A stretch of DNA of 34,745 bases from Sphingomonas segetis (GTDB taxonomy: Bacteria > Pseudomonadota > Alphaproteobacteria > Sphingomonadales > Sphingomonadaceae), in contig NZ_WJSQ01000007.1 of NCBI RefSeq assembly GCF_009720245.1, positions 1 to 34,745 of the forward strand, given 5' to 3'. Below are positions 1-34,745 of this stretch, in pieces. A program made the translations under genes and the position numbers. Every line of letters begins with the position of its first letter. The stretch's first letter is position 1. The notes below the pieces were generated by a model. It saw only the letters and a program-made list of their open reading frames with translations. It was not told where the DNA came from and made no database searches.

Positions 1-363
1 CCGGTCATTCCGCCGGTCGTCTCGGCGCCTCCGCCGCCGCCGCCTCCGCCGCCACCGCACAAGACGGTCTCGGCGCAGAGCGCCAGGGGTGATTTGCGGA
101 CCTTGTTCAGCGCTGACGACTATCCCGCTTCCGCCGCCGCGGCGGGTGCGGAAGGCACGGCCCAGGCGTCGCTGACGATCGGCGCGGACGGCCGCGTCCA
201 GTCCTGCAACCTGGTCCGCTCGACCGGCAACAGCGCGCTGGATTCCGCGACGTGCAACATCCTTCGCCGCCGCGCGAAGTTCACGCCGGCGCGCGACAGT
301 AACGGCAATGCGACCAGTGACACGATTACGACCCCGCCGATCCGGTGGCAGCTCGAAGGCTAA
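1..363 (+). CDS. tonB: TonB energy transducer, C-terminal part (5' end outside window)
   Basis: The frame is open from the first base of the window to a TAA at 361-363, so only the last 120 residues are present. It begins with a proline-rich stretch (a run of about ten prolines near residues 10-19), as expected for the periplasm-spanning linker of TonB. The rest reads as a TonB C-terminal domain: a segment with 'SLTIGADGRV', a pair of cysteines (SCNLV and ATCNIL) and 'RRAKFTPARD'. TonB carries proton-motive-force energy from ExbB/ExbD to TonB-dependent outer-membrane receptors. The exbB-exbD-exbD genes follow directly on the same strand, which supports the call. The N-terminal membrane anchor would lie upstream of the window and cannot be checked. 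Confidence 0.88.
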   Translation, partial: PVIPPVVSAPPPPPPPPPPHKTVSAQSARGDLRTLFSADDYPASAAAAGAEGTAQASLTIGADGRVQSCNLVRSTGNSALDSATCNILRRRAKFTPARDSNGNATSDTITTPPIRWQLEG

Positions 364-410
364 TCACCCGACAGGTTTTCAAGACAGGTTTTCAAAAGGA
401 AGCACGATTT

Positions 411-1229
411 ATGCAAGCAGAACAGGCAGCAGCCCAATACGGCATTGGTCCCGCGCTCGAGCAGGGCGGCATCATTGCATGGTCCGTGTTCATCATCCTC
501 GTGGGGATGTCGATCTTCTCCTTCTACATCCTGTTCACCAAGTTGATGCAGCAGCAGAAGATTATCAGCCAGGGGCGGAAGGTGCGCGCGAGCTTCTGGA
601 ACTCGCCCAGCCTTCGTGAAGCAGCCACCAAGCTCGATACGAAGAGCGCCTATCGCTCGATCGTCGACGATGCGCTGCTTGCGCAGGAGCAGCACAGCAA
701 GCTGACCGACCCGATCGACCAGCACGACTGGATGTCCAACAGCCTGGCGCGCAGCCAGGGCGCGATCGGCGCGCGTCTCGGCGAAGGCCTTGCCTTCCTC
801 GCGACCGTCGGCTCGACTGCGCCGTTCATCGGCCTGTTCGGCACCGTCGTCGGCATCTACCGCGCACTGATCAAGATCGGCTCCTCGGGCGACGCGTCGA
901 TCAACACGGTCGCCGGCCCGGTCGGTGAAGCGTTGATCATGACCGCGCTCGGCCTCGTCGTCGCGGTCCCGGCGGTGCTCGCCTACAACTGGCTCATCCG
1001 CCGCAACAAGTCGATCATGGAGGATCTGGCGGCGTTCACGAACGACCTTCACGGCTATCTGATGTCGGCGGGCATGGTTAAGCCGCGGCTCGGTGGAACG
1101 ACTGGGCCGGCAGTGAAGGGCAGCGCCCAAACGAAGTCCAGCGGCGCTCCGACGCAGCCCGGCAGCGAGCCGCTGCGCACGGGCCGGACGGCGACCGGCG
1201 CCGAGGCGACGCCGACGAACGCGAAGTAA
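411..1229 (+). CDS. exbB: ExbB / MotA-TolQ-ExbB family proton channel subunit
   Basis: Inner-membrane subunit of the TonB-ExbB-ExbD motor, 272 residues. The ATG at 411 follows an AAAGGAAG ribosome-binding site; an upstream in-frame ATG at 345 overlaps tonB and is less likely. One hydrophobic helix lies near residues 20-42 (IIAWSVFIILVG). The family core with two more helices includes 'STAPFIGLFGTVVGI' and 'GPVGEALIMTALGLVVAVPAVLAYN', which is the typical MotA/TolQ/ExbB signature. The C-terminal tail of about 35 residues is low-complexity (Gly, Thr, Ser, Pro, Lys), a common extension in this group. It sits between tonB and two exbD genes, which argues for the Ton rather than the Tol system. 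Confidence 0.93.
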   Translation: MQAEQAAAQYGIGPALEQGGIIAWSVFIILVGMSIFSFYILFTKLMQQQKIISQGRKVRASFWNSPSLREAATKLDTKSAYRSIVDDALLAQEQHSKLTDPIDQHDWMSNSLARSQGAIGARLGEGLAFLATVGSTAPFIGLFGTVVGIYRALIKIGSSGDASINTVAGPVGEALIMTALGLVVAVPAVLAYNWLIRRNKSIMEDLAAFTNDLHGYLMSAGMVKPRLGGTTGPAVKGSAQTKSSGAPTQPGSEPLRTGRTATGAEATPTNAK

Positions 1230-1240
1230 TCCGGGGCGGG

Positions 1241-1260
1241 GCCCGGCCGTTGTGCCGGGC
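1241..1260 (+). other. Short intergenic hairpin between exbB and the first exbD
   Basis: A perfect 7-base inverted repeat, GCCCGGC and GCCGGGC, encloses a 6-base loop in the 69-base gap. No T-run follows, so it is not a classic terminator. It could attenuate transcription or stabilise mRNA between exbB and exbD, but that is inference. Confidence 0.4.
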
Positions 1261-1298
1261 TTCCGCATTCCGATTAAGCCAGGAAAGAACCCAGCCGC

Positions 1299-1781
1299 AT
1301 GGCAGGACAAGTACTAGAAGACGACGACACCGCGATATCGGATATCAACGTGGTCCCGCTGACCGACGTGATGCTGGTGCTCCTGATCGTCTTCCTGATC
1401 ACCATTCCCGTTGTGGTCCAGCGCATTCCGGTGACCTTGCCGAAAGTGTCGTACGAACCGACGGTCACCAAGCCCGACAACGTCTCGCTCAGCGTCCGCG
1501 GCGGTCCGAACGGTACGTGCGAAGTTTATTGGCTGATGAAGAAGGTTGATCAGAAGGAGCTGCTGGACCTCGCCGTCAAGAAGCTCGAGGACCAGATCAA
1601 GAAGGTCGGCGGTGTCCAGAACATCACCGAAGAGAATATGCCCGAGGCGCATATCCGCGGCGATGTGAACACGCCGTACAAGTGCATCGGCGCGACCATC
1701 ATCACCATGCAGCAGGCGGGATTCCAGCGGGTCGGGTTCATTTCCCAGCCGCCGCCGAACGAAGCGGTCGCCCCGCGGTAA
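1299..1781 (+). CDS. exbD: ExbD / TolR family protein (first copy)
   Basis: Biopolymer transport subunit, 160 residues. A short cytoplasmic N-terminus is followed by 'DINVVPLTDVMLVLLIVFLIT', in which the aspartate of 'LTDVM' is the conserved membrane proton-binding residue of ExbD/TolR. The remaining 120 residues or so form the periplasmic domain. An AGGAAAG lies rather far (about 13 bases) upstream of the ATG. It is the first of two exbD genes in series after exbB, an arrangement known from sphingomonads and xanthomonads. Confidence 0.92.
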   Translation: MAGQVLEDDDTAISDINVVPLTDVMLVLLIVFLITIPVVVQRIPVTLPKVSYEPTVTKPDNVSLSVRGGPNGTCEVYWLMKKVDQKELLDLAVKKLEDQIKKVGGVQNITEENMPEAHIRGDVNTPYKCIGATIITMQQAGFQRVGFISQPPPNEAVAPR

Positions 1782-1803
1782 TGCAAGCCCAGGAGTAATC
1801 GCC

Positions 1804-2238
1804 ATGTCGATGCAAACCACCACCGACAATGATTCGGGCGAACCGATGCTCGATATCAACACGACGCCGCTGATCGACGTGATGCTGGTCCTTCTCATCA
1901 TGCTCATCATCACCATCCCGCCTCAGACCCATGCGGTGAAGCTGGACCTGCCGGTCAATACGAATGCACCGCCGCCGCCGATCGAGCCTCTGAAGAACAC
2001 GGTCGGCCTCACCGCACAGGGCCAGATCACGTGGAACGGCAACCCGATCTCGAAGGAACAGCTGCGGTCGTACCTTGAGGTGACTCAGCAGATGAACCCG
2101 GTTCCCGAGCTGCACCTGCAGCCCGACGCCACCGCGCGCTATGAACTGGTCGACGAAGTGCTGGCGATCACCAAGAAGGCCCACGTCCAGAAGATGGGCT
2201 TCGTCGGGAACGAATATTACGCGAGCGGCATTTTTTAG
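1804..2238 (+). CDS. exbD: ExbD / TolR family protein (second copy)
   Basis: Second ExbD-type subunit, 144 residues, starting 22 bases after the first with a good AGGAG ribosome-binding site. It has the same layout: 'MLDINTTPLIDVMLVLLIMLIIT' carries the conserved membrane aspartate ('LIDVM'), then a periplasmic domain with a proline-rich patch (APPPPPIEPL). The copies differ clearly outside the membrane helix, so this is an old duplication with possible division of labour. ExbD acts as a dimer, so heterodimers are possible, but nothing in the sequence shows this. An intrinsic terminator follows. Confidence 0.92.
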   Translation: MSMQTTTDNDSGEPMLDINTTPLIDVMLVLLIMLIITIPPQTHAVKLDLPVNTNAPPPPIEPLKNTVGLTAQGQITWNGNPISKEQLRSYLEVTQQMNPVPELHLQPDATARYELVDEVLAITKKAHVQKMGFVGNEYYASGIF

Positions 2239-2261
2239 ACGCGCGCGGAGCTTAGGCTTTG

Positions 2262-2293
2262 GGGCGGCTTCCGGGTTCGGGAGCCGCCCTTTT
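2262..2293 (+). terminator. Rho-independent terminator after the tonB-exbB-exbD operon
   Basis: The stem GGGCGGCT / AGCCGCCC (8 pairs, 2262-2269 and 2282-2289) is extended by CC/GG inside the loop and followed by TTTT. It lies 24 bases after the second exbD stop and before glmU, so it ends the Ton operon. Confidence 0.82.
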
Positions 2294-2328
2294 CATGTGG
2301 ATAGGATACTGGCGCTCGTCAGGGCACC

Positions 2329-3717
2329 ATGCCATTGCTCGCCGCCATGAGCGACCAGCGCCGCTTCGCCGTCGTCATCCTGGCTGCCGGGCAGGGGACG
2401 CGCATGCGTTCGGACACCCACAAGGTGCTCCACCCGATCGCGAGTCGTCCGCTGCTGCTCCACCTCCTCGACCGCGTCGATGCGCTCGGCGCCGACAAGC
2501 GCGTGGTCGTCGTCGGCAAGGGCCGGGAGCAGGTCGAGGCAGCGATCGCCGGGCGTGACGTCGCCGTGGCGTTCCAGGCGGAGCAGAAAGGCACCGGCCA
2601 TGCCGTGCAGCAAGCGGCCGAGGCGCTTGCCGGCTACGATGGGCCTGTCCTCATCCTCTACGGCGACACGCCGTTCGTGGAGGCGGAGACGCTGCGGCGC
2701 ATGCTCGACCGGCTCGACGGCGACGGTGGGCCCGGCGTGGTCGTGCTCGCATCGTGCCCGCCCGATCCGCTCAAGTACGGGCGCATCATCCTTGGCCAGG
2801 GTGACCGCATCGCCCAGATGGTCGAGTACAAGGATGCGACCGAAGAAGAGCGAGCCGTCCGCCTGTGCAATTCCGGCATGATGGCGGTGCGCGGGCGCGA
2901 CCTGTTCCGCTGGCTCGCCAAGGTCGGCAACGACAACGCCGCGGGCGAATATTATCTGCCCGACGTGGTCAACATCGCCGCCGCGGAAGGGCGCGAGGCG
3001 GTGGTCATCGAAGGCGATCCTTACGAGACCGCGGGCGTCAACAGCCGCGCCGAGCTCGCCCACCTCGAGCTCGAATGGCAGCGGCGCCGGCGCGAGCAGG
3101 TTCTCCAGGAAGGCGCGACCCTGATCGATCCCGAAAGCGTGTGGTTCGCCTACGATACGAAGCTCGGGCGCGACGTCACGGTCGAGCCGCACGTCGTCTT
3201 CGGCCCCGGGGTGGAGGTCGCGGACGGAGCCACGATCCAAGCGTTCAGCCATATCCAAGGCGCGATCGTCGGCGCCAAGGCCAGCATCGGCCCGTTCGCG
3301 CGGATCCGGCCTGGAACCCGCCTCGCCGAACGCAGCAAGGTCGGCAATTTCGTCGAGCTCAAGAAGGCGGATGTCGGCGAAGGCGCGAAGGTCAACCACT
3401 TGTCCTACATCGGCGACGCGTCGGTCGGGGCGCGCGCCAACATCGGCGCGGGGACGATCACCTGCAATTACGACGGGTTCGGCAAGTACCGCACGGAGAT
3501 TGGAGCGGGCGCGTTCATCGGCTCCAACACGGCATTGGTCGCTCCGGTCAGCATCGGCGACGGCGCGATCGTCGGCGCCGGGTCGGTGATCACGAGCGAC
3601 GTGGAGGCGGACAGCCTCGCCGTCGAGCGCAGCGAGCAAAAGGGGATCGCCGGCTGGGCCAAGCGCTTCCGCCAGCGGATGAGGCGGAAAGCGGCCGAAG
3701 AACCGCGGCCTATCTGA
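2329..3717 (+). CDS. glmU: Bifunctional GlcNAc-1-P uridyltransferase / GlcN-1-P acetyltransferase
   Basis: GlmU makes UDP-N-acetylglucosamine, the precursor of peptidoglycan and lipid A. It acetylates glucosamine-1-phosphate and then transfers UMP. The N-terminal nucleotidyltransferase half opens with 'ILAAGQGTRM' and 'KVLHPI', the nucleotide-binding loop. The C-terminal half is a left-handed beta-helix of hexapeptide repeats, with 'VNHLSYIGDA' carrying the expected catalytic His (residue 357) and 'GAGTITCNYDG'. The length of 462 residues is normal. AGGG lies just ahead of the ATG at 2329; an in-frame ATG at 2347 (MSDQRRF) fits family N-termini equally well. The gene converges with the hydrolase at 3710 and their ends overlap by 8 bases. 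Confidence 0.96.
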   Translation: MPLLAAMSDQRRFAVVILAAGQGTRMRSDTHKVLHPIASRPLLLHLLDRVDALGADKRVVVVGKGREQVEAAIAGRDVAVAFQAEQKGTGHAVQQAAEALAGYDGPVLILYGDTPFVEAETLRRMLDRLDGDGGPGVVVLASCPPDPLKYGRIILGQGDRIAQMVEYKDATEEERAVRLCNSGMMAVRGRDLFRWLAKVGNDNAAGEYYLPDVVNIAAAEGREAVVIEGDPYETAGVNSRAELAHLELEWQRRRREQVLQEGATLIDPESVWFAYDTKLGRDVTVEPHVVFGPGVEVADGATIQAFSHIQGAIVGAKASIGPFARIRPGTRLAERSKVGNFVELKKADVGEGAKVNHLSYIGDASVGARANIGAGTITCNYDGFGKYRTEIGAGAFIGSNTALVAPVSIGDGAIVGAGSVITSDVEADSLAVERSEQKGIAGWAKRFRQRMRRKAAEEPRPI

Positions 3718-4744
3718 ACTTCCGAAGGAACGCCGTCAGCTTCGCGAAGTAGGTCGCCTGGTCGTCGTACATGGCCATGTGTCCGCCGTTCGTGGCGGCG
3801 AGTTCACCGCGCGGCAGCTGCCTGGCCATCGCCGCCATGTAGCGCGGGTCCATCGTGTCGTATTTCCCTGAGATGACCAGCGTAGGGACGGTGATGCGCT
3901 TGAGGTCCGCGAACCGGTCCCATTTTTCGAGACGGCCGCTCGCGCCCATTTCACTCGGGCCCTGCATCAGCACGTACAGGTGACGATTGATGTGGCCGAA
4001 CCCGCGGTTCACCGGGTCCGGCCACTGATCGACAGGTCTACGCAGGATGTGCTGCTGATACCAGTTGGGGATGAGCAGCCCCATGTAGGCCGGGTCCTCG
4101 GTCTTGCCGGACGTCTCCATCGCCTTGATCCGCTTGAGAGCGGCCTGATCCATCTGCGGTTCGAGGACATTCTTCGCATAGACGTTGTAGGCTGGGATCG
4201 ACGCCATCATGTTCGAAATGACCAGACATTTGACCTGGTCCTGATGCGCGAGCGCATATTCGATTGCCAGGATGCCGCCCCAGCTGTGCCCCAACAGGCA
4301 GAAATTGTCCTTGTTGCCGCCGATCGCCTGCCGGACCTGGTCCACCTCGGAAACGAAGCGCGGGATCGTCCAGAGATCGTCGCCCTTCGGTTGATCGCTG
4401 AAGCCCGAGCCGAGCTGGTCGTAATAATAGTATTCGACGCCCTCCTTCGGCAGGAAGCTGTCGAATGCCTCGAAATATTCGTGGGTCGCGCCCGGCCCGC
4501 CGTGGAGCAGGAGGAGCTTCAGGCGCGGATTGTTGCCGGAGCGCTTGATCCACACGTGGAACTTGCCCTTCGGGGTCGAGATTGGGATGAGGCGAGCGCC
4601 CCCGCTCCAGGCGTCGGGATGGCCGCTGTTGTCATAATAGGATGCTGCTGCGGCCTGCTGCGCCGGAGCTTGCTTCGATGACTGATTGCATGCTGCTGCC
4701 AGGAACGAGGCCGCGCTTGCGGCCAACACCAATGTGCGCGACAT
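3710..4744 (-). CDS. Secreted lipoprotein alpha/beta hydrolase, proline iminopeptidase-like
   Basis: Predicted serine hydrolase of 344 residues, exported and lipid-anchored. The ATG at 4744 gives a short hydrophobic signal ending in 'LAAAC', a lipobox-like site with Cys19. The hydrolase domain has 'HGGPGATHEY' (the oxyanion-hole GGPG typical of prolyl aminopeptidases), the nucleophile elbow 'GHSWGG', a probable catalytic Asp in 'GKYDTMDP' and the catalytic His in 'NGGHMAM'. The family removes N-terminal proline or cleaves related amides; the substrate here is not readable. The gene sits between glmU and glmS on the opposite strand. A TTG upstream (4756) is a weaker start. Confidence 0.85.
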   Translation of the reverse strand: MSRTLVLAASAASFLAAACNQSSKQAPAQQAAAASYYDNSGHPDAWSGGARLIPISTPKGKFHVWIKRSGNNPRLKLLLLHGGPGATHEYFEAFDSFLPKEGVEYYYYDQLGSGFSDQPKGDDLWTIPRFVSEVDQVRQAIGGNKDNFCLLGHSWGGILAIEYALAHQDQVKCLVISNMMASIPAYNVYAKNVLEPQMDQAALKRIKAMETSGKTEDPAYMGLLIPNWYQQHILRRPVDQWPDPVNRGFGHINRHLYVLMQGPSEMGASGRLEKWDRFADLKRITVPTLVISGKYDTMDPRYMAAMARQLPRGELAATNGGHMAMYDDQATYFAKLTAFLRKFR

Positions 4745-4761
4745 GCCGGCCCCCAAAGCTT

Positions 4762-4778
4762 GCTATGCCAAGCATAGC
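4762..4778. promoter_or_regulatory. Inverted repeat in the divergent hydrolase-glmS promoter region
   Basis: The perfect repeat GCTATGC - CAA - GCATAGC lies between the two divergent start codons (4744 and 4817). Position and symmetry suit an operator or a 5' leader hairpin of glmS. No bound factor can be named. Confidence 0.4.
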
Positions 4779-4816
4779 GTGGCGCCGAGGCGCTTCAAAG
4801 GAGTGATGCTGGCCTA

Positions 4817-6640
4817 ATGTGCGGGATCGTCGGGATTGTCGGGAAGGGCGACGTCGCCCAGCGGCTGTTCGACGGGCTCAAGCGGCTCGAATATCGCGGC
4901 TATGACTCGGCCGGGATTTGCACGATCAGCGATGGGGAGCTCGACCGCCGCCGCGCCGAGGGCAAGCTCGACAATCTGGCGCGCGAGCTGGGCGCCCATC
5001 CGCTCCGCGGCACCACCGGCATCGCGCACACGCGCTGGGCTACGCATGGCGCGCCGACGGTCGGGAACGCGCACCCGCACATCGTCGGTCCGGTGGCGCT
5101 GGTCCACAACGGGATCATCGAGAATTTCAAGCCGCTCCGCGACGAGCTGATTGCCGAGGGGCGCACGTTCGAGAGCGAGACCGACACCGAAGTCGTCGGC
5201 CATCTCGTCGCGTGTGCGGTGGAGCGCGGCGCATCGCCGCAGGACGCGGTCGCGACCGTGCTGCCGCGACTGACCGGCGCTTTCGCGATCGCCTTCCTGT
5301 TCCGCGACCATCCCGAGCTGATCATCGGCGCGCGGCGTGGGGCGCCGCTGACGGTCGGCTACGGAGACGGCGAGAATTACCTCGGCTCGGACGCGCTGGC
5401 GGTGGCTCCGTGGACGCAACGGATCGCCTATCTCGATGAAGGCGACTGGGCGGTGGTGCGTCGGGATGCCATCGAGATTTTCGACAGCGACAATCAGCCG
5501 GCCACGCGCGAGATCGTCGAATCCGGCGCTTCGTCCGCCCCGGTCGAGAAAGGCAATTACCGCCACTACATGCAGAAGGAGATCTTCGAGCAGCCGATCG
5601 TGGTTGCCCAGACTCTGCAGAGCTACGTGCGGCCGTTCGAGGGAGAGGTGGTGCTTCCGACCGGCGACCTCGACCTCGCGAGTGTGAACCGCGTCACCAT
5701 CGTCGCCTGCGGGACGAGCTATTACGCTGGGCTGGTCGCCAAATACTGGATCGAGCAGTTCGCGCGGGTCCCGGTCGACATCGATGTGGCGAGCGAGTTC
5801 CGTTACCGGCAGCCGGTGCTTGAGCCCGGCGGGCTGGCGCTGTTCATCAGCCAGTCGGGCGAGACCGCGGACACGCTCGCGGCGCTGCGCCACGCACGCG
5901 CCGAGCAGCAGCGCATCGCTGTTGTGGTCAACGTGCCGACCAGCTCGATGGCGCGCGAGGCGGACCTGCTGCTGCCGACCCATGCCGGCCCCGAGATCGG
6001 AGTCGCCTCGACCAAGGCCTTCACCTGCCAGCTCGCCGTACTCGCGGCGCTCGCGGCGAATCTCGCGATCGCCAAGGGCCGGCTTAGCCGCGCGGAAGAA
6101 AAGGACATCGTCGCCCACCTTCAGGAAGCGCCGGCCGCGCTCAACGCCGCGCTCAACCACGATGACGAGATTGCCGCGATGGCGCACCTTGTCGCCCCTG
6201 CGCGCGACGTGCTCTATCTCGGTCGGGGTCCGGATTATCCGATGGCGCTCGAAGGCGCGCTGAAGCTCAAGGAAATCAGCTACATCCACGCCGAGGGCTA
6301 TGCGGCGGGCGAGATGAAGCACGGCCCGATCGCGCTGATCGACGACAATGTGCCGGTAATCGTTCTCGCGCCATCGGGGCCGCTGTTCGAGAAGACGGTC
6401 AGCAACATGCAGGAAGTCCGCGCTCGGGGCGGACGGATCATCCTCATCAGCGACGCGCGCGGCATCGCCGAAGCTGGCGAGGGGTGCATCGCAACGATCG
6501 AAATGCCCGAGGTGCATCCGCTGATCGCACCGCTCGTCTATGCGGTGCCGGTGCAGCTGCTCGCTTATCATGTGGCGGTGCTGAAAGGCACCGACGTCGA
6601 CCAGCCGCGCAACCTCGCGAAGAGCGTCACGGTCGAATAA
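4817..6640 (+). CDS. glmS: Glutamine-fructose-6-phosphate aminotransferase (isomerising)
   Basis: GlmS makes glucosamine-6-phosphate from fructose-6-phosphate and glutamine, the first committed step to UDP-GlcNAc. The protein begins MCGIVGIVG, so Cys2 becomes the N-terminal nucleophile of the class II glutaminase domain (residues 1 to about 220; 'LEYRGYDSAG' is the family signature). Two SIS sugar-isomerase domains follow, with 'SQSGETADT', 'STKAFTCQ' and 'HAEGYAAGEMKHGP', and the canonical ending 'DQPRNLAKSVTVE'. The length of 607 residues is normal. The start overlaps a three-codon ATG...TAA mini-ORF (4806-4817). It works with GlmU, encoded 1.1 kb upstream. Confidence 0.97.
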   Translation: MCGIVGIVGKGDVAQRLFDGLKRLEYRGYDSAGICTISDGELDRRRAEGKLDNLARELGAHPLRGTTGIAHTRWATHGAPTVGNAHPHIVGPVALVHNGIIENFKPLRDELIAEGRTFESETDTEVVGHLVACAVERGASPQDAVATVLPRLTGAFAIAFLFRDHPELIIGARRGAPLTVGYGDGENYLGSDALAVAPWTQRIAYLDEGDWAVVRRDAIEIFDSDNQPATREIVESGASSAPVEKGNYRHYMQKEIFEQPIVVAQTLQSYVRPFEGEVVLPTGDLDLASVNRVTIVACGTSYYAGLVAKYWIEQFARVPVDIDVASEFRYRQPVLEPGGLALFISQSGETADTLAALRHARAEQQRIAVVVNVPTSSMAREADLLLPTHAGPEIGVASTKAFTCQLAVLAALAANLAIAKGRLSRAEEKDIVAHLQEAPAALNAALNHDDEIAAMAHLVAPARDVLYLGRGPDYPMALEGALKLKEISYIHAEGYAAGEMKHGPIALIDDNVPVIVLAPSGPLFEKTVSNMQEVRARGGRIILISDARGIAEAGEGCIATIEMPEVHPLIAPLVYAVPVQLLAYHVAVLKGTDVDQPRNLAKSVTVE

Positions 6641-6717
6641 TTACCGCCAGTGCGCGGAAAATTAATGGAAAAGTCAAAGAGTTGCTGTATTCTCCAGCTC
6701 GGGGTGGGAGAACGATC

Positions 6718-7590
6718 ATGGCTTCGCAGCCGCTGCGAAGGGATGAGCCGAACGGCATACATGCCGACCTCGCGCATTACTGGCGCGAGGGATATGCGAT
6801 AGTCCGGGGCTTCTTCGACCGCGTCGAGCTGCAAGGAATCAGCACCGCGCTCGACCAGCTCTACGGCGAGGGCGCGGCGCACGGGCGGTGCTTCCGGCAC
6901 GGTAACCTCTTCTACAATGTCGCCCGGGCGAGCGAGGGCAGCGAACCGCTGGTGCGGATGGTGCAGTGGCCGTCCTATCATCAGCCGGTGCTCAATGCGG
7001 TGCGGCTGGACACGCGCTTCGCGGAGCTGCTCGAGCCGCTAATCGGTGGCGACCTCAAGCAGATCATCAACCAGGTCCACTGGAAGGCGCCGGGCTCGCT
7101 CGGCGATTTCGCGTGGCACCAGGACAGCCGCTTCAGGACCCCGCAATCGGCCTATCGCAACCTTGGCACCGCTTACGTTCAGACCGGTCTCGCGATCGAC
7201 CCGCACACGCCGGAGTCCGGCTGCATGCGGATCATTCCGGGCAGCCACGTGCGCGGCGACCTCGACATGGACCGCTCGAAGAAGACGCTGGGGACCGCCA
7301 TGAGTAACGACGCGCTCGAAGCCGTCGGCCATTCCGAGAATGATGCGATCGACCTGCTCCTCGAGCCCGGCGACCTGGCGTTGTGGAGCCCCTATCTGGT
7401 CCACGGGTCAGGCAAGAATTCGTCCGACCACAAGCGGCGGCTCTATATCAACGGCTACGTGCGCGCGGGCGACTGCGACCGCGGCGAGTGGGCGTTCCGG
7501 GACGGCCAGCCAGTGCGGCTTGGGCCGCGGCAGGCGCTGGTACATTTCGAACACCTCTACGAACGGCCGGGGCCGCACTGTACCGACTGA
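6718..7590 (+). CDS. Phytanoyl-CoA dioxygenase (PhyH) family protein
   Basis: Predicted Fe(II)/2-oxoglutarate-dependent oxygenase, 290 residues, starting at the ATG at 6718 (MASQPLRRDEP). A longer in-frame reading from 6484 would overlap glmS and is rejected. The iron triad is visible: 'WHQDSRF' supplies the HxD pair and 'VHGSGKNSSDHKRR' the distal His, followed by the arginines that hold 2-oxoglutarate. 'PESGCMRIIPGSH' is the usual PhyH strand. Members hydroxylate acyl-CoAs, amino acids or small metabolites; the substrate cannot be read here. It is read away from glmS after a 77-base gap and converges with the regulator at 7742. Confidence 0.85.
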   Translation: MASQPLRRDEPNGIHADLAHYWREGYAIVRGFFDRVELQGISTALDQLYGEGAAHGRCFRHGNLFYNVARASEGSEPLVRMVQWPSYHQPVLNAVRLDTRFAELLEPLIGGDLKQIINQVHWKAPGSLGDFAWHQDSRFRTPQSAYRNLGTAYVQTGLAIDPHTPESGCMRIIPGSHVRGDLDMDRSKKTLGTAMSNDALEAVGHSENDAIDLLLEPGDLALWSPYLVHGSGKNSSDHKRRLYINGYVRAGDCDRGEWAFRDGQPVRLGPRQALVHFEHLYERPGPHCTD

Positions 7591-7719
7591 TCGACCGTGC
7601 CCCGAACATGCAGATGGCACGCTTGGGCGCAGCGGCGGTTCTCAGCTGCCCGATTGCAAACCGCGCCGCCGGCCGGATTCGCAGGAGGCGATCCGCACGG
7701 CCGATCTGGTCGATGGCTT

Positions 7720-7733
7720 TTGGCACGTGCCAA
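7720..7733. promoter_or_regulatory. 14-base perfect palindrome between convergent genes
   Basis: TTGGCACGTGCCAA is its own reverse complement. It lies in the 151-base gap between the PhyH gene and the 3' end of the winged-helix regulator. As a hairpin it would have only five pairs and lacks a T-run, so a protein-binding site fits better than a terminator. I see nothing else in 7591-7741. Confidence 0.35.
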
Positions 7734-7741
7734 TTCCAGAC

Positions 7742-9631
7742 CTAGTTTGAAACGAGGTCCGTGCACCGATACGGAAGCGACTCCTCGCTGCAAAAGTCGG
7801 GCATCAGCCGGCTCTCGCGCCAGATCGCGGCCACGCCCCGACTCTTCATCAGCGCCGGGAAGCGCGGGTCGCGGCGAAATCGCGCCATGTAATTGCGGAA
7901 CCAGACATCGGCGAAGACTCCGGACAGCGGCGGTAACTTTAACGCCAGGGCATATGCCTCGTCCGTCCGTCCGAGCATCGCCAGGTGCTGGATGAGGTCG
8001 ATCGTCTCGCCAGGGTCCGCGTCCCGAGCAAGCTGAACCAGGCGGCGAGAAGCTCGGGCTCGATCTCCCGAGGTTCGCGCTGCAATCAGCGCGAGCCATG
8101 CCGAGCGCTGACGGGCGGAATAGCGCGACAGGCTGCTCTGGCCCTTCAGCATGGCGGCTGCCGCGGCGGGGTTGCCGAAACGTGCCTCGATCTCGAATCT
8201 AGGCTCGCCGGTGAACGCGTCGTCAGGCCAGCGACGATAGGCTCCGGCGAGAACCTTTCGCGCCGCCTCCAGTCGGCCCGAATAGGCATAGGCCTCGGCG
8301 AGGTTGCTGTAGGCAGCAGGGACCATCGGCTCCGCTCGGGCGACGTGTTCCGCGAGCGGCAGCAAGTCCGCCACTCGACCGATACTCGCCAATTGCCCGG
8401 CCTGCGCAGTAAGCACGCCCAGATCGTCCGGGTCCGCTCTTGCCGCCTCCTCGAGAAGCCGGTGACGGCCGACCCAGTCCGACGGCGGAAGGGTGTTCAG
8501 CAAGGCGAGATAGGGTCCGGCCTGGTTCGGATCGAGCGCGAGCGCGCGCCGCGCCGCGCTCTCGATTTGCCTGGGCGTCGCGGTCCCACCACCCAGGGAG
8601 CTGCGCCGTGCCAGGGCCAGGGCATATTCCGACCACGCCGCCGCGAAAGTCGGATTCCGCTCCGTCAGGTCTCCGAAGAGGTCCGTGGCCTCAGCCTGCT
8701 GCACGTCGATGTGCTTTACTTCGCATGCCTTGAGAAAAGTCCTCACGGTATCGAGCTCGAGCTGGTTGCGGCGGACCTCGGTCGGTTTGAGACCGCAGGA
8801 CAACACGTCGGCCAGTCGGATGGCGAGTTCCTCGCGCAACGAGTCAATTTCACTCGTCCGACGGACAAAGTTGTCGGACCATAGGATCGCGCCGGTCTTT
8901 ACATCGATCAGGCGGACTGCGGCGTGCACGTCCGCCCCGATGGTTTCCGCGTTTCCGGCCACGGAAAAGACCGCGTGCGCCTTGGCTGGATCGACGATGG
9001 CCAGATGCCGGGCGTTGCCGGCGACGATTTGGGAAACGTCCGCCGACAAAGCGAGGCTCAGCGTCTGTGCTGCGCCGTCGTTCGTGGGCGTGTTCAAGGG
9101 ATCGATCGCGATCGTCGCGGGTGGCGCCGCCTCCGGCGTGCGCTGGCGTGCGACAAGGGTGAGGGTCCCGGCAACGGCAATGATTGCCGCGAGCGACAGC
9201 GCGATCAGCAGAGGTCGGTGCGCCGGCCGGCTGCCATCATCGATGGCTTCGCGTTCGGAACCCGGGGATTGCCGATCCGCTGTCGCCAGCCGGTATCCGA
9301 CGCGCGGAATGGTCTTGATGGTGAAGCCGGCATCGGTTTGCAGCGCGATCTGGCGCAAGCGCGAAAGGACTCGGTGAACCGCATTGTCTCCGACGACCAC
9401 GCCGTCCCAGCAGCTTTCGACCAACTCCTCGCGGGTTACCACGGCGCCATTCGCGCGGGCGAGCGCCACAAGCACCTGCATGACGCGCGGTTCCAGCGTC
9501 TCGCTCCGGCCGTCGGCTTCCACCTGCCGCGTCGACGGATGGACCCTGAGGGCTCCGAGTGTAAACGCCAGTTCACGCGCCAGAACGACGCGGCCGGGTA
9601 TGGCTAGACCGTCGTGCTTCGCCTCCCCCAT
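7742..9631 (-). CDS. CadC/ToxR-type winged-helix membrane regulator with FlgO/TolB-like and TPR domains
   Basis: Predicted one-component membrane transcription factor, 629 residues. Residues 24-116 form an OmpR/PhoB-type winged helix ('LEPRVMQVLVAL', 'VVTREELVESCWDG', then 'TIPRVGYRL'). A single transmembrane helix spans about 140-161. The C-terminal two thirds start with a TolB/FlgO-like alpha/beta region ('AAVRLIDVKTGAILWSDNF', 'LREELAIRLADVL') and continue into TPR-like helical repeats. This suits a DNA-binding domain in the cytoplasm with a periplasmic sensor. The target is unknown; the divergent GFA/alr genes or its own gene are the obvious candidates. The start has only a weak ribosome-binding site. 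The FlgO-TPR part has the same layout as in the TIR genes at 24712-29978. Confidence 0.83.
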   Translation of the reverse strand: MGEAKHDGLAIPGRVVLARELAFTLGALRVHPSTRQVEADGRSETLEPRVMQVLVALARANGAVVTREELVESCWDGVVVGDNAVHRVLSRLRQIALQTDAGFTIKTIPRVGYRLATADRQSPGSEREAIDDGSRPAHRPLLIALSLAAIIAVAGTLTLVARQRTPEAAPPATIAIDPLNTPTNDGAAQTLSLALSADVSQIVAGNARHLAIVDPAKAHAVFSVAGNAETIGADVHAAVRLIDVKTGAILWSDNFVRRTSEIDSLREELAIRLADVLSCGLKPTEVRRNQLELDTVRTFLKACEVKHIDVQQAEATDLFGDLTERNPTFAAAWSEYALALARRSSLGGGTATPRQIESAARRALALDPNQAGPYLALLNTLPPSDWVGRHRLLEEAARADPDDLGVLTAQAGQLASIGRVADLLPLAEHVARAEPMVPAAYSNLAEAYAYSGRLEAARKVLAGAYRRWPDDAFTGEPRFEIEARFGNPAAAAAMLKGQSSLSRYSARQRSAWLALIAARTSGDRARASRRLVQLARDADPGETIDLIQHLAMLGRTDEAYALALKLPPLSGVFADVWFRNYMARFRRDPRFPALMKSRGVAAIWRESRLMPDFCSEESLPYRCTDLVSN

Positions 9632-9668
9632 GGCGATGGTGTAATCCTGTTCGTGTTGGAGGAAAAGC

Positions 9669-10049
9669 GTGGCGATTCAGGTGACTGGCGGCTGCCATTG
9701 CGGAGCGGTCCGGTTCGAGGCGGAGGTACCCGAGCCGCCGGTGCCGGCGCTCGACTGCAATTGCTCGGTGTGCCGGATGACGGGCTACGTCCACATCAAC
9801 GTGTCGCACGAGGATTTTGAACTCGTAACCGGCCGCGACGCGCTGACGGAGTACCGCTTCGGCACGGGGGCGGCGAAGCACCTCTTCTGCCGCTATTGTG
9901 GGGTGAAGAGCTTCTATCAGCCGCGTTCGCACCCCGACTGCTGGAGCGTAAACGCCAATTGCCTCGATGAGCCCGTCGAGCTCGCGATCGAACGGTTCGA
10001 TGGGCGGAACTGGGAAGCGGCCAAAGCGAGCCTCGACGCGCAGGACTAG
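9669..10049 (+). CDS. GFA family (CENP-V/GFA) zinc-binding protein
   Basis: Small zinc protein of 126 residues with the full cysteine pattern of the GFA family: 'GGCHCGAVRF', 'CNCSVC' and 'FCRYCGVKSF', followed by 'SVNANCLDE'. The family was named for glutathione-dependent formaldehyde-activating enzyme, but most members have no proven activity and that role should not be assumed. The GTG start at 9669 follows a clear GGAGGAAAAGC site. It is divergent from the winged-helix regulator (37-base gap) and 18 bases upstream of alr, so it is probably co-transcribed with alr. Confidence 0.88.
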   Translation: MAIQVTGGCHCGAVRFEAEVPEPPVPALDCNCSVCRMTGYVHINVSHEDFELVTGRDALTEYRFGTGAAKHLFCRYCGVKSFYQPRSHPDCWSVNANCLDEPVELAIERFDGRNWEAAKASLDAQD

Positions 10050-10067
10050 CGGAGTTAGGGCGCCCCC

Positions 10068-11096
10068 ATGGACCGCCCGCTGCGCCTGACAATCGACCGC
10101 ACGGCGATCCAGGAAAACTGGCGCTGGCTTCAGGATCGTGCCGGCGTGCCCGCCGGTGCAGCGGTGAAGGCCGACGGCTATGGTCTCGGCGCGCGCGAGG
10201 CCGCGCATGCGCTCTACGAAGCCGGGTGCCGCGACTTTTTCGTCTCGAGCTGGGCCGAGGCCGAAGCGCTCGGGCCGATGCCGCTGGGGACCAGCGTTGT
10301 CGTTCTTCACGGCGCCGGGCCCAAGGATGCGGAGGCGGCCCTCTCACTCCTCGCGCGGCCGTGCCTCAATACCCCCGGCCAAGTTGCGCGCTGGAAAGAG
10401 GTCGCGCCCGAACGACCGTGCGACGTAATGGTCGACACGGGGATGAACCGGCTGGGGCTGAGGCCCACCGAGATCGGGCTGCTCGACGGGCTTGCGATCG
10501 AAACGTTGCACAGCCATCTCGCGCGCGCCGACGAGGACAGTGCAATGAACGGCATGCAGCTGGAGCGGTTTCGGACCGTCGCCTCGGCAGTTCCGGCGAA
10601 GCGCTATGCGTTCGCGAACAGCGCCGGGATTTGTCTCGGCCGCGAGTACAGCTTCGACCTCGTCCGTCCCGGGCTCTCGGTTTACGGCGGCGTTCCGCGC
10701 GTCGAGGCGGAAGGGAACATCCGCGACGTGTTCCGCGTCGATGCCGAGATCGTCCAGCGGCGCCTGATCCCTGCGGGGGAAAGCTGCGGCTACGGTGCGA
10801 CGTTCATCGCCGACGAGGATACCGAGGCCGCGATCCTCAACATCGGCTATGCCGACGGTTATCTGCGCGGCTTTTCGTCGCGCGGCTCGGCGTTCGCCGG
10901 CGAGTTCGCGCTGCCGGTGCTCGGCCGGGTGTCGATGGATCTGATCGCCGTCGGCTGCGGAGCCGCACCCGGTCTCAAGGAAGGCGATTGGGTCGAGATC
11001 GATTACGATTTGCCGTCCGCTTCAAAGCAGTCCGGCCTTTCGCAATACGAGCTTTTGACGACCCTCGGCTCGCGCTTCGAGCGGCGGTGGGTTTGA
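10068..11096 (+). CDS. alr: Alanine racemase
   Basis: PLP enzyme converting L- to D-alanine for peptidoglycan, 342 residues. 'AVKADGYGLG' carries the PLP lysine (Lys34), and 'CGYGATF' carries Tyr242, the expected second catalytic base from the partner subunit. 'VDTGMNRLGL' and 'LGRVSMDLIAV' are further family blocks. The protein ends in the conserved 'QYELLTTLGSRFERRWV', so it is complete though slightly short. The last 122 bases are antisense to the 3' end of nth. The start codon is an ATG with a GGAG about 13 bases upstream. Confidence 0.95.
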   Translation: MDRPLRLTIDRTAIQENWRWLQDRAGVPAGAAVKADGYGLGAREAAHALYEAGCRDFFVSSWAEAEALGPMPLGTSVVVLHGAGPKDAEAALSLLARPCLNTPGQVARWKEVAPERPCDVMVDTGMNRLGLRPTEIGLLDGLAIETLHSHLARADEDSAMNGMQLERFRTVASAVPAKRYAFANSAGICLGREYSFDLVRPGLSVYGGVPRVEAEGNIRDVFRVDAEIVQRRLIPAGESCGYGATFIADEDTEAAILNIGYADGYLRGFSSRGSAFAGEFALPVLGRVSMDLIAVGCGAAPGLKEGDWVEIDYDLPSASKQSGLSQYELLTTLGSRFERRWV

Positions 11097-11742
11097 CCCG
11101 CTCCTCCGGAGGCGGGGTCTTCGGCTTGTAGCGGCACAGGTCGACCACGGGGCAGCGCCAGCATTCGGGCAGCCGCGCCCTGCAGGTATAACGGCCGTGC
11201 AGGATCAGCCAGTGGTGCGCGTCGCGCCGGAACGGCTGGGGCACGATCTTCTCGAGCTTCGTTTCGACCTCGTCGACGGTCTTGCCGGGCGCAAGCCCGG
11301 TCCGGTTGCAGACGCGGAAGACGTGCGTGTCGACGGCAAAGGTTTCTTCGCCAAAAGCGGTGTTGAGGACAACATTTGCGGTCTTGCGGCCGACGCCGGG
11401 CAGCGCCTTCAGCTCTTCGCGGGTGCGTGGGACTGCCCCGCCATGACGCTCGATCAGCGCCTGGCTGAGCGCGATGACGTTCTTGGCCTTGGTGTTGAAC
11501 AGGCCGATGGTCTTGATCGCGTCGCGCAGAGCGTTTTCGCCGAAGTCGACCATTTGCTGCGGCTTGGTGATGCGCTCGAACAGCGGACGGCAGGCGATGT
11601 TAACGCTGGCATCGGTGGCTTGGGCCGAAAGCACGACCGCCACAAGTAGCTGGTAGGGATTTCCGGATTCCAGCTCGGTCGTCGGCGACGGATTTTCTTC
11701 GGCGAGCCGACGGAAGAATTCGAAAACCTCGTCCCGCTTCAC
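10975..11742 (-). CDS. nth: Endonuclease III (DNA glycosylase/AP lyase) with basic tail
   Basis: Base-excision repair enzyme that removes oxidised pyrimidines, 255 residues. The helix-hairpin-helix 'LPGVGRKTANVVLN' carries catalytic Lys120, and 'VDTHVFRV' carries Asp138. The 4Fe-4S cluster cysteines are 187, 194, 197 and 203 (C-x6-C-x2-C-x5-C). From memory these positions match E. coli Nth. E. coli Nth ends near residue 211; here a basic Arg/Lys/Ser/Pro-rich tail of about 45 residues follows. From residue 216 on it is encoded antisense to alr. The GTG start overlaps the aminotransferase stop (GTGA), so nth is the last gene of a tightly coupled reverse operon. Confidence 0.95.
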   Translation of the reverse strand: MKRDEVFEFFRRLAEENPSPTTELESGNPYQLLVAVVLSAQATDASVNIACRPLFERITKPQQMVDFGENALRDAIKTIGLFNTKAKNVIALSQALIERHGGAVPRTREELKALPGVGRKTANVVLNTAFGEETFAVDTHVFRVCNRTGLAPGKTVDEVETKLEKIVPQPFRRDAHHWLILHGRYTCRARLPECWRCPVVDLCRYKPKTPPPEERVKPTAARSASRGSSKARIAKGRTALKRTANRNRSRPNRLP

Positions 11743-12800
11743 GTGAGGTCGTCCAGCGCAGCGCCGAGGCGCCCCAGCGCTTCTTCAAAGTCGTCGAGCG
11801 GCACGCCGAAGCCGACGCGGAAATGGTCTGGCATTTCGAACCAGCGACCGGGCACCACCGACGTGTCGTAGCGCTCGCGCAGCAAGGCATCGAGTCGGTG
11901 GGTGTCGCCGCCCCTCCACCGCGGGAATGCCGTGATGCCATGGTTGGCGGGAATGCAGTCGAGATCGTCGCGCGACTCGGCGAATGCATTCCAGCGGTGG
12001 CGGTTGCGCGCCAGCAGGTCGGGATTGCCGCCGATCACTTCATCGATGCGCTCGAACGCAATGCAGGCGAGGCGCTCCGCCGGGTGCGCCTGGTTGACTC
12101 CGAACAAGTCGTTGAGCCGCCACATGCGCTCGGTAAGCTCCGGCTCAGCGACGATCCAGCCGCAGCGCAGGCCGCTGAGGCCGTACACCTTGGTGAGGCT
12201 GTTGGTGCAGACGAACTCGGGGCCGAGATGCACGGCGCTGCTCGGCGCCGGCACGGCCGAGTCGAGATAGACTTCATCGACCAATATGCGGGCTCCGAGC
12301 TGACCGATGCTGCGGAGTTCGTCCTCGCTTGCCAGCGCGCCGCTCGGATTGTGCAGGTTGGTGATGACGATCAGGCGCGTGCGGTCCGACATGGCTTCTT
12401 CGACCGTCGCAGGATCGAGGCGGAACGCATCCTCCGGCTTGCGCTCGAACCGCTTGATCTCGGCCCCGAGGAAGCTCGCCGCGCCGAGCAGCAGCTCGTA
12501 GGTCGGGAGCTCGATCAGCACTTCGTCACCCGGTGATATGAGCGCTGCCATGGCGAGGAAGTTCGCCATCGACGTGCCGTCGGCGGCGACGACCTGGTCG
12601 ACCGGGACGCCATAACGGCCGGCGATCGCCTCCCGCAGCGGCGGGTAGCGCGGGTGGCTGGCGCCATCGAGATCGAGGTCGGCGATCGTCACCGGCAGCG
12701 AGTCCATGCGGAAGTGCGGGACCTCGCTTCCGGTCAGCGGATAGCGGACGGGCGGCTTGAACTTCGCCCAATGCATGTAATCCGACCGCATCGTCCTCAT
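11739..12800 (-). CDS. PLP-dependent class I/II aminotransferase
   Basis: Fold-type I PLP enzyme, 353 residues. 'TNLHNPSG' gives the conserved Asn (151), 'VDEVYLD' the Asp/Tyr pair (175, 178), and 'TNSLTKVYGLSGLRCGW' the PLP lysine (204). 'FRVGFG' near the C-terminus holds the substrate-carboxylate Arg. The amino-acid specificity cannot be read from sequence. Both junctions are 4-base overlaps: ATGA with the permease upstream and GTGA with nth downstream. Co-transcription with an amino-acid permease suggests use of an imported amino acid or related amine. An in-frame ATG three codons later (MRSDYMHW) is an equally possible start. Confidence 0.9.
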   Translation of the reverse strand: MRTMRSDYMHWAKFKPPVRYPLTGSEVPHFRMDSLPVTIADLDLDGASHPRYPPLREAIAGRYGVPVDQVVAADGTSMANFLAMAALISPGDEVLIELPTYELLLGAASFLGAEIKRFERKPEDAFRLDPATVEEAMSDRTRLIVITNLHNPSGALASEDELRSIGQLGARILVDEVYLDSAVPAPSSAVHLGPEFVCTNSLTKVYGLSGLRCGWIVAEPELTERMWRLNDLFGVNQAHPAERLACIAFERIDEVIGGNPDLLARNRHRWNAFAESRDDLDCIPANHGITAFPRWRGGDTHRLDALLRERYDTSVVPGRWFEMPDHFRVGFGVPLDDFEEALGRLGAALDDLT

Positions 12801-14131
12801 GCGGCCGCTCGGCGCTTCTTGCGCTGCCAGTAGAGGCAGGCGGGGATGCCGGCGGCGAGGATGGCATAGCCGATCAGGCTGTTGAGCGGATTGTTGGTCA
12901 CGGTCGCCACGACGACGATCCAGCAGGCGAGGATGTAGAAGCCGGTGGTGAACGGATGGCCCGGGACCTTGAAACTGGCGCGCTCATCCGCGTCGCGGCG
13001 GCGAAAGACGAAAAGAGCCATTCCTGTCAGTCCGAAGAAGAGGAAATCGACCGACACGACGTAGCTCAGGATCTGCCCGAAGGTGCCGGAAACAGCGATG
13101 ATCGCGGCGGCGACGCCCTGGAGGGCGATCGCGACCATCGGCACGCGAGTGGTCGCGTTCACCCGCGCGACGCTCCGGAAGAACAGCCCGTCTTCGGCCA
13201 TTGCGAAATAGACGCGGGGCGCCGTCAGCATCCCCTGACTGAGGAAGCCGAGCGTGGAGATCGTCACGCCCAGCGCGATGAAGGTCGCGCCGCGCTCGCC
13301 GACGGCAAGCCGCATCACGTCCGTCGCAGGAGTCTTCGAGGCGGCGAGACCCGCTGGCCCAAGCGCGAGGACGCATACGAAGGCGACCGCGGTGTAAAGC
13401 ACCACGACGCCCGCAACCCCCAGCAGCAGCCCGCGCGCAAGATCGCGCCGCGGATCGCGCATCTCGCCGGCGACGAAGCTCGCCGTCTGCCATCCGCCGT
13501 AGGAGAACATGACCGGCGTCATCGCCGCACCGATCGCCGCGAGCGTCGAAAGCGAGCCGGACGAGGTGGGCTGCATCTCTGCCGGTGCCGCCGGGGCAAG
13601 CAACAAGCCGACAACCACCAGCGCTGTAATGGCGAGGATCTTGAGTACCATCAGGGCGCTCTGGACGTTGCTGCCCGAGCGCACGCCGATGCAGTTGATG
13701 AGGGTCAGGAGCGCGAGCACCGCGACTGCAACGGCGCTGTCTGGAAGCGCAATCTGGACGAGGTCGGCAAAATAGCGGGCGAAGGTGATCGCAACCGCGG
13801 CCATCCCTCCCGACTCGATGACGAGCAGCAGGGCCCAGCCGTAGAGGAACGCCGGCATCGGGCCGTATGCGTCGCGCAGATAGGCATATTGCCCGCCGAC
13901 TTCCGGCCGGCGGGCGGCAAGCTCGGCGTAAACGAATGAGGCCGCGAGGGCGACGAGACCGCCGAGGATCCAGACGCCGACGACCAGCAGCGGCGTGCCG
14001 ACGTGCCGCGCAACTTCCGCCGGAGTGACGAAGATGCCCGAGCCGATGATCCCGCCCATGACCAGCATGGTGGCGTCGAACAGGGTCAGACGGCGGGCGA
14101 GGCCATGGGAGCTGGTGTCGGGCGCGCTCAC
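12797..14131 (-). CDS. APC superfamily amino-acid permease
   Basis: Inner-membrane transporter of 444 residues with about 12 hydrophobic helices. The N-terminal 'MGGIIGSGIFVTP' is the helix-1 substrate-binding signature of APC transporters, and 'ELAARRPEVGGQYAYLRDAYG' is the block after helix 2 seen in LAT/amino-acid exchanger relatives. A basic C-terminus (KKRRAAA) follows the last helix. The GTG start overlaps the dapB stop (GTGA), and the stop overlaps the aminotransferase start (ATGA). Substrate is unknown; the operon with an aminotransferase points to an amino acid. Confidence 0.92.
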   Translation of the reverse strand: MSAPDTSSHGLARRLTLFDATMLVMGGIIGSGIFVTPAEVARHVGTPLLVVGVWILGGLVALAASFVYAELAARRPEVGGQYAYLRDAYGPMPAFLYGWALLLVIESGGMAAVAITFARYFADLVQIALPDSAVAVAVLALLTLINCIGVRSGSNVQSALMVLKILAITALVVVGLLLAPAAPAEMQPTSSGSLSTLAAIGAAMTPVMFSYGGWQTASFVAGEMRDPRRDLARGLLLGVAGVVVLYTAVAFVCVLALGPAGLAASKTPATDVMRLAVGERGATFIALGVTISTLGFLSQGMLTAPRVYFAMAEDGLFFRSVARVNATTRVPMVAIALQGVAAAIIAVSGTFGQILSYVVSVDFLFFGLTGMALFVFRRRDADERASFKVPGHPFTTGFYILACWIVVVATVTNNPLNSLIGYAILAAGIPACLYWQRKKRRAAA

Positions 14132-14838
14132 AACGCGCCGGTGACGTCACGCATCGAGTAGAGACCGACGGGACGGCCGACGAGGAAACGCGCTCCCGCG
14201 AGTGCCCCGCGCGCGAAAATGAGGCGGTTCTCGGCGCGATGCGACAGGACGATTCGTTCCTTCTCGCCGAGGAACATCACGTCGTGCTCGCCCGCAACGG
14301 TGCCGCCGCGAAGGGAGGCGAAGCCGATCGCGCCCGGTTTGCGCTTCAGGCCCGTTCCCGCGCGGCCCGCCTCGGCATCGATGTCGGTGCCGCGCCCGCA
14401 AGCTGCAGCCTGGGCGAGGAGCCAGGCCGTTCCCGACGGCGCGTCGGCTTTCATCCGGTGATGGGTCTCGGCGATTTCGATGTCCCACTCGGGCCCGAGC
14501 AATTGTGCGGCCGTCTCGACGAGCTGGGCCAGCACCGCGATCCCGAGCGACGTGTTGGGTGCACGCAGCACCGCGACCTGCTTCGCGGCTTCGGCAATTC
14601 GTTCGTCGGCGTTCTCGTCGAGGCCGGTGGTCCCGACGAGGATCGGGATTCCAGCAGAGATCGCCCGATCCAGGCTGTCCTGCAGCGCGTCCGGAGCGGA
14701 AAAATCGACGAGCACGTCGCCATGGTTCTGGTCGATCTCAAAGCCGGGATCGTCGGCAACGGCCATTGCGATAGCCTTGCCCATGCGGCCGTTCGGAGCG
14801 AACAGGCTGATGCGGATCGGCTGGTCGGCGGTGCGCAT
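14128..14838 (-). CDS. dapB: 4-hydroxy-tetrahydrodipicolinate reductase
   Basis: Enzyme of the lysine/diaminopimelate pathway, 236 residues. The N-terminal Rossmann motif is a variant, 'APNGRMGKAIA', and 'EIAETHHRMKADAPSGTAW' contains the family signature with the catalytic His/Lys. 'GEHDVMFLGEKERI' and 'HRAENRLIFARGAL' are further conserved blocks. It is slightly shorter than E. coli DapB, as common in sphingomonads. It starts 9 bases after the DUF72 stop and overlaps the permease start by 4 bases. Confidence 0.95.
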   Translation of the reverse strand: MRTADQPIRISLFAPNGRMGKAIAMAVADDPGFEIDQNHGDVLVDFSAPDALQDSLDRAISAGIPILVGTTGLDENADERIAEAAKQVAVLRAPNTSLGIAVLAQLVETAAQLLGPEWDIEIAETHHRMKADAPSGTAWLLAQAAACGRGTDIDAEAGRAGTGLKRKPGAIGFASLRGGTVAGEHDVMFLGEKERIVLSHRAENRLIFARGALAGARFLVGRPVGLYSMRDVTGAL

Positions 14839-14847
14839 TGCCGCTGG

Positions 14848-15594
14848 TTAGCGAAGCCGCTCCTGCAGCGCCAGCGCTGCGGCGGGGGCGCGCTCCTTGG
14901 CGCCGTTGATCATGAAGATGTACGGTGCACGGCCGTCTTTGCGCCACTTGCGACCCTTGGCGGCGAACGCGTCGAGCGCGGCATCGTCATAACCGGTCGG
15001 CACGTCCTCGCGCATGCGCTGAAGGCGCGCGTAGGCGACGCTGGCGGTGTCGACATCGATGCACGGGAATTCGTCGTCATCGCCGAACACGACCGCCACG
15101 TCATGGTCGCGGCAGAGCGCGAAGAAGGCGTCGTCGCGAAAGCTCTCGTGACGCGGCTCGATCACGTGGCGGAGCGGAATGCCCTCGAGCTTTGGCGGCA
15201 GGAGCTTGAAGAACGCGGCGATGTCGTCGCGATCGAACTTTCGGCGAGCGGCGAGCATCCACAGGATGGGGCCGAGCTTTGCGCCCAGTGCCGCCATCCC
15301 CTGCGCGAAATAGACGCCGAGACCCTCTCCGGCATCTGCGAGTTGCGGACGAGTGACGACATAGCGCGAACCCTTGATCGCAAACTCGAAACCGTCCGGG
15401 ACCTCCTTCTCCCAGGCGGCCCAGCTCTTCGCGCTTTGCCGGCCATAGAAGGTCGCGTTGATCTCGATCGCGCCGAACTGCCGTGAGGCATATTCGAGCT
15501 CGCACCGCTGGGGCACGTCGTCCGGGTAGAAGTTTCCCCGCCAAGGCGGAAAGCTCCAGCCGCCGATGCCGACGCGGATTTGCGCGTCCGCCAT
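14848..15594 (-). CDS. DUF72 family protein (YecE-like)
   Basis: Conserved bacterial family without a settled function, 248 residues. The DUF72 pattern is clear: 'GIGGWSFPPWRGNFYP', 'IEINATFYG', 'FEFAIKGSRYV', 'LGAKLGPILW' and 'VIEPRHESF', which follows a TIM-barrel-like fold with conserved Glu, Arg and His residues. The start codon directly abuts the stop of the 61-residue gene upstream (TAA then ATG), which suggests translational coupling. dapB follows after 9 bases. Confidence 0.9.
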   Translation of the reverse strand: MADAQIRVGIGGWSFPPWRGNFYPDDVPQRCELEYASRQFGAIEINATFYGRQSAKSWAAWEKEVPDGFEFAIKGSRYVVTRPQLADAGEGLGVYFAQGMAALGAKLGPILWMLAARRKFDRDDIAAFFKLLPPKLEGIPLRHVIEPRHESFRDDAFFALCRDHDVAVVFGDDDEFPCIDVDTASVAYARLQRMREDVPTGYDDAALDAFAAKGRKWRKDGRAPYIFMINGAKERAPAAALALQERLR

Positions 15595-15780
15595 TTAACC
15601 GTCGAATTCGAGCTCGGCGGCGGCCCCGCCCGTCAGCGTATTGGGCCTGTCGGGCGCGACCGGCACACCGCCATCCGTGTCGCTGTCACGATCGCGGCGG
15701 CGGTTCAGATTCCGCAGATAAGCCGCGAAGCCGTCGAGGAGCGAACGCCGCGTTCCCGAACGAGTGCTTCTGCGCGCCAT
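15595..15780 (-). CDS. Small basic hypothetical protein
   Basis: A 61-residue frame starting MARRSTRSGTRR. The first half is Arg/Ser-rich and basic; the second half is acidic-to-neutral and ends with 'LTGGAAAELEFDG'. It has no signal peptide, membrane helix or recognisable domain. Its support is positional: the stop codon touches the ATG of the DUF72 gene with no gap, and it would be the first gene of the dapB operon. It could still be a chance frame in GC-rich DNA. Confidence 0.5.
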   Translation of the reverse strand: MARRSTRSGTRRSLLDGFAAYLRNLNRRRDRDSDTDGGVPVAPDRPNTLTGGAAAELEFDG

Positions 15781-15837
15781 TGCGACGATCCATATAGGAA
15801 GGTGTGCGGCCGCTCCAACATTCGGCTAGCTGAAACG

Positions 15838-16551
15838 ATGCACTCCTCCGACATCCGCAACATCGTCATCCTCACCGGCGCCGGTGTGTCGGCGGAGAGC
15901 GGGCTGGCGACTTTTCGGGGGCCGGACGGCTTGTGGGAGGGGCACCGCGTAGAAGATGTGGCGACCCCTGAGGCGTTTCTACGCGATCCGGCGCTGGTCC
16001 ATGCCTTCTACGATGCGCGGCGGGCCACGCTTGGAATGGTCGAGCCCAACGCCGCCCACCGCGCTCTCGCCCGGCTCGACGCCGAATGGGCCGGCGAACT
16101 GCTGCTCGTGACACAGAATGTCGACGACCTGCACGAGCGTGCCGGATCGAATCGGCTGCTGCACATGCACGGCGAACTGGCGAAGGGATGGTGTCTTGGA
16201 TGCGACGAGCGGTTCGGCTGGACCGGAGCGATGGGCGAGGCGGCCGAATGCCCGAGCTGCGGCACCAGCGGAACGGTCCGCCCGGACATCGTGTGGTTTG
16301 GCGAGATGCCGTATGAGATGGACCGGATCGAGGAGGCGCTGCAGCGCTGCGACCTGTTCGTCTCGATCGGCACGTCAGGCGCGGTGTATCCCGCTGCGGG
16401 CTTCGTCCAGACCGCGCGCTATTGCGGAGCGCGGACGCTCGAGATGAACCTAGAGCCGAGCCTCGGCAGCTACATGTTCGACGAAAGCCGCACCGGGCGA
16501 GCAGGCGAGCTGGTGCCCCAGTGGGTCGATCAGGTGTTGCGCGCCGGCTAG
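15838..16551 (+). CDS. cobB: NAD-dependent protein deacylase, sirtuin class III
   Basis: Sir2-family enzyme that removes acyl groups from lysines using NAD, 237 residues from the ATG at 15838. 'LTGAGVSAESGLATFRG' is the NAD-binding loop, 'TQNVDDLHERAG' and 'HMHGEL' follow with catalytic His111, and four cysteines (119, 122, 138, 141) form the zinc site. 'FYDARR' gives a Tyr58-x-x-Arg61 pair, the mark of class III sirtuins (SIRT5, CobB) that prefer succinyl/malonyl-lysine. The stop TAG shares a CTAG with the stop of era on the other strand. Confidence 0.93.
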   Translation: MHSSDIRNIVILTGAGVSAESGLATFRGPDGLWEGHRVEDVATPEAFLRDPALVHAFYDARRATLGMVEPNAAHRALARLDAEWAGELLLVTQNVDDLHERAGSNRLLHMHGELAKGWCLGCDERFGWTGAMGEAAECPSCGTSGTVRPDIVWFGEMPYEMDRIEEALQRCDLFVSIGTSGAVYPAAGFVQTARYCGARTLEMNLEPSLGSYMFDESRTGRAGELVPQWVDQVLRAG

Positions 16552-17450
16552 TCCGCCCACTCGAGCCCAATTTCGCGGTAGAGGCTGCGATCCTCGCCCC
16601 ACTTCGGGTTGACCTTGACGTGAAGGAACAGGTGCACCGGCCGGCCGAGGTGCCGGGCGATCTCCGCGCGCGCCGCGGCGCCGATCGCCTTCAGGCGCGC
16701 GCCGCCCTTGCCGATCACGATCGCTTTTTGGCTATCGCGCTCGACCAGCACCTGCTGGCGGATTTCGGTCGAGCCATCGGGGCGGTCGGTCCAGGTCTCG
16801 GTCTCGATCGCCGCCGCATAGGGCAACTCCTGGTACAGCTGGTTGACTATCTGCTCGCGCGTCAGCTCGGCGGCGATCATTCGGTCGGTCGCGTCGGAGA
16901 CCTCGTCCTCGGGGTAGAGCCACGGTCCCGCAGGCATCGCGTGGGCGAGCGCCGACTTTACGTCGTTGACGCCGTCGCCCTGAACGGCGCTGATCATGAA
17001 GACCTTCTCGGGATTCAACCGGGCCGTGACGTCGGTCGCCAGGCCGAGCAGCGCGGCCTTGTTCACCAGGTCGATCTTGTTGAACACGAGGAACAAGGGA
17101 TGCTTGCGCTCGCCAAGCGAGCCGATGATGCGCTCCGCTTGAGCGTTGAGGCCGGTGGCCGAGTCTATCACGAACAGGGTGAGGTCGGCGTCCTGTGCGC
17201 CGGTCCAGGCGGCCGCGACCATCGCCCGGTCGAGCCGCCGGCGCGGCTCGAAGATGCCCGGCGTGTCGACCAGCAGGATCTGCGTGTGACCCTCGATCGC
17301 GATGCCCATCAGCCGCGCGCGCGTTGTCTGCGCCTTGGGGCTGACGATCGCGACCTTCTGGCCGACCAGGGCGTTGACCAGCGTCGACTTGCCCGCGTTG
17401 GGCGCGCCGATGACCGCGACAAACCCGGCCCGCGTGTCCTTATCGCTCAT
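16548..17450 (-). CDS. era: GTPase Era
   Basis: Essential GTPase that binds 16S rRNA 3' ends during 30S maturation, 300 residues from the ATG at 17450. 'GAPNAGKSTLVN' (G1), 'DTPGIF' (G3) and 'NKIDLV' (G4) form the GTPase domain. The C-terminal KH domain includes 'IVIGKGGARLKAIG'. A longer frame up to 17615 would overlap rnc heavily and lacks homology. The start overlaps the rnc stop (ATGA), the usual alphaproteobacterial lepB-rnc-era order. Confidence 0.97.
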   Translation of the reverse strand: MSDKDTRAGFVAVIGAPNAGKSTLVNALVGQKVAIVSPKAQTTRARLMGIAIEGHTQILLVDTPGIFEPRRRLDRAMVAAAWTGAQDADLTLFVIDSATGLNAQAERIIGSLGERKHPLFLVFNKIDLVNKAALLGLATDVTARLNPEKVFMISAVQGDGVNDVKSALAHAMPAGPWLYPEDEVSDATDRMIAAELTREQIVNQLYQELPYAAAIETETWTDRPDGSTEIRQQVLVERDSQKAIVIGKGGARLKAIGAAARAEIARHLGRPVHLFLHVKVNPKWGEDRSLYREIGLEWAD

Positions 17451-18112
17451 TGCAGCTGCTTCAACAGTGCCTCGGCCGCTTCGGTTTCGGCTTCCTGCTT
17501 GCTGGTTCCCTCGGCGGTCGCTTCGCCGAGACCGGGCACCGACACGCGGACGGTGAATTTGGGGTGGTGATGGGCGCCGGTCCGGCCGACCACTTCGTAC
17601 ACCGGCGGCTTGCATTCGCGCTCGGCGGCGAGTTCCTGCAGCGCGGACTTAGGATGCTTGGGGGCTTTTCGCTGCTCGGCGAGGTGGGAACCCCAGATGC
17701 GGCCAACGAACTGCACCGCAGCGTCGGTTCCGCCGTCAATCACGAGCGCGCCGATCAGCGCTTCGACCACGTCTCCGACGACATTTTCGCTCTGATTCGC
17801 GCCGTCGTCTCGTGCCTGCTTGCCGAGGCGCACCAGCGACGGGATGCCAAGCTCGCGCCCGATTTCCGCGCAGGTTTCGCGCGCGACGAGCACATTGTAG
17901 CGCCGCGAGAGATAGCCTTCGGGCTCCTTGGGATAGCGGTCGTACAGCGCCTGGGCGATGGCGTGTCCGAGCACGCGGTCGCCGAGGAACTCCAGCCGCT
18001 CGTAATTGTCGGTCCCGACGCTCGCGTGGGTCAGCGCAAGCTCGAACAGTCGCAGATCCTTCGGCTGGTGCCCGAGCTTTTCGCGAACGAACTTGGCGAC
18101 GTCAGCTTTCAC
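17447..18112 (-). CDS. rnc: Ribonuclease III
   Basis: Double-strand-specific RNase for rRNA and mRNA processing, 221 residues. The signature 'ERLEFLGDRVLG' carries the metal-binding acidic residues, and the second acidic site is in 'DVVEALIGALVIDGG'. The C-terminal dsRNA-binding domain ends 'GTSKQEAETEAAEALLKQL'. I chose the GTG at 18112 because it overlaps the lepB stop in a GTGA. The frame stays open to an ATG at 18184, but the extra residues are antisense-like and unlike RNase III. Confidence 0.96.
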   Translation of the reverse strand: MKADVAKFVREKLGHQPKDLRLFELALTHASVGTDNYERLEFLGDRVLGHAIAQALYDRYPKEPEGYLSRRYNVLVARETCAEIGRELGIPSLVRLGKQARDDGANQSENVVGDVVEALIGALVIDGGTDAAVQFVGRIWGSHLAEQRKAPKHPKSALQELAAERECKPPVYEVVGRTGAHHHPKFTVRVSVPGLGEATAEGTSKQEAETEAAEALLKQLQ

Positions 18113-18954
18113 TCGGCTTCTCCCGTATAGCCATTGCCGATGCGGCTCGCGCGGAGCGCGGTAAACCAGGTCCACGGCTTCCAATACGATGCGCTCCCGT
18201 CGGTCGACCAGAAGGTGACGAGCGCGCGCCCGATGAGATCGTCCATTGGCACCATGCCGATGCCGCCTTCGGCCGCTGAAAAGCGGCTGTCGAGGCTGTC
18301 GTCGCGGTTGTCACCCATCAGGAACACGCGGCCGGCCGGCACGCGGACAGGGCCGAAATTGTCTGCCGGCCCATGTTCGACCTGGTCGAGCACCGTGTAT
18401 GACGGCCCTCCCGGCAGGCTTTCGAGGTAAGCCGGATAGACGCAAAACGCGCGGCCGGAGCCGGCCGACATCGCCTGTACCGCCGGCGGAACAGCCTGGC
18501 AGGGGCTGTTGGGGGTCACCGGCACCTTGACTGGCGGAAGCTTCTGGCGCGTCACCGGCTTTTCGTTGAGGATGAGCCGGCCGTTGGAAATGGCGACACT
18601 GTCGCCGGGAAGGCCGATAACGCGCTTGATCAGGTCTGCATTTTCGTCCGGGTGGTGGAAAACGACGACGTCGCCGCGCTTCGGCAGATCGGCGAGGATT
18701 CGACCTTCGAATGACGGAAATCGCATCGGGAAGCTGTAGCGCGAATAGCCGTAGGGCCATTTCGCCGCGATCAGATAATCGCCGATGTAGAGCGTCGGAA
18801 GCATCGATCCCGATGGGATATTGAACGGCTGGACGAGGAAGCTCCTCAGCGCCCAGGTCAGGACCACGAGCGTCAGGAAAAACCGGGCGAGGCTCCAGGC
18901 GCTCTCCGGCTTCTTGTCTTCGGCGGGGCGGCTGCGGGAGGAGCGGGCGCGCAT
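18109..18954 (-). CDS. lepB: Signal peptidase I
   Basis: Inner-membrane serine protease that cleaves signal peptides of exported proteins, 281 residues. One membrane helix spans about 22-42. 'IPSGSMLPTL' carries nucleophile Ser50 and 'IKRVIGLPGD' the general base Lys110. 'FLMGDNRDDSLDSRF' is the third conserved box. It is the first gene of the lepB-rnc-era operon and is divergent from pgi, leaving about 70-80 bases for two promoters in which I see no convincing boxes. Confidence 0.97.
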   Translation of the reverse strand: MRARSSRSRPAEDKKPESAWSLARFFLTLVVLTWALRSFLVQPFNIPSGSMLPTLYIGDYLIAAKWPYGYSRYSFPMRFPSFEGRILADLPKRGDVVVFHHPDENADLIKRVIGLPGDSVAISNGRLILNEKPVTRQKLPPVKVPVTPNSPCQAVPPAVQAMSAGSGRAFCVYPAYLESLPGGPSYTVLDQVEHGPADNFGPVRVPAGRVFLMGDNRDDSLDSRFSAAEGGIGMVPMDDLIGRALVTFWSTDGSASYWKPWTWFTALRASRIGNGYTGEAE

Positions 18955-19033
18955 GCCGCCTGCTGTTCGACGAGCGCTCGCGCGAGGTCAAGCCGGGGTG
19001 GCAATTGGCGGTCGCTCCATTATGTGCGCGGCC

Positions 19034-20521
19034 ATGGCAGGACCACAGCAGCCGGGCGGGACGAAGACGCTGAAGCAGCTCTTCCAGGCCGAGCCGGACC
19101 GGCTGAGCCGATTCACGTTCGACATTGCCGGCGCGCACTTCGACTGGTCGAAGACGCATCTCGACGCGGCGCTGCTCGACCAGTTCCTCACACGGGCGGA
19201 ACAGGCCGGATTTGCCGCAGCCCGCGACGCGCTGTTCTCCGGTGACATCGTCAATCCGAGCGAGGGCCGGCCCGCGACCCACGTCGCTGAACGCGGCAGC
19301 GGGGCGCCCGAGGAGGCCGACCTTGCGGCGGCCCGCCGCGCGCGCATGCGCGCACTGGTCGACGCGATCGAGGCCGGGGCGTTCGGTGCGCTCACGGGTA
19401 TCCTCCACATCGGCATCGGCGGATCGGTCCTCGGGCCAGCGCTGCTCGTCGACGCGCTCGGACGCCGGACCTCGAACCTGACCGTGCGTTTCCTGTCCAA
19501 CATCGATGGCGCGGCGTTCGAAGATGCGGTGGAGCCGCTCGACCCTGCGACGACGTTGGTCGTCGCCGCGTCGAAGACCTTCTCGACGCTCGAAACGCTT
19601 GCCAATCTCGACGCTGCGCGCGCGTGGCTTCGCGCAGCTGGCGTGTCGGACCCCGACGGGCAAGTCGTCGCGGTGACGGCGAAGCCGGAAGCCGCGGTCG
19701 CGCAGGGCATCGACGAAAGCCGTATCCTGCAATTCGGAGACGGGGTCGGCGGCCGCTATTCGCTGTGGAGCTCGGTCGGCCTCAGCGCCGCGCTGACGCT
19801 CGGCTGGGACGCATTCGAGACATTGCTTGAAGGCGCCGCGGAGATGGATCGCCACTTCCGCTTCGCCGAGCCACGCGACAATGTGCCTCTGATCGCCGCC
19901 TTCGCCGACCGGCTCTATGGCGAAAGCTTCGGCTGCCAGACCCGCGGCGTCTTCGCTTACGACGAGCGGCTTCGGCTGCTGCCCTTCTACCTCCAGCAGC
20001 TCGAAATGGAATCGAACGGCAAGTCGGTCACCACGGACGGACAGCCGGTCGCGCATCCCACGGCGCCGGTCACGTGGGGCGGCACCGGCACGGACGCGCA
20101 GCATGCCGTGTTTCAGCTGCTCCACCAGGGGACCGTGCTCGTGCCGGTCGAGTTCGTGGCGGTCAGCGACGGCGACGATTCGCAGGACCCGGAACATCAC
20201 CGCCTGCTCCTGCTCAACGCCTTCGCGCAGGGCGCGGCGCTTATGGAGGGGCGCGAGAGCGACGATCCGCAGCGCAGCTATGCCGGCAATCGCCCGAGCG
20301 CAACGATCCTCCTCGACCGTCTCGACCCGCGCTCGCTCGGGGCGGTGATCGCCTTCTACGAGCACAGGACGTTCGCAAACGCGGTGCTGCTCGGCATTAA
20401 CCCGTTCGACCAGTTCGGGGTCGAGCTCGGAAAAGAGATCGCGCGGCAACTGGCCGAAGGCGCCGACGAGGAGCGACTCGACGCCTCGACGCGGGCGCTG
20501 ATGGAAAGGGCGGGGGTCTAG
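19034..20521 (+). CDS. pgi: Glucose-6-phosphate isomerase
   Basis: Interconverts glucose-6-phosphate and fructose-6-phosphate, the GlmS substrate, 495 residues from ATG 19034 (MAGPQQ). An in-frame ATG at 19022 would add four residues. Family blocks are 'HIGIGGSVLGPALL', 'AASKTFSTLET', 'LQQLEMESNGK' (catalytic Glu), 'GGTGTDAQHAVFQLLHQG' (catalytic His) and 'DQFGVELGKEIARQL' (catalytic Lys). Longer readings from 18821 overlap lepB antisense and are rejected. The stop overlaps the gor GTG by one base (TAGTG). Confidence 0.96.
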   Translation: MAGPQQPGGTKTLKQLFQAEPDRLSRFTFDIAGAHFDWSKTHLDAALLDQFLTRAEQAGFAAARDALFSGDIVNPSEGRPATHVAERGSGAPEEADLAAARRARMRALVDAIEAGAFGALTGILHIGIGGSVLGPALLVDALGRRTSNLTVRFLSNIDGAAFEDAVEPLDPATTLVVAASKTFSTLETLANLDAARAWLRAAGVSDPDGQVVAVTAKPEAAVAQGIDESRILQFGDGVGGRYSLWSSVGLSAALTLGWDAFETLLEGAAEMDRHFRFAEPRDNVPLIAAFADRLYGESFGCQTRGVFAYDERLRLLPFYLQQLEMESNGKSVTTDGQPVAHPTAPVTWGGTGTDAQHAVFQLLHQGTVLVPVEFVAVSDGDDSQDPEHHRLLLLNAFAQGAALMEGRESDDPQRSYAGNRPSATILLDRLDPRSLGAVIAFYEHRTFANAVLLGINPFDQFGVELGKEIARQLAEGADEERLDASTRALMERAGV

Positions 20522-21861
20522 TGTCCGATTTCGACCTGTTCGTGATCGGTGCCGGATCGGGCGGCGTGCGCGCGTCGCGGGTGGCCGCGGCGTATGGCGC
20601 GCGGGTCGCGGTGGCCGAGGAGTATAAGGTGGGCGGAACCTGCGTGATCCGCGGCTGCGTGCCCAAGAAACTGCTGGTCTACGGGTCGCATTTCGCCGAG
20701 GACCTCGACGACGCCGCGATGTTCGGCTGGGACGTGCCGGCCAAGACGTTCGACTGGGCCGTGCTACGCGACAATGTGCTGGGCGAAGTGTCGCGGCTCG
20801 AGGGCGCCTACACCGAGACGCTCAAGACCCATAAGGTGACGATCCTCCAAGAGCGCGCGACGCTGACCGGGCCCAATTCCGTCAGGCTCGCGAGCGGCAA
20901 GGAAATCACCGCCGACAAAATCCTCATCGCGACCGGCGCGCGGCCGGTGATGCCGGCGATCGAAGGCATCGAGCATGCGATCAGCTCGAACGAGGTCTTC
21001 CACCTCGAACGCCTGCCGAAGCGGATCGTGATTGCCGGCGGCGGCTATATCGCCAACGAGTTCGCCGGCATCTTCCACCAGTTCGGTTCCCATGTGACGC
21101 TGGTCAATCGCACCGACGTGATGCTGCGCCACTACGACCAGCAGATTGTCGATCGGCTGATCCAGATCTCGCTTCGCAAGAACATCGATTTCAAGTTCCA
21201 CGCGACGATCGACCGCGTCAGCCGCGACGTGAACGGTCGATTGCACATTGCAATGACCGGCTGCGACGACCTCGAGGCCGACGAGCTGCTGTTTGCGACG
21301 GGCCGGCACCCGAACACCGAGGACCTGGGACTGGAGGCTGTGGGCGTCGAAACGGGCGACAACGGCAAGGTGGGGGTCGACGAGGACAACCGTACGTCGG
21401 TGCCGTCGATCTTCGCCGTCGGCGACGTCACCGACCGCGTGCAGCTGACCCCGGTCGCAATCCGCGAAGGGCAGGCGTTCGCCGACACCTTCTTCGGCAA
21501 CAAGCCCTGCCGCGTCGATTATGGGTCCATACCGTCGGCGGTGTTCAGCCATCCGCCGCTCGCGGGCGTCGGCATGACCGAAGGCCAGGCGCGCAACACC
21601 ATAGGGCCGGTAAAAATCTTCACCTCGGACTTCCGGCCGATGAAGAACGTGCTCGCCGGGCGCAACGAGCGCTCGCTCTACAAGATCGTCGTCGACGCGG
21701 AGAGTGAGGTCGTGGTCGGCATCCACATGATCGGGCCCGACGCGCCGGAAATTCTCCAGGCCGCCGCGATCGCGGTCAAGGCGAAGTTGAAGAAGAGCGA
21801 TCTCGACGACACGCTCGCGCTTCATCCGACCATGGCCGAAGAGCTGGTGCTGATGCGGTGA
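20521..21861 (+). CDS. gor: Glutathione-disulfide reductase
   Basis: FAD enzyme that reduces oxidised glutathione with NADPH, 446 residues. 'VIGAGSGGVRASR' binds FAD, and 'GGTCVIRGCVPKK' holds the redox disulfide Cys41/Cys46. 'GGGYIANEFAGIF' is the NADPH-site glycine motif, 'ATGRHPNT' the linker, and the C-terminal 'HPTMAEE' carries the catalytic His435/Glu440 pair. The CxxxxC spacing and HPT..EE ending favour glutathione over lipoamide or mercury substrates. It starts with GTG overlapping the pgi stop, and its own stop overlaps the next GTG (GTGA). Confidence 0.94.
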   Translation: MSDFDLFVIGAGSGGVRASRVAAAYGARVAVAEEYKVGGTCVIRGCVPKKLLVYGSHFAEDLDDAAMFGWDVPAKTFDWAVLRDNVLGEVSRLEGAYTETLKTHKVTILQERATLTGPNSVRLASGKEITADKILIATGARPVMPAIEGIEHAISSNEVFHLERLPKRIVIAGGGYIANEFAGIFHQFGSHVTLVNRTDVMLRHYDQQIVDRLIQISLRKNIDFKFHATIDRVSRDVNGRLHIAMTGCDDLEADELLFATGRHPNTEDLGLEAVGVETGDNGKVGVDEDNRTSVPSIFAVGDVTDRVQLTPVAIREGQAFADTFFGNKPCRVDYGSIPSAVFSHPPLAGVGMTEGQARNTIGPVKIFTSDFRPMKNVLAGRNERSLYKIVVDAESEVVVGIHMIGPDAPEILQAAAIAVKAKLKKSDLDDTLALHPTMAEELVLMR

Positions 21862-23447
21862 GCGTGCAGGACGCAATCATCATCGGCGCGGGCCACAACG
21901 GGCTGACCTGCGCTTATTACCTCGCGCGGCGGGGCCTGAAAGTCACGGTGATCGAGGCTGCCGGGAGCGTCGGCGGTGCGGCAGTGACCGACGAATTCCT
22001 GCCGGGTTTCCGCAACTCTGCGGCGAGCTACACCGTCAGCCTGCTCCAGGCCAAGGTGATCCGCGACATGCAGCTCGAGCGGCACGGGCTGAAGGTCGTG
22101 CTGAGAAAAACCGACAACTTCCTCCCCGGCGACGGCGGCTATCTGCTCGCCGGCCGAAACGGCCTCACGCGCAAGGAGATCGCGCGGCACCACAAGGGCG
22201 ACGCGGAAGCCTACGACCGCTACGTCGCCGAGCTCGAAACGGTGGTGCGGCTGCTCAAGAAATGGCTGCTGCGCGCGCCTCCGAACGTCGGCCACAGGGT
22301 CAGCGCCATCCCCAAGCTGCTCAGCCTCGGCCGCGACATGGCGGGGCTGAGCCTCGCCGAGACGCGGATCGTCCACGATTTCGCGGTGCGCAGCGCGGCC
22401 GACATCCTCGACCGCCATTTCGAGGGCGAGCTCGCCAAGGCGCTGTTCGGCTTCGATGGCGTGGTCGGAAATTTCGCTTCGCCGCAGTCGCCGGGCACCG
22501 CCTACGTGCTGCTCCACCATCTGTTCGGCGAGGCGGCGGGCGTGCCGGGCGCCTGGGGACACGCGATCGGCGGGATGGGCTCGATCACCCAGGCGATGGC
22601 GCGTGCCTGCCGCGAGGCCGGGGTCGACATCCTGCTCAATATGCCGGTCGAGGAAATCATCGTCGCCAATGGCCGCGCGTCGGGCGTGGTCGCCGGCGGC
22701 CGGGCGCACCGGGCCAAGGCCGTCATCGCGGGCGTGAACCCGAAGCTGCTGTTCGACCAACTGGTGCCGCAAGGCGCCGTCGAGTCGGACGTCGCCGCGC
22801 GAATGCACGGCTGGAAGTGCGAGAGCGCGACCTTCCGCATGAACGTCGCCTTGGCGGAGCTTCCGAAGTTCACAGTGCTGCCCAAGAAAGGCAATCATCT
22901 GACCGCCGGCATCATCATGGCGCCGAGCCTCGACTACATGCACCGCGCGTATCTGGATGCGGCGGTGAACGGCTGGGCAAGGCAGCCGATCATCGAGATG
23001 CTGATCCCGTCGACGCTCGACCCGGGCCTTGCGCCCAAGGGCAAGCATGTCGCCAGCTTGTTCTGCCAGCATTTTCGCTACAACCTCGGTCCCGGTCGTA
23101 CCTGGGACGAGGAGCGCGACGCCGCTGCGGACCAGATCATCGCCACCGTCGATGATCACGCGCCGGGCTTCGCGAAATCCGTGCTCGGCCGGCAGATTCA
23201 TTCGCCGCTCGACCTCGAGCGCCGCTTCGGCCTGATCGGGGGCGATATCTTCCACGGCAAGATGAGCCTCGACCAGCTATTCAGCGCTCGGCCGATGATC
23301 GGCGCGGCGGATTACCGCATGCCGCTGAAGGGCTTGTACCTGTGCGGCTCTGGCGCGCACCCGGGCGGTGGAGTCACGGGCGCCCCCGGCCACAACGCCG
23401 CCCACGCGGTGCTCGCAGACCGGCGCTTGTGGAGCCGGCGGCATTGA
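21858..23447 (+). CDS. PYROXD2-like FAD/NAD(P)-dependent oxidoreductase (phytoene desaturase fold)
   Basis: Flavoprotein of 529 residues. The N-terminal '[20 protein letters not shown]' is the dinucleotide-binding fold with a Glu (VIEA) that binds FAD ribose, followed by '[14 protein letters not shown]'. The C-terminal '[24 protein letters not shown]' is the second FAD contact typical of CrtI/PYROXD2-type proteins. It does not sit in a carotenoid cluster, so a carotene desaturase role is unlikely. The human relative is mitochondrial with no settled reaction; substrate unknown. It overlaps gor by 4 bases and the CoA-transferase by 4 bases (TTGA). Confidence 0.88.
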
Positions 23448-24643
23448 AGCCGCTCGATGGCATCAAGGTCGTTGATCTCAGCCGCGTCCTGGCGGGCCCC
23501 TGGTGCACGCAATTGCTCGCCGACCTCGGCACGGAGGTGATAAAAATCGAGCGCCCCGGCGCCGGAGACGATACGCGCCATTGGGGTCCGCCGTGGCACG
23601 GCGAAGGCGAGGACCGCGTCGCCGCATATTTCCTCAGCTGCAACCGCGGCAAGAAATCGGCGGCGATCGATTTCTCGCGCGAGGAAGGCGCCGCGCTGGT
23701 GCGCAAGCTTGCCGCAAATGCTGACATTGTCGTCGAAAATTTCCGCGTCGGCGGGCTCGAGAAGTTCGGCCTCGATGCCGTTTCTCTCCGCTCGGCGAAC
23801 CCACGCCTTGTCTACGCTTCCATCACCGGCTTCGGGCAGGACGGCCCCTACGCTGACCGCGCCGGCTACGATTACATTATCCAGGGCATGGGTGGGCTGA
23901 TGAGCATCACCGGCCTGCCCGACGGCATGCCCGGCGGCGGGCCGATGCGCGTGGGCGTTGCGGTGGTCGACCTGTTCACCGGGCTCTACACCTGCGTCGC
24001 GATCCTTTCCGCGCTCTACCGACGGGAAAAGACGGGCGAGGGCACCCACATCGACATGGCGCTGTTCGACACGCAGCTGGCGATGCTCGCGAACCAGGCA
24101 TCCAACGCCTTGGTCTCCGGCAAGGACCCGCCGCGACAGGGCAATACGCACCCCAACATCGTGCCCTATCAGCCGTTCGAAGCCGCGGATCAGCCGATCA
24201 TCGTCGCCATCGGCAACGACCGGCAGTTTGCCCGTCTTGCACGAATCTGCGGTCATCCCGAATGGACCAGCGACGAGCGCTTCACGTCGAACGCGGCCCG
24301 GGTCGCAAATCGGAGTGAAATCGTGCGGCTGGTCAGCGAGGCCATCGCGCACAGGCCCGCGGCCGAGTGGCTCAAGCAGCTCGAGGCCGCCGGCATCCCG
24401 GCCGGGCCGATCAACAGCATCAGCCAGGCACTGGGCGACGTCCAGGCGCAGCACCGGCATATGGTGCGCACGATCACCGGCATGCCGCTGGTCGGCTCGC
24501 CGATGCGGTTCGACGGCGCGCGGGCGGATTCCGACCTGCCGCCACCCTCCCTTGGCGAACACACGTATGAGATCCTGGAGAAGCTCGGACTCGGGGAACC
24601 GGAAATCGCCGCGCTCAAGACCGCCGGCGTCATCGGTGGTTGA
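23444..24643 (+). CDS. CaiB/BaiF family CoA-transferase
   Basis: Class III CoA-transferase or acyl-CoA racemase, 399 residues from a TTG at 23444 that overlaps the upstream stop (TTGA) and gives [15 protein letters not shown], a typical N-terminus. A GTG at 23429 is the alternative. '[16 protein letters not shown]' and '[11 protein letters not shown]' are family blocks, and the nucleophile is the Asp in '[10 protein letters not shown]' (residue 176) that forms the aspartyl-CoA anhydride/thioester. '[12 protein letters not shown]' follows. The donor and acceptor acids cannot be read. It is the last of four overlapping genes starting at pgi. Confidence 0.9.
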
Positions 24644-24682
24644 ATTCGTGCTAAACGCATGAGCTTGAAGCGGAGCAGCGTT

Positions 24683-24708
24683 CGGCGCAAACAGGCGCCG
24701 GAGGAGGG
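24683..24708 (+). promoter_or_regulatory. Leader hairpin and strong ribosome-binding site of the TIR triplet
   Basis: The stem CGGCGC / GCGCCG (6 pairs, 6-base loop, 24683-24700) directly abuts GGAGGAGGG ahead of the GTG at 24712. The 68-base gap after the CoA-transferase shows no clear promoter, so read-through is possible. The hairpin could affect ribosome access; that is inference. Confidence 0.4.
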
Positions 24709-24711
24709 TCC

Positions 24712-26463
24712 GTGGCCCGCGTATTCCTGAGCTACGCACGCGAGGATGCCGATTCCGCCAGGCAATTGGCGGAAGCGATCGGTCGCGCTGGACACGAGAT
24801 ATGGTGGGACCGTCACCTCCACGGCGGCTCACAGTTCGCGACCGAAATCGACAAAGCGCTGAAGAATGCGGAGGCCGTGGTCGTCCTGTGGACGGATTCG
24901 TCGGTCAATTCGGCGTGGGTGCAGGACGAAGCCGCAGAAGGGCGCGACACCGGCCGCCTGGTGCCGATCAGCCTCAACGGCTGCCGGCCGCCCCTCGGCT
25001 TTCGCCAGTTCCACACTGTAGAGTTGGGCGCCTGGAATGGTGATGGCGATCCCGCGCATCTCGACGAGCTGCTGGAGGCGATCGGCAAGACCGCGGGAAC
25101 GGCAGCCGCTGCAACGCCGTCGACCACGCCTGCCGACGCCCCGCCCGAGCGAAAGATGTCGATCTGCGTGTTGCCCTTCGTGAACATGAGCGGTGAGCCC
25201 GAGCAGGAATATTTCAGCGACGGGATCAGCGAGGACATCATCACCGACCTGTCGAACGTTTCCGCTCTGTCGGTGGTGGCCCGCAACACCTCCTTCACGT
25301 TCAAGGGCGAATCTATCGACGTGAAGGAGATTGCCGAGAAGCTCTGTGTCACGCACGTGCTCGAAGGAAGCGTCCGCAAAGCGGGAGACAGGGTGCGGAT
25401 CACGGGACAGCTGATCGACGGCGCCAAGGGCGACCATGTCTGGGCCGCGCGCTATGACCGGGACCTCACCGACATCTTCGCCATCCAGGACGAAATCTCG
25501 AAAGCGATTGTCGAGGCGCTGAAGGTCAAGCTTCTGCCCGCGGAGAAGAAGAAGATCGAGCACCGCGGAACTTCCAATGTCGAAGCATACGACTTGTACC
25601 TGATGGCGCGGCAGCAATGGATCAGCGGCACCTTCGGAACCGTTCGCCGGGAGCAGTCGATCGCGCGTCTTTGCAGGCAGGCGACGCTGCTCGACCCGGA
25701 GTACGCGCAAGCCTGGGCGCTGATGGGGCTCGCGCAGCTCGAGCTGCGATTCGTCCATGGCCACGACGAGGACGCGCTTTCCGCAGCCGAGACGGCGTTG
25801 GAGATCAACCCAGGCCTCGCCGAAGCTCACTGCATCAAGGCTCGCTATCTGGAGGAGGAAAGCCGCACCGAAGAGGCAGAGAAACAGATTCGGACCGCTC
25901 TGAAGCTCGATCCGGAGTCATGGGAAGTGAATCGTGAAGTCGCGCGCATGCTCTTCCGCCACGGTCACATTCGCGAGGCTATTCCTTTTTTCGAGAAGGC
26001 TGCCTCGATGAACGATACCGATTGGCACAACCCGCTCATGCTTATGACCTGCTATGAAGGTATCGGTGACGAGGCGCAGCTCCGCCAGGCAGCCCTCAAG
26101 GTGCGCGACAGGGTGCAAATAGCGGTCGCCGCAGACCCGACCAACGGAACTGCCCTTGCCTCCGGTGCACACGCGCTCGGCGAATTGGGCGACAAGGACC
26201 GGGCGCGCGAGTGGATGCGCCGTGCGCTCGTTCTCGATCCTGACAATCTCGTGATGCGGTACAACAGCGCGTGCGCCATTCTGCGCCGCTTCGGCGATAA
26301 TCAAGAGGCGCTGAAGACACTGCAGCCGTTTTTCGAGGCGGTGACGAGCACGACCTGGGTGTGGCATGCGGAGGCGGATCCCGACATGGGCCCCATCCGC
26401 GACGATCCGCTGTTCAAGGAAATGCTTTCCGCCGCCAAGCAGCGGCTGGGCATGGCGGAATAA
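24712..26463 (+). CDS. TIR - FlgO/TolB-like - TPR protein (copy 1 of 3)
   Basis: Predicted soluble signalling protein, 583 residues. Residues 1-115 are a TIR domain: 'FLSYAREDADSARQLA', the BB-loop-like 'WWDRHLHGG', 'AEAVVVLWTDSSVNSAWVQDE', then 'RLVPISL'. Glu73 in 'SAWVQDE' aligns with the catalytic Glu of TIR NADases (SARM1 'DWVHKE'). After an Ala/Thr/Pro linker (118-147), residues 149-275 are a FlgO/TolB-like domain (COG5616 type): 'ICVLPFVNMS', 'FSDGISEDIITDLS', 'THVLEGSVRKAGDRVRITGQLID', 'IFAIQDEISKAI'. Residues 280-580 are TPR-like helices, such as 'AWALMGLAQLELRF' and 'WMRRALVLDPDN'. No signal peptide or membrane helix is present. The GTG start follows GGAGGAGGG. Whether it cleaves NAD, makes a signal or acts as a scaffold cannot be told. 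Confidence 0.87.
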   Translation: MARVFLSYAREDADSARQLAEAIGRAGHEIWWDRHLHGGSQFATEIDKALKNAEAVVVLWTDSSVNSAWVQDEAAEGRDTGRLVPISLNGCRPPLGFRQFHTVELGAWNGDGDPAHLDELLEAIGKTAGTAAAATPSTTPADAPPERKMSICVLPFVNMSGEPEQEYFSDGISEDIITDLSNVSALSVVARNTSFTFKGESIDVKEIAEKLCVTHVLEGSVRKAGDRVRITGQLIDGAKGDHVWAARYDRDLTDIFAIQDEISKAIVEALKVKLLPAEKKKIEHRGTSNVEAYDLYLMARQQWISGTFGTVRREQSIARLCRQATLLDPEYAQAWALMGLAQLELRFVHGHDEDALSAAETALEINPGLAEAHCIKARYLEEESRTEEAEKQIRTALKLDPESWEVNREVARMLFRHGHIREAIPFFEKAASMNDTDWHNPLMLMTCYEGIGDEAQLRQAALKVRDRVQIAVAADPTNGTALASGAHALGELGDKDRAREWMRRALVLDPDNLVMRYNSACAILRRFGDNQEALKTLQPFFEAVTSTTWVWHAEADPDMGPIRDDPLFKEMLSAAKQRLGMAE

Positions 26464-26469
26464 TCGGGC

Positions 26470-28218
26470 GTGGCGCGCATCTTTCTCAGCTACGCACGAG
26501 AGGACAGCGACGCCGCGAAGGAGCTGGCGGACGAGATCGGCCGCGCCGGCCACGAGGTGTGGTGGGACCAGCACATCCAGGGAGGCTCGCGCTTCAGCCG
26601 CGCGATCGACCAGGCGCTCAAGGATGCCGAGGCGGTCGTGGTCCTGTGGTCGGACACTTCCGTGGAATCGGCCTGGGTCCAGGACGAAGCGGCGGAGGGC
26701 CGCGACAGCGGGCGGCTCGTGCCGGTGCTCCTCGACCGCTGCAAGGCGCCGCTCGGCTTCCGCCAATTCCAATCGGTCGACATGTCGCGGTGGAGGGGCG
26801 GCGAGGGAGCGGAGCTCACCACGTTGCTCGAGGCGATCGCAAACACCGCAACGCCGGCGCAGGCGGAGCAGAAGGGCGCGGCAAGCACCAAGCCAGCGCC
26901 GACGACCCAGTTCTCCATCTGCGTGCTTCCGTTCGTGAATATGAGCGGCGATCCCGAACAGGAATATTTCAGCGACGGAATCACCGAGGACATCATCACC
27001 GATTTGTCCAAAGTCTCCGCGCTGCTGGTAATCGCGCGCAACACCGCCTTCGCCTTCAAGGGCAAGGTGATGGACGTGAAGGATGTTGCGCGTTCGCTCG
27101 ACGTCACCCACGTCATGGAAGGCAGCGTGCGCAAGGCCGGCGACCGCGTCAGGATTACCGCGCAGTTGATCGACAGCGCGACCGGTGGGCATGTGTGGGC
27201 CGATCGCTACGACCGCGACCTGACCGATATTTTCGCGATACAGGACGAGATTTCGAAGGCGATTGTCGCGGCGCTGCGCGTAAAGCTGCTGCCCGACGAG
27301 AAGAAAGCGATCGAGGCGCGTGGCACATCGAGCGTCGAGGCTTACAACCTGTACCTGATGGCACGGCAGCAATGGGTGACGGGCGACTATAGCGATGTCC
27401 GCCGCGACGAAACGATCGCGCGAATTTGCCGCCAAGCGCTGTCGTTCGATCCCAATTACGCCCAGGCTTGGGCACTGATGGCGCTTGCGCAAACGCAATT
27501 GCTCCTGATGCACGGAAGAGACGTCGACGCGCTTCCCGCCGCCGAGCGGGCGCTGGAAATCAATCCCGACATCGCCGAAGCCCATTGCGTCGTCGCGCAA
27601 CTGCTCGAGGAGCAGGGCAAGCAGGCCGAAGCGAATGAAAAAATGCAGACGGCGATGCGCCTGGACGGAGAATCGTGGGAGGTGAACCACGAGGCCGCGC
27701 GGCTGATGTTTCGACAGGGCCGAATTCGCGAAGCAATCCCGCTGTTCGAAAAGGCCGCTTCGCTGATGCAAAGCGACTGGCACAGTCCGATGATGCTGAC
27801 GACCTGCTATCAGAGCGTCGGCGACCAGGAGGCTTTGCTTCGGTTTGCGCGATTGGCGATCGAGCGCGCCGAGATAGCGGTTGCGAAAGACCCCACGAAC
27901 GCCCAAGCGCTCGCAGGCGGGTCAACCGCGCTCGCGCTCATTGGCGAGGAGCGCAGGGCGCGGGACTGGATCGATCGGGCACTGCTGGTCGATCCCGACA
28001 ATGTCATCATGCGATACAATCTCGCCTGTTCGCTGGCGGCTCGCCTGGAGGACAGAGATAGGGCGATCGAAGTGATGGAGCCTTATTTCGAGCGCGTGGC
28101 CAGCCTGACCCGAATCCGGCATCTGAGCGCTGATCCGGACATGGAGAACATTCGCGACGATGCGCGCTTTCAGGAGATGCTCGCCGCCGCCAAGCAGCGG
28201 CTCGGCATGTCGGTCTAG
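26470..28218 (+). CDS. TIR - FlgO/TolB-like - TPR protein (copy 2 of 3)
   Basis: Middle paralogue, 582 residues, starting at a GTG six bases after copy 1. TIR 1-115: 'FLSYAREDSDAAKELA', 'WWDQHIQGG', and 'SVESAWVQDEAAEGRDSGRLVP' with Glu73 kept. A linker of about 30 residues precedes the FlgO/TolB-like domain ('ICVLPFVNMSGDPEQEY', 'DGITEDIITDLS', 'THVMEGSVRKAGDRVRIT'). TPR-like repeats follow to the end ('WALMALAQTQLLLMHGRD', 'WIDRALLVDPDNV'). Copy-specific residues lie in the TIR loop, the linker and the TPR faces (for example 'TGDYSDV' where copies 1 and 3 have 'SGTFG'), so the copies may bind different partners. It lacks a strong ribosome-binding site (only CGGGC), which suggests translational coupling to copy 1. 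Confidence 0.87.
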   Translation: MARIFLSYAREDSDAAKELADEIGRAGHEVWWDQHIQGGSRFSRAIDQALKDAEAVVVLWSDTSVESAWVQDEAAEGRDSGRLVPVLLDRCKAPLGFRQFQSVDMSRWRGGEGAELTTLLEAIANTATPAQAEQKGAASTKPAPTTQFSICVLPFVNMSGDPEQEYFSDGITEDIITDLSKVSALLVIARNTAFAFKGKVMDVKDVARSLDVTHVMEGSVRKAGDRVRITAQLIDSATGGHVWADRYDRDLTDIFAIQDEISKAIVAALRVKLLPDEKKAIEARGTSSVEAYNLYLMARQQWVTGDYSDVRRDETIARICRQALSFDPNYAQAWALMALAQTQLLLMHGRDVDALPAAERALEINPDIAEAHCVVAQLLEEQGKQAEANEKMQTAMRLDGESWEVNHEAARLMFRQGRIREAIPLFEKAASLMQSDWHSPMMLTTCYQSVGDQEALLRFARLAIERAEIAVAKDPTNAQALAGGSTALALIGEERRARDWIDRALLVDPDNVIMRYNLACSLAARLEDRDRAIEVMEPYFERVASLTRIRHLSADPDMENIRDDARFQEMLAAAKQRLGMSV

Positions 28219-28226
28219 CGGCAGGG

Positions 28227-29978
28227 ATGGCACGCATCTTCCTCAGCTACGCCCGCGAAGACGCCGATTCGGCGAGACGAATCGCGCAAGCGGTTGGCGA
28301 CGCCGGGCACGAGGTCTGGTGGGACGAGCAAATCCACGGCGGATCGCGCTTCACTTCGGCCATCGACCAAGCGCTCAAGAACGCCGAAGCTGTCATCGTC
28401 TTGTGGTCGAAGGTTTCGGTCGAATCGGCCTGGGTCCAGGACGAAGCCGCCGAAGGCCGCGATAGTGGCCGGCTCGTACCGGTCCTGATCGGCGAGACCA
28501 AGCCGCCGCTGGGCTTCCGCCAGTTCCAGTCGATCGACCTGTCGCGCTGGAGCGGCCGCGACAGCCCCGAGCTGCACGGCCTCATCGACGCGATTGGGAA
28601 GATCGTCGGTAGCAGCGGGACCGCCAAACAGGCCCAGGCGGAAAGCGAGGGCAAACCCGACACGGCCTCCATCTGCGTGCTTCCGTTCGTCAACATGAGC
28701 GGCGACCCGGAGCAGGAATATTTCAGCGACGGCATCTCCGAGGACATCATCACCGACCTCTCCAAGGTTTCGGCGCTGCGGGTGATCGCCCGCAACAGCG
28801 TCTTCAACCTCAAGGGTCGGGCGATCGACATCAAGGAAGTCGCCGAGATGTTCGGCGTCAGCTACGTTCTGGAAGGAAGCGTCCGCAAGGCGGGAGACCG
28901 GGTGCGGATCACCGCGCAGCTGATCGACGGCAAGGGCGAGGATCACGTCTGGGCCGACCGCTACGACCGCGACCTCAACGACATTTTCGCCATCCAGGAC
29001 GAGATTTCCAAGGCGATCGTCGCGGCACTCCGCGTGAAGCTGTTGCCGAACGAAAGGAAGGCCATCGAGCGGCGCGGGACCAGCAATATCGAAGCTTACA
29101 AGCTCTACCTAATGGCGCGCCAGCACCTGATCAGCGGCACGTTTGGCGACATCCGCCGCGACGAGGCGATCGTCCGCATTTGCCGGCAGGCGACGGCGAT
29201 GGACCCCGACTACGCCCAGGCATGGGCGCTGATGGCGCTCGCCCAATCCGAGCTGCGTTTCTGGCATGGCAAGAAAGAAGATGCGCTGCCCGCCGCCGAG
29301 CGCGCTCTGTCGATGAACCCCGATTTGCCCGAGGCGCGCTGCGTCAAGGCCCGTTATCTCGAGGAGGAAGGGCGGCAAGAAGAGGCGAACAGGGAAATCG
29401 AAACCGCGCTGCGCCTGGATCCCGAATCGTGGGAAGTGAATCGCGAGGCGGCTCGGCTGATGTTCCGCGAAGGCCGGATCGACGCGGCCATTCCCTTATT
29501 CGAGAAAGCCGCGTCGTTGATGGACTCCGACTATCACAATGTGGCGATGCTGATGACTTGCTACGAATCGGTCGGAGACCATGACAAATTGATGGATGCG
29601 GCGAAGCGGACGCTCGAGCGCGCCGAGGCGGCGATCCAGAAAGACCCGACGAACGGCGCCGCGCTAGCCGTGGGTTCTGCTGCGCTGGCCCTGTTCGGCG
29701 AAGCCGATCGCGCAAACGAATGGATGCAGCGCGCGCTGTTGCTCGACCCCGACAATCTCTCGATGCGTTACAATTTGGCGTGCGCGCAGCTCACCAATTT
29801 GAAGGACAAGGAAGGCGCGCTGGCGATGCTCCAGCCGTTCTTCGAGCAGGTGACCGCACCTGCCCACATCCGTCACCTGGAGGTCGATCCGGACATGAAC
29901 GCTATCAGAGACGATGACCGGTTTCAGCAAATGCTGGCCGGCGCAAAGGCCCGGATGGGCATCGACAGCGCAGCCTAG
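28227..29978 (+). CDS. TIR - FlgO/TolB-like - TPR protein (copy 3 of 3)
   Basis: Last paralogue, 583 residues, with an ATG eight bases after copy 2 and a GCAGGG site. TIR 1-115: 'FLSYAREDADSARRIA', 'WWDEQIHGG', 'SVESAWVQDEAAEGRD' with Glu73 kept. The FlgO/TolB-like domain follows ('ICVLPFVNMSGDPEQEY', 'DGISEDIITDLSK', 'SYVLEGSVRKAGDRVRIT', 'DLNDIFAIQDEIS'), then TPR-like repeats ('WALMALAQSELRFWHGKKE', 'WMQRALLLDPDNLSMRYN'). The C-terminal block 'DPDM.(A/E/P)IRDD..F..ML' is shared by all three. In the TPR part it reads closer to copy 1 ('LISGTFG', 'CVKARYLEEE'). It converges with the FecR-like gene after 33 bases, with no clear terminator. Confidence 0.87.
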   Translation: MARIFLSYAREDADSARRIAQAVGDAGHEVWWDEQIHGGSRFTSAIDQALKNAEAVIVLWSKVSVESAWVQDEAAEGRDSGRLVPVLIGETKPPLGFRQFQSIDLSRWSGRDSPELHGLIDAIGKIVGSSGTAKQAQAESEGKPDTASICVLPFVNMSGDPEQEYFSDGISEDIITDLSKVSALRVIARNSVFNLKGRAIDIKEVAEMFGVSYVLEGSVRKAGDRVRITAQLIDGKGEDHVWADRYDRDLNDIFAIQDEISKAIVAALRVKLLPNERKAIERRGTSNIEAYKLYLMARQHLISGTFGDIRRDEAIVRICRQATAMDPDYAQAWALMALAQSELRFWHGKKEDALPAAERALSMNPDLPEARCVKARYLEEEGRQEEANREIETALRLDPESWEVNREAARLMFREGRIDAAIPLFEKAASLMDSDYHNVAMLMTCYESVGDHDKLMDAAKRTLERAEAAIQKDPTNGAALAVGSAALALFGEADRANEWMQRALLLDPDNLSMRYNLACAQLTNLKDKEGALAMLQPFFEQVTAPAHIRHLEVDPDMNAIRDDDRFQQMLAGAKARMGIDSAA

Positions 29979-30011
29979 CAGCGACTTACGGCGCAGGCGT
30001 TCCCGGCGCGC

Positions 30012-30692
30012 CTAATTCGACTTGCTTGCGCTTGCGACAAGCAGGTCGAGCTGGTTCTGGCAGCCGTTCTCGATCAGCACCTTCGCAGTCCCGACGAGAT
30101 CGTTCGGCACGGCCCCCACCGTCACTACGTCGACGCTGCTCTTGTCGCCGGTGCCCGACCATTCGATCTGATATTGCTCGCCGCTCTTGACCGCCAGCGT
30201 GCCGGGCCAGGCCGTAAGCGCCTTGCCCGCAGCCCAGCTCAGCTTCTGCTTGCTCCCGTCGGAGGCCTGGACCTCGACGCTCGCCTCCGCCTCGGTATTC
30301 GGCCGCCACAGTTGCAGCTTGCTCGCGTCCGTGACGCAGACCTTGCCGCTCTGGGTCACGTCGATGTCCCAGATGCTCGGGTTATGCGCGACTTCGGCGG
30401 CACGGAGCGCTCCGAAGCGGCCGCGCTGGCTGGCGGCGGAGGCGAGGCTGATCTGGCTGGCCTCGAAGTTCCCGGGACCGCGCAGCGTCTTTGCCGCGCC
30501 GGGCCCGAGGATGGTCACCACGTCACCGCCCTGGAGCGTGATCTTGGCGCTGGCGGGAAGCGTCTTGCCCGGCGGATAGGCCTTGGCCGAGGGACCAAGC
30601 GATTTGACCACCACGACATTGGCCAGCGCCGCTGTCGAACTCAGGGCGATGGCAATCGCTGCGCCCCACAGCATCGGCTTCGCTCGCATCAT
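30012..30692 (-). CDS. Secreted FecR-like hypothetical protein
   Basis: Exported protein of 226 residues. The start at 30692 (MMRAKPMLWG) is set by AAGGAG six bases upstream; the frame reaches 30722 but overlaps the preceding gene. A signal peptide ends near 'STAALA'. The following part resembles a FecR-type beta domain: 'SAKITLQGGDVVTILGPGAAKTLRGPG'. The rest has beta-strand-like stretches with two cysteines ('GKVCVTDA', 'ENGCQNQL') that could form a disulfide. No anti-sigma N-terminus is present, so it is not a FecR regulator. Function unknown; last gene of a three-gene envelope operon. Confidence 0.72.
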   Translation of the reverse strand: MMRAKPMLWGAAIAIALSSTAALANVVVVKSLGPSAKAYPPGKTLPASAKITLQGGDVVTILGPGAAKTLRGPGNFEASQISLASAASQRGRFGALRAAEVAHNPSIWDIDVTQSGKVCVTDASKLQLWRPNTEAEASVEVQASDGSKQKLSWAAGKALTAWPGTLAVKSGEQYQIEWSGTGDKSSVDVVTVGAVPNDLVGTAKVLIENGCQNQLDLLVASASKSN

Positions 30693-30702
30693 TCCAACTC
30701 CT

Positions 30703-31407
30703 TCATTGCGCGTTCGCGACATTGTACTTGATGGCTTCGGCGCGCGTCAGGCAGCGCCGCGTCGATCCGTCTCCCGGCCCGTCAGGGACCGCCTTCTGCT
30801 GGTACATGATTTCGGTCAGCAGCTTTCGCGAGACGCCCATGCGGATCAGGAAGTCATTATCCTCGCTGGCGAGCAATGCCGAGTCCTGCTCGACGTCGCC
30901 GATCAGCCCGATCGCGTGATCGGTGCCCTTGGCGAGCTCCGACCGCACGGCTTGCTTGTCGGAGACGTGCGTGAACATGTGGACCGCGAAGATACCGCCT
31001 TCGTCGACGTAGCGGATGGCCCCGCCCATGAACATGAAATTGCAGGCGGAGAAGCAGGCCCAGCCATCCGGGATCCTGGTCGGAATGCCGCTCGCCCGAA
31101 TAACCTTCCCGGCGGCGTTGCCCGCGCGCGCGTCGCCGCCCGGCGACCGGAGCCAGATCTCCTGCACCGGATCGTTCGCCTTGAGTGCATCCTGCAGCCG
31201 CGCCGCAACATCCTCGTCGATCTGCCCCTCCGCCTTGAGCACTCGGACGCCGCCCACGGTCTCCAGCGTGAACTTCATGGCCGGGTAGGTCGACCAGTTG
31301 AGATATTGCGGGCAGGTCGGGTTGGCGGGATCCGCCGGCTGCGCCGCGGCCACGTTCACGAGCAGAAGGCAGGCCCCCAGGCCCATTTTGATGCGCCCCG
31401 AAATCAC
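30703..31407 (-). CDS. Periplasmic ClpP-like protein (COG3904 type)
   Basis: Predicted exported ClpP/crotonase-fold protein of 234 residues. The GTG at 31407 lies one base after the stop of the upstream gene, and the product has a signal peptide ending near 'NVAAAQ'. The fold is indicated by 'AEGQIDEDVAARL', 'EIWLRSPGGDARAGN' and 'GWACFSACNFMFMGGAIRYVDEGGIFAVHMF'. Ser120 in 'CFSAC' and His143 in 'AVHMF' are where ClpP-like enzymes have their catalytic Ser and His. The substrate is unknown. Cys32 in 'PTCPQYL' and others could form disulfides. The FecR-like gene follows. Confidence 0.8.
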   Translation of the reverse strand: MISGRIKMGLGACLLLVNVAAAQPADPANPTCPQYLNWSTYPAMKFTLETVGGVRVLKAEGQIDEDVAARLQDALKANDPVQEIWLRSPGGDARAGNAAGKVIRASGIPTRIPDGWACFSACNFMFMGGAIRYVDEGGIFAVHMFTHVSDKQAVRSELAKGTDHAIGLIGDVEQDSALLASEDNDFLIRMGVSRKLLTEIMYQQKAVPDGPGDGSTRRCLTRAEAIKYNVANAQ

Positions 31408-31408
31408 G

Positions 31409-31951
31409 TCACACCCTGACGTATGCGCTCGCGCCCTTGGCCCTGCACATCTTCTTCGGCACGGTCGTCTCTTCGCCATCGACGATCACCACGTCGGTGA
31501 CCGTCAGGCATTGGCCGCCATCGGCGAGCTGCTGCTGGCCAGTGACCTTCGAGGTGCCGGAGACGTTCGGCCGGCTTTCGCTAGTCCAGCTGACTTCGGT
31601 CCCGACGCCGCCGCGAACGGCCTGATCGGTCGCCTTGGCCGCTTGCTGCTGCTCCTTGCAGTCGAGCAGCTTGATGAGCTCGTCGCCGAGGTAGGATGCG
31701 GCCGGCATTGCGAGCGACCAAACCTGGCTGCTGACGCCGGCGCGGCCGAGTACGCCGCCGGCCAGACCTCCGAGCACGCTGCCGAACATCGACCGCTTGG
31801 CCTTCTTCTGCGCCGTGTCCTGGCACTTTTGGGGGTTGGCGGGTTGCGCCTGCGCATTGGGGTTCTGGGTCTGCGCGACAGCCTCGCCGCCGTTCAGGAC
31901 CGCTACCGGCGCGACCGCCAGCAGCCCGGTCAAAACCAAGGCACGCAACAT
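31409..31951 (-). CDS. Glycine-zipper surface-antigen-like exported protein
   Basis: Exported protein of 180 residues with a signal peptide (1-26, ending AVA). 'SMFGSVLGGLAGGVLGRAG' (about 54-72) is a glycine zipper as in the rickettsial 17-kDa surface antigen family. The C-terminal part 'VSWTSESRPNVSGTSKV...CLTVTDVVIVDGEETTVPKKMCRA' has the usual paired cysteines of that family. It lacks a lipobox Cys, so it is probably periplasmic or outer-membrane associated without a lipid anchor. First gene of the three-gene operon, with a GGGGGGAG ribosome-binding site and a good promoter upstream. Confidence 0.75.
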   Translation of the reverse strand: MLRALVLTGLLAVAPVAVLNGGEAVAQTQNPNAQAQPANPQKCQDTAQKKAKRSMFGSVLGGLAGGVLGRAGVSSQVWSLAMPAASYLGDELIKLLDCKEQQQAAKATDQAVRGGVGTEVSWTSESRPNVSGTSKVTGQQQLADGGQCLTVTDVVIVDGEETTVPKKMCRAKGASAYVRV

Positions 31952-31981
31952 TGACTCCCCCCCTTTATCGCTTCGTGGAGT

Positions 31982-32010
31982 GAATTATCCTTTGATTTTC
32001 ATAGGGTCAA
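31982..32010 (-). promoter_or_regulatory. Sigma-70-like promoter of the surface-antigen operon
   Basis: On the reverse strand TTGACC (-35, at 32005-32010) is followed after 17 bases by TAATTC (-10, at 31982-31987), with GATAAT overlapping it. It lies about 30 bases ahead of the ATG at 31951 and is the best promoter match I found in the window. Confidence 0.55.
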
Positions 32011-32035
32011 TGAAAGCAACGAGAATTGAGAGGGA

Positions 32036-33961
32036 TCAGGCCGTGCCGCGGGAGCGCTTCGCCGAAACCGTGCCGGGGCCGTCGCCGAGCATCGCTTCAA
32101 TGGCCTCGATCCGCCGGCTGTTGTCGGCGATGAGGTCAATGACCTCCGCCTCGCGCGCCTCGCGCTTGATCACGGTGCGAATTGCGCGCGCGATTTCTTC
32201 CGAAACCTCGGCGAGCGCGTTCTGCTCGGCGCGGCTCGGCAAGGAGCCGTCGGGGCGCGGGCCGACCAGGAGGAAGCCGATCGGCTCCTCGTCTCCCGAG
32301 CTCGGAACGAGCGGCACCCGGATCGGGAAGAGCTTGTCGGATGGCTCGCAAATGTCGGTCCGGTAATCCTGCGCGAAGACCGACGTCCGCCAGGTTTCGA
32401 CCTCATCCTTGCCGAGACCGCGAACGTTGAGCACGCAGCCGTTGACGATCATGGCGGCGCGCACGGCACGCACCCCTCGGTCGACCTGCGCCAGGATCTC
32501 GCCGATCATTTCGTCGAGTGAAGCCGTCTCGCGCATGTCACGCACGCTTTGCGGCAGGTCGTTGCGTAGCAGGAACAGGTTCTTCTGGAACTTCCTTTCC
32601 GACCAGCGCTGGACCCGCTCCTGGATCGGGTTGACCATGATCGTCGCGAGCGCCGCCGCGAAGATGATTGGTCCCTGGCTGTTGGTGTTTCCGGAATAAT
32701 TGTAGATGAACTGTTTGACCGCGTCCCCGGCCGCCGCGAAAATCGCCGCGACCCCCAGCGTGATCACCGCGAAATTCACCGAACGGCCGATGACGATCTC
32801 GGCGTCGTAGAGCCGATACCGCAGAAGCGCGATCAGCAAGCCGACCTGAAGGAAGAGCATGGCGAATGCGAAGCTGAGGCCCGACGCCATCTCGACGAGC
32901 AGCTGTGCTCCGAAGCTGTCGGTCGACCATTTGAGAGAATCGCAGACGATCGAGATGCAGCGCAGCACCGCGTAAGCGCTGATCCCGAACAGGGCCCAGC
33001 GGATCTGTTGCTTTTGCTCGCTCGAGTCGGTCCTTTTCAGCCGACGCAGCATGGCGAGCACGCCGATGATCATGAAGCAGATGAAATAGGTCTGGTAGAT
33101 CGTACCGCGGAGAAACATCAGCAGCGGCAGGCAGGCGATCAGCCCGACCACACGCCACGACAGATTGCCGTGGGGGAACAGCAGGATGCCGGTCAGGAGC
33201 AGGATGTTGCCGAGGTCGTAGAGAGCGACATTGAAGTCGCGCGGAAGCCCCATCGCCGTCAGGAACACCGTCGAGGGCTGCTCCGCGGCAATGTTGAGGA
33301 GCACGGCGAGTGACAGCAGCGAACTCACGATGTCGCGCGCATTGCGGCGGTGGAGCAGCCACGCAGCCCACAGCAGGAACGGGTAGAAGAAGACGTGGAG
33401 CAGGTCGATGAAGCTGAGCACGGTGGGCGAGATACCGAGCGCGCGGGCACCGGCGTCGACATGCTGCTCGCCGGTCGTGACGGTCACGTCGCGCACTCGC
33501 CCGTCGGGGTCACGCACCGTCAGCGGGATTTCCGATTGGCCTTCGGCGAACACCACGTTGCCCATCAGATTGTAGGCGGGATCGTTGGCGTGCTCCGCGA
33601 GCGCCTTCTCGTTGAAGGGCATGCTCTTCGGCAGCGGGATTCCGTAAATGGCGATGATATGGTCGCCTGGAATCAGGCCGCTATCGGCGGCATGGGGTCC
33701 GACGGTGAAACGCACGACCGTCGCGTCGCGCGGCGACACAGCGAATCCCGCGCGGCTTCCAAGGAAGAGCTGCGAGTTGTTCGGCTTCTCCGTGTAGCGG
33801 TAGTAGAATCCGATAACCGGACCGGCGATCGCGAGCACCAGCACAAGCGCCCACACCGCCGTGAACAACCGATAGCCGAGCGTGTTGAACTTCGGCACGA
33901 CCGGGGGCAGCCGGAACCTGCCTTTCAGCGCCTGGTCGGTCCTCGGCAAGGCAAGCAGCAT
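32036..33961 (-). CDS. Multi-TM sensor-like protein with PDZ and GAF-like domains, no kinase
   Basis: Inner-membrane protein of 641 residues. TM1 is about 32-53, then a periplasmic PDZ-like region (about 65-165, 'SGLIPGDHIIAIYGIPL'). About eight more helices lie between 180 and 445. 'LRYRLYDAEIVIGRSVNFAVI' (380-400) closely resembles the helix-linker motif of 7TM histidine kinases. The cytoplasmic part (about 470-605) looks GAF-like ('EEPIGFLLVGPRPDGSLPSRAEQNALAEVSEEIARAI'), and the protein ends in a short coiled stretch. No HisKA, HATPase, cyclase or GGDEF motif follows, so it must signal through a partner or by another route. Function is not known. Confidence 0.72.
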   Translation of the reverse strand: MLLALPRTDQALKGRFRLPPVVPKFNTLGYRLFTAVWALVLVLAIAGPVIGFYYRYTEKPNNSQLFLGSRAGFAVSPRDATVVRFTVGPHAADSGLIPGDHIIAIYGIPLPKSMPFNEKALAEHANDPAYNLMGNVVFAEGQSEIPLTVRDPDGRVRDVTVTTGEQHVDAGARALGISPTVLSFIDLLHVFFYPFLLWAAWLLHRRNARDIVSSLLSLAVLLNIAAEQPSTVFLTAMGLPRDFNVALYDLGNILLLTGILLFPHGNLSWRVVGLIACLPLLMFLRGTIYQTYFICFMIIGVLAMLRRLKRTDSSEQKQQIRWALFGISAYAVLRCISIVCDSLKWSTDSFGAQLLVEMASGLSFAFAMLFLQVGLLIALLRYRLYDAEIVIGRSVNFAVITLGVAAIFAAAGDAVKQFIYNYSGNTNSQGPIIFAAALATIMVNPIQERVQRWSERKFQKNLFLLRNDLPQSVRDMRETASLDEMIGEILAQVDRGVRAVRAAMIVNGCVLNVRGLGKDEVETWRTSVFAQDYRTDICEPSDKLFPIRVPLVPSSGDEEPIGFLLVGPRPDGSLPSRAEQNALAEVSEEIARAIRTVIKREAREAEVIDLIADNSRRIEAIEAMLGDGPGTVSAKRSRGTA

Positions 33962-34027
33962 CCGCTTCAGCTCCGGCGCTGATTATCTACGCATTATCAT
34001 GGGCGGCGCGGACGCGGCGCGCAATCG

Positions 34028-34745
34028 CTATGTGCTTGAGCCGCCTTCGCTCTCGATGCCCTGCTCGCCATAGCGCGATTTGATGAAGCGGCCCTGCGTC
34101 TCGAACGCCGCCATGTCCTGCCGGGCAAGCTGTTCCGACACGTCCGACAGTGCCGCACGCGCTGCGGCGAGGCTCTCGACCAGCCGCTCATCCACCGTCT
34201 TGCCTTCGCCGTCCTGCTCCTGCCGATAGGCGCGGGGCACGTTCGCGTAGCGCTCGATCAGGCCGGGCAGGTGGATCGACATCAGCCGGCGCGCATCCTG
34301 GGCGCACGGGTCCAAAGTATCGACGCGATCGAGCGTCTGCTTGAGCGCCGGGAGGGTCGCACTGATCGCGTCGAGCTGCGGCTGCGCCGTCGCGGGAAGC
34401 CCCCGGCGGACGTGGTAGAGATACGAATCGAACCGTTCGACCATGGCGCCATTGGGAAGATCGGCCGTGGGGGCAGGGGCCGACACGACCTGCCTGCCGC
34501 CGCGTGCGATGAGGACGCCGGCCACGACGACGCTCGCAATCACGGCTGCAAGGAAGCCGAAGAGACCGATCGGGTTGAAAAAGCCGATGAAGATCGCCGC
34601 AAGCCAGACGACCACGACGCCCGCCGCCACCTTCGCCGCCGTGCGGCCCAGCCCCGCGTTCAGCCGCTCCCGTTCGCGCCGGGCGGCAGCCCGGACGGGG
34701 CCGCCGCGCTGGTCGAGCTGCTGCGTGACGCGGTCGAATCGCGCA
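34028..34745 (-). CDS. Membrane protein, XpaC-like (5' end outside window)
   Basis: The frame stays open to the window edge, so the N-terminus is missing; the visible part is about 238 residues. It starts with a basic cytoplasmic stretch ('RFDRVTQQLDQ', 'ARRERERLNAG'), then two hydrophobic segments ('VVVVWLAAIFIGFF' and 'FLAAVIASVVVAGVLIA'). A long helical domain follows ('YLYHVRRGLPATAQPQL', 'TLPALKQTLDRVDTL', 'LPGLIERYANVPRAY', 'SLAAARAALSDVSEQLARQDMAAFETQGRFI'). That pattern resembles the 5-bromo-4-chloroindolyl phosphate hydrolysis (XpaC) family, often found with TelA-type genes, but I hold this loosely. A GTG at 34630 is only an internal codon. Confidence 0.6.
   Translation of the reverse strand, partial: ARFDRVTQQLDQRGGPVRAAARRERERLNAGLGRTAAKVAAGVVVVWLAAIFIGFFNPIGLFGFLAAVIASVVVAGVLIARGGRQVVSAPAPTADLPNGAMVERFDSYLYHVRRGLPATAQPQLDAISATLPALKQTLDRVDTLDPCAQDARRLMSIHLPGLIERYANVPRAYRQEQDGEGKTVDERLVESLAAARAALSDVSEQLARQDMAAFETQGRFIKSRYGEQGIESEGGSST

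What the first reader, a model, noticed from the sequence alone, without database searches (positions are those of the whole stretch)
24712..29978. Three tandem TIR - FlgO/TolB-like - TPR genes: candidate undescribed signalling or defence system
Three collinear paralogues of about 583 residues lie head to tail with 6- and 8-base gaps. Seen: each has an N-terminal TIR domain, a FlgO/TolB-like middle and a TPR C-terminus, with no membrane helix. All keep Glu73 in SAWVQDE. Known: this position is the catalytic Glu of TIR NADases such as SARM1, and bacterial TIR proteins act in Thoeris, CBASS and related defences. Inference: TPRs or the FlgO-like domain sense a trigger and activate NAD cleavage or nucleotide signalling by TIR. 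Keeping three diverged copies suggests hetero-oligomers or recognition of different triggers. I know of no described system with this architecture, but I could not search.
Basis: partly seen in the sequence, partly recalled or inferred. Interest (0 to 1): 0.85.

Follow-up and report, generated by a model that had tools for sequence, protein, structure and literature searches.

The report
TIR sensor array for membrane effector
Three neighbouring genes in a Sphingomonas-like bacterium encode sensor proteins with an NAD-cutting type of domain, and relatives of these genes often sit beside a gene for a predicted signal-sensing membrane protein, which points to a little-explored bacterial alarm system.

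Summary
In detail: three TIR - TolB/FlgO/CadC-like - TPR genes (583, 582, 583 aa; gaps 6 and 8 bases), no membrane helix, Glu73 kept. They are not a unique triplet: the genome has at least 12 TIR+TolB ORFs, 13 of 52 loci hold tandem arrays of 2-6, and Glu73 is kept in 73 of 73 relatives aligned there. The TolB-TPR half is a chassis that elsewhere carries cyclase, kinase or DNA-binding domains. New: a SLOG-SLATT membrane protein lies beside soluble TIR-TolB-TPR genes in six genomes and within 320 bp of membrane-anchored ones in 4 of 9 genomes of the window's family. Of 199 family genomes, 5 of 5 with the soluble form have it, against 24 of 199 overall. Best reading: Thoeris-like signalling, the TIR making an NAD-derived messenger sensed by a SLOG-SLATT membrane effector. 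In the window's genome that gene is on another contig beside another TIR gene, so the link there is inferred; 3 of 20 named genomes gave no match. Phage defence is untested.

The parts
24712..26463 (+). copy 1, TIR - TolB/FlgO/CadC-like - TPR, 583 aa, GTG start
   Evidence: orthologues in S. hankyongi (L131), Sphingomonas nzgw538 (L061) and own contig C323 form one clade, SH-aLRT 99
26470..28218 (+). copy 2, same architecture, 582 aa, GTG start
   Evidence: sister to L061:9959-11764, SH-aLRT 84
28227..29978 (+). copy 3, same architecture, 583 aa, ATG start; structure model mb85a0c2cea8d
24928..24930 (+). codon of Glu73, copy 1
   Evidence: residue conserved in 73 of 73 rows aligned there
26686..26688 (+). 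codon of Glu73, copy 2
28443..28445 (+). codon of Glu73, copy 3
28227..28598 (+). TIR domain of copy 3 (about residues 1-124); the other copies parallel
28665..29051 (+). TolB/FlgO/CadC-like domain of copy 3 (about residues 147-275), the most conserved part (mean column entropy 0.80 against 1.21 for the TIR)
29082..29975 (+). TPR region of copy 3 (about residues 286-583); the second half diverges fastest among the three copies

Best explanation
The three genes encode soluble signalling TIR enzymes that work like the sensor/cyclase half of a Thoeris-type system. The TPR superhelix, probably with the TolB-like domain, binds a trigger; binding lets the N-terminal TIRs assemble and cut NAD+; the product (ADP-ribose or a cyclic ADP-ribose isomer) is sensed by the SLOG domain of a separate SLOG-SLATT membrane protein, whose membrane helices then change permeability and stop or kill the cell. 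Several diverged TIR genes can feed one effector, each tuned to another trigger by its TPR end. Shown here by computation: the architecture, the conserved Glu and WxxxE motif, purifying selection, recurrent arrays, the physical and genomic association of the family with SLOG-SLATT genes, and the YpsA/DprA-like fold of the partner's N-terminal domain. Inferred: NADase activity, the messenger, the sensing step, the pore, the trigger, and that in this genome the array acts in trans through the one SLOG-SLATT gene found, on contig C306.
For: TIR fold and motif: profile matches to solved bacterial TIRs 7uxr, 7uwg/8g83 (AbTIR) and 3h16 with W69 and E73 in register; SPARTA TIR 8ifl Z 16.3, rmsd 2.1 over 125, and SARM1 6o0u Z 15.2, rmsd 2.2 over 120. 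Glu73 in 73 of 73 rows aligned there, 1 further row not aligned. Partner: SLOG-SLATT next to a soluble TIR-TolB-TPR gene in G046, G047, G048, G049, G051 and G053, the stop-to-stop ORFs 4-179 bp apart; within 84-317 bp of a membrane-anchored TIR-TolB-TPR gene in G435, G329, G364 and G391, and 2.4 kb away in G454. Of 20 SLOG-SLATT loci taken by match score before their neighbours were seen, 18 have a TIR gene within the stretch fetched. Co-occurrence in 199 family genomes: soluble form 5 of 5, anchored form 6 of 9, either form 10 of 13, against 14 of the other 186 (Fisher p 2e-8, not corrected for kinship). In 250 genomes of the order of G049: 4 of 4, against 64 of 250. SLOG fold: YpsA 2nx2 Z 15.2, rmsd 2.7 over 161, then DprA, LOG and, weaker, EcThsA 8wc0 Z 7.4. 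Helices: Pfam DUF4231 over cut-off in L072 and L074, SLATT_1 and SLATT_3 just under theirs.
Against: No SLOG-SLATT gene was found in the window; the genome's single match lies on C306 beside a different TIR-TPR gene. In the Sphingomonas-type genomes read, the soluble form was never beside it. Among genomes with both genes it is also not adjacent in G045, G050, G216 and G277, nor seen within about 1.5 kb in G505-G507; G044 could not be judged (contig end). No match in G043, G502 (1.6 Mb MAG) and G503, and only the membrane half in G504 and G505. Pfam names no SLATT in the window genome's own copy and no PADLOC model hits the SLOG-SLATT proteins. The Acidobacteriaceae label of G046 is doubtful: its contig L071 has a nadA 90% identical to that of the Natronospirales MAG, so G046 and G051 may not be independent. 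Kinship was not modelled in the co-occurrence tests, and the cyclase-chassis control was uninformative (1 of 199 genomes). The site is housekeeping and shared with another species.
Confidence: 0.58

Rival explanations
1. Physiological second-messenger sensors rather than defence. The soluble TolB-TPR chassis reads a metabolic or envelope cue, as in its cyclase, kinase and DNA-binding relatives, and the TIR is just another messenger-making output.
For: The same chassis carries class III cyclases (6 of 10 proteins scanned), a kinase and an OmpR-type DNA-binding domain; on a tree of 131 TolB-TPR regions TIR and cyclase outputs need at least 9 changes; the locus is stable and chromosomal and was not seen on phages.
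Against: SLATT and SLOG domains are predicted conflict-system effectors and sensors (passages of PMC9503650); presence of the soluble form is patchy (5 of 199 family genomes).
Confidence: 0.4
2. Self-contained abortive enzyme: the TIR itself drains NAD+ when triggered and needs no partner, as SARM1 or SPARTA do.
For: TIR fold and Glu match those of NAD-depleting TIRs; no partner gene next to the window array.
Against: Repeated linkage of the family to SLOG-SLATT genes would be unexplained.
Confidence: 0.2
3. The link to SLOG-SLATT is a by-product: SLOG-SLATT works with its own TIR-TPR or TIR-FHA genes and merely shares TIR-rich or defence-rich genomes and neighbourhoods with TIR-TolB-TPR.
For: Many SLOG-SLATT genes sit beside the other TIR types, including in the window's genome; no adjacency for the soluble form in Sphingomonas-type genomes.
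Against: Direct adjacency in six genomes for the soluble form and four for the anchored form, in several gene orientations.
Confidence: 0.25
4. The TIR is only a scaffold; Glu73 is kept for structure and no NAD chemistry occurs.
For: No biochemistry exists here; some TIR domains are scaffolds (general knowledge).
Against: Glu73 is more conserved (73 of 73 aligned) than W69 (67 of 73).
Confidence: 0.12

Closest known systems
Thoeris (ThsB TIR + ThsA effector)
   Same: TIR proteins, often several, with one effector that senses a TIR-made nucleotide; [quoted passage not shown]
   Different: Here the TIR is fused to TolB-TPR, the partner is SLOG plus SLATT-like helices rather than SIR2-SLOG or TM-macro, and in the window's genome the partner is on another contig. 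Anti-phage activity is untested.
TIR + 2TM SLATT gene pairs predicted by Aravind and colleagues
   Same: TIR next to a SLATT membrane effector predicted to respond to ADP-ribose derivatives (passages of PMC9503650).
   Different: Those passages describe firmicute phages; they do not mention TolB-TPR fusions or these proteobacterial arrays.
CadC and cyclase-TolB-TPR proteins (COG5616-type chassis, name recalled)
   Same: TolB/CadC-like domain followed by TPRs; CadC periplasmic domain 3ly9 among the fold matches (Foldseek E 3.2e-6; Z 15.0 but rmsd 14.5).
   Different: Output is a TIR, not a DNA-binding domain or cyclase; no membrane helix in the window copies.
Group 6 TIR-TPR proteins of Actinobacteria
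   Same: N-terminal TIR with C-terminal TPRs (one passage of PMC7075850).
   Different: Described there as mainly actinobacterial and over 700 aa; no TolB-like domain is mentioned in that paper (0 occurrences).

Membership tests
Catalytic TIR NADase | TIR fold with catalytic Glu in the WxxxE helix | tested here: met
Catalytic TIR NADase | NAD+ cleavage | not testable with these tools
   needs protein
Thoeris | TIR protein acting as sensor (ThsB) | tested here: inconclusive
   TIR present; ThsB_TIR passes its cut-off only in copy 2 (23.8 bits against 21.2), the other two fall just short (20.1, 20.8); PADLOC ThsB models hit only weakly through the TIR; sensing not testable
Thoeris | ThsA effector (SIR2-SLOG or TM-macro) encoded beside the TIR gene | tested here: not met
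   no such gene among the 23 window ORFs scanned with Pfam, which cover the immediate neighbours; relatives are instead beside SLOG-SLATT. The rest of the genome was not searched for ThsA
Thoeris | anti-phage activity | not testable with these tools
   needs infection assays
TIR + SLOG-SLATT pair | SLOG (YpsA/DprA-like) domain in the partner | tested here: met
   L074 protein model: YpsA Z 15.2, DprA Z 12.0
TIR + SLOG-SLATT pair | SLATT membrane helices in the partner | tested here: inconclusive
   DUF4231 over cut-off in L072 and L074, SLATT_1 and SLATT_3 just under; none at E <= 0.01 in the window genome's own copy L040, which is assigned by homology (alignment A3)
TIR + SLOG-SLATT pair | partner gene adjacent to the TIR gene | tested here: not met
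   not met for the window array; met in six genomes with soluble and four with anchored relatives
CadC-like one-component regulator | TolB/CadC-like domain plus TPR-like repeats | tested here: met
CadC-like one-component regulator | N-terminal OmpR-type DNA-binding domain and membrane helix | tested here: not met
   N-terminus is TIR, no membrane helix

The most novel reading that the evidence does not exclude
A proteobacterial NAD-messenger network: one SLOG-SLATT membrane effector per genome listens to a changeable repertoire of TIR sensors (TIR-TPR, TIR-FHA, soluble TIR-TolB-TPR arrays, membrane-anchored TIR-TolB-TPR), the last two made by exchanging outputs on a chassis shared with cyclases and kinases. 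Arrays such as the window's are sets of old, specialised sensors whose TPR ends recognise different triggers. In the TIR-TPR loci the trigger or adaptor may be a set of small proteins that share a C-terminal PxIKN tail.
Probability: 0.33. Interest if true: 0.85.

Novelty: new variant of a known kind. Interest (0 to 1): 0.72.

Why it matters
How bacterial TIR proteins sense their triggers, and which effectors read their messengers, is known for only a few systems. If this reading is right, it adds a sensor type built on a chassis shared with second-messenger cyclases, and a SLOG-SLATT membrane effector in place of the known ThsA types, with a simple test: one Glu change and one gene removal. 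It would also make array size, up to six TIR genes in tandem, a natural experiment in how a repertoire of sensors feeds one effector.

Tried and rejected
Considered and set aside: the window triplet as a complete three-gene system (array size varies and sites with one or two copies exist); flagellar FlgO function (FlgO below cut-off; no flagellar gene among the Pfam hits of the window ORFs scanned); a mobile defence island (no tRNA and no Rfam match in the window; conserved site in L061; no phage match; of 494 plasmid records only 1 covers 80% of the query, and none of the 25 listed begins before residue 99; 9 viral contigs matched only from residue 124 on). The DNA-binding and kinase labels each rest on a profile seeded from one sequence.

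Led nowhere or uninformative: cyclase-chassis control (1 of 199 genomes); conserved-neighbour clustering first returned mostly shadow frames of the TIR genes themselves; paper searches for the architecture gave nothing that describes it (open-licence PMC subset only). Burroughs et al. 2015 (SLATT and SLOG systems) is not held and is recalled only. One search was faulty (files hold several loci) and was redone. The genome surveys score only the best few candidates per genome, so counts and absences there are lower bounds; one SLOG-SLATT gene missed at the survey threshold (G454) was found by profile.
Full report
Observation. The three ORFs, their lengths and their gaps are as described. TIR_2 is strong in all three, TPR models pass, FlgO is below its cut-off, and CadC and TolB models hit weakly. 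There is no membrane helix. Identity between copies is 78-80% in the TolB-like domain, 68-76% in the TIR and 52-55% in the second TPR half; dN/dS is 0.13-0.23 except 0.36-0.43 in that last part.

Not unique. The genome (2.85 Mb, 328 contigs, 97% complete) has 18 TIR_2 matches, 17 over the cut-off; on the contigs fetched from it, 12 ORFs carry TIR plus TolB, one cut by a contig end. By its named relatives the organism is Sphingomonas-like: the nearest rows are Sphingomonas sp. nzgw538 (L061) and S. hankyongi (L131). Of 52 loci with a complete TIR+TolB ORF, 13 have tandem arrays of 2 to 6 (duplicates of the same region dropped, several loci come from the same genomes). In L061 the array has two copies at the same place: era, rnc, lepB, pgi, gor, an FAD gene and caiB precede it in both, and the homologue of window 34028-34630 follows.

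Age of the copies. On a tree of 131 TolB-TPR regions (quick search, SH-aLRT only) copy 1 groups with S. hankyongi, L061:11721-13526 and own contig C323 (99), and copy 2 with L061:9959-11764 (84). The copies therefore look older than the split between these species.

A chassis with exchangeable outputs. Ten relatives scanned with Pfam had class III cyclase (6), kinase (1), OmpR-type DNA-binding (1), TIR (1) or no named output (1) at the N-terminus. Over the tree rows: TIR 74, cyclase 41, DNA-binding 7, kinase 3, cut by contig end 4, unknown 2; at least 9 TIR/cyclase changes, 18 over the four outputs. Many relatives outside the window's clade have a hydrophobic segment between TIR and TolB, so a soluble and a membrane-anchored form exist.

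Active site. A profile of 11 TIR domains finds bacterial TIR structures including AbTIR (8g83, E 1.2e-8) and SARM1 (E 1.4e-4 to 2.3e-4), with W69 and E73 in register with the WxxxE of the bacterial ones. That this Glu is catalytic in AbTIR and SARM1 is recalled. In 74 TIR rows E is present in all 73 that align there; W69 is W in 67, F in 3, Y in 2 and N in 1. The model of copy 3 (pLDDT 84.1, pTM 0.58) places the TIR with SPARTA (8ifl, Z 16.3) and SARM1 (6o0u, Z 15.2); the CadC periplasmic domain (3ly9) has Z 15.0 but rmsd 14.5.

A partner elsewhere. Clustering the neighbours of TIR genes showed one recurrent non-housekeeping gene of about 600 aa. Pfam finds DUF4231 over cut-off in L072 and L074 and SLATT_1 or SLATT_3 just under cut-off. 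Its model (pLDDT 75.8) has an N-terminal SLOG fold: YpsA 2nx2 (Foldseek E 2.2e-4; Z 15.2, rmsd 2.7 over 161), DprA Z 12.0, LOG about 9, TRPM2 Z 7.7, EcThsA Z 7.4. Homologues exist in the window's genome (contig C306, one match) and in 17 of 20 named genomes that hold the soluble form; in two of the 17 (G504, G505) only the membrane half matches, and G043, G502 and G503 gave none (three different queries and thresholds).

Linkage. SLOG-SLATT is next to a soluble TIR-TolB-TPR gene in G046, G047, G048, G049, G051 and G053. In three (G046, G051, G053) both genes run the same way, TIR first; in the other three they converge. It is not adjacent in G045, G050, G216 and G277, not seen within about 1.5 kb in G505-G507, and G044 could not be judged. 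In the window's own family, 9 of 199 genomes have the anchored form; in four it lies 84-317 bp from SLOG-SLATT and in a fifth 2.4 kb. Of 20 SLOG-SLATT loci taken by match score, 18 have some TIR gene in the stretch fetched, mostly a TIR-TPR of about 740 aa or a TIR-FHA; L220 and L229 have none. G046 is labelled Acidobacteriaceae, but its contig has a nadA 90% identical to that of the Natronospirales MAG, so that label and its independence are doubtful.

Co-occurrence. In 199 family genomes: soluble form 5, all with SLOG-SLATT; anchored form 9, six with it; either 13, ten with it; SLOG-SLATT in 24 overall. Tests: p 1.7e-5, 1.1e-4 and 2.1e-8, and 1.4e-7 for either form without the window's genome. 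In 250 genomes of the order of G049: 4 of 4 against 64 of 250, p 0.004, or 0.016 without the query's genome. None of these corrects for kinship. Within the window's genus the test is weak: all 6 genomes with the soluble form have SLOG-SLATT, but so do 19 of 25. The intended chassis control was uninformative.

Mechanism. Thoeris offers the model: ThsB TIRs make a nucleotide that a SLOG- or macro-bearing ThsA senses, and one ThsA can serve several ThsB genes (passages of PMC11204291). SLATT helices have been predicted to be effectors controlled by ADP-ribose derivatives, and TIR-SLATT pairs have been noted in firmicute phages (passages of PMC9503650). The window array fits as a set of TIR sensors for such an effector, acting in trans. 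The chemistry, trigger and outcome are inferred. A physiological signalling role is the strongest rival because the chassis is shared with cyclases and the locus is stable and non-mobile.

Novelty. No paper found by the searches describes TIR-TolB-TPR proteins or their link to SLOG-SLATT; the library is an open-licence subset, and I saw only listings and, for PMC7075850, PMC7159879, PMC9503650 and PMC11204291, passages. I rate it a new variant of a known kind: TIR-to-SLOG signalling with a new sensor and a SLATT-type effector.

Noticed in passing
L222:4374-5268, L223:7609-8127, L226:7276-8192 and 10723-11484, L215:6847-7782, L217, L210, L224, L227, L229, L158, L072/L166; own genome L040:4962-5423: Small proteins around SLOG-SLATT / TIR-TPR genes share a C-terminal tail [ND]P.IKN(x0-6), up to four per locus. 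Strict pattern: 21 of 5,600 ORFs in SLOG loci (L072 and L166 are one region) against 0 of 19,473 elsewhere; looser pattern 27 against 3. A shared tail next to a TPR protein suggests a recognition tag.
   Followed up: partly
L167:7734-10504, L168:7611-10422, L164:7780-10706: TIR-FHA gene overlapping or abutting a SLOG-SLATT gene in G011, G020 and Sphingomicrobium nitratireducens (TIR and FHA by Pfam for L168).
   Followed up: partly
L035:6254-6568, L049:7675-7980, L050:2-613, L067:1328-1735: A SCO4226-like (PF14026) gene of about 90 aa lies directly upstream of a soluble TIR-TolB-TPR gene in four genomes, one of them the window's own (contig C223).
   Followed up: no
window 7742-9631 (-): OmpR-type DNA-binding domain, hydrophobic segment and TPR-like region: a CadC-like relative in the same window.
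   Followed up: no
L051:4059-5825 and L059:5167-6903: Gene of a GGDEF-EAL protein (Pfam on L051 only; L059 is 75% identical) convergent with and 3-9 bp from anchored TIR genes in two genomes of the genus, one of them an array of four.
   Followed up: no
L123:367-4377, L134:2752-6018, L138:1979-4426: ORFs with two or three TolB-TPR modules in a row; L123 begins with a cyclase domain.
   Followed up: no
window 30012-33961 (-): Four ORFs downstream of the array, including a 641-aa multi-helix protein, with no Pfam match at E <= 0.01; in L061 the TIR array is followed directly by the homologue of 34028-34630, so these four have no match there.
   Followed up: partly
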